The position numbers and the translations under genes were made by a program. 64,000 nt of DNA from Pseudozobellia thermophila (lineage in GTDB: Bacteria; Bacteroidota; Bacteroidia; Flavobacteriales; Flavobacteriaceae): the NCBI RefSeq assembly GCF_900141855.1, contig NZ_FQYU01000001.1, forward strand, positions 1 to 64,000, read 5' to 3'. The notes under the pieces are model-generated. The model was not told the origin of the DNA. It was given only the letters and a program-made list of their open reading frames with translations, and did no database searches. Shown here in pieces: positions 1 to 64,000 of this stretch (position 1 is its first letter; each line of letters begins with the position of its first letter).

Positions 1-93
1 GGCTGGTATTCTTGTTTTTAGCCCCTGTCATAGAATAAAAAAACAAATATCAAAAATAGGGCACACCCCTTGGCCCATCAAGGAATTTGTTTT

Positions 94-1370
<1,277 letters not shown>

Positions 1371-1379
1371 GGCTTTTTG

Positions 1380-4300
1380 TTAATATTCCCCTACTTGAAC
1401 GATTTCTCCCAGATAATTCAATCTCACCTTAATTATTCCATCTAACTTTTCAGGTGTTTGAAGGAATTGGTATTTCTTTCCAGACAACATCTTAAGTTTT
1501 TTTAAATCATCCCCTGTTGTCGCCTGAGTTTCCAGATGATGAGAAAACATATAATTTTTTGTTGAGATTTTCTGAACCCGAAACAAATTTGGGCTAATCA
1601 AGGCTGCATTTTTCCCATCCATCAAATCAATTTCCTTTGGCTCAAAATTTTCCGAAGGAAAAACAAACATTTCATTCTGCTTCATTGTAAACTTAAATTT
1701 CCATCCTAAGTTTACATTATAATCTTTGTCTACAACAGGTAAGCCTTCGTTTACTCTGGCAACAGCCTCATAAAACGAAACGACTTTTTCTTGCAGCTTT
1801 CCATCTTTATCCTCATAAATGGCTACATGGTGATTATTTCCAGTGCTCACATAGTCAACAGGTATCGCTTGCCCGTTGTCATCTAAAATTTCATTTCCTA
1901 AATGATCTTTGGCCGTATGAAGAGGTTCGGCATTGTTAACACCTTTAATGGTAACCCGTTTTATAGAAATACCCTTTTCTTTATTTAACCAAATAGGGTG
2001 TTTGTCTAAGTTGGAAAATGCTTCTTTTGCATTGTTTCCGTATTCGTTCAATCGTTCTTTAAGTACAGCTTTTATTTTTTCATCAATAACCTTTTCGATT
2101 TTTAGTTCGGGCCCAATTTCCTTTCTTATCGTATAAACCTCTTCAAAACACATGACCTCTTTTAAAGATTCTCCTTTATAGAATAAAGGTTGTTTCTTTA
2201 TTGTTTTGGCATCAAAGGCCTGTTCTCCATTATTGTTAAACTGTGCCAAATGAGATAACACCAATTCTCTTTGTGCTTTGTCTATAATTAATTTTGCCTG
2301 TTCTATCGTAAAGCGCTTATTGAGTTTGGTTGCCTTAGCTTGTGGTTGTTTTATTTTGCCGTAAACGGTTTCTTTATGTAATTGTCCTCTAGGCGTTAAT
2401 TGAACCTTGGCATTATACTTACCACCACCTTTCTTTGTTTTATTAATGTTCTGGGTTACGACTTTGTTTTTGGTTTTAAAGGAAATTAAAATGGATTCTA
2501 TATGCTCTTTGGCTTTTGACCTAAAATTGGGCATTGGAGGAATAAACTTTCGTTTACTATTACCATTTTTGTCTTTATACACTTTGGTAATCGTGTTTTT
2601 CAAGGCATAAAGTGGGCTATTTTCCAAATCAATACCGCCATCCTTTAAACTATGATAAGTGTTTAGGTTATTTAGGTACTGTATATGATTATGTGTGGTA
2701 AAAGCAACGGTTAAAGCATCCATGGCATGGTGTCTATGGTCATTTCTTTTGGTCCAATCTTTAATAACCTCAATTTTTTTACCATTTTTCCGCTCTTCCA
2801 TTTCTGTTAAGCCCAAAGCACGGTATTTAGGTAAATTGAGTTCCTTCATTACGTTTATTAAATCCCAATCTTCACGTAACTTATCTGTAATACTACCTGA
2901 AGTGGACACTACATTCCTAAACACTTCATAAAGCATTTGTTTGGCTTTCTTGGCTATGTATTGGCTATTACGTAAATCGCGCTCAATAAATCCATCGGGC
3001 AACTTGCTTTTTGTCATTAACAGCTTATTGCGCTTGGCTTTCGATATATACCCCCCTTTGAACAACTCCTCTACACGTAGCTCATAATTCTCTAAATCTG
3101 ACTGATAATCTTGGGCAATAAAATCGTAGGCTGTACGATCGGCCTTTTTTAAGTTGTCTTTCTTGAAAGCCAAGGTCTTGTTTGAATAAGAATCATCAAA
3201 CAACATGGCCTTGGGGATAATATGTTCAATATCTATTTTTTTGCTAAATAAATCCTCGTGTTTGATTTGGGTGTTGGTAAAAATATCTTTAAAACCCCTT
3301 GTTTCTAATTCCTTCCACAAACGGTATCGGACCACATCGTTTTTAGTAGGATTAGGGATACCAAATTCTTTGGTAATGGTCTTTCTTATATCTTCATTAC
3401 GCTTGGTAGCATCTGCGATACTTTTGGTCATATCGGCACGTTCCTTGGCCGACTTTTTAAGCTCTCTGGCCAATTCAATTCGTACTTCGTCAGGTTTGCC
3501 ATACGTTTCAATAACCTGGTTAACAAGGTTAACCATTTGATTTAATATTTTCTCTACAACAGGGTTACGTAAACTGTTTTTCTTAAGCAATTCCAATGAC
3601 GGTTTCAGTACCCTGTTCGCTTGTTCTTCTGCGGTTAAACTATTGGAATGGTTATAGCCTGCCAAATCACATGCTTCCGAATAGACATGTCCCTCTTTTA
3701 GGTAAGGTAAAATCTTTCTAATTGCTTTTGAGGACAGATTGCCATAATCGGGCTGTAGTGCCATATTGGCCAACATTGCCACATATTGTGGTTTAAAACC
3801 ATACTTAAGATTTAGTTTCTTTTTTAGAGCCACACTCGAGTTTCCATAAACGAGCTTGTCTTCTTCTGTTATTTTATCGTCTTCTTCGGCAGAATATAAC
3901 AAATGCCACAATTGATAGCTTGCTTGTTTATCAAAGTCATCTTTATCCGCATCAAAATCAAGAATAGCTGCATCGATACCTATTTCTGGGAAAATGGATT
4001 TAAGTTCGCTCTTTATAGCTTTAGCGGATTTTTTTGCCCAATCAAAACCATACCCTTCGTTTTCGGCTATGATTTGATAGACATCATAAAGCGCTTTGTT
4101 GGTTCTATTCCCTTCTATTTTTTCAAAATTGCACTTCCAATCCGAGAGCTTTTTTATCTCTAAAATGTACTTGTTCAGAATTTTTAATATGTCATTTGGT
4201 TTTAAATCACCTCGTAGGTTTAATTCTTCAAAAATGGCTTCTTTTGTTTCCTTATCCAATTTTTGAAATTCAATTATCTTATTCTCTTCGGTATTCCGAA

Positions 4301-5618
4301 ATTCTAGGTTATTTAGGTTCTGCCATATTTTAAACTCTTGAAAAAGTGGGGACGATTTTGGAATTACCTTTCTGCCTATGGTTCTGGCCTTATGTTTTCC
4401 TGTTTCTTTTTCAACATAAGTTTGCTCCCAACTTTCAAACTGACAAAAACTTATCAATCCTTTTTGGGATTTTAACTTACGCTGGTAGAAAATAACCACA
4501 TCTCTAATCTCTTTCTTTAAGTCATCTGTAAGTTCTGGATGATATTTACTCTGTGTTTCCCATAAGGTTTCAAACTCATCAAGATAATCTTGGCGATAAA
4601 ACACTTGGTTTTTTAAGGTAGTATGCGGGTTTTTTAATACCTGTTTATATAAATATTCTCCAACTGTTTCTCCATTAAAATATAAGGCCTTGCTTCTATC
4701 GGAGATTGCTCCTAAATACCCGCTAGACTTGTTTAAATCATTATTGATGTCTTGAAGCACTATCGCTAAATGTTCCAATTCAAGCTTCTGTGTCAAAGCT
4801 TCTACGCGCCATTGATAACGCTGCAAACGTTTTTCAGCAGCCGTACCTTTTTGTTTGATTCCAACAATCTCAAAAGGCTTCTGACAAATAGCCCAAGTTT
4901 GGCTTTTGTTTTTCCCTTCCAAGGCTTTAAATAAATCATCCGTAAGAATATCAGGGTAATATTTTTTTTGAGATTCCCAAACGTTCTTAAACTCATTTTT
5001 TAAATCGGAACGATAAAAATCAGGGATATACTTTTTGTTTTCTTTTAATAACCTCAGCACATACTGTCCTGGAGTTAAACCTTCCTCATATAAGGTTTTG
5101 GCAATCGCCATACCATCTATAGCCTGTCCTTCCTCTTCACTGGTAGCTTTTCTACTACTCTTATATCCTCTTTTCTTGTTGATGGCCAAAAGAACTTTTG
5201 CAAAATCAGTTAAATCAATTTGCTCTTTCGCTGCCAAAGCTCTTAATCTTAGAGTTTCGTGAGTGGTGTTTTTTCCTATTTCGGTTAGAGGAGTATCATC
5301 ATTAATGATATTATTATCTTTTAAAATTGAAATAAGGTTTTCCCTTCTTAATTTGTAGCGTTGCAAATTACGTCTTGCTCCTCTTTTTTGTGTTCTGGAA
5401 GCATTTGGAGAGAGCCCTTTTCCTCCTATAAAATCGGCAATAGGATTTTTTGACTCCGAGACTTTACCAGATTTATCAACCTTACTGAAATTATCATATT
5501 GAATTACTCGAACACCAAGCTTTACAATTTCCGATTTTTCACTGGTATTTTCAGCTTCATCCACCAACGCCCATCCAATAGAGTTGGTTCCTAGGTCCAA
5601 TCCTAAAATTCGTTTCAT
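1380..5618 (-). CDS. cas9: CRISPR-associated endonuclease Cas9 (type II-C)
   Basis: RNA-guided DNA endonuclease of the type II-C family, 1412 residues, within the range of large Bacteroidota Cas9 proteins. The catalytic parts appear intact: RuvC-I with Asp8 in ILGLDLGTNSIGWA, an arginine-rich bridge helix near residues 70-95, RuvC-II glutamate near 713 in DEVRIELAREL, the HNH motif DIEHIIPKAML near 797-807 with its histidine, and RuvC-III HHAMDA near 963. No frameshift or internal stop is seen. The gene is distinctly AT-rich compared with cas1/cas2. No csn2 or cas4 is present, which supports type II-C. A divergent tracrRNA candidate starts about 100 bp upstream. The C-terminal PAM-interacting domain cannot be used here to predict the PAM. 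Confidence 0.97.
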   Translation of the reverse strand: MKRILGLDLGTNSIGWALVDEAENTSEKSEIVKLGVRVIQYDNFSKVDKSGKVSESKNPIADFIGGKGLSPNASRTQKRGARRNLQRYKLRRENLISILKDNNIINDDTPLTEIGKNTTHETLRLRALAAKEQIDLTDFAKVLLAINKKRGYKSSRKATSEEEGQAIDGMAIAKTLYEEGLTPGQYVLRLLKENKKYIPDFYRSDLKNEFKNVWESQKKYYPDILTDDLFKALEGKNKSQTWAICQKPFEIVGIKQKGTAAEKRLQRYQWRVEALTQKLELEHLAIVLQDINNDLNKSSGYLGAISDRSKALYFNGETVGEYLYKQVLKNPHTTLKNQVFYRQDYLDEFETLWETQSKYHPELTDDLKKEIRDVVIFYQRKLKSQKGLISFCQFESWEQTYVEKETGKHKARTIGRKVIPKSSPLFQEFKIWQNLNNLEFRNTEENKIIEFQKLDKETKEAIFEELNLRGDLKPNDILKILNKYILEIKKLSDWKCNFEKIEGNRTNKALYDVYQIIAENEGYGFDWAKKSAKAIKSELKSIFPEIGIDAAILDFDADKDDFDKQASYQLWHLLYSAEEDDKITEEDKLVYGNSSVALKKKLNLKYGFKPQYVAMLANMALQPDYGNLSSKAIRKILPYLKEGHVYSEACDLAGYNHSNSLTAEEQANRVLKPSLELLKKNSLRNPVVEKILNQMVNLVNQVIETYGKPDEVRIELARELKKSAKERADMTKSIADATKRNEDIRKTITKEFGIPNPTKNDVVRYRLWKELETRGFKDIFTNTQIKHEDLFSKKIDIEHIIPKAMLFDDSYSNKTLAFKKDNLKKADRTAYDFIAQDYQSDLENYELRVEELFKGGYISKAKRNKLLMTKSKLPDGFIERDLRNSQYIAKKAKQMLYEVFRNVVSTSGSITDKLREDWDLINVMKELNLPKYRALGLTEMEERKNGKKIEVIKDWTKRNDHRHHAMDALTVAFTTHNHIQYLNNLNTYHSLKDGGIDLENSPLYALKNTITKVYKDKNGNSKRKFIPPMPNFRSKAKEHIESILISFKTKNKVVTQNINKTKKGGGKYNAKVQLTPRGQLHKETVYGKIKQPQAKATKLNKRFTIEQAKLIIDKAQRELVLSHLAQFNNNGEQAFDAKTIKKQPLFYKGESLKEVMCFEEVYTIRKEIGPELKIEKVIDEKIKAVLKERLNEYGNNAKEAFSNLDKHPIWLNKEKGISIKRVTIKGVNNAEPLHTAKDHLGNEILDDNGQAIPVDYVSTGNNHHVAIYEDKDGKLQEKVVSFYEAVARVNEGLPVVDKDYNVNLGWKFKFTMKQNEMFVFPSENFEPKEIDLMDGKNAALISPNLFRVQKISTKNYMFSHHLETQATTGDDLKKLKMLSGKKYQFLQTPEKLDGIIKVRLNYLGEIVQVGEY

Positions 5619-5686
5619 GTTGTTTGGTTTTTTCTAAAAAGGGTAAAATACTGAGTTATTTTTTAAGTTCCTTACAGAAAAGCGTA

Positions 5687-5717
5687 TTGAAGACTTCTAC
5701 GACTTTTTTTATATTTG
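5687..5717 (+). promoter_or_regulatory. Bacteroidota-type promoter for the tracrRNA candidate
   Basis: TTG at 5687-5689 and TATATTTG at 5710-5717 fit the Bacteroidota sigma-A promoter (TTG, about 20 bp, TAnnTTTG) with a 20-bp spacer. Transcription would begin around 5722-5725, right at the start of the anti-repeat. Confidence 0.65.
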
Positions 5718-5721
5718 CATA

Positions 5722-5805
5722 TCTGAAAGCAATTCACAATAAGGATTATTCCGTTGTGAAAACATTTAAGGCGGCATTGGTTGATTCCAGTGTCGCTTTC
5801 TGTTT
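5722..5805 (+). ncRNA. tracrRNA candidate of the type II-C CRISPR system
   Basis: Right after the promoter comes GAAAGCAATTCACAAT (5725-5740), of the form expected of an anti-repeat: repeats of this Cas9 branch often begin with GTTGTG. It is followed by a small hairpin GGATTATTCC (5743-5752) and by TTGTG. A fully paired 10-bp hairpin with G-U wobbles (5771-5780 with 5787-5796, loop 5781-5786) leads into a T-rich run, as in a Rho-independent terminator. The expected transcript is about 80 nt, divergent from cas9. It predicts a CRISPR repeat starting with or near TTGTGAATTGCTTTC. The array is not in the window, so pairing to real repeats is untested. Confidence 0.72.
5771..5805 (+). terminator. 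Terminator hairpin of the tracrRNA candidate
   Basis: GCGGCATTGG (5771-5780) pairs over ten positions, including G-U pairs, with CCAGTGTCGC (5787-5796), followed by TTTCTGTTT. Confidence 0.6.
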
Positions 5806-6017
5806 ATTATCTTTAAATGTCTTTATTAGTACTTTTGCATTCATAAGCTATTTCGCAGTGAAATAGTTGACAACACCCTCGTTTTTCTATGGAAGCACCC
5901 TACCGTAAACGCTATCTATACGCTACTTCCCTTCTTTTCTACCTGGCGGTAAGGAAAAGGTTTGCCCAACCCTAAAATAATGGAAGACTGATAAAAACCC
6001 AAATCGAACCAATGTAT

Positions 6018-6364
6018 ACAGTAGGCAGTGTTCAGTAGGCAGTGTTCTGTGTTCAGTACTCAGTGTGCAGTACGCAGTATGCAGTGTTCAGTAGTTCGTA
6101 GTTTTTAGTTAATAGTTTTTAGTTAATAGTTAATAGTTAGTGAAGTACGCAGTGTGCAGTACTCAGTATGAAGTAAGGAGTAAGCACCACAAGAATCACC
6201 GCCAACCGCCAACTGCTAACTGCTAACTGTTAACTGTTCATTGCTAACTGTTCATTGCTAATTGCTAATTGCTAATTGTTCATTGTAACCTGCCAACTGT
6301 TCACTGCTAATTGTTAATTGTTAATTGCTAATTGTTCATTGTCCACTGCTCACTGCCAACCGCC
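6018..6364. repeat. Heptad tandem-repeat block A with inverted arms
   Basis: The left part (6018-6141) is a run of 7-bp units such as GCAGTGT, TCAGTAG and TTAATAG. The right part (6200-6364) is a run of units such as TGCTAAC, TGTTCAT and TGCTAAT, which are approximate reverse complements of the left units. A non-heptad centre (about 6142-6199) separates them. The transcript or single strand could fold into a long imperfect hairpin. The centre and inner arms are almost identical to block B at 9945-10320. No protein-coding frame is supported here. The flanks 5867-6017 and 6365-6469 show no feature. Confidence 0.9.
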
Positions 6365-6469
6365 CCGTAACCCATCTTCCCTTCAATAAAAGCGCTATCG
6401 TTAAAAACCTATAAATACTAGATAAACCTAGGGGTATTCACCAGATTATTGCCTTATTCCAAAGGGGGA

Positions 6470-7993
6470 TTACATAGTTCCCACAGTAAGTATCGGCAAA
6501 GACAAAACCACTTTTGTACCCATGGGCTTCCCTGTTTTTTCTTCCTTGAGGTCAATTACCCTTACCTTGAACTCCTCCTTGAACTTTTTCGAGAAAAAAT
6601 CCAAGCGGTCTTGTAAAATGGAGAGGCCCAGTGATTTGTCCTTGAACTGGGCGTGGAGGTTTCGCTTTTGGGATGCTTCGCGACCGATTCCGTTATCCTC
6701 AACGGTTATCCGTAGTCGGTCGGGACCTTCGGCCTTGATTTCGATCTTCAATAGTTTGTCCCCTTTTTTGGTGGTAAGACCGTGCCAAATCGAATTTTCG
6801 ACAAAGGGTTGAAGCAGTAAAGAAGGAATAAGCACCTGGTCTGGTTTCAGGCTTTCATCGACGTGATAGGTATAGGTAATGTTGTTCTTAAAGCGGTCGC
6901 TTTCTATTTCCACATACATGCGAATGGTATTCATTTCCTTTTCCAAGGTAATAAGGTCTTCGCGGGAACTCTCCAAGGTGCCACGTATCAATTTCGAAAA
7001 CCTTCCCAAGTAATAAATGGCCTTCTCTTGATTGTTCTCGATCAAGTACGACTTGATCGAGCCCAGCGCATTGAAGATAAAATGGGGGTTCATTTGACCA
7101 CGGAGGGCATCGAGGCGAAGTTGGGCAAACCTGTTCTCCATTTTCATGGTAAGCTTTTCGGTACGTTCTTTTTGCGCCTCTGTGGTGAGCCCCTCCATCT
7201 CGGTCTTTGTCTGTATCAATTCATCCGACAATGTGCGGTTGATACTCTCCTTGATGGCCTGGTTCTCTTCCAATTGGGCAATGTACTTTTTCTGTACAAT
7301 GGCCTTCTTTTTATACGCCATTTTTTGTTCGAGCCCAATAGCCAAGGCAAACAATAGACTTTCGATCAAAACCCCCAGATAGAAAATATAAAGCGTTTCT
7401 TCTTCAACCCCAGATTTTTCCAACGAAAACAGGGTAATGGTCACGTAGGAAATAAAAAGGGCCGACATACCGCTCAGAATATACCATTTGATCATTCGCT
7501 CTCGCCCCATCACCATATAAAGCACCACTACGAACAAGACCACGTTCAAGGGAAGGAAGAAAAAGCCGTGGAAATAACCGATCCAATAAGGTTGATAGCC
7601 GATCAATTGCACTGCCCATAACGACAGGTAAACCGGCGATACGACCGCATACGTCCATAAAATGCCTTTGACAATAGTCGGATATTCCCTTTTTAATCGC
7701 ATGATATCCATAATAAAGAAGCAGAATAGCATAGATGCCGTCAATTGCGCGGGATAATGCATCCAGTAGGTGAGATTCCTTCCTACAAGCGAATCGAAAA
7801 AATCGGAGAAAAAGACGCCATCAATGTACTTGAGCAGGTTTACCCCGTTGACCAGGGCATAAAGGCTGTAAAAGAGATAGAAGCGTTTTTTGTGCTGAAA
7901 GAACTGGATCAAAAAGAATACAAAGAGGTAGAAGAGCACCGACACCACGAAAAACCCGAACCCGTTTTGGTTGCTTTCCTTTAAAAAATCCAT
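6470..7993 (-). CDS. Membrane sensor histidine kinase, LytS/YehU-like (His_kinase family)
   Basis: 507-residue kinase. The N-terminal half holds about seven to eight hydrophobic segments (residues about 10-240, 7TMR-DISM-like), then a coiled-coil stretch rich in Q, E and K (about 240-290). The His_kinase domain follows with the phospho-acceptor motif QMNPHFIFNALGSI near 298-311, the N-box NSIWHGL near 401 and the G-box DNGIGRE near 434. This family typically phosphorylates a LytTR-type regulator, and such a regulator gene lies 19 bp upstream in the same operon. The signal is unknown. No periplasmic ligand domain precedes the membrane part, so the membrane segments probably sense. Confidence 0.88.
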   Translation of the reverse strand: MDFLKESNQNGFGFFVVSVLFYLFVFFLIQFFQHKKRFYLFYSLYALVNGVNLLKYIDGVFFSDFFDSLVGRNLTYWMHYPAQLTASMLFCFFIMDIMRLKREYPTIVKGILWTYAVVSPVYLSLWAVQLIGYQPYWIGYFHGFFFLPLNVVLFVVVLYMVMGRERMIKWYILSGMSALFISYVTITLFSLEKSGVEEETLYIFYLGVLIESLLFALAIGLEQKMAYKKKAIVQKKYIAQLEENQAIKESINRTLSDELIQTKTEMEGLTTEAQKERTEKLTMKMENRFAQLRLDALRGQMNPHFIFNALGSIKSYLIENNQEKAIYYLGRFSKLIRGTLESSREDLITLEKEMNTIRMYVEIESDRFKNNITYTYHVDESLKPDQVLIPSLLLQPFVENSIWHGLTTKKGDKLLKIEIKAEGPDRLRITVEDNGIGREASQKRNLHAQFKDKSLGLSILQDRLDFFSKKFKEEFKVRVIDLKEEKTGKPMGTKVVLSLPILTVGTM

Positions 7994-8012
7994 AGTAGCT
8001 CCGTAATAAGGT

Positions 8013-8750
8013 CTAGTGGCCCATACTGTTTAAGAATGCCTCCCTTTTGTTTCTGGAAATCGGAATCTTATTTTTATCGGACAGAACAAGATAGCCCTCG
8101 GACCGCAAATACTCGTTTACCTTCAGCAGGTGTACAATGTAAGAATTATGCACCCTGAAAAAGAACCTCTTGGGCAAGAGCTCTTCCAGTTCCTTTAGTT
8201 TTTTTGACACCAGTAGCCGCTCTCCCGATTCCAAAACCACTTTGGAGTAATTGCCATCGGACTCGCAATATAAAATTTCCTCCACCCGGAGGAACAAGAC
8301 CTTTCCACTTACGGGTATCGGCACCACCTGCGGGGAACTGGCTTTCGAGAGGGCCTCAAAGGTCTGTTCAAACTGATGTTGAAAATTCTGCGCCCCGTTT
8401 ATCCTTTTCAATTTTTCAATCACGCAGGCTATATCGTCCTCGTCCACAGGCTTCAATAGGTAATCTACGGCGCTTTCCTTTATGGCCTTTATGGCGTATT
8501 GGTTATAGGCCGTGGTTATCACCACGGCAAAGTTGCGGTATTCCAATTTGTCCAAAAGGGAAAAGCCACTCATTTCCGGCATTTCTATATCCAAAAAAAC
8601 GCAATCCGGTTTCAGGTAATTTATCCCGGAGATGGCCTCTTTGGGAGAGGTAAAGGTTTCAATAACGGAAATGAAGTCGGTATGTTTCCGCAATTCCCAG
8701 GATAAACTGTTTATGGCCGCAACCTCATCATCTACAATAATGGCTCTCAT
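8013..8750 (-). CDS. LytTR-family response regulator
   Basis: 245 residues. The receiver domain spans residues 1-120 with the phospho-acceptor Asp54 in VFLDIEMPEMSG, acidic DD at 7-8 and the conserved Lys near 102 in LLKPVDED. The C-terminal LytTR DNA-binding domain covers about 140-245 (EEILYCESDGNYSKV, FFRVHNSYIVHL, IPISRNKR). It is the first gene of a two-gene operon with the His_kinase sensor. The length and domain order are those of AlgR/LytR regulators. The pair sits between heptad-repeat blocks A and B. Target genes are not evident; the divergent collagen-like lipoprotein gene at 9004 is a possible one. Confidence 0.92.
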   Translation of the reverse strand: MRAIIVDDEVAAINSLSWELRKHTDFISVIETFTSPKEAISGINYLKPDCVFLDIEMPEMSGFSLLDKLEYRNFAVVITTAYNQYAIKAIKESAVDYLLKPVDEDDIACVIEKLKRINGAQNFQHQFEQTFEALSKASSPQVVPIPVSGKVLFLRVEEILYCESDGNYSKVVLESGERLLVSKKLKELEELLPKRFFFRVHNSYIVHLLKVNEYLRSEGYLVLSDKNKIPISRNKREAFLNSMGH

Positions 8751-9003
8751 GGCATATGCTATTTTCCCAAAATTAAAAATTGATCGCCCGCCATGCCGCT
8801 ACATCATGATACTTGGTATCAATAGGTGTATGGCTTGCATAAATAGCGTACCGTCTGCAATTTCCGCTAAAAAAGACCCTTACGGGCAAGCTATACAAAA
8901 AAAGGAAGCGTTGGCGAAACCGATTCGACCTCCCATCACCAAGCTTGGTCAAGTGTGGTACGGATGCCATTAATTTCGCCCCTCAAAATATAAAAACAAA
9001 AAC

Positions 9004-9807
9004 ATGAAAACAAGTTTTTTCTCATTTAGAATGCCATCGAGCATTACATTGCCCCTATTGGGCTTAAAGAGCCAAAGATTTGACTCCCTTAGTTTTAAGC
9101 GGTCAAAAAGCCCGTTGCTCATGACAACCATGTTGCTTTTGGCCATAGGCTTCGTTTCCTGTTCCGGTGAAGACGGGGACATAGGCCCCGAAGGCCCCGA
9201 GGGGCCCCAAGGAGTTGCCGGTGCTGACGGACTCGATGGTGCCGATGGTATAAGCTGTTGGGACCTCAACGGAAATGGAATTGGGGACATTACCGAAGAT
9301 GATGCCAATGAAGACATCAATTTGGATGGTGTTGTGGATGCCTTGGACTGTCAGGGTATGGACGGTGAGGATGGCCAAGATGGGGCCGATGGCAACGCCA
9401 ATGTAAAATTGTACAAATATAACCTTGATGTATTCCTCGACTACACCAATTTCAACCTCAGTATGACGGGCTATATCGAAGATGATCTTGAAGACTATGC
9501 CTATCTCTTTTATATTGATCATAAATCGGGCCTGAGGTATCCCATTCCGGGAAGCTTGTACGGAAACAATAGCTATGCAAGGATCTATCCTGATTTTCAA
9601 GTTGGAAGATTGTATGTCTTTTTTTATGATAAGAACGATACTCCCGTGGAGATTCCTGGAGGGGAATATACCCATTTGGTCATGGTGGCCATGAAACTGT
9701 CCAATACGGCAAAGAACGGAGGAAATCCAATGACAGAGCTAAAAGCTGCCGGAGTCGACACTTCGGACTATAATGCCGTCGCCGACTATTTTGGCCTGGA
9801 ACAATAG
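9004..9807 (+). CDS. Collagen-like repeat lipoprotein with acidic Ca-binding-like motif
   Basis: 267 residues from the first ATG. A basic and hydrophobic N-terminus ends in a lipobox (IGFVSC, Cys53), so the mature protein is probably a lipid-anchored envelope protein. An internal ATG at residue 40 would give a more normal signal peptide (about 14 residues) and may be the true start. After the Cys come collagen-type G-x-y triplets (GDIGPEGPEGPQG and further ADGLDGADG). Next is an acidic D-x-N/D-x-D-like stretch (DLNGNGIGD, later DINLDGVVD) resembling EF-hand/dockerin calcium loops, and a second Gly-rich segment. The remaining 130 residues are a beta-rich domain I do not recognise. Envelope localisation is supported; function is unknown. 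Confidence 0.8.
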   Translation: MKTSFFSFRMPSSITLPLLGLKSQRFDSLSFKRSKSPLLMTTMLLLAIGFVSCSGEDGDIGPEGPEGPQGVAGADGLDGADGISCWDLNGNGIGDITEDDANEDINLDGVVDALDCQGMDGEDGQDGADGNANVKLYKYNLDVFLDYTNFNLSMTGYIEDDLEDYAYLFYIDHKSGLRYPIPGSLYGNNSYARIYPDFQVGRLYVFFYDKNDTPVEIPGGEYTHLVMVAMKLSNTAKNGGNPMTELKAAGVDTSDYNAVADYFGLEQ

Positions 9808-9834
9808 ACAAAGGAAGACCATCAATAGTACAAA

Positions 9835-9857
9835 AGAGCCTCGATTCGGGGCTCTTT
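9835..9857 (+). terminator. Terminator hairpin after the collagen-like lipoprotein gene
   Basis: AGAGCC (9835-9840) pairs with GGCTCT (9850-9855) and is followed by TT, 27 bp after the stop codon. Confidence 0.55.
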
Positions 9858-9944
9858 CCTGTTTTAAGCGCAATACCATATACGCCTACCATTTCTGAAA
9901 AAAAAGAACAGAGGTCCGTTACCGTGGATCTTGAACCGTATGGG

Positions 9945-10320
9945 GTAGGCAGTGTTCAGTAGCAGTACTCAGTGCGCAGTGTTCAGTGTTCAGTGTTCAG
10001 TAGTTCGTAGTTTTTAGTTTTTAGTTAATAGTTACTAGTTAGTGAAGTACGCAGTGTGCAGTACTCAGTATGAAGTAAGGAGTAAGCACCACAAGAATCA
10101 CCGCCAACCGCCAACTGCAAACTGCCAACTGCCAACTGCCAACTGCTAACTGCTAACTGCCAACTGCTAACTGCTAACTGCTAACTGTTAACTGTTAACT
10201 GTTCATTGCTAACTGTTCATTGCTAATTGCTAATTGCTAATTGTTCATTGTAACCTGCCAACTGCAAACTGCCAACTGCTAACTGTTAATTGTTCATTGT
10301 TCATTGCTAATTGATAATTG
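9945..10320. repeat. Heptad tandem-repeat block B with inverted arms
   Basis: Same design and orientation as block A: left units (GCAGTGT, TCAGTGT, TTTTTAG, TTAATAG), the same non-heptad centre (about 10042-10103), then right units (CGCCAAC, TGCTAAC, TGTTCAT, TGCTAAT). It contains extra copies of TGCCAAC/TGCTAAC compared with block A. Near-identity of the centres with variable heptad counts points to recent duplication or gene conversion plus slippage. Confidence 0.9.
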
Positions 10321-10422
10321 TCTTATTAACCAATTCAAACCCTGGATCCTATCAAGATGCGTAGTACCGGGTATGGGCTAGTTGGTGAGAAAGAAACTCA
10401 GGTACGTTATAAAACAAAAAAA

Positions 10423-10443
10423 GGGAGAAGCATGGCTTCTCCC
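10423..10443 (-). terminator. Rho-independent terminator on the minus strand
   Basis: GGGAGAAGC (10423-10431) and GCTTCTCCC (10435-10443) form a perfect 9-bp stem with loop ATG. Read on the minus strand the stem is followed by T7 and GTTTT, a strong terminator. It closes no intact gene, only the coding-like remnant at 10470-10535. Confidence 0.75.
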
Positions 10444-10469
10444 CCTTTCCCCTGACTACTTACTACAAT

Positions 10470-10535
10470 TTATTCGAGGACGACAAACTTGAATCGCCGC
10501 CTGTTACTTAAATTCTTTACTGAACCTATTTTTAC
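10470..10535 (-). pseudogene. Possible 3' remnant of a deleted gene
   Basis: On the minus strand, 21 codons read VKIGSVKNLSNRRRFKFVVLE and end in TAA, 27 bp before the strong minus-strand terminator at 10443-10423. A stop codon lies just upstream in frame. The alternating basic/hydrophobic end looks like a natural protein C-terminus, and terminator spacing is normal. I infer the tail of a gene lost by deletion. Chance coding remains possible. Confidence 0.25.
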
Positions 10536-10550
10536 CTATTTGCAAGATAT

Positions 10551-10829
10551 TTGGCGATAAGCAAACGGTCTTACTTTTTTATCCGGCCAAGGGCGGCAAG
10601 CCCAGGCCTAAGTGAGAACTTCATAAAACAATGGCTAGTGTATAAAGGTTACCCCAAACTACAGGTAAACGATATTTATAGTTTATCAAATATAGTATCG
10701 AAGAAAGACCTAAACCATTTATTGTTGTCTGTTAAGGGCGTTTTGTATGGGAAGCCTTATTTTTTGTATATAAAAACCGGCAACGAAAGTGCATTTTGTC
10801 GACACGATCAATCGTACCGGTACATATGA
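10551..10829 (+). CDS. Doubtful small hypothetical protein or gene fragment
   Basis: A 92-codon frame with no in-frame ATG; the only upstream start is TTG at 10551. Codons from about 10615 encode a protein-like stretch (FIKQWLVYKGYPKLQVNDIY, later GVLYGKPYFLYIKTGNES) with sensible Bacteroidota composition, while the first 20 residues look random. This would fit a 5'-truncated gene beside the repeat block. I do not recognise the family and assign no function. Confidence 0.25.
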   Translation: MAISKRSYFFIRPRAASPGLSENFIKQWLVYKGYPKLQVNDIYSLSNIVSKKDLNHLLLSVKGVLYGKPYFLYIKTGNESAFCRHDQSYRYI

Positions 10830-11281
10830 AAGCCATTGTATTTTTATGAAAAGAGGGTTCCGATCAAGAAATTGACAAGCATAACGACCTGCAGATGCAA
10901 TTTAGGCCCCTCGAAATGGCTCGAAAACATCGTAGGGCGGCCAATGGGCACGAGTAAAAAAACGGTAGGGCCCTAGTGGTTTTTTTATAAGCAAAGGGGG
11001 AATCAAAAGGGCAAGCGGATGTTCGATGTAGCATCGAAGCTCCTTATAACGGAACGGTGCCATAGGCCTTGATCGAGAGAACCCAATCTTATTTTGACTT
11101 ATTAAGACAAAGCAATTGGCAAAGGACTTGACCAAATCATTCGGATACCGTTCAAAAGAAAAATTTAAGAATCCTTACCATTTATATGCCCAATTGCGTG
11201 CCTACACAACACGTAAGGCAGGCCTTGGGGCCTGCCTTATACTTTAAGATTTAGGGAAATTCCCCAAACTAGTTATAGCTA
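10830..11281. other. Intergenic region without supported gene
   Basis: No convincing coding frame or RNA gene is seen. The only structure is a perfect 10-bp stem at 11215-11224 and 11229-11238 (AAGGCAGGCC / GGCCTGCCTT), about 45 bp past the end of the yegP-like gene. It may end that transcript, although no long T run follows on the minus strand. Confidence 0.5.
11215..11238 (-). terminator. Perfect stem-loop downstream of the yegP-like gene
   Basis: Ten-bp perfect stem with a TTGG/CCAA loop, placed 44 bp after the stop codon of the minus-strand YegP-family gene. A T run is lacking on that strand, so intrinsic termination is uncertain. Confidence 0.4.
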
Positions 11282-11608
11282 CTATACCTCTTCGACCACC
11301 GCGTCGGGTGCATTTTTCTTGACCGAGGCAATGCCGTTTTCCATGGCCGAGGCATTGGAATACATTTGGCTCGCACCGATTACCTGGCCATTGGAGGCCT
11401 TTAAATTAAAGTAAGGGCTGCCGTCTTTCGCCGTCTTTCTGTCGTATTTGGCATCGTCCTGCGAATTTTTGCGTACCGATTCGATCCCATTGTCGCAAGA
11501 AGCCTTGGTTTTGTATGCTTCACTACTTAAAATAACCTGCCCGTTCGAGGCCTTCAAATTAAACCTGAACTGGTCAGACTTGTCTTTTTTAATTTCGAAT
11601 TTACCCAT
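11282..11608 (-). CDS. YegP/DUF1508 family protein
   Basis: 108-residue soluble protein made of two tandem DUF1508 units: residues about 1-52 (FRFNLKASNGQVILSSEAY) and 53-108 (PYFNLKASNGQVIGASQMY). The duplicated F-x-L-K-A-S-N-G-Q-V-I signature is diagnostic. The E. coli homologue is YegP, whose cellular role is not established. The length is that of the two-repeat form. It is a single-gene unit with its own upstream region (11609-11810). Confidence 0.9.
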   Translation of the reverse strand: MGKFEIKKDKSDQFRFNLKASNGQVILSSEAYKTKASCDNGIESVRKNSQDDAKYDRKTAKDGSPYFNLKASNGQVIGASQMYSNASAMENGIASVKKNAPDAVVEEV

Positions 11609-12606
11609 GATTTGAATTCTGTTTATTAATCAATTCCTTTACTAACGAATACTACAACATAAAATTATAGCTCGGTAACCAAATCCTGAACGATACGATG
11701 CGACTGCGCACTTAAATAAGCCCAAGTACCCAATCGTAACCCACCGTCGGATTTTATTTTTCCCTTTCAAATTACAAAAAGACAAGCGATAAAAACAGGA
11801 GGAAGACTATTTTTTTATGGGCAAGGCAGGGTTAACCGTCCGTTGAACCCCCAGAAAAGGACAGGGAAGCGCCAAGATTCGCCGTGGGAAGAAGTAGAAA
11901 ACAAAAAAGCCCCCAACTTGCGTTGAAGGCTTTTTGCGGTCTGGATCCCGACGGGTCGGGACAGGCTCCGACTTGAACCAGTTGGGTCTTCTTTCCTTTT
12001 TCTATAGACTTTTTGCCCTAAGTTTATCTCAGTCAATTAATCAAATATCTCAACATGGGCACGATTGCAATAAAATTTAATTTTACATCCCATACCTTCA
12101 ACCAATCGGATAAGGGTATCCATAAACCAAAATGCTCTAGGCTTAAGTTTCGCATCTCTAGGATTAGGCAAGAAGTGATTCTCTTGAGAAAGCTTATAAA
12201 GTTTAATTATATCCTTACTATTTTCTCAATTTTAAAGTAACTTCTTAATAGTTCGTTCGAGCGAATGAAATGTCGAGACGCTACTGAGCACTTCAACCTT
12301 TAAATCCATTCGATGTTCTAATTTATAGGCACACCTGTCATAATCTGTTTCTAACTTTTAAATATATTTCCGAGTCCTGATTTTTCTCTTGGTGATAATA
12401 CCATTTTATTTACATTTTTATTAAATCTAATTTTTTACCCGTATCCTCTACCTGGTAATGGTATGTTATCTTCGACACAAATCGCTTTTAATCGTTGAAG
12501 CTACATTTCTTAATTTTTGCTAATTTACTCAATGGTTGGTCCCAAATCAATTAATTCAAGTCTTGCCTTTATAATACATTTTTTTCGAATAGACATTTTA
12601 TTTCAA
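11609..12606. other. Intergenic region containing the distal tRNA-Asp-derived repeat
   Basis: Apart from the 48-bp direct repeat at 11898-11945, nothing here supports a gene. A 61-codon frame at 12055-12240 starts with ATG but resembles nothing and has an irregular composition. From about 12040 rightward the DNA becomes clearly AT-rich, marking the interior of the AbiE islet. Confidence 0.5.
11898..11945. repeat. Direct repeat, distal copy of tRNA-Asp 3' end plus terminator (att-like)
   Basis: These 48 bp are identical to 14653-14700. They contain the terminator stem AAAAAGCC...GGCTTTTT and the last eight or so bases of tRNA-Asp (TCCAGACC on the minus strand). The tRNA body is absent beyond 11945. 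This is the arrangement left when an element integrates at a tRNA 3' end. Confidence 0.8.
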
Positions 12607-12635
12607 TATATTTGGATGTTCATGTTACATGAACA
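12607..12635 (+). promoter_or_regulatory. Promoter and palindromic operator of the AbiE pair
   Basis: TATATTTG at 12607-12614 fits the -7 box TAnnTTTG. Overlapping the expected start of transcription is a perfect inverted repeat, TGTTCATG (12617-12624) and CATGAACA (12628-12635), separated by TTA. AbiEi antitoxins are known to autorepress through inverted repeats in their promoter, so this is the likely operator. The AbiEi start codon is 18 bp downstream. Confidence 0.6.
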
Positions 12636-12653
12636 ATATTAAAAAATGAACAA

Positions 12654-13655
12654 ATGTTGAGTACCATATACTTAAACGAGTGGTTTGACGCGCTAGATTT
12701 CGAAACGGAAGTACGCTATTTATCACATAATAAAGAACGTGCTGAAAAAATATACGAAATTAACGGGGAGCCTGTATTCGTTGAATTTAAAAATGAAGTA
12801 AGACCTCAAAACGTATATCATTTTATAAAAAAAAGAAGTAAAAAACTTCCGGTCTTAGTTGCCTCAAAATATATTACCCCCACAGCTAAAGAAGTTTTAA
12901 AAGCTCAAGGCATCAATTATATAGAGAGTTATGGAAATGCCTTTCTAAACCTTGAAGGGTTAAAGTTATATATTGAAAAAAATAACGGCAAACCCATTTA
13001 CAACACAAACACAAAAATTTTTACGCAAGCTGGCTGCCAACTAATCTTTCAATTATTAAAACACCCGGAAACCATTAACAAAACGGTTAGATATTTGGCA
13101 CATCAAAGTGAGGTATCAATAGGCAGCACCAGTAAAATACTTAACCAGCTACAAGAAGAAGGTTTTATAATTAAGTGGAATGATGAAAAAAAATATCAAC
13201 TTGTTAACCGAGAAGAGCTACTCGAAAGGTGGATTCCTGTTTTTAATGAAAAAGTATTGCCTAACTACAAAATAGGTCAATTCACATTCTCGGCCTTTAA
13301 TGAAAATGATTGGCGAAACAAATTACTTTATCCAAGTTTAAAGTGGGGAGGAGAACCCGCTGCGTCACTGCTCACAAACCATCTAACTCCAGAACTTTTT
13401 TCCCTTTACACCACGGAAGAAAAAAGAGATATCATTACTAAGTTCAGGCTGGTTCCAGACCCCGATGGCCCTATATCCGTTTACCTTAAGTTTTGGCGAG
13501 ACAAAAGTGCCATTGAGTCTATCACAAATCTTGCCTTGGGAAAAAATGTGGCCCACCCAATATTGATCTATGCCGAACTTGTTCATAGTGGAAACGAGAG
13601 AAATTTAGAAACCGCCAAAATCATCTTTGACCAATATGTCAAACCTAACCTATAA
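12654..13655 (+). CDS. Type IV toxin-antitoxin AbiEi-family antitoxin
   Basis: 333 residues. The N-terminal part (about 1-110) has a nuclease-fold-like region with VFVEFKNEVRPQNVYHF, as in AbiEi-like proteins of the COG4861 type. A winged helix-turn-helix at about 125-190 (FQLLKHPETINKTVRYLA, then GSTSKILNQLQEEGFI) probably binds DNA. The C-terminal 140 residues would counter the toxin. It overlaps the downstream nucleotidyltransferase gene by 29 bp, as in AbiE operons, where the antitoxin acts by repression and by opposing the toxin without stable binding. The gene is AT-rich relative to its surroundings. An ATG eight bases upstream opens only a four-codon frame, so 12654 is the start. Confidence 0.8.
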   Translation: MLSTIYLNEWFDALDFETEVRYLSHNKERAEKIYEINGEPVFVEFKNEVRPQNVYHFIKKRSKKLPVLVASKYITPTAKEVLKAQGINYIESYGNAFLNLEGLKLYIEKNNGKPIYNTNTKIFTQAGCQLIFQLLKHPETINKTVRYLAHQSEVSIGSTSKILNQLQEEGFIIKWNDEKKYQLVNREELLERWIPVFNEKVLPNYKIGQFTFSAFNENDWRNKLLYPSLKWGGEPAASLLTNHLTPELFSLYTTEEKRDIITKFRLVPDPDGPISVYLKFWRDKSAIESITNLALGKNVAHPILIYAELVHSGNERNLETAKIIFDQYVKPNL

Positions 13656-14472
13656 GGATTACTCCTTTGCCAATCACAGGGAGGTATATCATATTTTAGA
13701 GGAGGTCTTCGTAGCCAACAACATTACCTACTATTTAATAGGTGCCAATGCCAGGGATGTTCAACTTTATCGTGCAGGAATCAAGCCCACACGTATTACG
13801 GCTGATATAGATTTTGCTGTTATGGTACCCGACTTTACTAAATATCAATCCCTGATTGAAGAATTATGTAGTAAGGGATTTCAAAAAACAAATGAAATTT
13901 ATCGATTGGCATATGAAAAAACCAATACTGTATTAGACCTCCTTCCCTATGGCGAAATTGAACAAAATCATACAGTTAATTTTGACCAAAGGAATATAGA
14001 ACTATCTGTTTTAGGCTTCAAAGAAGTGGGCGAGCAACTAGAAAAAGTATATATTAAAGAAGCGGGGTTTACATTGCCTACTACACCTATGGTAGGACTT
14101 ATAATTCTTAAACTGGTCTCGTGGAGCGATAACCTAGATAGAACCAAAGACATAGAAGATATCTCATTATTATTGAACTCGGGATGGGAATTCTATGAAC
14201 AGGAAGCCTATGAAAAACACTTGGATTTATTTGATGATTCTTTTCAAACGACTACTGCGGCCGCTAGAATTATAGGTAGAAAGATGAAACCTATATTAGA
14301 AGCGAATGAAAAACTTTACAAGACCATCATACATATTATAGACGATGCAATCCTTGAAAAGCCGAAAGCAGATATTACCGAAACTACCTTGGCCTTAAAA
14401 ATGGATAAATCTTTACAAGGAGTTCAAAGAATCTTATACCAAATCAAAAAAGGAATTTTAGATGTCAATTAA
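13627..14472 (+). CDS. AbiEii/AbiGii-family nucleotidyltransferase toxin
   Basis: 281 residues. The DNA polymerase-beta-like nucleotidyltransferase signature is present: a G-A-N-A-R-D-V motif near residues 39-45 and TADIDFAV near 59-66, with the paired aspartates needed for catalysis. Another acidic residue follows in VLDLLPYGE near 100. LKLVSWSDNLDRTKDIEDI near 160-178 is typical of the AbiEii family. Known members transfer nucleotides, for example onto tRNA 3' ends, and arrest growth during phage infection. The start overlaps the antitoxin end; ATG at 13636 is an equally good start. Toxicity and phage defence here are inferred from family and context. Confidence 0.85.
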   Translation: MTNMSNLTYKDYSFANHREVYHILEEVFVANNITYYLIGANARDVQLYRAGIKPTRITADIDFAVMVPDFTKYQSLIEELCSKGFQKTNEIYRLAYEKTNTVLDLLPYGEIEQNHTVNFDQRNIELSVLGFKEVGEQLEKVYIKEAGFTLPTTPMVGLIILKLVSWSDNLDRTKDIEDISLLLNSGWEFYEQEAYEKHLDLFDDSFQTTTAAARIIGRKMKPILEANEKLYKTIIHIIDDAILEKPKADITETTLALKMDKSLQGVQRILYQIKKGILDVN

Positions 14473-14652
14473 GTGAGTCATTAGTAACCTTTTGGACAGG
14501 AAGCACTAATTATGGACAAATAAAGGACTTTATCAGTTATCATAGCACCATCTCATAAAGCGTGTAAATAGAAAATAGTGGGGAGGAGGTCACCTAATTC
14601 CAAAATCGCTCCCATACAGGCCCTTTTCGGGGCAACTTGGACGACAGGGGCA

Positions 14653-14700
14653 AAAACAAAAAAGCCCCCAACTTGCGTTGAAGGCTTTTTGCGGTCTGGA
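14653..14700. repeat. Direct repeat, tRNA-Asp-proximal copy (att-like)
   Basis: Identical over 48 bp to 11898-11945. Here the repeat continues into the complete tRNA-Asp gene. The two copies bound about 2.7 kb that carries only the AbiE pair. Confidence 0.8.
14658..14690 (-). terminator. Terminator of tRNA-Asp
   Basis: On the minus strand AAAAAGCC pairs with GGCTTTTT, followed by further T residues, immediately after the tRNA 3' end. The same hairpin is duplicated at 11903-11935. Confidence 0.8.
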
Positions 14701-14765
14701 CGGGACTCGAACCCGCGACCCCCTGCGTGACAGGCAGGTATTCTAACCAACTGAACTACCAGACC
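14693..14765 (-). tRNA. tRNA-Asp (anticodon GTC)
   Basis: A 73-nt cloverleaf: acceptor stem GGTCTGG/CCAGACC, D-arm with AGTTGGTTAGA, anticodon stem CCTGC/GCAGG around loop CTGTCAC (GTC), T-arm GCGGG/CCCGT with loop TTCGAGT. No CCA is encoded, as is common in this phylum. It is followed by its own terminator. Its 3' end is duplicated at 11938-11945, making it a probable integration site. Confidence 0.96.
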
Positions 14766-14839
14766 GTGGCGTTTAGCGAGTGCAAATATACATCGCTTAT
14801 TCAATTGCACAAACTATTTTTATTAAAAATAAGCCCTTC

Positions 14840-15769
14840 TTACAAAAATTTTCTTCGCTCCACCAAATACGTGTTCAATACTTTTGAGAAATCGGCCTTC
14901 ACATCGACCTCGACATATTTGATGCGGTATTTGGCACACCTGAGCTTAAGTGTCTCAAAATAAGCCCTTATGTTCTTACCATAACTTTCCCTTACCGTAT
15001 CGCTGTAAAGATCGATATGCTCCCCGGTCTCCACATCGACAAAGCGCTTGGGCACGTTTTCAAAATTAAAATCGCATTCCGTCGCCTTGTCCAATAAATG
15101 AAAAAGGACCACTTCGTGCTTGTTGTATTTCAAATGGCGCAGGGCGTCGAACAGTTTTTCGTCGTCGGTCTCGGTCTGAAACATATCGGTAAACAGAAAA
15201 ATAAGACTGCGCCGTTTTATTTTTTCGGCAATTAGGTGAAGATAGGTATAGGTTTCCGTACTTTGGGGCGGTTGGGCCTCCGTGGCCAATTCGGCCAACT
15301 TGGCCAGCAACATTTGATGATGGCGCTCGCTCCCCTTCTCCGGGGCATAATACTTGTACCCATCCGAAAACACACTTAGGCCGACGGCATCGCGCTGCCG
15401 CTTCAATACGTTCATAAGGGCGGCAATGGCCAATACCCCATAGCCTATTTTGTTTAGGTTCAAAATGGACAAAGGCCCAACATCGGGGTAGTGCATCGAA
15501 GCCGAATTGTCCAAGATCATATGGCAGCGCAAATTGGTCTCCTCCTCATACCTTTTGGTGTAAAGCTTGTCGGTCTTGGCATACAGTTTCCAATCGATAT
15601 GCCTGGTACTCTCCCCGGTATTGTAAATCTTGTGTTCGGCAAACTCCGCCGAAAATCCGTGAAACGGACTTTTATGAATGCCACTGATAAAGCCTTCCAC
15701 AACTTGGTTGGCCAAAAGTTCGAGGTTTTGAAAAAGGGAAGCCTTATGAAGTTCCGATTGTATATTCAT
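14840..15769 (-). CDS. DUF58 domain (vWA-like) protein
   Basis: 309 residues. The DUF58 signature is at residues about 44-62 (IYNTGESTRHIDWKLYA), followed by a von Willebrand A-like fold with the MIDAS-type motif DNSAS at 87-91. No signal peptide or membrane helix is evident, so it is probably cytoplasmic. DUF58 proteins usually accompany MoxR AAA ATPases and transmembrane vWA proteins, but no moxR gene is adjacent. The upstream co-directional gene is the large GAF-domain protein, 97 bp away. The molecular function is not known. Confidence 0.85.
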   Translation of the reverse strand: MNIQSELHKASLFQNLELLANQVVEGFISGIHKSPFHGFSAEFAEHKIYNTGESTRHIDWKLYAKTDKLYTKRYEEETNLRCHMILDNSASMHYPDVGPLSILNLNKIGYGVLAIAALMNVLKRQRDAVGLSVFSDGYKYYAPEKGSERHHQMLLAKLAELATEAQPPQSTETYTYLHLIAEKIKRRSLIFLFTDMFQTETDDEKLFDALRHLKYNKHEVVLFHLLDKATECDFNFENVPKRFVDVETGEHIDLYSDTVRESYGKNIRAYFETLKLRCAKYRIKYVEVDVKADFSKVLNTYLVERRKFL

Positions 15770-15866
15770 ACCACTAAGATAGGGATATTACCGATGATAG
15801 GCTGCCCTTGGACAAGTGCCGCCCCAAAGCCCCGAGCTTTTTATACCAACACTGTCACCGATGGGT

Positions 15867-18248
15867 TTATGCCCTCAACTCTTCCATCAGGTCGTCGTAG
15901 GTAAAGGTCTTTTCCTCGGCCCGGTCGGCCTTGCTGTACAGAATATCGGCACGTATGGCCTTCAGCCCCGATACGCCCTGTAGGCCCTCAAGCTCCACGA
16001 TTTCGACCTTGCCGGTAAAGTAGCCCTTGGACTTCAAGAACTTGATATAGCGCAAGTACTCCAACTCGTCCTTTTTCTGTGAATAGACGATGGCCATTTT
16101 TCCGGGTTGGGTAAGCCGTTCGTTGGTGCCCTTGATAAACGATTTGTCGATGCGCTTTTTGATCACCTCGTAACGGGCATTGTAGGTACCGTCTACGTCG
16201 AAGCGTTTTTCGTCCATTCGAAAACGGATGGAAAGCGAGGTATTATAGACCAGTATCAAAGAGGCCACATCAAGGGGCACCGGAAGTTCGGGCCTTAGTT
16301 TATAGTGCGTATTTTCCATTTCGCACATCACCTGCAATTGCCACAAACGCAGGTTGCTCAAATATATCGGGTCGAACTCAAGATCGCCCGCTATCGAATC
16401 GCCAATGTACATATTGTGCTCAACACCGTCGGTCTTGTACCGCTCAAAATAGTGGGGAAACATGGCTTGGGCATCCCGTTGCCTTCTATCGATAAGGGCG
16501 GCCAAGCGTTTGTTGATCAGCATGACGCTTTCGTCGTAATTTCTTCGATGGTCGTAATACGAATCGGTACCCTTGTCTATCGACGATTCATATTCCATGA
16601 TCAGGTTGCGCAGATCGCGATCGGTCTTTTTCAAATGGGCGAATACCGGGTGGATCTCGTCGGCGATAAAATTGAAGATGGCCTGCTCGCTATTGGTATG
16701 AAGAACCTCCTTAATATCTTCCATATGGTCGTTGACCCTGAACATCAACTCTTCGTAGATCGGCAACCTGCTCTTTTGCCATGCACTTTCCAACACCTTG
16801 TTAACTGCCGAGAGTTGGATCATCAAATCGCGCTGGATGGCCCTGTTTCGGGCATCGGAAGAATTCTTGATATCGATTTGGCCGTATAGCGGATTCACCT
16901 CTTTGAAGACGATTTCCCTAAAGGTGGGCTGAACCCCCTCGAGCTCATCCTTTATAAAGCGCTTGGCCTCTTCCTGAAAACGCCAATACACGGCCTCGTG
17001 TACCGAGGTACATTCATTTTGTATAATGGCATCAATCAGGTTTTCTTCCTCCGTTTTGGAGCGCAACACGGCCGATACGATATAGGGCATGATATCTTCG
17101 AGCTTGTGGGCATTGACACTGTTAAGGACGTTCTTTTCGGTCGACACCAGCTCCAATACGCCCAACAACTCGTCGTTATGGGCAATGGGAGCGAAAATAG
17201 CGCTCTTGATGCCCTGTTCCCCAAGTCTCTTGTACAAGACGGCTTTGGAATTTTTGGTGTAACGATCGATATCGGATATGGCAAAATAGGTGTTTTCGTT
17301 AAGCAATTTCCCATAAGAATAACCACAAAGGATGTCCTTACAATTTACGGTCTCGTTATTCTTAAGGACAAAACTTTCCATGCCATCGCCATACACAGGT
17401 TCAAAACTATCGTTTTTCGCATTATAGGTCATAAAGCCCGCCCTGAGGTTGGCCTTGTTGAAGAAAGACCTAAAGGTCTCTTGAAGGCCTTCCATAAAGC
17501 CCTCGTCGGTTCTTTTGGCACTGGCGATCAGGCTCGATTTTATTTCCGAAATCGAATGCTCGGCAGAGACATCGAACATATTCGAAATCACAAAGCCTTT
17601 TGAGATAAAGCTATTTGGGGGTATTTTCTCCTTCCACAAATCGATATTGTCGAAATTGGCCAGCAATTCGTCGAAATCTTCAGGCGTAAGGTCTTTGGCC
17701 TTATCGGTGGGTTCAAGTTCGATAAAATCGGCATTGTAGAGTATGCGATAGTGCCGTATTACCCCGTTTGCATCCGGTATGTCGTAGAAAATAGGCCGTT
17801 TAAAGTCCAACGAAAAGCCATAATAAAAATTGAGTATCACGGCACAGGCCATTACGTACATCTGATCGTGGGGCATACTTCGCATTTCCGGAACGAAACC
17901 CTTTCCCCCGGCTTCTTCCAAAATTTTCCTGAAGCGTCTTGACGAATTGAAGATAACGTCGTTATAGGGAAGCGAGGCCGCCTTGATCTCGTTATCGGTC
18001 AAGACCTCGGGAAAAACGTCCTGTAGTATTATTTGAATGACCTCCTTGTGCTTATCCAACAAAGAAACATCGGTAAACCCCTCCCGCAACTCGGGATAGG
18101 GGGCCTGCGCGGCCAAAATACGGCGTGCCTTTTGAGCCAAGAACTCATCGTCGCTTTTGGCCATAACCTCGTAGTTACGCAACAGCTTGTTAAAGCTAAT
18201 AAGTTGCATCAAAGGAAGCTCTTTGCCTTTTTCTACTTTCATACCCAT
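15867..18248 (-). CDS. Large GAF-domain protein, function unknown
   Basis: 793 residues, no signal peptide or membrane segment. A GAF domain is recognisable at about residues 260-400 (RAGFMTYNAKNDSFEPVYG, and later AIFAPIAHNDELLGVLELVS), usually a ligand-binding or redox-sensing module. The N-terminal 250 residues and the C-terminal 390 residues match no family I can name. No histidine kinase, cyclase or GGDEF motifs are visible, so the output mode is unclear. A start at Met3 is also possible. It lies upstream of the DUF58 gene and may be cotranscribed with it. Confidence 0.7.
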   Translation of the reverse strand: MGMKVEKGKELPLMQLISFNKLLRNYEVMAKSDDEFLAQKARRILAAQAPYPELREGFTDVSLLDKHKEVIQIILQDVFPEVLTDNEIKAASLPYNDVIFNSSRRFRKILEEAGGKGFVPEMRSMPHDQMYVMACAVILNFYYGFSLDFKRPIFYDIPDANGVIRHYRILYNADFIELEPTDKAKDLTPEDFDELLANFDNIDLWKEKIPPNSFISKGFVISNMFDVSAEHSISEIKSSLIASAKRTDEGFMEGLQETFRSFFNKANLRAGFMTYNAKNDSFEPVYGDGMESFVLKNNETVNCKDILCGYSYGKLLNENTYFAISDIDRYTKNSKAVLYKRLGEQGIKSAIFAPIAHNDELLGVLELVSTEKNVLNSVNAHKLEDIMPYIVSAVLRSKTEEENLIDAIIQNECTSVHEAVYWRFQEEAKRFIKDELEGVQPTFREIVFKEVNPLYGQIDIKNSSDARNRAIQRDLMIQLSAVNKVLESAWQKSRLPIYEELMFRVNDHMEDIKEVLHTNSEQAIFNFIADEIHPVFAHLKKTDRDLRNLIMEYESSIDKGTDSYYDHRRNYDESVMLINKRLAALIDRRQRDAQAMFPHYFERYKTDGVEHNMYIGDSIAGDLEFDPIYLSNLRLWQLQVMCEMENTHYKLRPELPVPLDVASLILVYNTSLSIRFRMDEKRFDVDGTYNARYEVIKKRIDKSFIKGTNERLTQPGKMAIVYSQKKDELEYLRYIKFLKSKGYFTGKVEIVELEGLQGVSGLKAIRADILYSKADRAEEKTFTYDDLMEELRA

Positions 18249-18456
18249 TTTTGGTCGTATCCTTGGGTGTAAAATTACAAAATAAATACCCTCGGATCAC
18301 TAAATGAATCTTTAAACACCCTTGTTCGTGACCCGCTTGACGAATTTTTGACCCCAAAGCCCCCTAACCCGTCCGGCAGCACACCCAAGAGCCCTACTTT
18401 TCTTTCGAGGTTATAAATAACTGTTTAACTTAGCGAACACGTTTCAACCCAAAAAA

Positions 18457-19353
18457 ATGTCATCGTACCGAAGGTTATCACGAGCATACGAAAATGCAAA
18501 AACAATTGTGTTCGATGACCGTTCGAAATTTATACTCTTTAGCGATTGCCACCGGGGCGACAACAGCTTTGCCGACGATTTTGCCAACAATAGAAACATT
18601 TACTTCCACGCCCTTACCCACTACTACAAGGAAGGCTTTCAATACTGCGAACTGGGCGACGGCGACGAGCTTTGGGAAAACCTGAACTTCGAATCGATTT
18701 TCGAGGCCCATAAAAATGTTTACGAGCTCATTAAAAAATTTCATCTTGAAAAAAGGCTTCACATGATCTGGGGCAACCACGACATGGTTTACAAAGACCC
18801 TGAATATGTAAAAAGAAACCTGAGCAGCTATTTTGAGCCCATAGACGGCGAATCAAAGGAACTCTTTGAAGGCATCAAGTACAACGAGGCCGTGGTACTG
18901 AAGCACAGGGAGACCGGGCAAGAACTATTTTTGACCCACGGCCACCAGGCCGATTGGTGGAACTACACCTTCTGGCGCTGGAGCCGTTTTCTTGTAAGGG
19001 TGCTCTGGAAACCGCTCCAGGTTTGGGGCATAGCCGACCCCACCAGTCCCGCCAAAAACTACACCGAACTCATCAAGCTCGAGCGGCGCATCAAAAAATG
19101 GATCCTACAAAACGATTTGACGATCACGGTCGTAGGCCATACCCACAGGCCACGCTTTCCTGAACCGGGAGACATCCCCCTTTTCAACGATGGGAGCTGC
19201 GTACACCCGCGGAGCATAACGGGTATGGAAATCGAAAAAGGGCAAATTTCGCTCATCAAGTGGCACATTGCCACGACCGAAGACGGTACCTTACGGGTCG
19301 TACGCGTACTCTTGGAAGGCCCACAAAAACTCATCGATTACAAAAAGACGTAG
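18457..19353 (+). CDS. Metallophosphoesterase family protein
   Basis: 298 residues with the calcineurin-like phosphoesterase motifs in order: FSDCHRGDN near residue 28 (D-x-H, Asp30/His32), GDGDELWE near 68, WGNHDMV near 106 and GHTHRPRF near 227. These supply the dinuclear metal ligands. No signal peptide is seen, so the enzyme is probably cytoplasmic or membrane-associated. The variant GDGDELWEN resembles the UDP-2,3-diacylglucosamine hydrolase (LpxH)-like subgroup, where GD-x-x-D-x-W is typical, but the substrate cannot be assigned. It stands alone between divergent and unrelated genes. Confidence 0.85.
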   Translation: MSSYRRLSRAYENAKTIVFDDRSKFILFSDCHRGDNSFADDFANNRNIYFHALTHYYKEGFQYCELGDGDELWENLNFESIFEAHKNVYELIKKFHLEKRLHMIWGNHDMVYKDPEYVKRNLSSYFEPIDGESKELFEGIKYNEAVVLKHRETGQELFLTHGHQADWWNYTFWRWSRFLVRVLWKPLQVWGIADPTSPAKNYTELIKLERRIKKWILQNDLTITVVGHTHRPRFPEPGDIPLFNDGSCVHPRSITGMEIEKGQISLIKWHIATTEDGTLRVVRVLLEGPQKLIDYKKT

Positions 19354-19401
19354 AGATAATTCCTATTTTTAAGGGCAAGCGTCAAAAAAACAAACCCTCC
19401 T

Positions 19402-21039
19402 ATGGCCATCAAAAACTTGGGATACCCCATATACGCCTTGGTACTGGTCCTTATGCTAACCGCGTGCAACAAAACACCCGACAGCCCCGACCCCAAGCGC
19501 CCGAATATCCTGTTCGCCATAAGCGACGACCAATCGTATGGCCATACCAGCTTTGAAGGCTGTACCTTCATCGACACGCCCGGCTTTGACCAGGTTGCGC
19601 GCGAAGGGGTCTATTTTTTCAATTGTTATGCCGGATCCCCGGGATGCGCCCCTTCAAGAAGCTCAATCGTAACAGGACGCTATCACTGGCAAAACGAACA
19701 ATCGGGGCAGCATGCCTCCTCGTGGATGAAAAAACACCTTTCCTTCATTGACCTGCTTGACAAAAACGGATATCGAACGGGAAGGACCGGCAAAGGGGTC
19801 GGCCCCTTTAGATATGCCAGAAACGCAAAAGACTCCCTTTTTAGGGCTACCGATGCAGCGGGTATCGAACACAGTCATATCGCCTACAGCCCCGACAACG
19901 ACGAACGCTACGCCGATGGTATCTCCCCCACCGACTATTTCGCGAATTTCAAATACTTTATGGAGAATTCACCAAAAGGCCGACCCTTCTTCTTTTGGTA
20001 CGGTGCCAAAGAGCCCCACAGAACATACGAACAAGACTCCTGGAAAAGGCACAACAAACAGTTACATGACGTCGAGGTACCCGGTTTTTTGCCCGACAAC
20101 GGCCTGGTACGCGGCGACCTCTTGGACTATGCCCTGGAAATAGAATGGTTCGACCTGCACCTTCAACGCATGCTTGAATACCTTAGGGAAATCGGGGAGC
20201 TGGAGAACACCATAGTGGTCGTCACCGCCGATAACGGCATGCCCTTTCCCAGGGCCAAGGCCAATGGCTACGACCATGGCGTACATGTACCTATGGCCAT
20301 TCGCTATCCCAAAAAATTCCCCGGCGGAAGAACCGTAAAAGACCCTATAGGCTTTGTCGACCTGGCACCCACCTTTCTCGAACTTACCGAAACAAAGACC
20401 TCAGGCATGCTCCCGTTTTCGGGAAAAAGCCTGGTCCCTCTTTTAGCGGCGGAAGGGGAAGGCCAAATAGACAGCTCCCGGGCATTTATCCTCTCAGGAC
20501 GCGAAAGGCACTCCTCATCAAGATATCTCAACAAAGGGTATCCGCAGCGAATCATCAAAGGAGGCGATTTCCTCTACATCTGGAACATGGAACCCGAACT
20601 GTGGCCGGCCGGGGCACCCCAAAGGTTTCATCCGCAAGACAGCACCCGGCTCATGCCCATGTTCGGGCTCGACGGGCAAGGCGACTATATCCCCGATGCG
20701 GCCTTTATGGATATCGACGATTGCCCCACAAAAACCTTTCTTATCGAAAACCACAAAGACGACAACATTCAATACTATTTCGAACTGGCCGTGGGCAAAC
20801 GCCCCGAATTTGAGCTCTTCAACGTGAAAAAAGACCCCGACTGCCTGTACAACCTTGCCGGAAAAGCCCCCTACCACGCAATCGAGCAAAAGCTCAAGGA
20901 ACAACTCCTAGGGGAATTGAAAAGAACCAAGGACCCTCGGGTCTCTGGCCCGAACAGGGAAGTATTCAACTCCTATAGGCGTTACTCCCCCATTCGAAAA
21001 TACCCAAACCCAAAAACTTCGAAGCAACCAAACATTTAA
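19402..21039 (+). CDS. Sulfatase lipoprotein (S1 family, N-sulfoglucosamine sulfohydrolase-like)
   Basis: 545 residues. A signal peptide with lipobox LMLTAC (Cys22) indicates a lipid-anchored periplasmic or surface enzyme. NILFAISDDQS (35-45) supplies metal-binding aspartates, and the formylglycine motif C-A-P-S-R lies at 82-86, so activation needs a sulfatase-maturating enzyme encoded elsewhere. VVVTADNGMPFPRAKA near 272 gives further metal ligands. The overall plan fits type I sulfatases of the heparan N-sulfatase/SGSH-like group. In marine flavobacteria such enzymes desulfate algal or animal polysaccharides. There is no adjacent glycoside hydrolase or SusCD pair, so it is not in an obvious polysaccharide utilisation locus. 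Substrate unknown. Confidence 0.88.
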   Translation: MAIKNLGYPIYALVLVLMLTACNKTPDSPDPKRPNILFAISDDQSYGHTSFEGCTFIDTPGFDQVAREGVYFFNCYAGSPGCAPSRSSIVTGRYHWQNEQSGQHASSWMKKHLSFIDLLDKNGYRTGRTGKGVGPFRYARNAKDSLFRATDAAGIEHSHIAYSPDNDERYADGISPTDYFANFKYFMENSPKGRPFFFWYGAKEPHRTYEQDSWKRHNKQLHDVEVPGFLPDNGLVRGDLLDYALEIEWFDLHLQRMLEYLREIGELENTIVVVTADNGMPFPRAKANGYDHGVHVPMAIRYPKKFPGGRTVKDPIGFVDLAPTFLELTETKTSGMLPFSGKSLVPLLAAEGEGQIDSSRAFILSGRERHSSSRYLNKGYPQRIIKGGDFLYIWNMEPELWPAGAPQRFHPQDSTRLMPMFGLDGQGDYIPDAAFMDIDDCPTKTFLIENHKDDNIQYYFELAVGKRPEFELFNVKKDPDCLYNLAGKAPYHAIEQKLKEQLLGELKRTKDPRVSGPNREVFNSYRRYSPIRKYPNPKTSKQPNI

Positions 21040-21131
21040 TCTACAAGGGTTTACCCAAAACAGGTAAATTTTTTTTAACTTGTATACCGCCGCTTAATCC
21101 AACGTCTAATCCGTAAAACAAATCCGGCGAT

Positions 21132-21371
21132 ATGAAAACAATGACCTGCAAACAACTGGGAGGGGCCTGCGACCATAAATTTTATGCCGACACCTTTGAG
21201 GAAATAGCCGAATTGAGTAAAAAACACGCAGCGGAAATGCTTGAAAAGGGAGACAAGGCGCATATGGAGGCCATGCGCGAAATGCGGGGACTCATGCTCT
21301 CGCCCGAAAACATGCAGCACTGGTTCGCGAACAAAAGGAAGGAGTTTGCCGACCTGCCCGACCATACCTAA
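21132..21371 (+). CDS. DUF1059 family small protein
   Basis: 79 residues beginning MKTMTCKQLGGACDHKF. The Cys6/Cys13 pair, then a helix (TFEEIAELSKKHAAEM) and a charged C-terminus ending NKRKEFADLP, match the small DUF1059-like proteins common in Bacteroidota. No signal peptide. The two cysteines could bind a metal, but this is untested. A weak hairpin (AAAGGG...CCCTTT at 21372-21388) follows the stop codon. Confidence 0.75.
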   Translation: MKTMTCKQLGGACDHKFYADTFEEIAELSKKHAAEMLEKGDKAHMEAMREMRGLMLSPENMQHWFANKRKEFADLPDHT

Positions 21372-21590
21372 AAAGGGCTTGCCCCTTTCCCTTTCTTCCC
21401 TTTAAGACCGTACCCAAACCGCCTGCGCCCCCTACACAACGGAAGGAACGGCCTATATTCCCAGCCATGGCCCATTTTCACTAAGGGCACATACGGAAAA
21501 CCATTCAAAGGGGTTTATTTCCTTCGCCACAATGCCGAAAGGGATCTTTACAAAATTGTATATTTAACCAGTACTAGATAAAACCGACCT

Positions 21591-22904
21591 ATGCCTCTTA
21601 CCATTGTTATTGCCGGAATCGTTCTGCTTTTTATCCTCATCGCCCGTTTTAAACTCAATGCCTTTATCGCCTTTGTCATCGTCTCGCTCTTGGTGGGCGT
21701 TGCCGAGGGGATGGATTTTACCACCGTCTCCAAATCGATACAAAAAGGAATAGGCGACACATTGGGCTATCTGATCCTAATTTTAGGCCTAGGTGCCATG
21801 TTGGGCAAATTGGTGGCCGATAGCGGTGCGGCCCAGCGCATTACCACACAGCTCGTTAAAAAATTCGGAAAAAAGAACATTCAGTGGGCCGTGGTATTGA
21901 CCGGCTTTATCGTAGGCATACCCATGTTCTATACCGTAGGCTTTGTCATTCTGGTTCCCCTGGTGTTCACGGTAGCCGCCGCAACGGGACTCCCCCTGAT
22001 CTACGTTGGGCTGCCCATGCTGGCCTCCCTATCGGTAACCCATGGCTATTTGCCGCCGCACCCCGCCCCTACGGGCATTGCGATCATGTTCGGTGCCGAT
22101 ATCGGAAAAACACTTCTCTACGGCATCGTGGTGGCCATTCCCGCCATTGTGGTGGCCGGCCCCCTTTTTTCGCGGACCATAAAGAACATAGAGGCCACCC
22201 CGTTAAAGGAATTCCTCAATCCGACCGTATTGACCGAAGAGGAGATGCCGGGCACCTTAACCAGCATCTTTACGGCCTTGTTGCCCGTCATCCTTATCGG
22301 ATTGGCATCGGCAACCGCCTTGATCCTTCCCGAAGGCAACATCATAAGAAAGACCACCGACATACTGGGCGACCCCGTCATCGCCATGCTCATTTCGGTA
22401 CTTATCGCCATCTATACCCTGGGGCTGGCCCGGGGCAAAAAAATGGACGAGGTCATGAACTCCGTTTCCAGCGCCGTTTCGGGCATTACCATGGTCCTTT
22501 TGATCATAGCCGGCGCAGGGGCCCTCAAACAGGTGCTCATCGATAGTGGGGTAAGCGAATATATCGGCGATATGCTCAGGGGCTCCACGATTTCGCCCCT
22601 GCTCTTGGCCTGGTTGATCGCCACGGTAATCCGGGTCTGTGTGGGATCGGCAACGGTGGCCGGACTTACCGCTGCAGGTATTGCCGCCCCCCTGATCGGC
22701 AACGGGGTGAGTCCGGAGCTCATGGTGCTTGCCATAGGTTCGGGTAGCCTGATGCTTTCCCATGTGAACGACGGCGGCTTCTGGCTCTACAAGGAATATT
22801 TTAACCTATCGATCAAAGACACCCTGCGCACATGGACGGTTATGGAAACCACCGTAGGCGTCATGGGCCTTATCGGGGTTTTGATCTTGGATACATTCAT
22901 ATAA
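21591..22904 (+). CDS. GntP-family permease, possible D-serine transporter (DsdX-like)
   Basis: 437 residues with about 12-14 hydrophobic segments, beginning MPLTIVIAGIVLLFILIARF. The GntP signatures are clear: GLGAMLGKLVADSGAAQRI near 61-80, LPPHPAPTGIA near 154, and GSGSLMLSHVNDGGFWLYKEY near 383-403. GntP family members are proton symporters for gluconate, idonate or, in DsdX, D-serine. Co-transcription with a D-threonine aldolase/D-serine dehydratase-like enzyme, RidA and an M19 dipeptidase makes D-amino acid uptake more likely than gluconate uptake. The substrate is an inference from context. Confidence 0.88.
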   Translation: MPLTIVIAGIVLLFILIARFKLNAFIAFVIVSLLVGVAEGMDFTTVSKSIQKGIGDTLGYLILILGLGAMLGKLVADSGAAQRITTQLVKKFGKKNIQWAVVLTGFIVGIPMFYTVGFVILVPLVFTVAAATGLPLIYVGLPMLASLSVTHGYLPPHPAPTGIAIMFGADIGKTLLYGIVVAIPAIVVAGPLFSRTIKNIEATPLKEFLNPTVLTEEEMPGTLTSIFTALLPVILIGLASATALILPEGNIIRKTTDILGDPVIAMLISVLIAIYTLGLARGKKMDEVMNSVSSAVSGITMVLLIIAGAGALKQVLIDSGVSEYIGDMLRGSTISPLLLAWLIATVIRVCVGSATVAGLTAAGIAAPLIGNGVSPELMVLAIGSGSLMLSHVNDGGFWLYKEYFNLSIKDTLRTWTVMETTVGVMGLIGVLILDTFI

Positions 22905-22916
22905 AACAAATTTTTT

Positions 22917-23381
22917 ATGGGCAATTCACCCTCTGAACGAATCAAAGCACTGGGCTTGGAGCTTCCTCCCGCCCCGCCACCTGCCGGCCTGTACAAGCCG
23001 GTGCTGGTCGTAGACAAATTTCTGTACGTTTCGGGGCAAGGCCCCATGTTGGCCGATGGAAGCCTGATGAAGGGACGGGCGGGCGACGACATGTCGCTGG
23101 AGGAGGCCAAGTTGGGGGCAAGGCAGGTAGGCCTGACCATGATCTCGACCATACAGGCCCATTTTGGCGATTTAGATCGGATCAAAAGAATTGTAAAGAC
23201 CCTGGGCATGGTCAATTCGGCCCCCGATTTCGGCGACCAACCTTTGGTCATTAACGGTTTTAGCGAACTCATGGCCGATATTTTCGGTCCCGACAACGGA
23301 GTCGGGGTGCGCAGCGCCGTAGGGATGATCCTGCCCGGGGGGATTCCTGTCGAAATCGAGGCCATGTTTGAACTGTACTGA
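22917..23381 (+). CDS. RidA/YjgF family reactive-intermediate deaminase
   Basis: 154 residues, the longer RidA-like form. Key features are YVSGQGPM near residue 38-45, the central KRIVKTLGMVNSAPDF region near 96-111, and the C-terminal substrate-pocket segment GVRSAVGMILPGGIPVEIEAMF (Arg near 131, Glu near 147). RidA hydrolyses enamine/imine intermediates such as 2-aminoacrylate released by serine or threonine dehydratases. It follows the permease by 12 bp and precedes the PLP enzyme by 3 bp. That tight operon supports a role in removing 2-aminoacrylate formed by a D-serine dehydratase. Cytoplasmic. Confidence 0.9.
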   Translation: MGNSPSERIKALGLELPPAPPPAGLYKPVLVVDKFLYVSGQGPMLADGSLMKGRAGDDMSLEEAKLGARQVGLTMISTIQAHFGDLDRIKRIVKTLGMVNSAPDFGDQPLVINGFSELMADIFGPDNGVGVRSAVGMILPGGIPVEIEAMFELY

Positions 23382-23384
23382 GAT

Positions 23385-24500
23385 ATGGCTACAAATACTT
23401 CTTGGTACGCGTTAAAAAACACCGAAGGGGTAGTCTCCCCGGCTTTATTGGTCTACCCCGAACGCATCCGACAGAACATACAAACCATGCTGGGCATGTC
23501 GCAAGGTCCCGATTTTCTCAGGCCCCATGTAAAAACCCACAAAACGGCCGAGATCGTAAACCTGCAGTTGGAGCAAGGTATTTACAAGTTCAAATGCGCC
23601 ACTATTGCCGAAGCCGAACTTTTGGCCCGATGCGGGGCCCCGGATGTATTGTTGGCCATGCAGCCGGTAGGTGCCAACATCGAACGCTTCCTTAAGTTGG
23701 TGGAAAACTACCCCAAAACCCAATTCTCGGCCTTGGTAGACCATCCGATTATCGTGGAACGGATGGGAAGGCGGGCCCGTGAAAAGAACCGCCCCGTTTC
23801 CCTTTGGATGGACATCAATACCGGAATGGACCGTACCGGCATCCTACCCGACGAAACGGGCATCGAACTCTACCGTAAGATGCATGCCCATAGCCATATC
23901 GAGGCAATGGGGCTCCACACCTACGACGGCCATATCGGAAACACCGATGTGGCAAGGCGCGAAGAGGAATGCCAAAAGGCTTTTGACCTTGTGCTGGCAC
24001 TTAGGGACACCTTGGCGGCCGAGGGCATAGAGGTACCGAATGTGGTGGCCGGCGGATCGCCTACCTTTCCGTTCCACGCCCGACGGGAAGGGGTCGAGGC
24101 CAGTCCCGGAACCACCTTGCTTTGGGATGCGGGCTATGCCCGCCTTTATCCCGAAATGGATTTTCTACCGGCCGCCGTACTTTTTACCCGGATTATCAGT
24201 AAACCGGCCAAAGGAATACTCTGTACCGACCTCGGCCATAAGTCGATCGCGCCCGAAATGCCCTTTCCGCGGGTCAGGTTCCTTGATAAGGCCGACTGGC
24301 AACAAAAAGGACAGAGCGAAGAGCACTTTGTCATCGAATGCGAAAACAGCGATAAGTATCCCATAGGCGATACGGCCTATGCCCTGCCCGTACACATATG
24401 CCCGACAGTGGCCAAATACGCCCGGCTTCAGGTAGTTTCCGAAGGCGAGATCGTCGATACTTGGGAAGTGGCCGCCCGCGACCAAACCTTAACCCTATGA
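23385..24500 (+). CDS. PLP enzyme of the D-threonine aldolase / D-serine dehydratase family
   Basis: 371 residues. An alanine-racemase-like N-terminal barrel carries the PLP lysine in RPHVKTHKT (Lys50). The C-terminal domain has the zinc motif H-I-C (His337, Cys339), matching the His-x-Cys zinc ligands of eukaryote-type D-serine dehydratase and D-threonine aldolase. MDINTGMDRTGI near 146-157 and GGSPTFPFH near 223-231 are typical. Possible reactions are D-serine to pyruvate plus ammonia, or D-threonine or D-3-hydroxyaspartate to glycine plus an aldehyde. The adjacent ridA favours the dehydratase, since 2-aminoacrylate would be released. It overlaps the next gene by four bases (ATGA). Confidence 0.88.
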   Translation: MATNTSWYALKNTEGVVSPALLVYPERIRQNIQTMLGMSQGPDFLRPHVKTHKTAEIVNLQLEQGIYKFKCATIAEAELLARCGAPDVLLAMQPVGANIERFLKLVENYPKTQFSALVDHPIIVERMGRRAREKNRPVSLWMDINTGMDRTGILPDETGIELYRKMHAHSHIEAMGLHTYDGHIGNTDVARREEECQKAFDLVLALRDTLAAEGIEVPNVVAGGSPTFPFHARREGVEASPGTTLLWDAGYARLYPEMDFLPAAVLFTRIISKPAKGILCTDLGHKSIAPEMPFPRVRFLDKADWQQKGQSEEHFVIECENSDKYPIGDTAYALPVHICPTVAKYARLQVVSEGEIVDTWEVAARDQTLTL

Positions 24501-25570
24501 CCATGTTTATTTTTGATGCCCATTTAGACCTCGCCATGAACGCCATGGAATGGAACCGCGACCTGACCTGGTCCGTTGCCGATATCCGAAAAAGCGAACA
24601 GGGCATGACCGATAAACCCGATCGGGGCCGAAATACCGTTTCCTTCGATGCCATGCGCGCCGGAAATATCGGACTCTGCGTGGCTACCCAGATAGCCCGT
24701 TACGTAAAAAAGGGGAACCCCCTTCCTGGGTGGCGATCTCCACAACAGGCATGGGCACAGACCCAAGGCCAACTGGCCTGGTACCGCAGCATGGAAGATG
24801 CCGGGGAATTGGCCCCGATCACGAACAAAAAACAACTCGAGGCCCATGTAAACCTTTGGAAGACCGAAGGGGGCAAAAAGCCGATCGGCTATATCTTAAG
24901 CTTGGAAGGGGCCGACTCCATAGTTACCTTGGATTACCTTGAAAAATCGTTCGAGGCCGGACTCCGGGCCATCGGACCGGCGCATTACGGACCCGGCACC
25001 TATGCCTTCGGAACCGATTCTTCAGGAGGCATAGGAAACAAGGGCAGGGCCTTGTTAAGGGAAATGGAACGCCTTGGGCTCATTTTGGACGCCACCCACC
25101 TCTGTGACCCAAGTTTTTGGGAGGCCCTAGACCATTTCAAGGGTCCGGTCTGGGCGAGCCACAACAACTGCCGCGCCCTGGTCGACCACAACCGTCAATT
25201 TTCCGACGAACAGATAAAGGCCCTGATCGAAAGGGATGCCGTGATCGGTATGGCCATGGATGCCTGGATGATGGTACCCCATTGGGTGCGGGGCAAATCG
25301 ACCCCACAGGCGATGAACTGTTCGCTGGAGCAGACCCTGGACAACATCGACCATATCTGCCAGATCGCCGGAAACGCCGACCATGTCGGCATCGGCACCG
25401 ACCTGGACGGCGGTTTTGGCACTGAACAATGCCCGTACGACATCGACACCATTGCCGACCTTCAAAAGATTCCCCATCTCTTAAGGACGCGGGGCTACAC
25501 CCAAGACGACATCGAAAAGATCATGAATTTGAATTTTTTAAATTTTCTCAGAAGAACCTGGAAACACTAG
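24497..25570 (+). CDS. Membrane dipeptidase family (peptidase M19)
   Basis: 357 residues from the ATG that overlaps the preceding stop codon (ATGA); the frame also extends upstream inside the aldolase gene but that part does not look coding. M19 metal ligands are visible: H-x-D at 9-11 in FDAHLDLAMN, a bridging glutamate in LSLEGADS near 137-144, histidine in LILDATHLCDPSFW near 200, histidine in ASHNNCRAL near 220, and GIGTDLDGGFG near 300. No signal peptide is present, so it is cytoplasmic, unlike renal dipeptidase. The family cleaves dipeptides and tolerates a D-residue at the C-terminal side. In this operon it probably frees D-amino acids from imported peptides. Confidence 0.9.
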   Translation: MTMFIFDAHLDLAMNAMEWNRDLTWSVADIRKSEQGMTDKPDRGRNTVSFDAMRAGNIGLCVATQIARYVKKGNPLPGWRSPQQAWAQTQGQLAWYRSMEDAGELAPITNKKQLEAHVNLWKTEGGKKPIGYILSLEGADSIVTLDYLEKSFEAGLRAIGPAHYGPGTYAFGTDSSGGIGNKGRALLREMERLGLILDATHLCDPSFWEALDHFKGPVWASHNNCRALVDHNRQFSDEQIKALIERDAVIGMAMDAWMMVPHWVRGKSTPQAMNCSLEQTLDNIDHICQIAGNADHVGIGTDLDGGFGTEQCPYDIDTIADLQKIPHLLRTRGYTQDDIEKIMNLNFLNFLRRTWKH

Positions 25571-25602
25571 CTTTTTAAGAATATTACCAATAAGTTTATG
25601 GC

Positions 25603-26346
25603 ATGAATCGAAGACAGTTCATCAACCATACTGCACTTGCCCTGGTCGCAAGCCACCTGATCGCCTGCTCCAACGAAAAGAAATTCAAGCTAAAAAAAGA
25701 CATGGTCATCGGTTGCTTTGGCGATAGCATTACCCATGCAGGGGGCCGTGGTTATGTGGAAATGCTCCAAGCTAAATTTGACAAGGAGCGGCCCGACCTG
25801 AACTTACGGTTCTTAAATTTCGGAAAAAGCAGCGAGACCGTTACGGGACTTACCGAAGAGGACCACCCCGGACCAAGGCCCTATCTCTTTGAACGGCTAG
25901 ACGAGATCCTTGCCACCAACAAAATCGACCTGGCCCTCTTCTGTTACGGAATCAATTGCGGCATTTACGGGAAGCCTTCCGAAAAATTGCTCAAAAGCTT
26001 TAAGATCGGGGTCTACTCCTTCTTGGAAAAACTGAGGCAAAAGCAAATAGGGGCCATTCTTCTGACCCCACCACCATTGGCCTTGGAGGCCGCACCCTTG
26101 CCCCATCTTTCCGATGACGTTCCGTACGGGTACAAAAACCCCTATCCAAAATACGAGACCGAGGTTTTAATGAAGTTCAAGGAGATCGTACTTACCATGC
26201 AACACCCGGTTTCCAAACTCGAAATCGACATTCACACCCCTTTACTTGAAAAACAGCAGGTGTGCTACGACTCCGACCCCATACACCCCAATCCGATCGG
26301 GCACCAATTGATGGCGGATACGATTTTCCGCAGTTTAACGTTTTAA
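25603..26346 (+). CDS. SGNH/GDSL hydrolase lipoprotein
   Basis: 247 residues. A twin-arginine-like start (MNRRQFINH) and lipobox LIAC (Cys22) indicate export and lipid anchoring. Block I has GDSIT with the nucleophile Ser42, block III has GINCG near 109-113, and block V has DPIHPNPIGHQ near 227-237 with the catalytic Asp/His. Family members are esterases or acyl-hydrolases, including carbohydrate deacetylases. It lies 32 bp after the dipeptidase gene and may end that operon. The substrate cannot be told from sequence. Confidence 0.85.
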   Translation: MNRRQFINHTALALVASHLIACSNEKKFKLKKDMVIGCFGDSITHAGGRGYVEMLQAKFDKERPDLNLRFLNFGKSSETVTGLTEEDHPGPRPYLFERLDEILATNKIDLALFCYGINCGIYGKPSEKLLKSFKIGVYSFLEKLRQKQIGAILLTPPPLALEAAPLPHLSDDVPYGYKNPYPKYETEVLMKFKEIVLTMQHPVSKLEIDIHTPLLEKQQVCYDSDPIHPNPIGHQLMADTIFRSLTF

Positions 26347-26402
26347 CATTGCGTTAAGTCCCCATGGCAGGGTATTTGCTATCTTTACTTTTCAACAGAA
26401 CC

Positions 26403-27062
26403 ATGTTCAGGAAATCGATATCCATAACGTGTATGTGCTGCTTGCTGTCCTTTATAGGCACGGCCCAGACCGATATTCCCGTTCAAAAAGAGTTGAAAAT
26501 CGACGCCGCCAATAAGATAGACGACACGAAACAGCCCGATCAGGGCACGTCGTTGAAAATACCTTCGGTAGTCGACAACAACCCGGAAGTAAATATGGAC
26601 ATGAATACCAGGAACCCGGTCAAGATGATAGACGACCGTAATCTGGTACAGGCGGGATACGGTATGAAAATCGACCCAAAAGCCGGCCCCAGGGAACCTA
26701 AGGAAGGCTCAAAACAGCATTTCGCCGATATGTATCTGGGCGATGTAAAGAGCAATGGCAAATTTGTAGGGATTGTATGCCGCGACCACGAATACGTCGA
26801 CGGCGACCGGGTCAAAATCTATGTCAACGACAAGGTATTGGATCCCAACATCCTGTTGACCGGAAGCTTTAAGGGCATAAACGTAGACTTGGAAGAAGGC
26901 TTTAACCGAATCGACTTCGAGGCACTGAACGTCGGCTCTTCGCCACCCAATACGGCCCAAGTGGACGTCTATGACGACCAAGGCGTATTGATCTATTCGA
27001 ACAAATGGTTGTTGTCGACCGGATCGAAGGCCACCCTGATCATCACCAAGGAAAAAGAATAA
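26403..27062 (+). CDS. Secreted protein of unknown function
   Basis: 219 residues when started at ATG 26403, which gives a normal signal peptide (MFRKSISITCMCCLLSFIG, cleavage after TAQ). The upstream ATG at 26364 would place 13 extra residues before it, and TATCTTTAC just upstream resembles a -7 box lying inside that extension. The mature protein has a low-complexity acidic/basic first half and a beta-rich second half (DRVKIYVNDKVLDPNI, FNRIDFEALNVGSSPPNTA) resembling an Ig-like fold. I do not recognise a family. It is probably periplasmic. It is followed closely by the convergent penicillin acylase gene. Confidence 0.7.
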   Translation: MFRKSISITCMCCLLSFIGTAQTDIPVQKELKIDAANKIDDTKQPDQGTSLKIPSVVDNNPEVNMDMNTRNPVKMIDDRNLVQAGYGMKIDPKAGPREPKEGSKQHFADMYLGDVKSNGKFVGIVCRDHEYVDGDRVKIYVNDKVLDPNILLTGSFKGINVDLEEGFNRIDFEALNVGSSPPNTAQVDVYDDQGVLIYSNKWLLSTGSKATLIITKEKE

Positions 27063-27068
27063 AACGGT

Positions 27069-29252
27069 CTATTCCCTAGCGCCTGGATTGTAGATTTCAA
27101 CGGCCCGTTTTAATACATCTTCGCGATAATAAGCCGCATCCTTCCAATCCACATCGATGTATTTTTGAATCTGATCATTAAAATGTGGTGATTTGGGATC
27201 TCCACTTTGTCCTCCTGCCAGAATAGTCTTTGCCTTTACCTTATCACCAAACTCAACGGCCGCCACAAAGCTATTGCCCCTGGTACCGTATATCTTTTTG
27301 GTGCCGGGTGCCGCATATCTTGCCCCATATGCCGCCAAAGCCCCCCAGGTACCCGAAGCAAAGCCGACTCCCACACTGGGCAAACTATCGTTAAAGGCCT
27401 GTTTTATATCACCGTTTAACCTTTGATACCTATTTACTTCTCCCCATGGAAGTTTCCATGAACCAAAATCGGCTTCCAATTTACGTACAACTTCCTCGAA
27501 CAAATCAAGTTTTTCGGTATCGGGCGAATCGCTTCCCCAAAATTCTATCAACTCCATACTATTTAGCCCCTCCGGTCTTTTTGCCTTTTGGTAACTAATC
27601 GTACCGTAAAAATGGGCGAGGGTCATGGCTACGGACGCTTTCGATGTTCTATAATCCCATCCGCGCAACACCTCAACAGGTTCTTTTAGCTTTGGTTTCT
27701 GATGGGCGTCGTAGGCTTTTATCAACCCAGGAATCAAGGCTTCAAAGGCAGGCAAGTAGGGGTCGTGGGCCAATTGTATCAAACTGTCCAATGTATATCC
27801 TTGCCTATCGGTCAATAAGGCTATGGCATGTACGCCCCTAAAATTCTCTTGGTCACGGGACATGTAATACGGGTAGTCCTCTTTCTTGGGACTAAACTCC
27901 GCTGCCGAGGTAAACGGTGTGGAATTGCAGTTTTGGATCCAACCGTTTTCCGGATTCAATACCAAAATATTCTCATCCACGGTATGCAGTCCTTGCCAAT
28001 CGGTTCTTGGGTCGCTGCCGTCCACTGGCTCCGCATAGTTAAACTGCACATCGCGTTTAGGGACAAAATTACCATGAAAGTAGGCAATGTTGCCCTCGGC
28101 ATCTGCATATACCGTATTATTGGAAGAGTTTGTCCTCATATCCATCATGTCCCTAAAACCTTTATACCCATCTTGCTTGGTTCTGATATAGGATTGTTCC
28201 AGTGCCTTTACCGGTTCCCACATCATGGCGGAGGCCGTCCATTGGCCGTCCTCTAGATGGGTAATGGGGCCATGGTGGGTTCGGTAAGCGGGAAAGGATT
28301 TTTCCTTTAAGGAATCCCCTTCCTTATACTTTAAGACAATTTCATATGATTCTACTTCGCGCAATTCCTCTCCATATTGGTAGAATAGCCTGTCATCCTT
28401 TTTTACTATGGTTTCCTTAAACTCGTCCATGACATCGGTATAGGTAGAGGTATGCATCCAGCCGGTCTTTTCATTAAACCCTTGATACACAAAAAACTGC
28501 CCCCAGGTAACCGCACCATAGGCATTTAATCCCTCTTCGCTTACCACATGTACCTCGCCCCTAAAATAGAACGAAGTATGCGGATTGATCAGCAACATGG
28601 CATGGCCCGATTGCGTTAGTTTTCCCGAAATGGCAATACCGTTAGAACCCTGGGGTTCTGCCATTTCCTCTTTTTTCTTCATTTCCAAAAGCTCCATTTC
28701 GGGCAGCTCCATTCCACTTTCGTAAAAAGCCTGTATTTTTTTTGTAGCTATTCTTTCAATATCCCCACCAATACTGCCTTCGCTAAAGTACATGGGCATC
28801 CAAGGCTCAAAACGGTCCAATAATCTAGGTTTTACCTCCGGGTGGGTGTGCAAATAATAATTTATGCCGTCGGCAAAGGCATCACAAAGCTCCTGTAACC
28901 ATTGGGGACTTTTTTCATAATTGGCTTTCGCCTCTTCCTCGGTCATAAACAATTTGGCCCTTAGATCGCTGTAAATTGCTTCTTCCCCTTCTACCTCTGC
29001 CAATCTTCCGGTAGCCCATATATAATTTTGCTCCACCCTGTTAAAGTCGTCTTCGCATTGGGCATACAAGAGGCCGAATACGGCATCGGCATCCGTTTTG
29101 CCGTAGATATGCGGCACCCCAAAATCATCTCGAACAATCTCGACGTTAGACGCCCGGGCCTTCCATTGTTCCACTTCCGAGGTAACCTTATCGGTTTCGG
29201 ACTTACAGGCGATTATCGACAAAAGACATAAGAGGTATAGAAAAGGCTTCAT
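27069..29252 (-). CDS. Penicillin acylase family (Ntn-hydrolase) lipoprotein
   Basis: 727 residues. The signal peptide ends in a lipobox (LSIIAC, Cys16). The family N-terminus VEIVRDDFGVPHIYG is at 38-51. The autoprocessing site is G202/S203 in PQGSNGIAISG: Ser203 would become the N-terminal nucleophile of the beta chain. An alpha chain of about 185 residues, linker and a beta chain of about 525 residues fit the family. Members hydrolyse amides such as penicillins, N-acyl-homoserine lactones or other acyl amines. The lipid anchor points to envelope location. Quorum quenching is possible but cannot be inferred from sequence alone. Confidence 0.88.
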   Translation of the reverse strand: MKPFLYLLCLLSIIACKSETDKVTSEVEQWKARASNVEIVRDDFGVPHIYGKTDADAVFGLLYAQCEDDFNRVEQNYIWATGRLAEVEGEEAIYSDLRAKLFMTEEEAKANYEKSPQWLQELCDAFADGINYYLHTHPEVKPRLLDRFEPWMPMYFSEGSIGGDIERIATKKIQAFYESGMELPEMELLEMKKKEEMAEPQGSNGIAISGKLTQSGHAMLLINPHTSFYFRGEVHVVSEEGLNAYGAVTWGQFFVYQGFNEKTGWMHTSTYTDVMDEFKETIVKKDDRLFYQYGEELREVESYEIVLKYKEGDSLKEKSFPAYRTHHGPITHLEDGQWTASAMMWEPVKALEQSYIRTKQDGYKGFRDMMDMRTNSSNNTVYADAEGNIAYFHGNFVPKRDVQFNYAEPVDGSDPRTDWQGLHTVDENILVLNPENGWIQNCNSTPFTSAAEFSPKKEDYPYYMSRDQENFRGVHAIALLTDRQGYTLDSLIQLAHDPYLPAFEALIPGLIKAYDAHQKPKLKEPVEVLRGWDYRTSKASVAMTLAHFYGTISYQKAKRPEGLNSMELIEFWGSDSPDTEKLDLFEEVVRKLEADFGSWKLPWGEVNRYQRLNGDIKQAFNDSLPSVGVGFASGTWGALAAYGARYAAPGTKKIYGTRGNSFVAAVEFGDKVKAKTILAGGQSGDPKSPHFNDQIQKYIDVDWKDAAYYREDVLKRAVEIYNPGARE

Positions 29253-29297
29253 CCAAATGGTTTTAGGAGGTATGAAGTTACACTTTTGCGCTTGGTT

Positions 29298-30356
29298 TTA
29301 CCAACTTCCACTGGCCCCTCCTCCCCCGGAACTTCCGCCCCCTCCGGAAAAGGAACTGGAACCTCCACCTGAAGAGCCGCTTCCGGAACCAAAGGAATGG
29401 GTTCCCGTAGAAGAGAATGTCTTTCTTATATAGGTCTTGTCATTTTTGATCCATGATATGCTAAAATCTTCCTTACCCCGCAATTGTATCTTTACAAAGG
29501 CGATACAAGCGGCTATCCCAAAAAAGGACACTAGCCCCCACAACCAAGCGTACGGAGTGTCGGCAACCCCTATTACCGCGTTCACCAGATTGCTTTCGGA
29601 AGCGAAGACACTTTGAATAATGCCGAACGGAGCAACAACAAAAACCAACCCGAAAATCGAGGGCAAGGCATTCGAAACGAGCATAAACAAACCCGGCAAC
29701 ACCCCTAGCTTGCCCACGAACATCCCCCTAAACACTTCTATCAGCACGCGGTAACTTCTATAGAAGAAAAAACCGCCTGCCCCTGCAAAAACCAAGGTAA
29801 ACAGTCCGGTAAAGATATACCCGACAATATCCCCGCTGCGTTTGCTTGCGGTTATGTCACTTTTAAATTCGGCCAAAGCCTCCGGATCGTTCAAAAATTT
29901 TATGACTTGATCTATGGCGGCATCTATGCCTTCGTAATAGCGCTCTTCCTTAAAAAGGGGTATCATGGTATTTCTGATTATCCTCGAAGCCACGGCATCC
30001 GTTATATAGGGCTCGAGGCCATAGCCTACCTCTATACGCACTTCCCTGTCCAATTCCGAGAACAAAATGAGGAGTCCGTTGTCCTTTTCTTTATCGCCAA
30101 TGCCATTTTGGTTAAAAAGACCGTTGGCATAGGTCTCGATCGTCTCAAAACCCAGCTGTTCAATGGTAACGACCACCAATTGGTTCGTTGTTTTGCTTTC
30201 AAAATCGACAAGCTTTTGGTTCATGGCCAGTACTTGCCCCTTGGAAAATACACGGGCGCTATCGGTAACAAAATCGCGTAGCTCGTAATACTGTCCTTGC
30301 GCATGGGCACACAAAAAGCTCAGGACAAAAAGAAGGGTAAAGGTTTTTTTGCGCAT
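29298..30356 (-). CDS. TPM-domain membrane protein (YgcG/Psb32-like)
   Basis: 352 residues from the ATG at 30356, chosen because it gives a clean signal peptide (MRKKTFTLLFVLSFLCAHAQ); the frame runs 38 codons further upstream without coding character. The TPM domain is at about 25-150 (FVTDSARVFSKGQVLAMNQKL, NGLLILFSELDREVRIEVGYG). Two or three hydrophobic segments follow at about 185-295. The C-terminus is a Gly/Ser-rich tail with repeated GSGSGSSGGG-like units ending in GASGSW, as in other bacterial TPM proteins. Function is poorly defined; plant homologues aid photosystem repair. It is divergent from the ABC transporter gene. Confidence 0.85.
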   Translation of the reverse strand: MRKKTFTLLFVLSFLCAHAQGQYYELRDFVTDSARVFSKGQVLAMNQKLVDFESKTTNQLVVVTIEQLGFETIETYANGLFNQNGIGDKEKDNGLLILFSELDREVRIEVGYGLEPYITDAVASRIIRNTMIPLFKEERYYEGIDAAIDQVIKFLNDPEALAEFKSDITASKRSGDIVGYIFTGLFTLVFAGAGGFFFYRSYRVLIEVFRGMFVGKLGVLPGLFMLVSNALPSIFGLVFVVAPFGIIQSVFASESNLVNAVIGVADTPYAWLWGLVSFFGIAACIAFVKIQLRGKEDFSISWIKNDKTYIRKTFSSTGTHSFGSGSGSSGGGSSSFSGGGGSSGGGGASGSW

Positions 30357-30489
30357 TGTGGTATCTCTGGTATGTTCCCCAAATATAAAAAACCCTTTAA
30401 CAGCACATCGGATCCTGATTAAAACTACCGGAAGAAACTTTTGGTTCCTTAGATTTAAAGTAACTTGCACCTTTATTATCCATTACCCT

Positions 30490-32229
30490 ATGTCTGAAAA
30501 AAAAGTCAGTATCCTTACCGCGTTCAAGACCATTATTTGGCCCAGACGAAAGCTTGTCTTAATCGGACTGCTATTGATCGTCATTAGCAAGGCGGCCAGT
30601 TTTGTGGCCCCTGTATCGCTTCGTTATTTTTTAGACGACATCGTGCCCAATAAAGATTACGACCTTTTAAAGGTATTGGTAGCCGTTGTTATTTTGGCTT
30701 TTTTGGTGCAATCGGTAATGTCCTTTCTCTTGACAAAGGTGCTGAGCATACAGGCCCAATACATGATTTCCGAACTCAGGGCCCAGGTACAGAAACAGGT
30801 ACTCTCCCTTCCGATCCGCTTTTTCGACAATACAAAATCAGGGGCCCTGGTCTCGAGGATCATGAGCGACGTGGAGGGCGTCCGCAACCTGATCGGCACC
30901 GGCCTCGTTCAACTGGTCGGAGGCACGCTGACCGCCGTGGGATCGATGGTATTGTTGCTGCGCATTAGCCCTTCTATGACCTTAATGACCTTTATACCCC
31001 TCCTATTGTTCGCCTTTATCGCCCTAAAGGCCTTTAAGATCATACGCCCCGTATTTAGGGAACGGGGAAAGATCAATGCCGAGGTAAAAGGCCGTTTAAC
31101 CGAAACGCTGGGGGGCATTCGTGTTATAAAGGGCTTCAATGCCGAGGAACAAGAAGCAAAGGTTTTTGAAGAAGGCGTGGAAAGACTCTATAAAAATGTA
31201 AAAAAGAGCTTGACCGCAACGGCCATTATGACCAGTTCATCCACTTTTTTGTTGGGACTTGCCACTACCGGCATCATGATGGGATTTGGCGGGTACAAGA
31301 TGATGCAGGGCGAACTGACGACCGGTGAATACTTTCAGTTCACCTTTCTATTGGCCCTTATGGTAGCGCCGATCGTACAAATGAGCAACATCGGGAGCCA
31401 ATTGACCGAAGCCTTGGCGGGACTCGACCGTACCGAAGAGCTCATGAACCAAACCTCGGAAGCGGACGAAAAAGATCGGACCATTGTTCTTACCGACCTT
31501 AAGGGCAATGTGAGCTTTAAGGAAGTCTCCTTTGCCTATGAGGAAGACAAGGAGGTATTGCACAACATCAGTTTTGATGTAAAGGCAGGCGAGGTGATAG
31601 CCTTGGTAGGAAGCTCGGGATCCGGCAAATCTACCATTGCCGGCCTGGCCGCCAGTTTTTTGAACCCCGACAGCGGGCAGATCCTTATCGACGGAAACGA
31701 CCTTGCCAAGGTAGACCTTACCAGTTTTAGGCAGTTTTTGGGCGTCGTCTTGCAAGACGACTTCCTTTTCGAAGGGACCATAAGGGAAAACATATTGTTT
31801 CCACGGCCCGATGCCACTGAAGAAGAACTACAGGCAGCGGTAAAGGCCGCCTATGTCGACGAATTTACCGATCGCTTCGAAGACGGATTGGACACCTTGA
31901 TCGGGGAGCGGGGCGTAAAACTTTCAGGCGGACAACGCCAGCGTATCGCCATTGCCCGGGCCGTTTTGGCCGACCCCAAAATTTTGATTTTGGACGAGGC
32001 CACATCGAATCTCGATACCGAAAGCGAAGCCTTGATCCAAAAGAGTTTGGCCACTTTAACGGAGGGAAGGACGACCTTCGTCATTGCGCACCGACTAAGC
32101 ACCATTAGAAAGGCCAATCAAATCTTGGTAATTGAGAGTGGACGTATTGCGGAACAAGGTACACACGAAGAACTAATAGCCAAAGAAGGCAGGTACTACA
32201 ACCTATTCACCTACCAGGCACGAATATAG
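30490..32229 (+). CDS. ABC exporter, fused permease-ATPase (MsbA/lipid- or drug-type)
   Basis: 579 residues from ATG at 30490 (MSEKKVSILTAFKTI); the frame extends upstream but that part overlaps the divergent gene's 5' end and has no coding pattern. The six-helix transmembrane domain spans about 20-310. The nucleotide-binding domain has Walker A GSSGSGKST near 375, ABC signature LSGGQRQRIAIARA near 478, Walker B ILILDEATSNLD near 496-507 and the H-loop in VIAHRLSTI. It is a half-transporter acting as homodimer. The MsbA-like type exports lipids or drugs, but the substrate cannot be assigned. The gene is not in an operon. Confidence 0.92.
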   Translation: MSEKKVSILTAFKTIIWPRRKLVLIGLLLIVISKAASFVAPVSLRYFLDDIVPNKDYDLLKVLVAVVILAFLVQSVMSFLLTKVLSIQAQYMISELRAQVQKQVLSLPIRFFDNTKSGALVSRIMSDVEGVRNLIGTGLVQLVGGTLTAVGSMVLLLRISPSMTLMTFIPLLLFAFIALKAFKIIRPVFRERGKINAEVKGRLTETLGGIRVIKGFNAEEQEAKVFEEGVERLYKNVKKSLTATAIMTSSSTFLLGLATTGIMMGFGGYKMMQGELTTGEYFQFTFLLALMVAPIVQMSNIGSQLTEALAGLDRTEELMNQTSEADEKDRTIVLTDLKGNVSFKEVSFAYEEDKEVLHNISFDVKAGEVIALVGSSGSGKSTIAGLAASFLNPDSGQILIDGNDLAKVDLTSFRQFLGVVLQDDFLFEGTIRENILFPRPDATEEELQAAVKAAYVDEFTDRFEDGLDTLIGERGVKLSGGQRQRIAIARAVLADPKILILDEATSNLDTESEALIQKSLATLTEGRTTFVIAHRLSTIRKANQILVIESGRIAEQGTHEELIAKEGRYYNLFTYQARI

Positions 32230-32318
32230 CAGGTAGCCCATAACGGATCTGGAATTGGATTGCCGAACAACCTATAAAGAACTTACGCATTCTTTATGGA
32301 ACCGAAACAATACCGACC

Positions 32319-32657
32319 TTAAAGTTCTTCCGGGGCCAGCTCTACCTCGAGTCCGTCCATTTCTTCCGAAATATGTAACTGACAACCCAAACGGCTATTT
32401 TCCTTTACATTAAAGGCCTCGGCAAGCATTGCTTCCTCGTCATCCGACTTTTCGGGAAGCTCATGGTCCGATAAAATATAACACTGGCAAGAAGCGCACA
32501 TGGCCATACCGCCACAGATACCTATGGTACCTTCGGGAGCCAATTCGTACGAGCGAACCACCTCCATGAGGTTCATGTTCATATCGGTCGGGGCGTCGAC
32601 CTCATGGGCAACACCATCCCGGTCGGTAATTTTTATTTTTATATCACTCATTGACAA
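32319..32657 (-). CDS. 2Fe-2S ferredoxin (adrenodoxin/ISC type)
   Basis: 112 residues. Cluster ligands Cys48, Cys54, Cys57 and Cys92 (GICGGMAMCASC, then LGCQL) follow the C-x5-C-x2-C-x(n)-C pattern of vertebrate/ISC-type ferredoxins; Cys59 is extra. It is the last gene after mrp-nifU-fnr on the same strand and is a likely electron acceptor or donor of the FNR-type reductase at 33116. The repeat-flanked S23-like gene separates the two, probably by insertion. Cytoplasmic. Confidence 0.92.
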   Translation of the reverse strand: MSMSDIKIKITDRDGVAHEVDAPTDMNMNLMEVVRSYELAPEGTIGICGGMAMCASCQCYILSDHELPEKSDDEEAMLAEAFNVKENSRLGCQLHISEEMDGLEVELAPEEL

Positions 32658-32660
32658 GGG

Positions 32661-32709
32661 AATTAGTAGTAAGTAGTTAGTAGTTAGGAGTTAGGAATTA
32701 GGAGTTAGT
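32661..32709. repeat. Heptad-repeat arm, left side of the S23-like gene (block D)
   Basis: About seven 7-bp units related to GTTAGTA/GTTAGGA run from 32661 to 32709. The stop codon and last few codons of the S23-like gene lie inside this arm. The units match the left arms of blocks A and B (GTTAATA, GTTAGTG). Confidence 0.85.
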
Positions 32710-33066
32710 TGATTTGCTTCGGGTCATTGATTGTATGAGACCGAAAAGCATTTTAGAAATTTCGTTTGATTGTTCAATTAATTTGGATGTCTCTTCAGAG
32801 CCCAAAAAATTCAGTCTTTTTGATAAATATAGCATTGACCTTACCTCACTATTTGAGCTTGTTGCAAAATATAAAAATCTAATGAAATCAGGGTTCGTAC
32901 TTCGGTCAAAACCTTCAGCTATATTATTGGAAATAGATATGGAAGCTCTTAGGATTTGGTCTTTAAAGGAGTAATCTCTAGAATCGGAAAAATTTTGATA
33001 AATCGCTACAGCAAAATCTTGTGCTTTTTGCCACACCAATAAATCCTCAAATTTTTTAACAGCCAT
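32698..33066 (-). CDS. S23/IVS-type four-helix-bundle protein within heptad-repeat arms
   Basis: 122 residues. The signature of the 23S rRNA intervening-sequence protein (Avd-like four-helix-bundle) family is plain: FEDLLVWQKAQDFAVAIY at 6-23, FKDQILRASISISNNIAEGF at 34-53, and FLYFATSSNSEVRSMLYLSKR at 64-84. All four helices are predicted and length is normal. Family members are trimer/pentamer helical bundles; relatives include Avd of diversity-generating retroelements, but no reverse transcriptase is nearby. The C-terminal codons and stop come from the heptad repeat. It sits between the FNR and ferredoxin genes, in the same direction. AT content is higher than that of the flanking genes, which supports insertion. 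Confidence 0.9.
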   Translation of the reverse strand: MAVKKFEDLLVWQKAQDFAVAIYQNFSDSRDYSFKDQILRASISISNNIAEGFDRSTNPDFIRFLYFATSSNSEVRSMLYLSKRLNFLGSEETSKLIEQSNEISKMLFGLIQSMTRSKSTNS

Positions 33067-33092
33067 TATTTCGGTTACGCTAGTTATATTTT

Positions 33093-33113
33093 CCTAACAC
33101 CTAACACCTAAGT
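33093..33113. repeat. Heptad-repeat arm, right side of the S23-like gene (block D)
   Basis: CCTAACA-CCTAACA-CCTAAGT, three 7-bp units that are the inverse complement of the left arm's GTTAGGA units. It ends two bases before the stop codon of the FNR gene and begins 26 bp before the S23-like start codon. Confidence 0.8.
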
Positions 33114-33115
33114 CC

Positions 33116-34174
33116 TTAATTTATACTTTTAACAACCGCCTTTGGCGCTTCTTTTTTACTACCGTCGAAACCGGTGACCCCGCCAACGGTCGTGTATTTC
33201 ATCACATACTTTTTATCGGGGTAAATACGTTGATAGGCACTTTGACACATCAGTGTGGCTTCGTGAAAGCCACAAAGGATCAGTTTCAACTTTCCGGGAT
33301 AGGTGTTGACGTCGCCTATGGCGTAAATACCCGGTACGTTGGTCTGATAATCGAAGGTGTCTACCTTTATCGCGTTTTTCTCGATCTCGAGCCCCCAATC
33401 GGCAATGGGCCCCAATTTTGGGGAGAGTCCAAAAAGCGGTACAAAATTATCGACTTCCAGGGTAACAACCTCATCAGGATTTGTTGTTTTTCTGACAGAA
33501 ACGGCTTCCAAGGTGTCTTCGCCGTGCAATCCGACGATTTCGGCGGGTGTAATCAAATTGATCTTCCCTTCGTTTTTAAGCTGCTGTACTTTTTCAACCG
33601 AATCCAGGGCTCCCCGGAATTCGTTTCTCCGGTGGACCAAGGTAACCTCTGAGGCCACATCGGCCAAAAAGATACTCCAGTCAAGTGCAGAATCGCCCCC
33701 TCCGGCAATAACCACCCTTTTATTGCGGTATACTTCGGGGTCTTTGATCATATAGGCGACCCCATTGTCCTCGTATTTCCGTAGGTTGTCGAGCAAGGGC
33801 TTTCGCGGCTCGAAACTTCCCAGCCCACCGGCTATCGCCACTATGGGAGCTTGGTGCTTGGTCCCCTTGTTGGTCGTAACGACAAAGGATCCGTCATCGA
33901 GCTTTTCAATGGTCTCCGCCCTTTCGCCCAGGGTAAACCCCGGTTGAAAGGGTTCGATCTGTTTCATTAGGTTGTCGACCAGGTCACCGGCCAACACTTC
34001 GGGAAAACCGGGAATATCGTAAATGGGTTTTTTAGGATAGATTTCGGAACACTGTCCGCCCGCTTGGGGCAGGGCATCTATTAAATGACATTTGAGCTGT
34101 AACAGGCCTGCCTCAAAAACGGCAAAAAGCCCTGTTGGGCCAGCTCCAATAATCAATATATCTGTTTTGATCAT
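33116..34174 (-). CDS. Ferredoxin-NADP reductase, thioredoxin reductase-like type
   Basis: 352-residue flavoprotein. FAD-binding GAGPTGLF is near residues 10-17, with QAGGQCSEIYPKKPIYDIPGFP-type substrate/flavin region at about 37-58 (only a single Cys, so not a thioredoxin reductase CxxC active site). NADPH-binding VIAGGGDSALDW lies near 150 and GIYAIGDVN near 285. This set matches the TrxR-like ferredoxin/flavodoxin-NADP reductases of Firmicutes and Bacteroidota. Downstream ferredoxin is the likely partner. It follows nifU by 72 bp in the mrp-nifU-fnr-fdx operon. Confidence 0.9.
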   Translation of the reverse strand: MIKTDILIIGAGPTGLFAVFEAGLLQLKCHLIDALPQAGGQCSEIYPKKPIYDIPGFPEVLAGDLVDNLMKQIEPFQPGFTLGERAETIEKLDDGSFVVTTNKGTKHQAPIVAIAGGLGSFEPRKPLLDNLRKYEDNGVAYMIKDPEVYRNKRVVIAGGGDSALDWSIFLADVASEVTLVHRRNEFRGALDSVEKVQQLKNEGKINLITPAEIVGLHGEDTLEAVSVRKTTNPDEVVTLEVDNFVPLFGLSPKLGPIADWGLEIEKNAIKVDTFDYQTNVPGIYAIGDVNTYPGKLKLILCGFHEATLMCQSAYQRIYPDKKYVMKYTTVGGVTGFDGSKKEAPKAVVKSIN

Positions 34175-34246
34175 CGGGATTACATTAAAAATTGGCGTAA
34201 AATTAAGGTTAACGGGTCGGCAAGAACATGATATAAATCAGGGCAA

Positions 34247-34486
34247 TCACCCAATGTTTATTACCTCCTCAATTTGGGGGGCATACTTCTTTATGGTCAT
34301 TTCCACCCCACTTTTCAAGGTCATTTGGTTAACACTGCAGCCCACACAGGCCCCCTCGAGCTTCACCTTAACGGAATTCTCGTTATCAATTGAAATCAAC
34401 GATATATCCCCACCATCACTCTGCAAGAACGGCCGGATTTCTTCCAAGGCCTTTTCTACTTTCTGTTTTAATTCTTCCGATGCCAT
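34247..34486 (-). CDS. NifU-like C-terminal-domain Fe-S scaffold protein
   Basis: 79 residues consisting only of the NifU C-terminal (Nfu) domain. Cluster ligands Cys47 and Cys50 are in GACVGCSVNQMTLKSGVE. Nfu proteins carry 4Fe-4S or 2Fe-2S clusters and deliver them to apo-enzymes. It lies 2 bp after the Mrp ATPase gene, another Fe-S carrier, which argues for a joint role in cluster transfer. Confidence 0.92.
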   Translation of the reverse strand: MASEELKQKVEKALEEIRPFLQSDGGDISLISIDNENSVKVKLEGACVGCSVNQMTLKSGVEMTIKKYAPQIEEVINIG

Positions 34487-34488
34487 AG

Positions 34489-35631
34489 TTACTTTTTCTT
34501 AACGGCGGAACAGCCCGCCATAGTTGTTATTTTGATCGCCTCGGTGGGCGGCAGGCTCTTGTTGCGCCTCACCACTTCCTGCACCACGTTCTTGGTCAAT
34601 TCCTCGAAGGCCCTTTCTACAGGGGTTGCCGTCTGTAAAGCCGCCGGACGCCCTACATCACCAGCTTCGCGGATACTCTGTACCAAGGGTATTTCCCCTA
34701 AGAACGGTACACCAAGGTCTTCCGATAAATATTTGGCCCCTTCTTTCCCAAAGATATAATATTTGTTGTCGGGAAGCTCTTCGGGGGTAAAATAAGCCAT
34801 ATTCTCTACAATTCCCAATACAGGTACATTGATGGACTCTTGCTGAAACATGGCCACTCCTTTTTTGGCGTCGGCCAGGGCCACTTCTTGGGGTGTACTG
34901 ACCACTACGGCCCCGGTAATGGGCATGGCCTGCATAATACTCAGGTGAATATCACCGGTACCCGGAGGCAGGTCTACCAACAAAAAGTCGAGCTCGCCCC
35001 AATTGGCGTCGAAGATCATTTGGTTCAAGGCCTTGGAAGCCATGGGGCCCCGCCATATGACGGCCTGGTTCGGCTGGGTAAAAAACCCGATGGAAAGCAT
35101 TTTTACCCCATAATTTTCAACGGGGGCCATTTTCGATTTCCCATCCACATTGACCGCCAAGGGCTTTTTGTCGGCCACGTCGAACATAATCGGCATGGAA
35201 GGACCGTAAATATCGGCGTCGAGAAGGCCCACCTTAAAGCCCATTTTCGCCAAGGTTACCGCCAAGTTGGCCGTTACCGTAGATTTACCCACTCCGCCTT
35301 TCCCCGAGGCGACGGCCACAATATTTTGAATGCCCGGAATAGGCTTGCCTTTAATCTCGTTCACTTTCGGCTTGGCCGCAGGGGCATCGACCTTGATGTT
35401 GACCTTTACCTTCGCCTTTTCGTAAACCTCTTTATGAACAATTTTCAAAATCTCGACCTCGGTCTTCTTACGGGCCTGAAGACTCGGATTGGAAATGGTA
35501 AGGTCGACCTCGACCTCATCGCCAAAAACCTGCACGTTCTTGACCGCCCCGCTTTCGACCATGTTTTGGCCTTCGCCCGGCACCGTAATATGTTCTAAAG
35601 CCTTTAAAACTTTGTTCTTGTCTATCTTCAT
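34489..35631 (-). CDS. Mrp/NBP35-family Fe-S cluster carrier ATPase (ApbC-like)
   Basis: 380 residues. The N-terminal 90 residues are the MIP18/DUF59-type domain that often precedes Mrp. The deviant Walker A SGKGGVGKST is at 109-118, followed by GLLDADIYGPSMP near 136-148 and LLVDLPPGTGD near 216. In many Mrp proteins the segment after VENM carries C-P-x-C, which binds the bridging 4Fe-4S cluster; here it reads ENMAYFTPEELPDNKYYIFG without cysteines. A lone Cys near the C-terminus (TMAGCSAVKKK) remains. First gene of the mrp-nifU-fnr-fdx operon. Confidence 0.92.
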   Translation of the reverse strand: MKIDKNKVLKALEHITVPGEGQNMVESGAVKNVQVFGDEVEVDLTISNPSLQARKKTEVEILKIVHKEVYEKAKVKVNIKVDAPAAKPKVNEIKGKPIPGIQNIVAVASGKGGVGKSTVTANLAVTLAKMGFKVGLLDADIYGPSMPIMFDVADKKPLAVNVDGKSKMAPVENYGVKMLSIGFFTQPNQAVIWRGPMASKALNQMIFDANWGELDFLLVDLPPGTGDIHLSIMQAMPITGAVVVSTPQEVALADAKKGVAMFQQESINVPVLGIVENMAYFTPEELPDNKYYIFGKEGAKYLSEDLGVPFLGEIPLVQSIREAGDVGRPAALQTATPVERAFEELTKNVVQEVVRRNKSLPPTEAIKITTMAGCSAVKKK

Positions 35632-35820
35632 TATATAAAATCATTCTAAAGAACAAAGATAGTCCATAAGGGCAAGAAACTAAAGCCTTTGTATTGAAAT
35701 GTAGTATGGGTCGATAGGTATTGATGATCAAGGTTTCCCTAATTCATGGAAGAGGCGATTTTTTCGGTTTAGGTTATTGGCTGGATTGACAAGGAAAAAG
35801 AATCCGTTTTTTGCAATTTG

Positions 35821-35900
35821 TCCTAATTTTTGTAAAATTTACAAATAATTACATATATTTGAATTAAATCAATTTATCCTAATATTTCAAAAATTAGGAT
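35821..35900 (+). promoter_or_regulatory. Promoter and palindromic operator of the Fic gene
   Basis: TTTG at 35829-35832 and TATATTTG at 35854-35861 are separated by 21 bp, matching the Bacteroidota promoter. Downstream, ATCCTAAT (35876-35883) and ATTAGGAT (35893-35900) form a perfect 8-bp inverted repeat with a 9-bp spacer, 13 bp before the start codon. A half-site TCCTAAT lies at 35821-35827, upstream of the -33 element. The C-terminal winged helix of the Fic protein is the natural candidate for binding. Confidence 0.6.
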
Positions 35901-35913
35901 ATTTATTAAAGCT

Positions 35914-37221
35914 ATGATTGAAAAGGCACCCTTATTCATACCAAGTTCAGATATTGAAAAGCAGCGGGAATCCTTATTCTTGTTAAAGACCCAACACCCT
36001 TTTCCAACAATCGAAAAAGAATATCTATACTGGGACAAAATAAAGTATTTGGAAAGTTCAAAATTTTCTAAGAACACCTTATGGTTTAACACAAAATGGA
36101 AGAGAAGTATCACTCAAAATCGCCTCCAATTAGGAGTTTCAAATTATGCAATCAAATACACGCATAATGTAAATGAGTACCTCCAACAAAAACTCCACTA
36201 CTTGGATTTCAATTTCGGGGCAGGTCTTCAAAAGGAAAAACTGCTTTCTGATTTAGACAAGGAGCAATATCTTAATAATGCCCTTATGGAGGAATCTATT
36301 TTTTCCTCTATGGTAGAAGGCGCTACGACTACTCGTGTCAAAGCCAAAGAAATGCTTCGAAAAAAGAAAAAGCCAAAAAATAAATCGGAGCAAATGATCC
36401 TTAATAATTACCAGGCCATTCAATTTATTAGCGAAAATCAAGAGGAAGATTTATCCATTGATAAGTTGCTCGAAATTCACCGACTAGTAACCCATAATAC
36501 TTTAGAGGATGATAATATAGGTGTCTTTCGAACGTCCGATGATGTCCATGTAATGAACCACATTACTGGTGAAATTATCCATACTCCACCAAAATTTAAA
36601 GAACTTCATGAGCTAATGCAATCGTTCTGTGAATTCTTTAACTCTAACCCTAAAGAGAACTTTGTTCACCCTATCGTTAAGGCCTCCATTCTTCATTTTC
36701 TAATCGGTTATATACACCCTTTCGTAGATGGAAACGGAAGAACAGCTCGTGCCATATTTTACTGGTATCTTTTGAAAAACGGTTATTGGCTGGCTGAATA
36801 TCTTTCTATTTCAAGGGTAATTATGAAGTCGAAAGTACAATATGAAAAAGCCTATATCTACACGGAAATTGACGATATGGACGTAACATATTTTGTCCAC
36901 TACCAAGTAAAGGTGCTTACTCAGGCTTTTGAAGATTTAAAAAAATACGTTGCCAAAAAGAAAAAAGAAAAGCTGAATTTTTCCAAATTTTTAAAAATCG
37001 ATGGCATTAACGAACGACAGGCCCAAATACTATTTTGGATTGAAAAAGATAAAAATCGTGCTTTTACCGTTAAAGAAATACAAACTATTTTTTCAATTAC
37101 TAATCAAACGGCCCGAACCGATTTGGAAGGACTGGTTTCACGGGAATTTCTTAAAAAAGTGCCCATTGATAAAAAATCGTCCAACTATTGGAAAGGTAAC
37201 CGGTTCGAATCACTGACCTAA
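35914..37221 (+). CDS. Fic-domain protein with N-terminal inhibitory motif and C-terminal winged helix
   Basis: 435 residues. The Fic catalytic loop HPFVDGNGRTAR is at about 268-279 with the catalytic His. An inhibitory (S/T)xxxE(G/N) motif, SSMVEG, lies at about 132-137, so this is a class II (N-terminal) self-inhibited Fic. A C-terminal winged helix (about 370-430, FTVKEIQTIFSITNQTARTDLE) probably binds DNA. Fic enzymes AMPylate proteins using ATP. The architecture is common in Bacteroidota genes called Fic/DOC-type regulators. The gene is AT-rich compared with neighbours and isolated between two operons, suggesting recent acquisition. No separate antitoxin gene is present. Target protein unknown. 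Confidence 0.88.
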   Translation: MIEKAPLFIPSSDIEKQRESLFLLKTQHPFPTIEKEYLYWDKIKYLESSKFSKNTLWFNTKWKRSITQNRLQLGVSNYAIKYTHNVNEYLQQKLHYLDFNFGAGLQKEKLLSDLDKEQYLNNALMEESIFSSMVEGATTTRVKAKEMLRKKKKPKNKSEQMILNNYQAIQFISENQEEDLSIDKLLEIHRLVTHNTLEDDNIGVFRTSDDVHVMNHITGEIIHTPPKFKELHELMQSFCEFFNSNPKENFVHPIVKASILHFLIGYIHPFVDGNGRTARAIFYWYLLKNGYWLAEYLSISRVIMKSKVQYEKAYIYTEIDDMDVTYFVHYQVKVLTQAFEDLKKYVAKKKKEKLNFSKFLKIDGINERQAQILFWIEKDKNRAFTVKEIQTIFSITNQTARTDLEGLVSREFLKKVPIDKKSSNYWKGNRFESLT

Positions 37222-37340
37222 AAAAAGTACATTGCGCCATTCTCCATGCTCCATATTAACCATTAACAATCCGGTTGATATTGGCCGTGTCCTTCTTCGG
37301 ACTGGATCAGTAATCCCTAGGCAGAGAAGGCACCCTTCCT

Positions 37341-37497
37341 TACTGCATACTGATAATTGCTAATTGCAAACTGCCTACTGCCTACTGCCTACTGCCCACT
37401 GATAATTGTTAATTGCAAACTGCCCACTGCCTACTGCACACTGCACACTGCCAACTGCCAACTGCCAACTGCCAATTGTTAATTGTCCAATGTTCAC
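37341..37497. repeat. Heptad tandem-repeat block C (right-arm units only)
   Basis: About 22 units of 7 bp such as TGCCTAC, TGATAAT, TGTTAAT and TGCCAAC, the same unit family as the right arms of blocks A and B. No clear left arm is seen in 37222-37340. The block runs into the stop codon of the downstream-facing permease gene at 37494. It contains no supported coding sequence. Confidence 0.85.
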
Positions 37498-39893
37498 TCC
37501 GTCCTAAGGCTCTTGACAGGATTTTTATTGGCCGCCTTGATGGCCTGAAAGCTGACCGTTAGGATGGTAATGGCCAAGGCCCCGACGACGGCCAGGAGAA
37601 AGATCCACCATTCCAAGATCACGCGATACGGATACTCCTGCAACCAGCCGTTCATGACATAGTAGGAAATGGGAATGGCGATAAAGCATGAAATTAAGAC
37701 CAACTTTAAAAAATCTTTCGAAAGCATGTTCCAGACATTAAAGGTAGAGGCCCCCAATACTTTACGCACGCCTATTTCCTTTTGGCGTTGCTCGGCCACA
37801 AAGGAGGTGAGCCCGAAGAGTCCGAGGCAACTGATCAAAATCGCCAAGGCGGTAAAAACGGCCGAAAGGGTGCCTATTCGTTCCTCGGCGGCGAATTTCT
37901 CCCCGTATTCCGAATCGACAAAGTCGTACTGAAAGGGAATATCGGGAAAGTGTTCTTTAAAGACCCTTTCTATCGTGGAAATATTTTCATTGGCACTTTG
38001 ATCGGGATTGAGCCGTAAATTGTAAAAACTGGTGTTGCCGTGTTTGTCATAGGCATAAATACCTTGTTTTACGGGTTCGTACGGCGATTGTGTAATCATG
38101 TCCTGTACCACACCGATTATTTTTAAGGGAGGAAAGGGGTCCTCAATATCGTCATCTGTAATGAACTTGCCAATCGGGTCGGTGAGTCCCATGTATTTCA
38201 TGGCCGTTTCATTGATAAGAACGGCATTGGAATCGCTGGCGAACTCCCTTGAAAAGTCCCGTCCCTTTACTATCTTGAGATTCAGCGATTTCGCGTACTC
38301 GGGCGTTACTTCCGTCCAGGCCAGGTCTTCCTGAAATCCTTCGGGCTTGCCCTCCCAATTGTAACCACCCCTGTTCGACCATATTTCGGTGGTCGGACTA
38401 CTCGACCCCGACATCTCGACCACCGCACCCGAAGCCAGGAACTCGTTTCGCAGCAAGTCGTATTTGCCGTCAAAATCACGGCTCATCACCGGTATCTGTA
38501 CCAGCCCTTCCTTATCGTAGCCCACGGGACGGTTCTTGGCATGGTTGATCTGTTGCATAACGATGACCGTGCCGATAATAAATGCCACAGAGACCGTAAA
38601 TTGGAGCACTACCAAAATCTTTCGTGGCAAACCCGCGTATTTTCCGGTGACCATGGTGCCCTTAAGCACGTCTACCGGCCTGAAGGAAGAGAGGTAGAGG
38701 GCAGGATAGCTTCCGGCAAGCAGGGAGGTAAAGAGAACGAACAGCAAGGAGGTGCCCCAAAAAACCGGGTTGTCCCACGGGAACTCAATTTCCTTTCGGG
38801 CCAAATCGTTAAATGCGTTCAAGGAGAGCAGTACGATCAGCACCGCCCAACCATAGGCGAACAGGACCACCAAAAACGACTCGCTCAAAAATTGATAGAT
38901 CAACTGCTTGCGCTGGGAACCAATGGATTTTCGGATCCCTACCTCCTTGGCGCGCTTTTCCGACCTGGCCGTACTCAAGTTCATAAAATTGATGCAGGCC
39001 AACAAGAGGACGAAGGCGCCGATAATACCGAACAACCATACGTATTTGATCCGTCCGCCCGACTGTTTGCCGTTTTCGAAATTGTTGCGCAGGTACCAAT
39101 CCTTCATCGGCAACAAGAACAATTGCGGATTGAACTCGGCCGTTTCCTCGTTCAGGTCTTTCTTGACATCCTTAATGGTTTCCGTCACCTTTTCCATACT
39201 GGTATTATCGGCAATCTGGACGAACATTTGAAAGGAGTTGTTGCCCCATTGGTCTTCCGCATTTTTGATCCACTCAAAAAGGGAAAGGTATTTCTCCCAA
39301 GGCATGATGTATTCGAGGTCGTTGAAGGAATTGTTCACCGGTATATCCTCGTAGACGGCGGTCACTTCCATGTCGTATTGGCTATTGGCCTTGACTACCT
39401 TTCCTATGGGGTCTTCGTCCCCAAAAAGCGCATGGGCCACCGACTCGGAAAGCATAATGGAATTGATTTTTCGCAATCCGTTTTTTTCTCCCTTCAATAT
39501 ATTGAGGCCAAGAAGCTCGGGAGCCTCTTCCTGCATAAAATTCCCTCTTCTCGAAAGGCTTTTCTCTTTGTAGTTCAGGTATACGGCATTGTTCCAAGAC
39601 GACATGACCAAATGCTTGAAATTGTCGGCGTAACCTTCCCTCAGCCCCATTTCCAAGGGGCGGGGTATGGCGGGCCCGGTACTGGTTTCACCGTTCAGGG
39701 TCTGCGACTGAAAGACCTGTGCGATACGCTCCTTTTTGCTAAAATAATCGTTGTGCGATAACTCATCGTTGATCCAAAGACCAATGATAAGGGCAACGGC
39801 CATACCGAGGGCCAAACCTCCGATGTTGATAACGGAATACCCTTTGTTCTTTAAGAGGTTTCTCCAAGCGACCTTTAAGTAGTTTCTATACAT
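37494..39893 (-). CDS. MacB/FtsX-type ABC transporter permease (paralogue 2)
   Basis: 799 residues with two MacB periplasmic core/FtsX units. The N-terminal helix is at about 20-42 (NIGGLALGMAVALIIGLWI), a periplasmic domain at 45-280, three helices at 285-400, a second helix and periplasmic domain at 425-665, and three helices at 680-790, ending SLRTE. This duplicated FtsX layout is a Bacteroidota type. It is 25 bp downstream of a paralogous permease with the same ends. With the ATPase at 42459, HlyD at 43223 and TolC at 44493 it forms a tripartite efflux or lipoprotein export operon. Its last codon abuts repeat block C. Confidence 0.9.
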   Translation of the reverse strand: MYRNYLKVAWRNLLKNKGYSVINIGGLALGMAVALIIGLWINDELSHNDYFSKKERIAQVFQSQTLNGETSTGPAIPRPLEMGLREGYADNFKHLVMSSWNNAVYLNYKEKSLSRRGNFMQEEAPELLGLNILKGEKNGLRKINSIMLSESVAHALFGDEDPIGKVVKANSQYDMEVTAVYEDIPVNNSFNDLEYIMPWEKYLSLFEWIKNAEDQWGNNSFQMFVQIADNTSMEKVTETIKDVKKDLNEETAEFNPQLFLLPMKDWYLRNNFENGKQSGGRIKYVWLFGIIGAFVLLLACINFMNLSTARSEKRAKEVGIRKSIGSQRKQLIYQFLSESFLVVLFAYGWAVLIVLLSLNAFNDLARKEIEFPWDNPVFWGTSLLFVLFTSLLAGSYPALYLSSFRPVDVLKGTMVTGKYAGLPRKILVVLQFTVSVAFIIGTVIVMQQINHAKNRPVGYDKEGLVQIPVMSRDFDGKYDLLRNEFLASGAVVEMSGSSSPTTEIWSNRGGYNWEGKPEGFQEDLAWTEVTPEYAKSLNLKIVKGRDFSREFASDSNAVLINETAMKYMGLTDPIGKFITDDDIEDPFPPLKIIGVVQDMITQSPYEPVKQGIYAYDKHGNTSFYNLRLNPDQSANENISTIERVFKEHFPDIPFQYDFVDSEYGEKFAAEERIGTLSAVFTALAILISCLGLFGLTSFVAEQRQKEIGVRKVLGASTFNVWNMLSKDFLKLVLISCFIAIPISYYVMNGWLQEYPYRVILEWWIFLLAVVGALAITILTVSFQAIKAANKNPVKSLRTE

Positions 39894-39918
39894 GGTTTTT
39901 GTTTCTTAATTGATGTGA

Positions 39919-42354
39919 TTATTCGGTACGCAAACTTTTGACCGGATTTACCAAGGCCGCTTTTATACTTTGATAGCTGACCGTAATCACCGATATCAAA
40001 ACCGCTATAAATGACGCCAGGCCAAATACCCACCACGGAATGTCTATGCGATATGAAAAATCTTCGAGCCATCGGTTCATGGCATACCAGCCTATAGGCA
40101 GGGCCACTAGAATAGCGAGCACGACCAATTTTAAAAAGTCTACGGTCAAGGCATAGGCGACCTGTCCCACACTGGCCCCCAAAACCTTGCGCACCCCTAT
40201 TTCCTTGGTGCGCTTTTGGGCATTGAAGGCCGCCAGGCCAAACAGCCCCAAGCAGGCGATCAAAAGGGAGAGCAATGTAAAAATGATAAAGATGTTACCT
40301 AGCCTTTGTTCGCTTACATAGATATCGTTAAAGGCGTCTTCCATAAAATAATAATCGAATGGTTCCCCGGGCACTATAGTATTCCAAACCGCTTCAATTT
40401 GAGCAATTGCATTGGCAAAGTCACCCGCCTTAATTCTTACGGCCATGGCATAGGCCCCATCCTCCAAGTGCAGGCTTACCGCGTCTATATCCTCTTTTAA
40501 CGACGCAATATGAAAATCCTTTAAAACCCCAATGACCGTGTAGTAGGTAGGGTTCTCCGAATCAAAATCGGGCGTATAGCGCTTGCCCAAGGCCTCTTGC
40601 GGACTCAGGTTCATTATTCGCGTAGCCGTTTCGTTCAAAATGATGGCCGTAGAGTCGTTGCCATAAGACCTATCAAAACCACGCCCCGCCACCAGTTCAA
40701 AATCCATGGTGGAAATATAGTCGTAATCGACGCCCCAGGTCTGCATATTCACCGCGGATTCTGCCGAGTTTTTATCCGTATCGGGGCGAAACGTGGTATC
40801 GCTACGGGATGAGGGGGTAGGAAAATAGCTGCTCATTGTAGCACTCTCGACAAAACCTAATTGTTCCACCTGTTCCTTAAAGGACGATGCCTTGTCCCCT
40901 GCCGTAAAGACATCGTTAACGATCAAGACCTGATCTTTCGAGAACCCTAGGTCTTTGCCTTGTATATACTTTAATTGTTGATACACTACCAAGGTACTGA
41001 TGATCAGAAAAACCGAAATGGCAAATTGAAACACGACGAGGGAATTCCTAATTTTACCTCCCCCCACACTGCCTCCATTACCACCCTTTAACACCGCCGC
41101 GGGTTTAAAACGCGACATAAAAAAAGCAGGGTAACTTCCCGAAAACAACCCCAAGACCATGACGGAAGCGAATAAAATCAACCAAAAAACGGGAGAACCA
41201 AAGGGTATCTCGATATCCTTATCGGCAAGGTCATTAAAAAAGGGCAAGGCCACAACGGCCAAAACCATGGCCAAAACCATGGCCAAAAGAGCCACCAATC
41301 CCGATTCAACCAAAAACTGCCGTACCAGGTTCCTTTTATTGGAGCCCAAGGTCTTTCTAACCCCAACTTCCTTGGCCCTTTTAAGGGAATGGGCGGTTGA
41401 AAGGTTCATGAAGTTGACACTGGCCAAGATCAAGAGAAAAATAGCAATAAACGTAAGGATGTATATGCTTTGTATGTCATTGTTCGCACTCATTTCCCCT
41501 ACCTTATGGGAATTTAAATGGATATCGGTCAAGGGAATGGTGCTAAAGATCAAATGATTGCCACTGGCCTTGAACTGCGCTTCGGTGATCCCGGGCATAA
41601 ATTGTTGGACACCGGGAATAACATATTTACCCAAAAGGCCGCGCAACTGTTCTTGAATTTGGTCTGCATTGACCGTAGGAAGTAATTTGATGAAGGTCTG
41701 GTAATTATTGCTGCCCCAATTGCCCACTACGGCATCTTCGTATCCGGCCATGGCCTCAAAAACGGTATACCCTCTCAGAAAGGAATTTTGTGGAAAATCT
41801 TCGATAACCCCGACAATGGTAAAGTTTTCCTCATTGTTAAGCACCATATTTTGCCCCACCGCATTGTCAATGGGAAAATGCTTTTCGGCGGCCGTTCTGG
41901 TCAAGACCAAGGTATTCGGGTCTTTCAGGGCCGTAGTGGCATCACCTGCCAATAAGGACACACCGAACATTTCGAAGAAAGAGGGGTCGACATAGGTAGT
42001 ATGTTCTTCCTTTACATTTGCCAGATCATCGGCCTTGCGCACAAGTGCGCTACCACGTGTTCTAAAGCGGGTTACCAACTCAATTTCTGAAAAGTCGGAT
42101 TTGAGTACTTCGGCCATAGGGGCCGGCGTAACGGCAAATTCACGTTCATCCCCGCCAAATTTGATATTGTTGTTTACGCGATGGATCCGTTCCGCATCGG
42201 GAAACATTTTATCATAGCTCAATTCATCGTAGATATACAGGGAAATAAGCAACCCCCCGGCCATTCCCACGGCAAGGCCAAAAGTGTTTAAAAACGTAAA
42301 GAAAGGCTGCTTTTTTAGGCTTCGCCAAGCGATTTTGATATAGTTTCTGAACAT
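39919..42354 (-). CDS. MacB/FtsX-type ABC transporter permease (paralogue 1)
   Basis: 811 residues with the same plan as the next gene: N-terminal helix (FGLAVGMAGGLLISLYIY, 25-42), a large periplasmic domain, three helices, then a second set of the same, and the ending VNPVKSLRTE. IGVRKVLGAS near 724 is the conserved FtsX cytoplasmic loop. The tandem copy suggests a heterodimer of permeases served by one ATPase, or two alternative complexes. It follows the ATPase gene by about 100 bp. Confidence 0.9.
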   Translation of the reverse strand: MFRNYIKIAWRSLKKQPFFTFLNTFGLAVGMAGGLLISLYIYDELSYDKMFPDAERIHRVNNNIKFGGDEREFAVTPAPMAEVLKSDFSEIELVTRFRTRGSALVRKADDLANVKEEHTTYVDPSFFEMFGVSLLAGDATTALKDPNTLVLTRTAAEKHFPIDNAVGQNMVLNNEENFTIVGVIEDFPQNSFLRGYTVFEAMAGYEDAVVGNWGSNNYQTFIKLLPTVNADQIQEQLRGLLGKYVIPGVQQFMPGITEAQFKASGNHLIFSTIPLTDIHLNSHKVGEMSANNDIQSIYILTFIAIFLLILASVNFMNLSTAHSLKRAKEVGVRKTLGSNKRNLVRQFLVESGLVALLAMVLAMVLAVVALPFFNDLADKDIEIPFGSPVFWLILFASVMVLGLFSGSYPAFFMSRFKPAAVLKGGNGGSVGGGKIRNSLVVFQFAISVFLIISTLVVYQQLKYIQGKDLGFSKDQVLIVNDVFTAGDKASSFKEQVEQLGFVESATMSSYFPTPSSRSDTTFRPDTDKNSAESAVNMQTWGVDYDYISTMDFELVAGRGFDRSYGNDSTAIILNETATRIMNLSPQEALGKRYTPDFDSENPTYYTVIGVLKDFHIASLKEDIDAVSLHLEDGAYAMAVRIKAGDFANAIAQIEAVWNTIVPGEPFDYYFMEDAFNDIYVSEQRLGNIFIIFTLLSLLIACLGLFGLAAFNAQKRTKEIGVRKVLGASVGQVAYALTVDFLKLVVLAILVALPIGWYAMNRWLEDFSYRIDIPWWVFGLASFIAVLISVITVSYQSIKAALVNPVKSLRTE

Positions 42355-42458
42355 GGTCTTCGTTTTTTGATTGATTCCCTAAAACAATTTATCCGTGATT
42401 AAGGGATAAGCTGGGTTGGTTTTGGTTGGTTATTTGTTGATCGATGAATAAACTCCCC

Positions 42459-43154
42459 CTACATCATGGCCCCTATGGCCCTGTTCTGACTTTCGGTAAC
42501 GATTTGGCCATCGAATAGGTTTACTACCCTATGGGCATAGTGCGAATCCCTATCGGAGTGCGTTACCATAACAATGGTAGTGCCTTCTTGGTTCAGTTCC
42601 GTTAACAGGTTCATTACCTCGATTCCGTTCTTGGAATCCAGGTTACCCGTAGGCTCATCGGCCAATATGAGTTTTGGGTTTGTAACCACTGCCCTTGAGA
42701 TGGCCACACGTTGCTGTTGCCCACCCGACAACTGCTGTGGAAAGTGCTTCTCCCTATGGGCGATCTTCATTCGCTCCAACACCCTCATTACCTTTTCCTT
42801 TCGCTCTGCTTTACCCATTTTCAAATAGATAAGCGGCAGCTCCACATTTTCGTAGACCGTTAGCTCGTCGATCAGGTTAAAGCTTTGAAAGACAAATCCC
42901 AGGTTCCCCTTTCTCAACTGCGTACGTTGACTCTCTTTTAGCCCCCCGACCTCATGCCCGGCAAAGTTGTAACTGCCTTCGGTGGGATTGTCCAGCATGC
43001 CTATAATATTCAGCAAGGTAGATTTTCCACAACCGGACGGCCCCATGATGGCCACAAATTCACCATCTTCCACTTTGAGGTTCACATTGTTCAAGGCCAA
43101 GGTCTCCACCTCTTCCGTTCGAAAGCTCTTTTTTAAATTTTGGATCGTTATCAT
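42459..43154 (-). CDS. ABC transporter ATP-binding protein (MacB/LolD type)
   Basis: 231 residues from ATG at 43154 (MITIQNLKKSFRTEEVE); the frame extends 13 codons upstream but ABC ATPases of this type start at the first beta strand. Walker A is GPSGCGKST near 38-46, the signature LSGGQQQRVAISRA near 142-155, Walker B LILADEPTGNLDS near 163-175, H-loop VTHSDRDSHYAHR near 198. The subfamily drives MacB- and LolCDE-like mechanotransmission rather than classical substrate passage. Operon with HlyD and TolC upstream and two permeases downstream. Confidence 0.92.
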   Translation of the reverse strand: MITIQNLKKSFRTEEVETLALNNVNLKVEDGEFVAIMGPSGCGKSTLLNIIGMLDNPTEGSYNFAGHEVGGLKESQRTQLRKGNLGFVFQSFNLIDELTVYENVELPLIYLKMGKAERKEKVMRVLERMKIAHREKHFPQQLSGGQQQRVAISRAVVTNPKLILADEPTGNLDSKNGIEVMNLLTELNQEGTTIVMVTHSDRDSHYAHRVVNLFDGQIVTESQNRAIGAMM

Positions 43155-43222
43155 CTTGTTCTGTTTGATTTTAATGGGTTGATATAATGACACCTAAATA
43201 AGCCAGATGTGACGCTTTTCTT

Positions 43223-44473
43223 TTATTTCAATACAATTCTTTCCGCTTCGCCAAAGCTATCGTAATTGCTCGTAATCACTTTTTCACCGGCATCGAGGCC
43301 TTCAAGTATTTCGTAGTACCTGGAGTTCTGTTTGCCGATTCGGATCGGTCTTTTTAAGGCCTCTCCACCATCGGGACCTACCACAAAGATCCATTGGCCG
43401 CCCGTGCTCTGAAAAAAGCTTCCTTTCGGTACCAACAAGGCCTGGTTGGATTCGCCCAACTGCAGTTTTATATTGTAGCTCTGCCCGGCGCGTATGGTTT
43501 CGGGCTTGTTTTCGGTAAAGACAAGATCTACGCGAAACCTTCCGCTACGTACTTCGGGGTATACCTTTCTGACCCTCAAGGCGTATTCCTTTCCATTACG
43601 TTCCAAAACGGCACTTAAGTCGCGCTTTACCCGGTCTATATAATGTTCGTCTATATCGGCCTCAATTTTGTAATCGGTCAGCACGTTGATCTGCCCTATG
43701 CGTTGGCCTTGTGATATATTCTGGCCTATTTCGGCATCGAGATACCCCAATTGCCCATCGGCAGGCGCCCGCACATTTAAATGATCCAGACGCTGGTACA
43801 CCATGCCCAGTGTTTTCTGCATACGGGCCAAATCGGCATCGAGACCTTTTAAGGATGTTTCGCGAAGCTCATCATCGTTTTCTGTCTGCTTCTTTATTAT
43901 TTCATACTGCTTTTTCGAAAGCTCGTAATCTTCCTTTGATTTTAAATAGACTTCCCTCGATATGAGCTCATCATCATAAAGCGCCTGGTTTTGTTCAAAA
44001 TTCCTTTTTAATCGCTGAAGATCCGTACTGGCGGTGGCCAAGGACCGACGCCCTTCCACTTGGCGTGAATCGAAGGTCAATTTTGTAGACCGTAGATCGT
44101 TCTGCTTCAAAGCCAAGTTACTTTCACTGGCCAAAATTTGCTCATAAAGGTTCATGTTCTCCAATTTTAGGATAATGTCACCTTTCTTTACCATAGCCCC
44201 CTCTTCTATCAACTTCTCGGTAACACGCCCCCCCTCGTAAGCATCCATATAAATGGTGGTAATAGGTGCCACATTGCCGTTGATGGTAATGTAATCGTCA
44301 AATTTGCCGTGGGTCACCTCGGCGATCGAAAGTTTGTCCTTCTCCGTTCTAAAGGTAGACACCGAATTGGCGAACAACAGCTGATAGCCTACAAAGAGCA
44401 ATAACAAGCCTATTGCCATATACCCATAATGTTTGGGGCGTAACCCTTTTTTCTTTTCTAATTGTATATCCAT
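43223..44473 (-). CDS. Periplasmic adaptor (HlyD/RND membrane-fusion family)
   Basis: 416 residues. One N-terminal membrane helix (GYMAIGLLLLFVGYQLLFANS, about 17-37). The barrel-sandwich hybrid/lipoyl domain (GNVAPITTIYMDAYEGGRV, EGAMVKKGDIILKLENM) flanks an alpha-helical hairpin at about 110-225, then beta-barrel and membrane-proximal domains. It links the inner-membrane permease to the TolC channel encoded next to it. The gene starts 19 bp after the tolC-like gene. Confidence 0.9.
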   Translation of the reverse strand: MDIQLEKKKGLRPKHYGYMAIGLLLLFVGYQLLFANSVSTFRTEKDKLSIAEVTHGKFDDYITINGNVAPITTIYMDAYEGGRVTEKLIEEGAMVKKGDIILKLENMNLYEQILASESNLALKQNDLRSTKLTFDSRQVEGRRSLATASTDLQRLKRNFEQNQALYDDELISREVYLKSKEDYELSKKQYEIIKKQTENDDELRETSLKGLDADLARMQKTLGMVYQRLDHLNVRAPADGQLGYLDAEIGQNISQGQRIGQINVLTDYKIEADIDEHYIDRVKRDLSAVLERNGKEYALRVRKVYPEVRSGRFRVDLVFTENKPETIRAGQSYNIKLQLGESNQALLVPKGSFFQSTGGQWIFVVGPDGGEALKRPIRIGKQNSRYYEILEGLDAGEKVITSNYDSFGEAERIVLK

Positions 44474-44492
44474 CGTACCTATTGATCTAAAT

Positions 44493-45839
44493 CTAATTTA
44501 TATTAAACACCGGCAGCCCCCTGTAAAAGTCCAGGGTGCTTTTATTTATTTCCACCTTAAGCCGTACCTGTAAATTCTCGTTCTGGGCACTGGCGAACAA
44601 ATTTTTCGCCGTAAAGAGCTCCAAGGCACTGACCAGTCCTTTCTCGTATCGTTTCTGCGCAATGGTAAAGGCCAAGTTTTGAGCCTCTACCTTTTTATCG
44701 CTCTGCGCCAATTCTACCAATAGCGAATTGTAATCCTGCACCAATTGCCGAATGGTCTGAAAAAGCACCTGCTCTTGGGTCTTTAAATTATTCTCTGCCC
44801 TAAGCTTTTCTATCTTGGCCTGCTTTACCCTTGACCATGCCGACCCACCGTTGCTTATGGGAACACTCAGGCTAACACCTATATACTGCGAGGTATTGTC
44901 CCTAAACTGCTCCCTAAAGGGCAATGTTTTCCCCAGGGAGTCGCGTGTGGTCTCGAAGTATCCGGTACCCACACCGGCAAAAAGGGATAGGGAGGGGTAT
45001 AGCCTACCACGTGATACGGCCAACTGTTTTTTGGCCGCTTTGGCCCTAAGTTCCTGTGCCTTTATCAACGGAAGAAAATCCCTGGCCTCGTTATACACCA
45101 AATCCGACTTTATTTCCTCCTTATCAAAATCCAAGGTAACACTATCCAACGGTTCTTGGATATCGATGTCGGAGGTATTCTCCAGGTTCATTTCTTGGAT
45201 CAAGGTCAATTTGGCGGTCGCCAACTGATTTTTGCTCTGGGTAAGGTTCAGCTCGTCGGTCAACAATAAAGATTCCGCCTCATATAGATCCGCCCCTGCC
45301 TTTAGCCCCAATTCGATCTGTTTTTTGACCAACTCATAATTGGCTTTGGAAACGGCCAACTGCTCTTGCGATATGGCCACCAACCCCTCGAAAAACTGAA
45401 TGTCATAAAAGGCCTGCATTACCCTAAAGGCCAAAAGAAATTTCTGTTGCAGTACCTCTTCTTGCGTGGCCTTGTACAAAAACTTAGAAGCCTTGATCGC
45501 ATTTATTTTTTGAAAGCCCTGAAACAGGTCTATCGAAGATTCCAAGGAATAGTTATTGGTAAAGAAATCGGTGGTTACGATATCGTTGGTAAAAGGATCC
45601 GTACTACGCCCAAAATTGATGTAATAGTTGGAGGACCCATTGACCGTCGGCAACAGGTTACGAATAGATTGGGCGTAGGTTTCCTTTTGCGATAGGTTGG
45701 TATACTCATAATCGTTGAGCTGTAAATTGTTTTCCAGCGCATAGGCAACACATTCATCCAATGTCCAGACTTCTTGTCCGGCCAATTTGGCGGATAGGAG
45801 CAACAAAATCATTATTAAAAGCTTGATCAGGTAATTCAT
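44493..45839 (-). CDS. TolC-family outer membrane channel
   Basis: 448 residues with a signal peptide (MNYLIKLLIMILLLLSAKLA, cleavage near 21) and two outer-membrane efflux protein repeats of about 200 residues each. Typical sites are LDECVAYALENNLQLNDYEY at 28-47 and QKRYEKGLVSALELFTAKNLF near 400. It is the first gene of the export operon and diverges from the NtrC-family regulator gene, 208 bp away, a natural place for control by that regulator. Confidence 0.92.
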   Translation of the reverse strand: MNYLIKLLIMILLLLSAKLAGQEVWTLDECVAYALENNLQLNDYEYTNLSQKETYAQSIRNLLPTVNGSSNYYINFGRSTDPFTNDIVTTDFFTNNYSLESSIDLFQGFQKINAIKASKFLYKATQEEVLQQKFLLAFRVMQAFYDIQFFEGLVAISQEQLAVSKANYELVKKQIELGLKAGADLYEAESLLLTDELNLTQSKNQLATAKLTLIQEMNLENTSDIDIQEPLDSVTLDFDKEEIKSDLVYNEARDFLPLIKAQELRAKAAKKQLAVSRGRLYPSLSLFAGVGTGYFETTRDSLGKTLPFREQFRDNTSQYIGVSLSVPISNGGSAWSRVKQAKIEKLRAENNLKTQEQVLFQTIRQLVQDYNSLLVELAQSDKKVEAQNLAFTIAQKRYEKGLVSALELFTAKNLFASAQNENLQVRLKVEINKSTLDFYRGLPVFNIN

Positions 45840-45867
45840 ATCATTTCAGATGTGCCAAACTTACAAC

Positions 45868-45982
45868 GATTCCCGTGCCAACAACACAAAATATTGTATA
45901 TCAATGTATTACAAATAAAAAATAAAAATCACCCCCATTCAACTGTAAAAAATATGTACAACAATTGTCCAATTTTTAGACA
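45868..45982. promoter_or_regulatory. Shared regulatory region of export operon and NtrC-type regulator
   Basis: On the minus strand TTGGCACGGGAATCGTT (about 45868-45884) resembles a sigma-54 promoter: the -24 TGGCAC is good, but the -12 element reads GT where GC is normal. An inverted TGTC-N9-GACA motif at 45966-45982, roughly 110 bp from the -12 region, could be an upstream activator site. Both are weak pattern matches. Confidence 0.3.
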
Positions 45983-46047
45983 GTAAGGCAAAAACCTCAA
46001 AAGCATGTTGTAGTTTTAGGTGCAACCGTAAAGCTTCCGGCAATCAA

Positions 46048-47415
46048 ATGATAGATGCGAAGATTTTGATCATTGACGACAACAAGAGCGTTCTCAGTGC
46101 CCTGGAAATTCTATTGCAATTTGAATTCAGGGATATTCGGACCATTTCGAACCCGAACCAGATTACCTCCTATCCGAATTTAAAGGAGGTTGACATCGTG
46201 CTGCTCGACATGAATTTCTCAGCCGGGGTAAATACGGGGAACGAAGGTTTGTTCTGGCTGCGCGAGCTACGGAAAAAGGCGCCCCAGACCTCCGTTATAA
46301 TGATGACGGCCTATGGCGCCGTCGACCTGGCGGTAAAAGCCCTGAAGGAGGGGGCATCCGATTTTATTCTAAAACCTTGGAACAACGACAAACTGTTGGC
46401 CACGGTCAAATCGGCCTATGAGCTTAGAAAATCGAAGAAACAGGTCACTGAACTCAAGCGTAAGGAAAGCCACCTGAAACAGGTCATCAACCAGAACAAG
46501 AATTACATTATTGGCAATTCAAAGGCCCTAAACTCGGTTTTAAAACTGGTATCAAAAGTGGCGAAGACCGATGTAAACGTATTGATTACGGGCGAAAACG
46601 GTACGGGCAAGGAGCTCATAGCCCGCGAACTCCATAAACTGTCGAGTAGGTGCAACGAGGTTTTTATATCGGTAGACATGGGGTCGATTTCCGAAAACCT
46701 GTTCGAAAGTGAGCTTTTCGGGCATGTAAAGGGTTCTTTTACGGATGCCAAGGAAGACCGCGCCGGAAAATTCGAGGCCGCCAATGGCGGTACCCTGTTC
46801 TTGGATGAGATTGGCAACCTATCGCTGCAGGCCCAGGCCAAACTGCTGTCGGCCATCCAGAACCGAACAATCGTCAGGGTAGGTTCCAACCGGCCCGTTC
46901 CGGTCGATATCCGCTTGATCTGTGCAACGAACGAAGATTTGGATAAAATGGTAGTGGAGGGGCTTTTTAGGGAAGACCTGCTGTACCGGATCAATACCAT
47001 ACGCATCGAAGTACCGGCCCTCAGGGAACGCGATCAGGATATTTTGGTCCTGGCCGATTTTTACCTACGGAAATTCGCCTCCAAATACGGAAAAAACGGA
47101 CTCCGGATCAACCAGGCCGCCCAAGAAAAATTGATGGCCTACAAATGGCCCGGAAACATCAGGGAACTGCTGCACACCATTGAGAGGGCCGTTATCCTTT
47201 CCGAGGGAAATGTCCTCAAGCCCGATGATTTTTTGCTGAGCAACAAAACTGCGATGGCCACCCACGTGAACGGTCCGGCAACCTTGGAAGAAATGGAACA
47301 GGTAATGATCGAAAGGGCCCTCGAGCAAAACGGGGGCAACTATAGCGCGGCCGCCGAACAGTTGGGCATTTCAAGGCAAACGCTCTATAACAAACTCAAG
47401 AAAATAGGAAAATAA
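46048..47415 (+). CDS. NtrC-family sigma-54-dependent response regulator
   Basis: 455 residues. The receiver domain (1-125) has phospho-acceptor Asp54 in IVLLDMNFSAG and Lys near 111. The AAA+ domain (about 150-385) has Walker A GENGTGKE near 181 and Walker B GGTLFLDEIGN near 250. The sigma-54 contact loop reads G-S-F-T-D-A near 230 instead of GAFTGA; GAFTDA-type variants do occur, but the double change is notable. A Fis-type helix-turn-helix ends the protein (NYSAAAEQLGISRQTLYNKL). It is transcribed with the kinase 10 bp downstream and divergently from the export operon, its probable target. Confidence 0.92.
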   Translation: MIDAKILIIDDNKSVLSALEILLQFEFRDIRTISNPNQITSYPNLKEVDIVLLDMNFSAGVNTGNEGLFWLRELRKKAPQTSVIMMTAYGAVDLAVKALKEGASDFILKPWNNDKLLATVKSAYELRKSKKQVTELKRKESHLKQVINQNKNYIIGNSKALNSVLKLVSKVAKTDVNVLITGENGTGKELIARELHKLSSRCNEVFISVDMGSISENLFESELFGHVKGSFTDAKEDRAGKFEAANGGTLFLDEIGNLSLQAQAKLLSAIQNRTIVRVGSNRPVPVDIRLICATNEDLDKMVVEGLFREDLLYRINTIRIEVPALRERDQDILVLADFYLRKFASKYGKNGLRINQAAQEKLMAYKWPGNIRELLHTIERAVILSEGNVLKPDDFLLSNKTAMATHVNGPATLEEMEQVMIERALEQNGGNYSAAAEQLGISRQTLYNKLKKIGK

Positions 47416-47425
47416 GCCCCTAAAA

Positions 47426-48772
47426 ATGGTAAGCAGGCACATTCACTTACAGCTTATTTTACGTACGGTACTCCTTACCCTTACGTCGTTGGGTTTGGGT
47501 TTCCTCTTTTTCGACGGCAGGTACGTTTTATGTGCATTGGCCCTAGTACTTCTCATTGTGCAGACCTATTTCTTGATCTACTACGTCAACCAGACCAATA
47601 GAAAAATAGCGTATTTCTTCGATGCCATAAAAAATGAGGATTTTACGTTGCGCTTCCCGGAAAAACTAAGTGTACGCTCGCTCAAGGAGCTGAACCACAG
47701 CCTGAACACGCTCAACTCGATGATCCAGGACATCCATCTAAAAAAGCAGGCCCAGGAACAGTTTTACCAAGAAATCCTGAAACATGCCGATATCGGCATT
47801 ATGACCATCAACCCCAAGGGCCATATCCTCTACGCCAATCCCAGCATAGAAAAACTCCTCAACTACCATCCGTTGAACCATGTGAAGCAGTTAAAACAGA
47901 TCGACATCGACCTCTACGAAAAGTTTGCCGACCTTCAACCTTTCGGCAGCAGCACCCACCAGCTGACCAATGAGCGCGAAAAGACGGATCTTGCCCTCAA
48001 GACCACGGCCATCAACGTAGACGACCAAGCTTTGTTGCTCGTATTGGTACAGGACATACGCAAGGAACTGGACGAGAAGGAAACCGACTCTTGGGTCAAG
48101 CTCATACGCGTACTCACCCACGAGATCATGAACACCATAACCCCGATAACCTCCATTTCGGAATCGATACTCAAATATTATAAAAAAGGGCAGGCCGAAG
48201 CCCTTAGTGAAGAATTGCCCGAGCAACATTTGCAAAGTACCGTAAAAGGTCTCGAGGTCATCCGTGAACAGGGCAACGACCTAATGAACTTTGTACAGTC
48301 GTACCGCAAGTTTTTAAGTGTCCCTGACCCTGACAGGGAGCTCATACCGGCCATACGGCTGCTGGACAAGGTAAAGATGTTACTGGGCGAAAAATCGGGC
48401 ATCAGCAAAGCCGAGATCGAACTATCGGTCGTTCCCAAGGACCTGGAACTGTACATCGATGTCAAACAAATTACCCAGGTCTTGGTGAATTTGGGCAAGA
48501 ACGCACAGCAGTCGTTGGGCGACCAAGAAAACGGCAAAATCGAGCTATGGGCCGGTATCGACAAAAAAAACAAGAAATTCATACAGGTTCGGGACAACGG
48601 ACCGGGAATTTCCCCTGACATGATCGACGAGATCTTTGTGCCCTTTTTTACCACAAAGCGAACCGGCACGGGAATCGGCCTAAGCCTATCGAAACAGATT
48701 ATGCGACTGCACCGTGGGAACATTCAGGTGAACTCGAACGAAGAAACGGTCTTTACCCTGACCTTTGATTAA
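47426..48772 (+). CDS. Sensor histidine kinase of the NtrC-type pair
   Basis: 448 residues. Two membrane helices at about 12-55 with almost no periplasmic loop, a HAMP-like linker, and a PAS domain at about 115-215 (YQEILKHADIGIMTINPKGHI). The phospho-acceptor region LIRVLTHEIMNTITPITSISES is near 224-245 with the His in LTHEIMN. The ATPase domain has N-box VLVNLGKNAQQS near 352, and G-boxes DNGPGIS and GTGIGLSLSKQ. It is the cognate kinase of the regulator 10 bp upstream. The short loop suggests sensing within the membrane or cytoplasm, for instance envelope stress or the export substrate. Confidence 0.92.
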   Translation: MVSRHIHLQLILRTVLLTLTSLGLGFLFFDGRYVLCALALVLLIVQTYFLIYYVNQTNRKIAYFFDAIKNEDFTLRFPEKLSVRSLKELNHSLNTLNSMIQDIHLKKQAQEQFYQEILKHADIGIMTINPKGHILYANPSIEKLLNYHPLNHVKQLKQIDIDLYEKFADLQPFGSSTHQLTNEREKTDLALKTTAINVDDQALLLVLVQDIRKELDEKETDSWVKLIRVLTHEIMNTITPITSISESILKYYKKGQAEALSEELPEQHLQSTVKGLEVIREQGNDLMNFVQSYRKFLSVPDPDRELIPAIRLLDKVKMLLGEKSGISKAEIELSVVPKDLELYIDVKQITQVLVNLGKNAQQSLGDQENGKIELWAGIDKKNKKFIQVRDNGPGISPDMIDEIFVPFFTTKRTGTGIGLSLSKQIMRLHRGNIQVNSNEETVFTLTFD

Positions 48773-48781
48773 ACACCGCGA

Positions 48782-49117
48782 CTAACCCAATTCCTTAAAG
48801 GGGTCCCAGAAATGCCTTTCAAAATCGATTACCCTATTATCGACCACTTTAACACCCTCGTTTTCCAAGAGCTGCTGCATTAAATTGCTTCCTTCGAAAT
48901 GATGCTTGCCCGTCAACAGGCCTATTTTGTTCACCACCCTGTGCGCCGGAACCCCCTCTACCGCACCAGCACCGTTCATGGCCCAGCCCACCATCCTGGC
49001 ACTTCGGGCCGCACCCAGGTACTTGGCTATGGCACCGTAAGAGGTAACGCGGCCTTCTGGAATCTGTCTGGCGACCTCGTATACCTTTTGAAAAAAATTT
49101 TTGTTTTCGGCTTTCAT
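48782..49117 (-). CDS. Alkyltransferase-like (ATL) protein, MGMT family without active cysteine
   Basis: 111 residues, only the DNA-binding domain of O6-alkylguanine DNA alkyltransferases. The active-site P-C-H-R-V is replaced by P-A-H-R-V (Ala58), so it cannot accept alkyl groups. The helix-turn-helix with the finger region (RVTSYGAIAKYLGAARSARMVG, 23-44) is kept. ATLs bind O6-alkylguanine and flag it for nucleotide excision repair. Last gene of the trmB-lysE-atl stretch, starting directly at the end of the lysE-like gene. Confidence 0.9.
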   Translation of the reverse strand: MKAENKNFFQKVYEVARQIPEGRVTSYGAIAKYLGAARSARMVGWAMNGAGAVEGVPAHRVVNKIGLLTGKHHFEGSNLMQQLLENEGVKVVDNRVIDFERHFWDPFKELG

Positions 49118-49744
49118 TCAATAGAATATTCTCGATAGGGTGATTACCAAAAGTATGAGCATCAACACACACAGGATGTAATTGCTGTTCTTGGAGAAGC
49201 GATCGGTCTTACGCTCCAATTTGTTGAAATACACGGTGTACATATAGAGTACGGTAAAGGTTCCACCACCGGCGGCCAAAATAAAGGTCAGAATATCCCA
49301 AACCTCGAATTTGATCCACCCCGAGGCGTTCCACATGATATTGAGTCCGCTGTAATAAGGAATGGTCAACAGGTTGAGCGCGGCCAGCAACATCCCCTTA
49401 AAATAGCTGTTTTTCTTGCTTACCTCGACCAGTTCCGGGTCTTTTCTCTTGTTTTTTTTGGCCGCGACGAAAAAATAGACGGCAAAAAAGGCGAACACCC
49501 CCACGGCAATCTTAAGCAGCACATCCACTACCTCGGGGTTCTTGTGCAGGAACTTGGAAATATACACCGCTATCGTAGCCTGCAGCACCACAACCGTAGA
49601 AACGCCCAAGCTAAAGATGATACCGTTCGCCTTGCCTTTTTCTACACTGGTCTTGGCCGCGTTCATGTTCAACAGGCCCGGTGGTACCGTTGCCATGAAG
49701 GCAGCGGAAAAGGTCGCAAAAAACAAGATCGACAAGTGCAACAT
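49118..49744 (-). CDS. LysE-family exporter/translocator
   Basis: 208 residues with five to six hydrophobic segments. The N-terminal FATFSAAFMATVPPGLLNMNAAKTSVEKG contains the family's P-P-G-x-x-N element near 21-27. Members export amino acids or related small solutes. Between helices three and four is a basic loop (KKNKRKDPELVEVSKKNS). The gene is 2 bp after trmB and abuts the ATL gene, so the three are probably cotranscribed. Substrate unknown. Confidence 0.85.
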   Translation of the reverse strand: MLHLSILFFATFSAAFMATVPPGLLNMNAAKTSVEKGKANGIIFSLGVSTVVVLQATIAVYISKFLHKNPEVVDVLLKIAVGVFAFFAVYFFVAAKKNKRKDPELVEVSKKNSYFKGMLLAALNLLTIPYYSGLNIMWNASGWIKFEVWDILTFILAAGGGTFTVLYMYTVYFNKLERKTDRFSKNSNYILCVLMLILLVITLSRIFY

Positions 49745-49746
49745 GT

Positions 49747-50415
49747 TCAGTTTACCTTGAATTGGATATACGTGATCGGTTTTCCGATTTCAAGGTACTG
49801 TTTTTCGTAGAAAGTTTGAAGCTCCAACACCTCTTTTGGACTTCCCTCGTTCTTGTACACATTGTGGTTGGCATAGATTACCTCGTGCCCGAGGCCGTGC
49901 AAGAGGCCCAGGGTATACCCGTGCATGAATTCGCTATCGGTCTTCAGGTGCACGATTCCGTCCGGTTTTAGAATACGTCGGTATCTTTTTAAGAAGGCCG
50001 CATTGGTCATTCTGTGTTTCGTACGCTTGTACTTTATTTGGGGGTCGGGAAAGGTGATCCAGATTTCTGAAACTTCGTTTTCGCCGAAAATTTCGTCCAC
50101 CAGTTCTATTTGGGTGCGCAAAAAGGCCACGTTACCCAGGTTTTCTTCCAAGGCGGTCTTGGCGCCACGCCATAATCGCGCCCCCTTGATATCGATACCT
50201 ATAAAATTCTTTTGGGCATCGCGCCGGGCCAGACCTACCGTATACTCGCCCTTTCCGCAACCCAGTTCCAACACGATCGGATGGTCGTTGCCAAAATGGC
50301 CCGCCCAATTTCCGCGAAGCGGGAAGCCGTTCTTTACTTCTTCCCTACGCGGTTGAATTACATTTGCAAAAGTCTCGTTTTCCTTAAACCGTTTAAGCTT
50401 GTTCTTGCTTCCCAC
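49747..50415 (-). CDS. trmB: tRNA (guanine-N7-)-methyltransferase TrmB
   Basis: 222 residues. The SAM-binding motif VLELGCGKGEYTVGLA is near 48-63, and the TrmB signature WITFPDPQIKYKRTKHRM near 119-136 contains the catalytic Asp. The enzyme forms m7G46 in the variable loop of tRNAs. Length is normal. It lies 21 bp after phoR and 2 bp before the lysE-like gene. Confidence 0.95.
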   Translation of the reverse strand: MGSKNKLKRFKENETFANVIQPRREEVKNGFPLRGNWAGHFGNDHPIVLELGCGKGEYTVGLARRDAQKNFIGIDIKGARLWRGAKTALEENLGNVAFLRTQIELVDEIFGENEVSEIWITFPDPQIKYKRTKHRMTNAAFLKRYRRILKPDGIVHLKTDSEFMHGYTLGLLHGLGHEVIYANHNVYKNEGSPKEVLELQTFYEKQYLEIGKPITYIQFKVN

Positions 50416-50436
50416 TCAATATTCCTTTTCTTTGAT

Positions 50437-51516
50437 TCAGTCCTCTGTTTTTTCGTGTGCCTCCCCATCGTCGGGCCCCGCCTTTTCCAAGGTAAACGAA
50501 AATTCGGAACCGACGCCTATTTCGCTTTCCACATAAATCTTCTCGTTATGCGCCTCGATAATATGTTTGACAATGGATAGCCCCAGGCCGGAGCCCCCCT
50601 CGCTTCGGCTACCGCTCTTATCGACCCGGTAAAACCGTTCGAAGAGCCTGGGAATATGCTGCTCGGGAATACCCTCCCCGTTGTCGGTGATCCTGACGAT
50701 TACCTTGTTCTTTATAAGGTTCTCCACGCTGACCTCGGTCGTACCCTCGGGATGTCCGTATTTGATGGAGTTGACCAAAAGGTTGGTCACTACCTGTTGG
50801 ATCTTCTCCTTGTCCCCGAACACGTAGATGGGCTCGTTATACTCCATATCGAAGGTAAGGACGATGTTCTTTTTTTCGGTCTTCATCTCAAGAAGATCAA
50901 AGACACTCTGGATAAGCTCGATGATGTCGAATTTTTCCCTTTTAAGGTTGAGGTCGCCCACCTCGAGCTTGGTTATAAGGTCGAGGTCCTTTACGATATA
51001 AATAAGCCGCTCCACCCCTTTGTTGGCCCTTTGCAGGTATTTCTTTCGGACGTTTTTGTCGTTAATGGCCCCGTCCAACAGGGTTTCTATATAGCCTTGT
51101 ACCGTAAACAGGGGGGTTTTTAGCTCATGGGAAACATTGCCTAAAAACTCTTTTCGGTATTCCTCCCTGATTTTCAGGGTGTCGATCTCGACTTTTTTGT
51201 CCTTGGCGAATTTTTCGATCTCCTCGGTCAAGGTTTTCATATCGGTGGTAATGGGGCCGGAAACCAAGGAAGACCCCTCCAACAAGGTCACATCGTCGTA
51301 AATCTGCTTGATACGGCGATAAATGAAGCGTTCGATCCTAATTTGAAGTACACTGAAGGCCACCGCAAAAAGCAAGAGCACGGAGACCATCACCAAAAGG
51401 GGGTCAAAGACACCCCAAAGGAACAACAAGCCCGATAATACCACCGCGAAAACACAGGAAACAAACAATGATGATCGCAGTGCAAATCGGTACGACCGTT
51501 TTAGCTGTGTGGCCAT
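50437..51516 (-). CDS. Sensor histidine kinase, PhoR-like
   Basis: 359 residues. Two membrane helices at about 14-60 with a very short loop, a HAMP-like linker, HisKA with His130 in GNVSHELKTPL, and HATPase_c with N-box VVTNLLVNSIKYG near 248, DNGEGIP and GSGLGLSIVKHI. It has no periplasmic or PAS sensor, as in phosphate-sensing PhoR proteins that read transporter state. It is downstream of the PhoB-like regulator (98-bp gap), so the pair is probably phoB-phoR. Genuine phosphate control is inferred, as no pst genes are in the window. Confidence 0.85.
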   Translation of the reverse strand: MATQLKRSYRFALRSSLFVSCVFAVVLSGLLFLWGVFDPLLVMVSVLLLFAVAFSVLQIRIERFIYRRIKQIYDDVTLLEGSSLVSGPITTDMKTLTEEIEKFAKDKKVEIDTLKIREEYRKEFLGNVSHELKTPLFTVQGYIETLLDGAINDKNVRKKYLQRANKGVERLIYIVKDLDLITKLEVGDLNLKREKFDIIELIQSVFDLLEMKTEKKNIVLTFDMEYNEPIYVFGDKEKIQQVVTNLLVNSIKYGHPEGTTEVSVENLIKNKVIVRITDNGEGIPEQHIPRLFERFYRVDKSGSRSEGGSGLGLSIVKHIIEAHNEKIYVESEIGVGSEFSFTLEKAGPDDGEAHEKTED

Positions 51517-51614
51517 TTTTTACTTTAGTTTGGTAGCAGATGGACCACGTTACATGTTTATGGATCCGCGAACAAAATTAACGTAAATAAGTTGAAACCA
51601 AGGAAAGTTATCGA

Positions 51615-52301
51615 TCAGAGCACAAATTTATACCCGACACCCTTAACGGTCTTAAAGTGGTTTTCCCCGATTTTTTCGCGAAGTTTCCTAATATGGACAT
51701 CAATGGTACGGCCACCTACGACCACTTCGTTGCCCCAAACCCGATCCAAGATCACCTCTCTTTTGAACACCTTGCTCGGTTTGGAAGTCAACAAGGCCAG
51801 AAGTTCGAACTCCTTACGGGGCAGAACAAGTTCCTTGCCGTCGTTCACAATCTTGTACTCTTCGCGATTGATAACGATATTGCCGACCTTGACGATATCT
51901 TCCTGGGGGGCGTGGTCTTCCTTAAGCCTTCTCAACAGGGCCTTGACCTTACTCACCAATACCTTTGGCCGGATGGGTTTTGTAATATAGTCGTCCGCAC
52001 CGGCATCGAAGCCGGCCACCTGCGAATAATCTTCGCCCCGGGCGGTAAGAAACGTGATGATGGTGTTTTCGAGACCAGGGGTACTTCGAATGACCTCACA
52101 GGCTTCGATACCGTCCATCTCGGGCATCATCACATCAAGAATTATGAGATGCGGCTGCTTCTTTTTGGCAAGGGCCACCCCTTCAACACCATTCTTGGCG
52201 GTGAATATCTGATATCCTTCAGAGGAAAGGTTATAGCCTATAATCTCCAGAATATCAGGCTCATCGTCTACCAACAAAATCTTGATGTCTTTCTTTTTCA
52301 T
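51615..52301 (-). CDS. Response regulator, OmpR/PhoB-like
   Basis: 228 residues. The receiver has acidic DDE at 12-14, phospho-acceptor Asp56 in LIILDVMMPEMDG, and Lys near 108 in YITKPIRPKVL. The C-terminal winged helix is of the OmpR/PhoB type (LPRKEFELLALLTSKPSKVFKR, DVHIRKLREKIGENHFKTVKGVGYKF). First gene of the pair with the PhoR-like kinase. The divergent promoter region toward the duplicated lipoprotein gene contains 11-bp-spaced TAAC repeats, a plausible PhoB-type box. Confidence 0.9.
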   Translation of the reverse strand: MKKKDIKILLVDDEPDILEIIGYNLSSEGYQIFTAKNGVEGVALAKKKQPHLIILDVMMPEMDGIEACEVIRSTPGLENTIITFLTARGEDYSQVAGFDAGADDYITKPIRPKVLVSKVKALLRRLKEDHAPQEDIVKVGNIVINREEYKIVNDGKELVLPRKEFELLALLTSKPSKVFKREVILDRVWGNEVVVGGRTIDVHIRKLREKIGENHFKTVKGVGYKFVL

Positions 52302-52362
52302 CTTGTATTACTCATAAGTTAACCGCACCAAGATAAAGATAATACATATACCCCAAACCGTC

Positions 52363-52398
52363 TTAACGTTGATTTAATGTAGTAACATTAAACTAACC
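52363..52398. promoter_or_regulatory. Candidate PhoB-type box (11-bp direct repeats)
   Basis: TTAAC at 52363-52367 and TTAAT at 52374-52378 are 11 bp apart, and TAAC recurs at 52383-52386 and 52394-52397, again 11 bp apart. Helical-turn spacing of direct repeats is typical of OmpR/PhoB-family sites. It lies between the regulator gene and the divergent lipoprotein gene. Confidence 0.35.
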
Positions 52399-52525
52399 TT
52401 ATTGCAAAACAGATTTAATGTGCACGTAACCCGACTTTTACAGCCCCTCTCGTTATTTGCGGTATTCAATTAATCAGGTATTTCTCAAATGCCAACATTC
52501 AATTAATGAAATTAATAGCAACGAA

Positions 52526-54907
52526 ATGAAAAAATCTCTTTTCTCTTTAATGGCCATTGCCTCATTAGTCATTATTGCCTCATGTAGCAGTGACGACGGT
52601 GGATCAACCCCAACCCCCGACCCGGATCCAGATCCCGCAGGTGAGGAAATTACCAAAACGGGTATTATTACGGAGGACGAAACCTGGGAAGCCGAAAACA
52701 TATATATTCTGGATGGCCGGGTAGTAGTGGACGAGGGTGTTACCTTGACCATCGAGGCCGGTACCATCATCAAGGGCGAGGAAGGTCAGGAGACCCTGGC
52801 CTCTGCACTTATCATAGACCAAGGCGGAAAAATCATGGCAGAGGGTACGCCCAACAAGCCCATCATATTTACTTCTGTCCTCGACGGTATCGAACAGGGG
52901 CAGACAACCGGTACCTTGAATGACTCCGATACAGGTCTTTGGGGCGGACTCATCGTTTTGGGCAAGGCGCCCATCTCGGTAAACGGAGACCTTGAAACGG
53001 CCCAAATCGAAGGCTTGCCGGCCGATGAGTCTTACGGACAATACGGCGGTAACGAGCCTGAGGACAACTCGGGTGTCATCAAATACGTTTCCATCCGCCA
53101 CGGTGGTATCACTATTGGACAAGACAACGAAATCAACGGTCTGACCCTGGGTGGTGTAGGATCGGGTACGGTCATCGAGAACGTTGAGGTCGTAGCCAAC
53201 CAGGATGACGGTATCGAATGGTTCGGCGGAACCGTTAATGTGACCAATGCTTTGGTATGGTCACAGGGAGACGATGGTTTCGATGCCGACCAAGCTTGGA
53301 GCGGTACCCTATCGAACGGTGTGGTCGTTATGGGAGGCGAATCGGGTACAGGTCTTGAACTTGACGGTCCCGAAGGAAGCGCCGCTACCGAAGGTGGCTT
53401 CACCATGGAGAACATTACCCTGATCGGTGCGGGAACATCGAGCATGTACGCCGAGTTAAGGGACGGCCTTATCGCCAATCTTAACAATGTTTTCGCTTAC
53501 GGATTCTCGGCAGAGTCTACCGTTAGCATCAGTGGTGCCGACTCGGCAGCGGAACTTGCCGCCGATCGTATCTCCTTCTCGAACTGGGAAGTGGTATTGC
53601 CCGAAGGCTTGGTAATGGCCGACATTTTTGCTGGCGATTACACTGCCGGTGACGAAAGTAAATTCTTGGAAAATGCCACGGCGGTCGGATCGCCAAGTGA
53701 AGGTGTAGGTGCCAACATAGACGTTTTCTCATGGACCTTGGGCGCCAGTCAAGGAGCAATTCCTGCCGCTCCCTTGGGAACTACCATAACAAAGACCGGC
53801 ATTCTTACCGAAGACGAAACCTGGACCGCGGAGAACATCTATGTTTTGGATGGCCGGGTAGTAGTTGACAACGGTGTTACCTTGACCATCGAGGCCGGTA
53901 CCATCATCAAGGGCGAGGAAGGTCAAGAGACCCTTGCCTCAGCACTTATCGTCGACCAAGGCGGGAAAATTATGGCAGAGGGAACTGCAGACAGCCCCAT
54001 CATCTTCACTTCCGTACTCGACGGTATCGAACAGGGGCAGACAACCGGTACCTTGAGCGACTCCGATACAGGACTTTGGGGCGGACTCATCGTTTTGGGC
54101 AAGGCGCCCATCTCGGTAAACGGAGACCTTGAAACGGCCCAGATCGAAGGCTTGCCGGCCGATGAGTCTTACGGACAATACGGCGGTAACGAGCCTGAGG
54201 ACAACTCGGGTATCCTCAAATACATCTCCATCCGCCACGGTGGTATCACTATTGGACAAGACAACGAAATCAACGGCCTGACCCTTGGTGGCGTAGGATC
54301 GGGTACGGTCATCGAGAACATTGAGGTTGTAGCCAACCAGGATGACGGTATCGAATGGTTCGGCGGAACCGTTAATGTGACCAATGCCATTATCTGGGCA
54401 CAGGGCGACGACGGTTTCGATGCCGACCAAGCCTGGAGCGGGACCCTGTCGAACGGTGTAATTATCATGGGAGGCGAATCGGGAACAGGTCTTGAACTTG
54501 ACGGCCCCGAAGGAAGTGCCGCTACCGAAGGTGGTTTCACCATGGAGAACATTACCCTGATCGGTGCGGGAACATCGAGCATGTACGCCGAGTTAAGGGA
54601 TGGCCTTATTGCCGACCTCAACAATGTTTTGGCCTACGGATTCGCGGCAGAGTCTACCGTTAGCATCAGTGGTGCCGACTCGGCAGCGGAACTTTCCGCC
54701 GATCGTATCAGCTTCTCGAACTGGGAAATCGTAGTTCCTGAAGGCACTACACTGGATGCCATTTTCGCTGGCGATTACACTGCCGGTGACGAAAGCAAGT
54801 TTACCGACAACGCCAGCTCCATCACAAGTGCCGCTGAGGCCAGTGAAGGAGTAGGTGCCGACCTATCGGTATTTTCATGGGCCTTGGCCTCAAGCGAACT
54901 GGAATAG
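52526..54907 (+). CDS. Internally duplicated beta-helix-like lipoprotein
   Basis: 793 residues from ATG 52526 (MKKSLFSLMAIASLVIIASC), chosen because it gives a lipobox at Cys20; the longer frame lacks a signal. After a short acidic Pro/Asp linker come two repeats of about 380 residues (about 41-420 and 421-793). They are nearly identical in protein and in DNA, with a 1140-bp offset. Repeated short strands such as VTLTIEAGTIIKG and GGKIMAEG suggest right-handed beta-helix coils. It is divergent from a PhoB/PhoR-like pair and precedes a TonB-dependent receptor, so a role as the receptor's surface partner under PhoB control is a fair inference. No catalytic motif is recognised. Confidence 0.82.
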   Translation: MKKSLFSLMAIASLVIIASCSSDDGGSTPTPDPDPDPAGEEITKTGIITEDETWEAENIYILDGRVVVDEGVTLTIEAGTIIKGEEGQETLASALIIDQGGKIMAEGTPNKPIIFTSVLDGIEQGQTTGTLNDSDTGLWGGLIVLGKAPISVNGDLETAQIEGLPADESYGQYGGNEPEDNSGVIKYVSIRHGGITIGQDNEINGLTLGGVGSGTVIENVEVVANQDDGIEWFGGTVNVTNALVWSQGDDGFDADQAWSGTLSNGVVVMGGESGTGLELDGPEGSAATEGGFTMENITLIGAGTSSMYAELRDGLIANLNNVFAYGFSAESTVSISGADSAAELAADRISFSNWEVVLPEGLVMADIFAGDYTAGDESKFLENATAVGSPSEGVGANIDVFSWTLGASQGAIPAAPLGTTITKTGILTEDETWTAENIYVLDGRVVVDNGVTLTIEAGTIIKGEEGQETLASALIVDQGGKIMAEGTADSPIIFTSVLDGIEQGQTTGTLSDSDTGLWGGLIVLGKAPISVNGDLETAQIEGLPADESYGQYGGNEPEDNSGILKYISIRHGGITIGQDNEINGLTLGGVGSGTVIENIEVVANQDDGIEWFGGTVNVTNAIIWAQGDDGFDADQAWSGTLSNGVIIMGGESGTGLELDGPEGSAATEGGFTMENITLIGAGTSSMYAELRDGLIADLNNVLAYGFAAESTVSISGADSAAELSADRISFSNWEIVVPEGTTLDAIFAGDYTAGDESKFTDNASSITSAAEASEGVGADLSVFSWALASSELE

Positions 54908-54939
54908 GCAGCAGTAATATTACTAAAAGATAATAGTGT

Positions 54940-54972
54940 CCAAAGGCTTAAAATTAAGCCTTTGGACTATTT
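54940..54972 (+). terminator. Terminator between the lipoprotein and TonB receptor genes
   Basis: CCAAAGGCTTAA (54940-54951) and TTAAGCCTTTGG (54954-54965) form a perfect 12-bp stem followed by ACTATTTT. It separates the lipoprotein and receptor genes and may attenuate rather than fully stop read-through. Confidence 0.8.
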
Positions 54973-55008
54973 TATTAAATAATTGAGCGCTATTTAAACT
55001 AACAGAAA

Positions 55009-57831
55009 ATGCTAAAGAAAATTCTCTTGGCAACCACCCTTGTCCTCGGACAGTGGTGCCTTGCCCAAACCGGGACCATAACCGGAAAAATGATGGACGG
55101 TGAGTTTAACGATGTACTGCCATTTGCCAATGTATTGATCAAAGGGACCACAATCGGGGCCTCTTCCGACTTTGACGGGGCCTATTCGCTAGAAGTGGAA
55201 CCTGGCACATATACCGTATCATTTTCCTATCTTGGGTATACATCCAAAGAAGTAACAGGGGTGGAAGTCAAGGCCAATGAAACGGTAGAGGTGAACATTA
55301 CCCTGGAGCCGGCATCTTCCCAATTGGATGAAGTAGTCGTAACGACCACCGTTAGAAAGAATACGGAAGCCTCGGTCTTGAACCTTCAAAAAAATTCGGT
55401 GACCCTAATGGACGGCTTGTCCTTGGAGGCCATAAAAACCACGGGGGCCAGCAATATCGCCTCGGCCGTAAAAAGAGTGCCCGGAGTATCGGTGCAAGAA
55501 GGGAAATACGTATACGTTAGGGGATTGGGCGACCGCTATACCAAATCCATTTTGAACGGAATGGACATCCCAGGCCTCGATCCGGACAAGAACACGGTTC
55601 AAATGGACATTTTCCCAACGAACATCCTAGAGAATGTAATCGTTCTTAAATCGGCCGCGGCCGAAATGCCGGCCGACTTCACCGGGGGTGTGGTCAATAT
55701 CGTCACCAAAGATTTCCCCACCCAAAAACAAATGTCATTTTCGGCATCTATCGGATACAACCCCGGCATGCACTTTCAAGACAATTATGTAAGCTATGAA
55801 GGCGGGGGAACCGATTTCCTCGGATTCGACGACGGAACTAGGGATTTGCCCATTTCGAAGAGCACCGACATTCCCAGCCCGTCAAACTCAGCCGAGAACG
55901 GCACTTTGGAAGGTATTACACGTGCATTCGATAAAACACTCGCCACCGAAAGGCAAAATTCAAAACCCGATTTCAGCCTTGGTTTTAGCTACGGCAACCA
56001 GTTCGATGTCGGTGAGGACAACAAATTGGGCTTTATCGCCTCGTTGGACTATAAGAACACCACTACCTTTTACGAGGGTTTTGAAAACGGCATCTATCAA
56101 AAAAGTCCCGACAGCGACGTCAACGAACTGCGTTTCGACCGGATACAACAAGGCGACCTGGGCTCCAACAACGTATTGGCATCGGCACTGGCCGGACTGT
56201 CCTATAAAACAGGAAAATCAAAATATCGATTGAACCTTCTTCACATTCAAAATGGGGAGACCAAGGCGGCATTATACAACCAAGAAACGCAGCTTTCCAA
56301 TAATATCGATGTAGTCAAGGACAACCTGGAATACTACCAGCGTTCGGTGACCAACGTATTGCTCTCGGGGAAACACACCTCGGAAGATGCGTCGTTCACT
56401 ACCGAATGGAGCCTGTCGCCCACCTTGGCCAAGGTTGAGGACAAAGACGTAAGGCTAACCACCTTCATTATCGACCCCGATGGCTTCTCCATCAGCTCCG
56501 ATGCCGGTTTCCCGCAACGTCTGTGGAGGGATCTTGAGGAGGTCAATGCGGTAGGAAAGGTCGATTTTTCGAAGAGCTATGAACTGTTCGGCAACAAGTC
56601 CCTGCTAAAATTCGGCGGATTATATAGCTATAAACAGCGGGAATACGAAATACAAAACTACAACATCGCTTTCCGTAACTTTACCACGGCCGACCTTAAC
56701 GGCGACCCCGACGCAATTTTGGCGGACGAGAACATCTGGACCTTGGACAACAATTCGGGCTCCTACATCAGGGGTAATTTTCAACCTGCCAACAGTTACG
56801 ACTCCGAACAGAACACGATCGCGGCCTACCTTTCGAACGAGTTTAAATTTTCCGAAAAGTTCCGCGCTATCCTAGGTGTGAGGGCCGAACAGTTTACCAC
56901 GTATTTTACGGGACAGAACAATACGGGAACCGAAGTATTCGACAACGAAAAGACCATAGACGAGCTCGATTTCTTTCCTTCCGCAAATTTGATCTACGGA
57001 TTCAAGGAAAATATGAACTTTAGGGTGTCGTATTCAAAGACTACGGCAAGACCGAGTTTTAAGGAACTTTCGGTAGTACAGATCACCGACCTGCTGACCG
57101 GTAGGATCTTTATCGGTAACCCCGATTTGGTGCCCACCTATATCGACAATTTCGACTTTAGGTTCGAAATTTTCGGCAATCAGGCCCAAATGGTGGCCCT
57201 AAGCAGTTTTTACAAAAAATTCACCGACCCCATCGAGATCGTCGCCTACAGCAACGTCGCCCCCAACCAGATTACGCCGCGTAACGCCCCTTCGGCCGAT
57301 GTTTTCGGGGTAGAGTTGGAGGCCCGCAAAAACTTCGGTTTCGTTTCAGAGGGCCTCAGCGACCTCAGCCTCAACCTCAACGTTTCCATTATCGATTCCA
57401 AAATCGAAATGGCCAAAGGCGAAGACCAGGAATACGAGACGAGACAGATCTTTGCCCGCGACGGTGAGACCATTGACGATACACGGCAATTGCAAGGCCA
57501 GTCGCCCTACCTTATAAATGTAGGCCTAAACTACGACAATCGGGAAAGCGGCTTTGAGACCGGCCTATTCTACAACGTACAGGGAAAGACCTTGGAAATT
57601 ATCGGTTTCGGGCAGAATGCCGATGTGTTCATCCAACCCTTCAATAGCCTGAACTTCAACATCTCCAAAACGTTCGGCGAGGAACAGCGCTCTAAGGTGA
57701 GCTTTAAGGCCAACAACATACTAAACGATGACCGTGAGAGTTTGTACGAGTCTTTTGGGGGAATTACGAACCGGTCTTCTTTCAGGGAGCCCGGAATGTC
57801 GTTTTCCTTGGGTTATAGCCTCTCCTTTTAA
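55009..57831 (+). CDS. TonB-dependent receptor with CarboxypepD_reg-like domain
   Basis: 940 residues. Signal peptide MLKKILLATTLVLGQWCLA with cleavage before QTG. The CarboxypepD_reg-like domain is at about 21-105 (GTITGKMMDGEFNDVLPFAN), then the segment LDEVVVTTTVRKNTEASVL (TonB-box region), a plug domain at about 120-235 (GVSVQEGKYVYVRGLGDRY), and the 22-strand barrel ending SFSLGYSLSF with the terminal aromatic. Such proteins import ligands across the outer membrane using TonB energy. It is not next to SusD, and pairs with the beta-helix lipoprotein. The VRGLGDRYTKSILNG motif is typical of the Oar-like/plug subgroup. Ligand unknown; a phosphate-containing one is inferred only from phoBR. 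Confidence 0.92.
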   Translation: MLKKILLATTLVLGQWCLAQTGTITGKMMDGEFNDVLPFANVLIKGTTIGASSDFDGAYSLEVEPGTYTVSFSYLGYTSKEVTGVEVKANETVEVNITLEPASSQLDEVVVTTTVRKNTEASVLNLQKNSVTLMDGLSLEAIKTTGASNIASAVKRVPGVSVQEGKYVYVRGLGDRYTKSILNGMDIPGLDPDKNTVQMDIFPTNILENVIVLKSAAAEMPADFTGGVVNIVTKDFPTQKQMSFSASIGYNPGMHFQDNYVSYEGGGTDFLGFDDGTRDLPISKSTDIPSPSNSAENGTLEGITRAFDKTLATERQNSKPDFSLGFSYGNQFDVGEDNKLGFIASLDYKNTTTFYEGFENGIYQKSPDSDVNELRFDRIQQGDLGSNNVLASALAGLSYKTGKSKYRLNLLHIQNGETKAALYNQETQLSNNIDVVKDNLEYYQRSVTNVLLSGKHTSEDASFTTEWSLSPTLAKVEDKDVRLTTFIIDPDGFSISSDAGFPQRLWRDLEEVNAVGKVDFSKSYELFGNKSLLKFGGLYSYKQREYEIQNYNIAFRNFTTADLNGDPDAILADENIWTLDNNSGSYIRGNFQPANSYDSEQNTIAAYLSNEFKFSEKFRAILGVRAEQFTTYFTGQNNTGTEVFDNEKTIDELDFFPSANLIYGFKENMNFRVSYSKTTARPSFKELSVVQITDLLTGRIFIGNPDLVPTYIDNFDFRFEIFGNQAQMVALSSFYKKFTDPIEIVAYSNVAPNQITPRNAPSADVFGVELEARKNFGFVSEGLSDLSLNLNVSIIDSKIEMAKGEDQEYETRQIFARDGETIDDTRQLQGQSPYLINVGLNYDNRESGFETGLFYNVQGKTLEIIGFGQNADVFIQPFNSLNFNISKTFGEEQRSKVSFKANNILNDDRESLYESFGGITNRSSFREPGMSFSLGYSLSF

Positions 57832-57859
57832 GTTTATTGTTCAAATACAGATATTCAAA

Positions 57860-57882
57860 AACCCCGCAAATGCGGGGTTTTT
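57860..57882 (+). terminator. Terminator after the TonB-dependent receptor gene
   Basis: AACCCCGCA (57860-57868) and TGCGGGGTT (57871-57879) form a strong stem followed by T residues. Confidence 0.88.
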
Positions 57883-57946
57883 TACCTCTTGCCCGAAAAA
57901 TCGTACCATTCACACAGATCCGTCAACGTACGAGTCAAAGATTTAT

Positions 57947-57954
57947 TATATTTG
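57947..57954 (+). promoter_or_regulatory. -7 box upstream of the first T9SS-tail protein
   Basis: TATATTTG fits TAnnTTTG, 28 bp before the ATG at 57982. It supports that ATG over upstream starts. A -33 TTG is not evident at the right distance. Confidence 0.45.
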
Positions 57955-57981
57955 TGGTATATTTTTTGCATAACCTACTGT

Positions 57982-58290
57982 ATGAAGCACTTTTACCTTG
58001 TAGTAACTTTATTTTTTATTTCTTTCAGCTACGGTCAAAGTAGTCGCAGTGTTGGTGATATAGAGGGGTTCAAACTGTACCCCAATCCGGTTACCAACGG
58101 TAAGGTATACATCAGTACTTCCAAAAATGCCCCGAAACAGGTGGCCATTTACGATGTTCTGGGCACGAAGGTCCTGGAGACGAAGCTCAACGGCAAAGAG
58201 TTGTTTTTGGGCGATTTGGACGCCGGCGTATATGTCTTGCGGGTTTACGAACTGAACCGCATTGCTACGCGCAAGTTGATCGTAAAATAA
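57982..58290 (+). CDS. Stand-alone T9SS type A sorting-domain protein (copy 1)
   Basis: 102 residues from ATG 57982, which follows the -7 box. Signal peptide MKHFYLVVTLFFISFSYGQ, then almost directly a T9SS type A C-terminal domain: FKLYPNPVTNGKVYI, VAIYDVLGTKVLETKL, LDAGVYVLRVYELNRIATRKLIVK. There is no cargo domain: the mature protein is the sorting tail alone (about 80 residues). Such a protein could occupy the T9SS attachment machinery or regulate it. It precedes a similar second gene by about 180 bp. Confidence 0.82.
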   Translation: MKHFYLVVTLFFISFSYGQSSRSVGDIEGFKLYPNPVTNGKVYISTSKNAPKQVAIYDVLGTKVLETKLNGKELFLGDLDAGVYVLRVYELNRIATRKLIVK

Positions 58291-58472
58291 TCCGCTCCCA
58301 CAAAATGTAGGTTGGCAGAACCGCGTTTCATGAATTCGACCATCTGCAACTAAATTCCGATTAAAGACCGTCGTTTTGTCAATCACCTACAATTTGTAAG
58401 GTTTCACAACATTTTTCTACCCGAAATACCGTCTTTCACTAACTTTAAGGTATTGATCCCAAATCAATTGCC

Positions 58473-58796
58473 ATGCGATTATTTTATCTAAGCCTCTTTA
58501 CGCTGTGCTCCTTTGCGGTTTTTGGGCAAGAATCGGACAACGTATCGATAGAAGCCGAACAAGCGTTCGCGGGACTTAAGCTATACCCCAATCCGGCATT
58601 CGGCGAAACCGTACAAATTGTTTCGAACAACCAAGGACCAAAGGAGGTAACGGTATATGATGTTTTTGGGAAAATCGTACTTACCGAAAAGATCTACCGC
58701 AACAGCCTAAACATTAGTTCCCTGAATTCCGGCATTTATATGCTTCAGATCAGGTCAAACCATAAAACGGTCAACAGAAAATTGGTCGTAAAATAA
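58473..58796 (+). CDS. Stand-alone T9SS type A sorting-domain protein (copy 2)
   Basis: 107 residues. Signal peptide MRLFYLSLFTLCSFAVFGQ, a short acidic spacer, then a type A sorting domain (GLKLYPNPAFGETVQI, EVTVYDVFGKIVLTEKI, LNSGIYMLQIRSNHKTVNRKLVVK). Similar in design to the gene at 57982 but only moderately alike in sequence, so the duplication is old or the similarity reflects the shared domain. No cargo domain. Confidence 0.82.
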   Translation: MRLFYLSLFTLCSFAVFGQESDNVSIEAEQAFAGLKLYPNPAFGETVQIVSNNQGPKEVTVYDVFGKIVLTEKIYRNSLNISSLNSGIYMLQIRSNHKTVNRKLVVK

Positions 58797-58816
58797 AAGC
58801 CCTCGATGAGGGCTTT
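58796..58816 (+). terminator. Terminator after the second T9SS-tail gene
   Basis: AAAGCCCTC (58796-58804) and GAGGGCTTT (58808-58816) pair perfectly with loop GAT, starting at the stop codon. Confidence 0.8.
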
Positions 58817-58861
58817 GTATTTATCTTCCAATAGGCTCCGTAGGAGACCCTTGGTCTTACC

Positions 58862-59293
58862 TTAGACGATTTCGACCACTTCGAGGTCAAAAATCAGGTC
58901 CTTGCCCGCCAAAGGATGGTTTCCGTCGACGACGATAGAGGCTTCGTTCACCTCTTTTACGACGAGGTTGATTTCTTGCCCGTTAGGGGTTTGCGTTACC
59001 AAGCCCATACCCACTTTTGGCTCAATATCGTCAGGCAGCTGACTTTTGGGCACTTCTTGGATAAGTTGCTCATTGGTTTCGCCATAGGCTTCGTTCATGG
59101 GTATCTTCACCGTCTTCTTCTCGTTCACCTTCATATCGATCAGTCCCTTCTCGAAACCGGGTATCAATTGCCCTTGTCCCAATGTGAACTGAATGGGTTC
59201 ACCCCTTTCCACAGAACTGTCGAAGACCTGTCCGTCGGCCAACTTACCTGTGTAATGTACTTTTACGGTATCATTATTTTTTACCTGACTCAT
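58862..59293 (-). CDS. FKBP-type peptidyl-prolyl isomerase, SlyD-like
   Basis: 143 residues from ATG 59293 (MSQVKNNDTVKVHYTGKLAD); the frame extends 25 codons upstream into sequence without coding pattern. FKBP core elements are VFDSSVERGEPIQFTLGQGQ at 23-42 and IPGFEKGLIDMKVNEKKTVKI, with the insert-in-flap domain between (about 68-120) as in SlyD. The C-terminal His-rich metal tail of E. coli SlyD is absent. It assists protein folding in the cytoplasm by catalysing proline isomerisation. Confidence 0.9.
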   Translation of the reverse strand: MSQVKNNDTVKVHYTGKLADGQVFDSSVERGEPIQFTLGQGQLIPGFEKGLIDMKVNEKKTVKIPMNEAYGETNEQLIQEVPKSQLPDDIEPKVGMGLVTQTPNGQEINLVVKEVNEASIVVDGNHPLAGKDLIFDLEVVEIV

Positions 59294-59486
59294 AATTTCT
59301 ATTTTATTTATAATGTAGCTCCAAAAAGCTATAATTGTATAAAGGTACAGGTCTAAAGATCGCTTCAAAATAATGGAACCATATTTTATGTTATTTAATA
59401 AAGATTAACGGTAATATTCGTTATATGTTAAAATTTTAACACTAAGTATTTGCCTTGAGCACAGTAAGCAAACCTTAAGATATCAT

Positions 59487-59494
59487 TACTTTTG
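59487..59494 (+). promoter_or_regulatory. -7 box of the LuxE-like gene
   Basis: TACTTTTG fits TAnnTTTG and lies 15 bp before ATG 59510. It rules out the TTG start at 59492 inside it. Confidence 0.45.
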
Positions 59495-59509
59495 CACTAC
59501 GATTTTTTC

Positions 59510-60487
59510 ATGGAAGACAAGGGCATTTTTACTATTTCCGACCTCGACGAATTCAACCTTCACGCGTTGGATACTTTTCGTTTTCAGTATCGCAACAACA
59601 GGGTTTACCAAACGTTTTGCGACCACTTGGGACAAAACGACCTTACCGTGGAACGGGTGTCGGACATCCCCTTCTTGCCGATTTCCTTTTTCAAGTCAAA
59701 AAAAATAGTCGCCACACACCGACCGCCCCAGGCCCTTTTTACCAGTAGCGGTACTACCGGAAGTCAGACCAGCACCCATTATGTAAGCGACCTCGGGATA
59801 TACGAAGAAAGCTTCGAACAGGCCTTTTTGCACTTTTACGGCGATGTTTCGGCCTATTGCATCCTTGCCCTTCTGCCCTCGTATTTGGAAAGGCAGGGAT
59901 CTTCATTGATCTACATGGTAGACCACCTCATCAAGAAAAGTGGGCACAGGGCCAGCGGGTTCTACCTCGACGACCTAAGTGCCCTTCGCTCGCAGCTCGG
60001 CAAACTTGAGGAAGCGGGACAAAAGACCCTATTGATAGGCGTCTCCTTCGCCTTGCTCGACCTGGTCGAAACAGGCCCGATGAAACTGAAGCACACCATG
60101 GTCATGGAAACGGGAGGAATGAAGGGCCGAAGAAAGGAACTCATTCGCGAAGAGCTGCACGAAATCTTAAAAAAGGGGTTCGGGGTAGACCATATACATT
60201 CGGAATACGGAATGACCGAACTGTTGTCACAGGCCTATTCGAAGGGCAATGGCATATTCAAGACACCCCCTTGGATGAAAATCCTTATCCGCGATACCGA
60301 AGACCCCTTAAGCTATCAAAAAACCGGCAAGACAGGGGGTATCAATGTAATCGACCTGGCCAACAAAAACTCGTGTTCGTTCATCGCCACGCAAGACTTG
60401 GGCAAAGCCCATGCCGATGGTACCTTTGAGATTTTGGGCCGCTTCGACCATAGCGATGTCAGGGGCTGCAATCTGATGGTCCTTTAA
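59510..60487 (+). CDS. LuxE-like acyl-protein synthetase/acyltransferase
   Basis: 325 residues from ATG 59510. The adenylation-like core LFTSSGTTGSQTSTHYVS (about 80-97) and SEYGMTELLSQAY (about 235-247) match the LuxE/PaaK-like branch of the ANL enzyme superfamily, which activates or transfers acyl groups. LuxE proteins make acyl-AMP/acyl-protein for aldehyde synthesis in bioluminescence, but luxCDAB is absent, and Bacteroidota carry LuxE-like genes linked to surface polysaccharide or lipid modification. No signal peptide. It converges with a lipoprotein gene (four-base overlap at the 3' ends). Confidence 0.8.
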   Translation: MEDKGIFTISDLDEFNLHALDTFRFQYRNNRVYQTFCDHLGQNDLTVERVSDIPFLPISFFKSKKIVATHRPPQALFTSSGTTGSQTSTHYVSDLGIYEESFEQAFLHFYGDVSAYCILALLPSYLERQGSSLIYMVDHLIKKSGHRASGFYLDDLSALRSQLGKLEEAGQKTLLIGVSFALLDLVETGPMKLKHTMVMETGGMKGRRKELIREELHEILKKGFGVDHIHSEYGMTELLSQAYSKGNGIFKTPPWMKILIRDTEDPLSYQKTGKTGGINVIDLANKNSCSFIATQDLGKAHADGTFEILGRFDHSDVRGCNLMVL

Positions 60488-61014
60488 AGTCCCAGTATTT
60501 TGGCATCGACAAAAAAGGTGGAAGACACCTCTATTTCGTGGTCGCTACTGATTACCTCATCCGTTACCGTATTCAACCTCAGGTTGAATTTGTCCTTTTT
60601 GATATATTCCTGAAGATCGACATCGATCACATCGACATCGAGAACGGCTCCGGTATTCGGGTCGATATCCGTCTTTTCGGCAATTTTTATCTCATCGAGG
60701 CCCTCGGCCGAAATATAAACCTCAATAGATTCCAAAAAACTAAAATCGGCCGCTTCGGGCGACGTTATCCTTAGGGTCAATTCGGTCAACCTGATCTCTT
60801 CGATAAGGTCTTTTCGGGTATCGTTTACCTCGAACTCCGATTCGGAGTTTGTTTCCACATCCGGGGTAAAAATATCGAAGGGCAAATCTACCCCTACCGT
60901 TCCGGGAATGGTCACCTCACTCTTATAGGTGATATCGAACTTGGTAAGTTCGTCAATCTTGTCGCAGGCCAAGAGTACTACAAAGGCGGCCAGGCCAATA
61001 ACTAAATTTCTCAT
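60484..61014 (-). CDS. Small lipoprotein of unknown function
   Basis: 176 residues. Signal peptide with lipobox VVLLAC (Cys17), then a beta-rich, acidic domain (FDITYKSEVTIPGTVGVDLP, DLIEEIRLTELTLRITSPEAADF, VISSDHEIEVSSTFFVDAKIL). I do not recognise the family. Probably anchored in the envelope. It ends inside the 3' end of the LuxE-like gene. Confidence 0.75.
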   Translation of the reverse strand: MRNLVIGLAAFVVLLACDKIDELTKFDITYKSEVTIPGTVGVDLPFDIFTPDVETNSESEFEVNDTRKDLIEEIRLTELTLRITSPEAADFSFLESIEVYISAEGLDEIKIAEKTDIDPNTGAVLDVDVIDVDLQEYIKKDKFNLRLNTVTDEVISSDHEIEVSSTFFVDAKILGL

Positions 61015-61114
61015 AGCAATTCAATTTTAGGAAAAACCTATTGAACACTAACGCATTCAGTTCAAATTTATTGGCCTGGATTACCAAAACCCACATGTGC
61101 ACAAGGCAATGCCC

Positions 61115-62410
61115 CTAGGCCACCACCAAGACGAAATAGTTCTTTTTGCCCCGCTGCAAAAGCACGAACTTGTCGTTGATAAGGTCTTTGTCGGTAATGA
61201 TATAGTCGGCCTTGACCTTTTCCTTGTTCACTGAAATGGAATTCTGCTTCAGCTCGCGGCGCGCTTCACTGTTGGAGCCCAAAAAGCCGGTCTTATCGGC
61301 CAGGGCCCCGATCATGTCGAGTCCGCCCCCAAGTTCGGCCCTGGGAATCTCCGCCTGGGGTACCCCGTCAAAGACATCCAAGAAGGTTTTTTCGTCCAAC
61401 TTTTTCAGGTCTTCCGATGTCGATTTCCCGAACAGGATGTTACTGGCCTTTTGCGCGTTTTCCAAATCTTCCTGGGAGTGTACCATGGTGGTAATCTCCT
61501 CTGCCAGCCGTTTTTGCAGGCTTCTCAGGTGGGGCGCCTGTCGGTGCTCTTCGACAAGGGCTTCGATTTCAGCTTTCGTCAAAAAAGTGAATATCTTGAT
61601 GTACTTTTCGGCATCTTCATCGGAGGTGTTCAGCCAATATTGGTAAAAACGGTAGGGCGATGTGCGCTCGGCATCCAACCAAATGTTTCCGCTTTCGGTC
61701 TTTCCGAACTTGGTGCCATCGGCCTTGGTGATCAAGGGGCAGGTAAGGGCATAGCCCTTGCCGTTTCCTATGCGCCGGATCAGTTCGGTACCCGTGGTTA
61801 TGTTGCCCCATTGGTCGCTACCGCCCATTTGAAGGGTACAGTTGTAATTCTTGTAGAGGTATAGAAAATCGTAACCTTGCACCAATTGATAGGTAAACTC
61901 GGTAAAGGACATCCCTTCCTTGGCCTCGGCCGAAAGGCGTTTTTTGACCGAATCTTTGGCCATCATATAGTTTACGGTGATATGCTTGCCCACATCGCGA
62001 ATAAAATCGAGAAAGGAAAAGTCTTTCATCCAGTCGTAGTTATTGACCAGAACAGCGCCATTGTCGGTAGCACTGTCAAAATCCAAAAAGCGTGAAAGTT
62101 GTTCCTTCAGGGCGTTTTGGTTATGTCTTAGGGTCGCTTCGTCCAAAAGGTTGCGTTCCGCCGATTTTCCCGAGGGATCACCGATCATTCCGGTCGCCCC
62201 GCCTATCAAGGCATAGGGCTTGTGGCCGGCCAATTGAAAGTGGCGAAGCATCATCACCCCTACCAAATGCCCGATATGCAATGAATCCGCCGTCGGGTCA
62301 ATACCGACATAGGCCGATTGCATTCCGCTTAAAAGATGTTCTTCCGTTCCGGGCATAGCATCGTGCAACATGCCCCTCCATTTCAATTCTTCGACAAAGT
62401 TTGAAGCCAT
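61115..62410 (-). CDS. tyrS: Tyrosyl-tRNA synthetase
   Basis: 431 residues from ATG 62410 ([20 protein letters not shown]), the usual N-terminus of the bacterial enzyme; the longer frame adds 17 residues that are not conserved in type. Class I signature HIGH at 45-48, and the KMSKS-equivalent KFGKT near 230 in [12 protein letters not shown]. The tyrosine pocket [10 protein letters not shown] is near 178. The C-terminal S4-like RNA-binding domain occupies about 355-431. It charges tRNA-Tyr. Confidence 0.97.
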
Positions 62411-62511
62411 TTTACCTGTTTCTAAATTTTCATGCAAATATAACGGTAAATCGGAGCCCACCCTTGTCGTACGACAGGAAATTATCCAAGTCTATTCGCT
62501 AACTTTGGGAC

Positions 62512-63519
62512 ATGGTTTTGGTCACAGGCGGAACAGGTTTGGTCGGGGCACATCTTTTGCTTAAACTGCTTAAGAAAGGATGTGCCGTTAGGGCCACTTA
62601 TCGAAAGGACAGCGATCTTCAGAGGGTAAAAAAGGTATTTGGATACTACGAGGAAGACGTGGACACCTTGTTCGATACCATCGAATGGGTCGAGGCCGAC
62701 CTGAACGACATTGCCGCCCTCGAAACGGCGTTTACGGGCATTGATAGGGTTTACCACACCGCGGCCCTGATATCCTTCGACCCCGGGGATTACAAAAGGC
62801 TGTACAAAACAAATACCGAAGGCACGGCCAATATTGCAAACCTATGCATCGACAAAAAGATTAAAAAACTGTGCTATGTAAGCACCATAGGGGCCATTGG
62901 CAATAGCCCACAGGGGCAGAAAGCCCGTGAAGAAAACCCATGGACGCCCCAAGATGCCAATGTATACGCACGCACCAAGCAGGCTGCCGAAATGGAAGTC
63001 TGGAGGGCCTCGCAGGAAGGAATCGACGTGGTCATGGTCAACCCGGGGGTAATCATCGGCCCCGGATTCTGGGAAAACGGCAGTGGCGCCCTGTTCGGGA
63101 TAGCCCAAAAACAGCACCGGTTTTACCCGCCCGGCGGTACGGGATTCGTTTCGGTGGGCGATGTGGTCGAGATGATGGCGCAGCTGATGGACTCCAACAT
63201 CAAAAACGAGCGCTATATCGCGGTTGCCGAAAACTGGACCTATCGCGAGATCATGACCCAAATTGCACAGGCCATGGGTCTCAAGCCCCCTAGCATCGAA
63301 CTAAGGCCATGGCAGCTCGAAATCGGGCGTTGGTTCGATTATACAAGAAACCTGTTGTTCAAAACGGGCAGAAGGATCACCAAGAACTCCGTGAAATCGC
63401 TAAAGCACCGTGAAATCTACGACAACTCAAAAGCACGGGACGACCTCGATTTTCAGTTCGAACCCTTGGGTCCCGTCATTCGGTTTTGCTGCGAGAAGTT
63501 TAGCGAAGAGAATCCTTAA
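62512..63519 (+). CDS. NAD-dependent epimerase/dehydratase family reductase (SDR, dihydroflavonol reductase-like)
   Basis: 335 residues. The Rossmann motif VLVTGGTGLVGAHLLLKLL is at 2-20, with acidic EADLND near 62 and the catalytic YARTKQAAE near 150 (Y-x3-K). The substrate domain contains VMVNPGVIIGPGFW near 178-191. This is the extended SDR type seen in dihydroflavonol-4-reductase-like and 3-beta-HSD-like proteins; the natural substrate in bacteria is generally unknown. Its 3' end overlaps the convergent DUF4296 gene by 20 bp. Confidence 0.85.
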   Translation: MVLVTGGTGLVGAHLLLKLLKKGCAVRATYRKDSDLQRVKKVFGYYEEDVDTLFDTIEWVEADLNDIAALETAFTGIDRVYHTAALISFDPGDYKRLYKTNTEGTANIANLCIDKKIKKLCYVSTIGAIGNSPQGQKAREENPWTPQDANVYARTKQAAEMEVWRASQEGIDVVMVNPGVIIGPGFWENGSGALFGIAQKQHRFYPPGGTGFVSVGDVVEMMAQLMDSNIKNERYIAVAENWTYREIMTQIAQAMGLKPPSIELRPWQLEIGRWFDYTRNLLFKTGRRITKNSVKSLKHREIYDNSKARDDLDFQFEPLGPVIRFCCEKFSEENP

Positions 63520-63916
63520 GCTTTTTGGCCGCCTTCTGTTTGCGCTCGGCCTCCAGGCGCATAAGGCTATCTTTCTTCGCCTTTGCGTCTTCGAATTCTT
63601 TTTGTCGCCCCTCGAGAACGGCCTCTACCTTCAGATAGATTTCCTCGTACTCGGCAGGCAAGGATGCGTAATACCTATCGCTTTCAACAAACTGGAGGCT
63701 ATCTATACCGTGCCTTTCAAAAACATAGGCCATCGGATCGATGTTGTTATCGCGCAAGATGCTTACATTGGTTATCTTCGCCGCATTCACAATGGCCACA
63801 TCGGTTAAAATTTGCACCATTTTTTCCTTTTCGATAAGGTTGTCGGGTTTTTCGAGCAACTTTTCGTTGCACGACCAAAGCCAAAAAACCAAGATAAGTA
63901 CATTGAGTTTCTTCAT
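63500..63916 (-). CDS. DUF4296 lipoprotein
   Basis: 138 residues. Signal with lipobox FWLWSC (Cys16). The DUF4296 domain spans about 20-110 (LIEKEKMVQILTDVAIVNAA, FERHGIDSLQFVESDRYYAS, YEEIYLKVEAVL), followed by a charged coiled-coil tail rich in K, E and A. The family occurs in flavobacteria, commonly beside dihydroorotase and an epimerase gene, as here. Function unknown; envelope location predicted. Confidence 0.88.
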   Translation of the reverse strand: MKKLNVLILVFWLWSCNEKLLEKPDNLIEKEKMVQILTDVAIVNAAKITNVSILRDNNIDPMAYVFERHGIDSLQFVESDRYYASLPAEYEEIYLKVEAVLEGRQKEFEDAKAKKDSLMRLEAERKQKAAKKLKDSLR

Positions 63917-63934
63917 CGTCCAGTGCCGTTATAC

Positions 63935-64000
63935 CTATCGAACGAAAGTCAATCGCCTTCCGTGGGGCTCGGGAGAGAACTTTCCGTTTTCGTAGGCCAA
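63935..64000 (-). CDS. 3' end of a probable dihydroorotase gene (partial)
   Basis: Twenty-two codons reading on the minus strand: LAYENGKF, then SPEPHGRRLTFVR, then TAG. A C-terminus of the form xGxRLTFxR with an upstream AYENGxF resembles flavobacterial dihydroorotase, and the DUF4296 and epimerase neighbours fit that locus. The rest of the gene lies beyond the right edge. The identification rests on only 21 residues. Confidence 0.5.
   Translation of the reverse strand: MAYENGKFSPEPHGRRLTFVR

What the first reader, a model, noticed from the sequence alone, without database searches (positions are those of the whole stretch)
32656..33117. S23-like gene enclosed by inverted heptad-repeat arms: possible free-standing IVS-like element inserted in an operon
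A four-helix-bundle S23/IVS protein gene (32698-33066) lies between 7-bp-periodic arms that are inverse complements (GTTAGGA units at 32661-32709, CCTAACA units at 33093-33113). The stop codon and last codons of the gene are made from the left arm. The unit starts two bases after the FNR stop and splits FNR from its likely ferredoxin partner, as an insertion would. In 23S rRNA genes, intervening sequences (Leptospira, Coxiella) have the same design: paired arms around an S23 ORF. Here it is outside rRNA. The same unit family occurs without a gene at 6018, 9945 and 37341. A self-mobilising or RNA-folding element of this kind is, to my knowledge, not well described.
Basis: partly seen in the sequence, partly recalled or inferred. 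Interest (0 to 1): 0.72.

Follow-up and report, generated by a model that had tools for sequence, protein, structure and literature searches.

The report
Stem-armed S23 element inside an operon
A small gene known from spacers in bacterial ribosomal RNA also travels, with matching repeat arms on both sides, into the gaps between neighbouring protein genes, which suggests where the puzzling seven-letter repeats of many bacterial genomes come from.

Summary
An S23/IVP gene (PF05635, Avd-like fold) lies between co-directed FNR and ferredoxin genes, enclosed by complementary 7-nt-periodic arms (0 of 2000 shuffles reach the score). It is one case of a widespread design. At 103 sites, arms match their own partner (14.4) better than partners of other copies (8.2; permutation maximum 9.3); 90 of 101 sites are co-directed with both neighbours, against 279 of 504 control triplets. 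Relatives have empty junctions of a few bases. In two Nostoc plasmid alleles (93% identical) different S23 elements occupy adjacent junctions, each empty in the other allele; DNA shared with unrelated loci ends at the arms' outer edges: arm-S23-arm moves as a unit. The published Coxiella rRNA IVS has the same design, heptamers included. Conclusion: IVS-like elements outside rRNA; at FNR-fdx one old insertion, often lost. RNase III-type excision is inferred; two tests for a selected sense-RNA stem gave no support. Heptad arrays are rare in S23-free relatives. GxxExxY genes show a parallel design with arms of about 10-nt period. How the unit moves is unknown.

The parts
32698..33066 (-). S23/IVP four-helix-bundle ORF (122 aa), cargo of the element
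   Evidence: PF05635 3.1e-34, TIGR02436; AF2 pLDDT 94.8; Foldseek to 2gsc, 2rld and, weakly by E-value, DGR Avd 4dwl; dN/dS median 0.15 among the 23 copies of this site (132 of 253 pairs usable)
33091..33115 (-). 5' arm on the gene strand, heptads TTAGGTG (AGT/AGG type); the paired segment runs on into the FNR stop codon
   Evidence: pairs with the 3' arm in MFE and centroid
32659..32709 (-). 3' arm on the gene strand, heptads CTAACTC/CTAACTA; contains the S23 stop codon and last codons
   Evidence: TRF period 7/14, scores 59 and 67; best paired core 32670-32697
33116..34174 (-). upstream operon neighbour, FNR (TrxR-like flavoprotein)
   Evidence: same junction occupied in 24 of 80 genome-contig loci
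32319..32651 (-). downstream operon neighbour, 2Fe-2S ferredoxin
6019..6364 (.). heptad arrays without a gene (AGT type then ACT type); core 6138-6208 identical to 10040-10110
   Evidence: complementarity not above shuffles
9949..10321 (.). second gene-free heptad array; a third copy of its core lies on contig C15
   Evidence: complementarity not above shuffles
37341..37486 (+). single-polarity (ACT type) heptad array after a Fic gene

Best explanation
It is an IVS-like element outside rRNA: a unit of about 420 bp made of a 7-nt-periodic 5' arm, a sense S23 ORF and a complementary 3' arm, placed between stop and start codons of two genes of one operon and in the direction of their transcription. 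SHOWN by sequence: the unit and its boundaries (in plasmid copies), empty and occupied alleles, arm pairing specific to each copy, co-direction, purifying selection on S23 at FNR-fdx. INFERRED: it has no promoter of its own and is carried on the host's polycistronic mRNA; the arms pair into a stem of about 20-35 bp that loops out the S23 ORF; RNase III or a similar enzyme cuts the stem, as shown for 23S IVS, so that the two host cistrons are freed and the insertion is nearly neutral; heptads let the stem tolerate gain or loss of repeat units; S23, a pentamer with the fold of the RNA-associated Avd, binds the stem and helps maintenance or spread. How it moves is unknown; a cDNA route is a guess prompted by the Avd fold. 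At FNR-fdx it entered once in a Flavobacteriaceae ancestor and has been lost repeatedly since.
For: Arms specific to each copy: 99 of 111 loci usable, own 14.9 versus 8.65, maximum of 5000 permutations 9.89; one copy per site, n=103, 14.43 versus 8.18, maximum 9.30; within the FNR-fdx clade n=23, 13.1 versus 10.9, 0 of 5000. Other genes of the same loci: 15 of 436 reach 13, some of these being further S23 copies or their neighbours; away from S23 6 of 350, of similar size 1 of 119. Period 7 (autocorrelation 0.64, 0.63, 0.60, 0.55 at lags 7, 14, 21, 28). Co-direction: 90 of 101 distinct sites versus 279 of 504 control triplets, Fisher p 1.4e-11. Arms fill the junction: upstream stop to 5' arm median 2 nt, 3' arm to next start median 10 nt (72 of 90 sites). 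Empty junctions interleaved with occupied ones on the FNR+fdx tree, 10 changes, 3 forced by well supported branches. Unit boundaries and empty plasmid alleles. Plasmid copies (14 cyanobacterial, Azospirillum, Bernardetia) have such arms in 14 of 16, own 19.5 versus 8.4. 23S IVS of Coxiella: complementary ends, sense S23 ORF, RNase III cleavage in the stem, heptamers in the 5' end (PMC4990558).
Against: A.C mismatches outnumber G.U ones in the sense strand (110 versus 77, p 0.019), the reverse of what a selected sense-RNA stem predicts, though mismatched pairs show the same ratio (605 versus 412); sense duplexes are not more stable than antisense ones (p 0.32; difference from mismatched pairs p 0.75). 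14 of 90 sites have direct, not inverted, arms and 26 neither at this cut-off. Of the 15 plasmid loci with annotated neighbours 11 are co-directed with both, 3 antisense to both, 1 mixed. Folding energy of the whole window element is ordinary. No very recent duplicate inside a genome was seen (best 81%). The unit encodes no transposase, nuclease or RT, and no clear target-site duplication is visible.
Confidence: 0.7

Rival explanations
1. S23 is a host-serving, trans-acting RNA-binding regulator: the pentamer binds heptads in intercistronic spacers of many operons, and the arms around its own gene give autoregulation. Solo arrays before start codons are its regulon.
For: Heptad pattern hits 6.1 per genome in 38 S23+ genomes versus 0.41 in 22 S23- genomes; in G022 18 of 20 arrays lie between co-directed genes in ACT polarity, most of them (by eye) next to the start codon; purifying selection at FNR-fdx; MacGregor 2015 proposed a post-transcriptional regulator for TAACTGA arrays (PMC4679880, abstract).
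Against: Arms differ in sequence from copy to copy, so one protein reading one motif is hard to see; frequent loss at FNR-fdx and interrupted copies; solo arrays in the genome-contig loci are mainly AGT type (17 of 24 between co-directed genes; 14 of these 17 within 25 bp of the upstream stop codon), so no uniform regulon architecture.
Confidence: 0.15
2. A DNA-level element: arms are terminal inverted repeats maintained by cruciform or template-switch repair and moved by a host or plasmid recombinase; co-direction only reflects the need for a promoter.
For: No support for a selected sense-RNA stem; boundaries at the arms; 11 of 28 plasmid records with S23 are typed conjugative; antisense copies exist on plasmids.
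Against: Arm sequences are not shared between distant copies as transposase sites would be; no visible target-site duplication; strong co-direction on chromosomes; no match in 50,697 phage records.
Confidence: 0.22
3. An ordinary operon gene flanked by chance low-complexity repeats.
For: S23 genes are common in the relatives (38 of 60 genomes) and the FNR-fdx copies are inherited vertically.
Against: Permutation and control-gene tests, empty sites, movement as a unit with arms.
Confidence: 0.03

Closest known systems
23S rRNA intervening sequences (IVS) with an S23p ORF (Leptospira, Coxiella; PMC4990558)
   Same: complementary ends enclosing a sense S23 ORF, about 430 bp, sporadic presence, heptamers (GACAGAT) of variable number before the ORF, recurrent insertion points tolerant of interruption
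   Different: here in protein-coding operon junctions, not in rRNA; RNase III excision not tested; S23 under purifying selection at FNR-fdx
Heptameric intergenic repeats: TAACTGA arrays (MacGregor 2015, PMC4679880), cyanobacterial STRR, GGGAATC of Xanthomonas (PMC4692102), heptamer class in PMC6344855
   Same: 7-nt tandem units in intergenic spacers, 7-nt indels, Cyanobacteria and Bacteroidetes among the hosts; inverted pairs reported in Xanthomonas
   Different: no S23 gene was connected with them in the passages read; their function was called unclear
Avd of diversity-generating retroelements (4dwl, 8ub7)
   Same: four-helix-bundle fold, TM 0.70-0.79
   Different: 11-13% identity and Foldseek E only 0.014 at best; the window gene's neighbours are FNR and fdx, not RT, TR or VR
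MITEs / insertion sequences
   Same: short inverted arms, scattered sites
   Different: arms shared only by close copies, no transposase, no visible duplication, strong co-direction

Membership tests
23S rRNA IVS | inserted in a helix of pre-23S rRNA | tested here: not met
   lies between FNR and fdx; the only Rfam or tRNA match in the window is tRNA-Asp at 14691
23S rRNA IVS | complementary arms enclosing the ORF | tested here: met
23S rRNA IVS | sense S23p (PF05635) ORF | tested here: met
23S rRNA IVS | heptamers in the 5' end | tested here: met
   for Coxiella from the paper
23S rRNA IVS | excision by RNase III | not testable with these tools
   needs RNA
DGR / Avd | Avd fold | tested here: met
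   TM 0.70-0.79, Foldseek probability 1.00 but E 0.014 at best
DGR / Avd | RT with TR/VR next to it | tested here: not met
   neighbours are FNR and fdx; no RT was sought elsewhere in the genome
MITE / IS | terminal inverted repeats shared by copies | tested here: not met
   own versus other arms; closely related copies do share them
MITE / IS | target-site duplication | tested here: inconclusive
   junctions of ten plasmid alleles read by eye: none clear; an ATG occurs on both sides at one junction
Heptameric (STRR-like) repeats | tandem 7-nt units in intergenic DNA | tested here: met

The most novel reading that the evidence does not exclude
Bacteria hold a broad class of transcript-borne, stem-armed elements that live in operon junctions: S23 elements with 7-nt arm grammar (rRNA IVS being their rRNA branch) and GxxExxY elements with about 10-nt arm grammar. 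The protein reads or shapes its own arms, spread goes through the excised RNA with an Avd-like RNA-binding pentamer, and solo or decayed arms are the source of the abundant heptameric intergenic repeats. S23 genes inside cas operons are then passengers rather than Cas proteins.
Probability: 0.3. Interest if true: 0.92.

Novelty: new variant of a known kind. Interest (0 to 1): 0.8.

Why it matters
IVS elements have been known chiefly as inserts in rRNA of unclear origin; here the same module (arms, heptamers, S23) is found in protein operons of at least three phyla, with plasmid alleles that show it moving as a unit. It gives a testable origin for the heptameric intergenic repeats, about which one survey wrote that there is no clear clue to their function (PMC6344855, passage), it offers a plain reading of S23/IVP genes reported in cas loci (PMC3936711, passages), and it suggests a role for a pentameric Avd-fold protein of unknown function. 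Nature has also supplied test pairs: nearly identical operons with and without the element.

Tried and rejected
G.U test for a selected sense-RNA stem: no support; raw counts lean the other way (77 versus 110, p 0.019) but equal the ratio of mismatched pairs. Same question with duplex energies: no difference. Whole-element folding z-score: uninformative for the window (-0.10), -3.3 for L002. Recent duplication inside genomes: best pair 81% identical, so none shown. Gene-free arrays of the window as complete 'empty hairpins': complementarity not above shuffles. Uniform polarity of solo arrays: G022 is ACT type (18 of 20; partner score below 13 in all 20, 12 in two) but the genome-contig loci are mostly AGT type (17 AGT, 5 ACT, 2 neither), so no single rule. 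The tool's control for the heptad pattern (the pattern read backwards) is itself a heptad pattern and shows the same contrast (from one search's means, about 7.9 hits in S23+ and 1.4 in S23- genomes), so the contrast speaks for heptads in general, not for this one motif. S23 in phages: no match. Literature searches that listed no paper joining S23 genes outside rRNA with heptad arms: (open-access library only; most listed papers were not opened). Site clustering may oversplit: L062/L063 share the upstream gene. The S23 tree is the quick one; the careful search did not finish. Rows dropped before counts: 12 of 111 loci (short ORF or flank); ORFs covering under 75% of the profile; 3 of 104 sites without both neighbours; 121 of 253 pairs (saturated or not computable); 3 of 30 GxxExxY loci; 16 of 28 plasmid records were used; L112 (same place as L001) and L141 were left out of the tree.
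Full report
WHAT IS THERE. In the window an S23/IVP gene (32698-33066, minus strand) lies between FNR (33116-34174) and a 2Fe-2S ferredoxin (32319-32651), all on one strand. On the gene strand the order is FNR stop, 5' arm of TTAGGTG heptads, S23, 3' arm of CTAACTC heptads (in which the S23 stop lies), ferredoxin start. The arms are complementary beyond 2000 dinucleotide shuffles (15.5; maximum 14.0), and the MFE and centroid folds of the sense RNA pair them around the ORF, although the folding energy of the whole stretch is ordinary. The same genome has one more TIGR02436 gene, between ruvC-like and hemW-like genes (names from memory of the ORFs), with arms of another heptad (CAATTAG/CAATGAA against TTAATTG) that again pair with each other, in a fold with z -3.3.

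ARMS BELONG TO THEIR COPY. I collected 80 loci from genome contigs by protein similarity (248 stretches encoded a relative, the best 80 were kept) and further copies from 60 genomes of the same family or order, own included (38 of the 60 have the family; further stretches). Of 111 loci 99 were usable: the best autocorrelation lag is 7 or 14 in 74 upstream and 72 downstream flanks, and the complementarity of a copy's own two arms (14.9) exceeds that of mismatched arms (8.65; maximum of 5000 permutations 9.89). With one copy per genomic site (n=103) the numbers are 14.43, 8.18 and 9.30, and inside the FNR-fdx clade (n=23) 13.1 against a permutation mean of 10.9, none of 5000 as high. Other genes in the same loci rarely do this: 15 of 436, or 6 of 350 once S23 surroundings are removed and 1 of 119 of similar size, against 50 of 90 co-directed S23 sites with inverted arms; 14 of the 90 have direct arms and 26 neither. 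In paired arm segments the match at lags 7, 14, 21, 28 is 0.64, 0.63, 0.60, 0.55. The 5' arm has more G than C in 77 of 86 loci, less in 6.

PLACE AND DIRECTION. 167 distinct copies fall into 104 sites by their two neighbours; of 101 sites with both neighbours 90 are co-directed with both, 9 with one, 2 with neither, against 279 of 504 control triplets co-directed with both (Fisher p 1.4e-11). The median distance from the upstream stop to the 5' arm is 2 nt and from the 3' arm to the next start 10 nt (72 of 90 sites with a paired segment of score 13 or more). Recurrent junctions include FNR|fdx, one before an rfbA-like gene, a fadJ|fadA-like one and a pdh-like one (names from memory of the protein ends shown); several of these need more than one S23 clade on the tree. 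In cyanobacterial plasmids S23 lies between cas6 and cas4 and between cas10 and a cmr3-family gene. 14 of 16 plasmid copies examined have complementary arms (own mean 19.5, mismatched 8.4); of the 15 with annotated neighbours 11 are co-directed with both, 3 antisense to both and 1 mixed, so co-direction is weaker there.

EMPTY SITES. Of 30 ferredoxin loci (own genome and 29 relatives; 40 of the 60 genomes had a match and the best 30 were made into loci), 5 relatives had no FNR in the stretch. Among the other 24 relatives one is occupied (its S23 interrupted by a stop), 22 are empty with gaps of -16 to 92 bp, 16 of these at most 24 bp, and one has a 1155-bp gap that I did not resolve. One empty site (L125) keeps a 24-bp stretch like a 3' arm, TTCCTAGCTCCTAATTACTTTTTT. 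24 of the 80 genome-contig loci are occupied at this junction; three of these (L009, L010, L011) have S23 frames cut short. On a tree of FNR+fdx, 26 occupied and 22 empty rows are interleaved (10 changes, 3 forced by starred branches), while the S23 proteins of this site form one clade (23 rows, support 97, quick tree) with median dN/dS 0.15 (132 of 253 pairs). I read this as one old insertion, selection on the protein, and repeated loss.

MOVEMENT AS A UNIT. A Nostoc plasmid operon exists in several alleles, most of them 89-94% identical to that of pC052_D. In pC052_D, pNsp_a and pNPM1 a first junction holds an S23 element (TTCTAA|ATCAGGAGTC...|ATGCAAATC; shortened gene annotated in pNPM1); in pNsp_c, pC052_A, pC052_B, p057_H and pNsp_b the same junction is 3 bp (for example TTCTAG|GTT|ATGCAAATC); p057_A and the Halotia allele have another short ORF there. 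In pNsp_c the next junction holds a different S23 element, while the other eight alleles read there have -1 to 4 bp (pNsp_c and pC052_D are 93% identical). The first element matches Aulosira, Trichormus (two records) and Scytonema plasmids at 78-81% DNA identity from query position 952-970 to 1370, i.e. arms plus ORF, and the alignment falls to background on both outer sides; Trichormus and Scytonema share one locus, Aulosira has another. So arms and gene move together. No target-site duplication is evident to the eye.

HEPTADS AND S23. A three-unit heptad pattern occurs 6.1 times per genome in 38 genomes with S23 and 0.41 times in 22 without (p 6e-6 per Mb; for genomes of 2.5 Mb or more, 35 against 8, p 0.004; expected by chance about 1 to 1.6 in 3.3 Mb). 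The backward-read control, itself a heptad pattern, shows the same contrast, and lineage may confound it. In 742.5 kb of genome-contig loci 62 heptad segments lie within 350 bp of S23 and 43 elsewhere. Solo arrays in one genome (20 stretches of G022) have no partner arm at the cut-off of 13 (two reach 12) and 18 of 20 lie between co-directed genes in ACT polarity; in the other set AGT-type arrays prevail (17 of 24; 14 of the 17 within 25 bp of the upstream stop). This fits remnants but also a regulatory reading.

A PARALLEL FAMILY. GxxExxY genes (TIGR04256; 18 of 60 genomes; 27 of 30 loci usable) also have arms that fit their own copy (own 14.4 versus 8.2; 16 of 27 at 13 or more; own 13.6 against a permutation maximum of 10.2 with slightly shorter flanks) and 23 of the 25 with both neighbours are co-directed, but their arms have a weaker period near 10 (0.40 at lag 10, 0.32-0.34 at 20-22, against 0.22-0.31 at most other lags), not 7. 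An unrelated protein thus sits in the same architecture with another arm grammar.

PROTEIN. AF2 (pLDDT 94.8) gives a four-helix bundle; nearest solved structures are XCC0516 (2gsc) and BT_0352 (2rld), then DGR Avd alone and in the RT-RNA complex (TM 0.70-0.79, 11-13% identity, E 0.014 at best). A paper on DGRs already notes the PF05635-Avd likeness (PMC10053308, passages).

MECHANISM. Best reading: a passenger of operon transcripts whose stem is cut out of the RNA as 23S IVS are (RNase III, shown in vitro for the Coxiella IVS; PMC4990558, passages and Discussion). That paper also reports tandem heptamers GACAGAT of variable number before the S23 start codon, which joins the rRNA IVS to the operon elements. 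Two tests that could have favoured a sense-RNA stem, G.U excess and sense/antisense stability, gave no support, so RNA excision stays an inference, and spread through cDNA is a guess.

LITERATURE. Seen: passages of PMC4990558, PMC3936711, PMC6344855, PMC4692102, PMC4853749, PMC8934634, PMC11270868, PMC10053308; abstract, section 10 and passages of PMC4679880; the Discussion of PMC4990558. 23S_rRNA_IVP has been reported in cas loci and in 16S and 23S insertions of CPR. I found no paper that links S23 genes outside rRNA with heptad arms (ten searches of an open-access library, listed under Tried and rejected); subscription papers are not covered.

Noticed in passing
L203-L232 (GxxExxY loci of relatives): GxxExxY (TIGR04256) genes carry own-copy complementary arms with a weak period near 10 nt and are co-directed with their neighbours in 23 of 25: a second, unrelated protein in the same architecture.
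   Followed up: partly
window 6138-6208, 10040-10110; G000 C15 409-479: Three copies (99-100% identical over 71 bp) of a gene-free heptad core in one genome; the first lies upstream of a cas9-like ORF (1380-5618), a name given from the ORF start and its small neighbours only.
   Followed up: partly
L236, L237, L239: S23 genes sit inside I-D and III-B cas operons of cyanobacterial plasmids (cas6|cas4, cas10|cmr3); complementary arms in L236 and L237, direct heptads in L239.
   Followed up: partly
L055: Three S23 copies at 62-74% identity within one 10-kb stretch of a Chitinophagaceae MAG.
   Followed up: no
L275 610-1288: Two consecutive short ORFs annotated as four helix bundle protein in Nostoc pNsp_b, with a LAGLIDADG gene and an IS630 transposase gene about 5-6 kb away.
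   Followed up: no
L077: Glaciecola (Gammaproteobacteria) S23 57% identical to the window's protein, inside the Bacteroidota part of the quick tree: likely transfer between phyla.
   Followed up: no
window 35914-37486: Fic/HTH gene followed by a one-polarity heptad array before a convergent gene.
   Followed up: no
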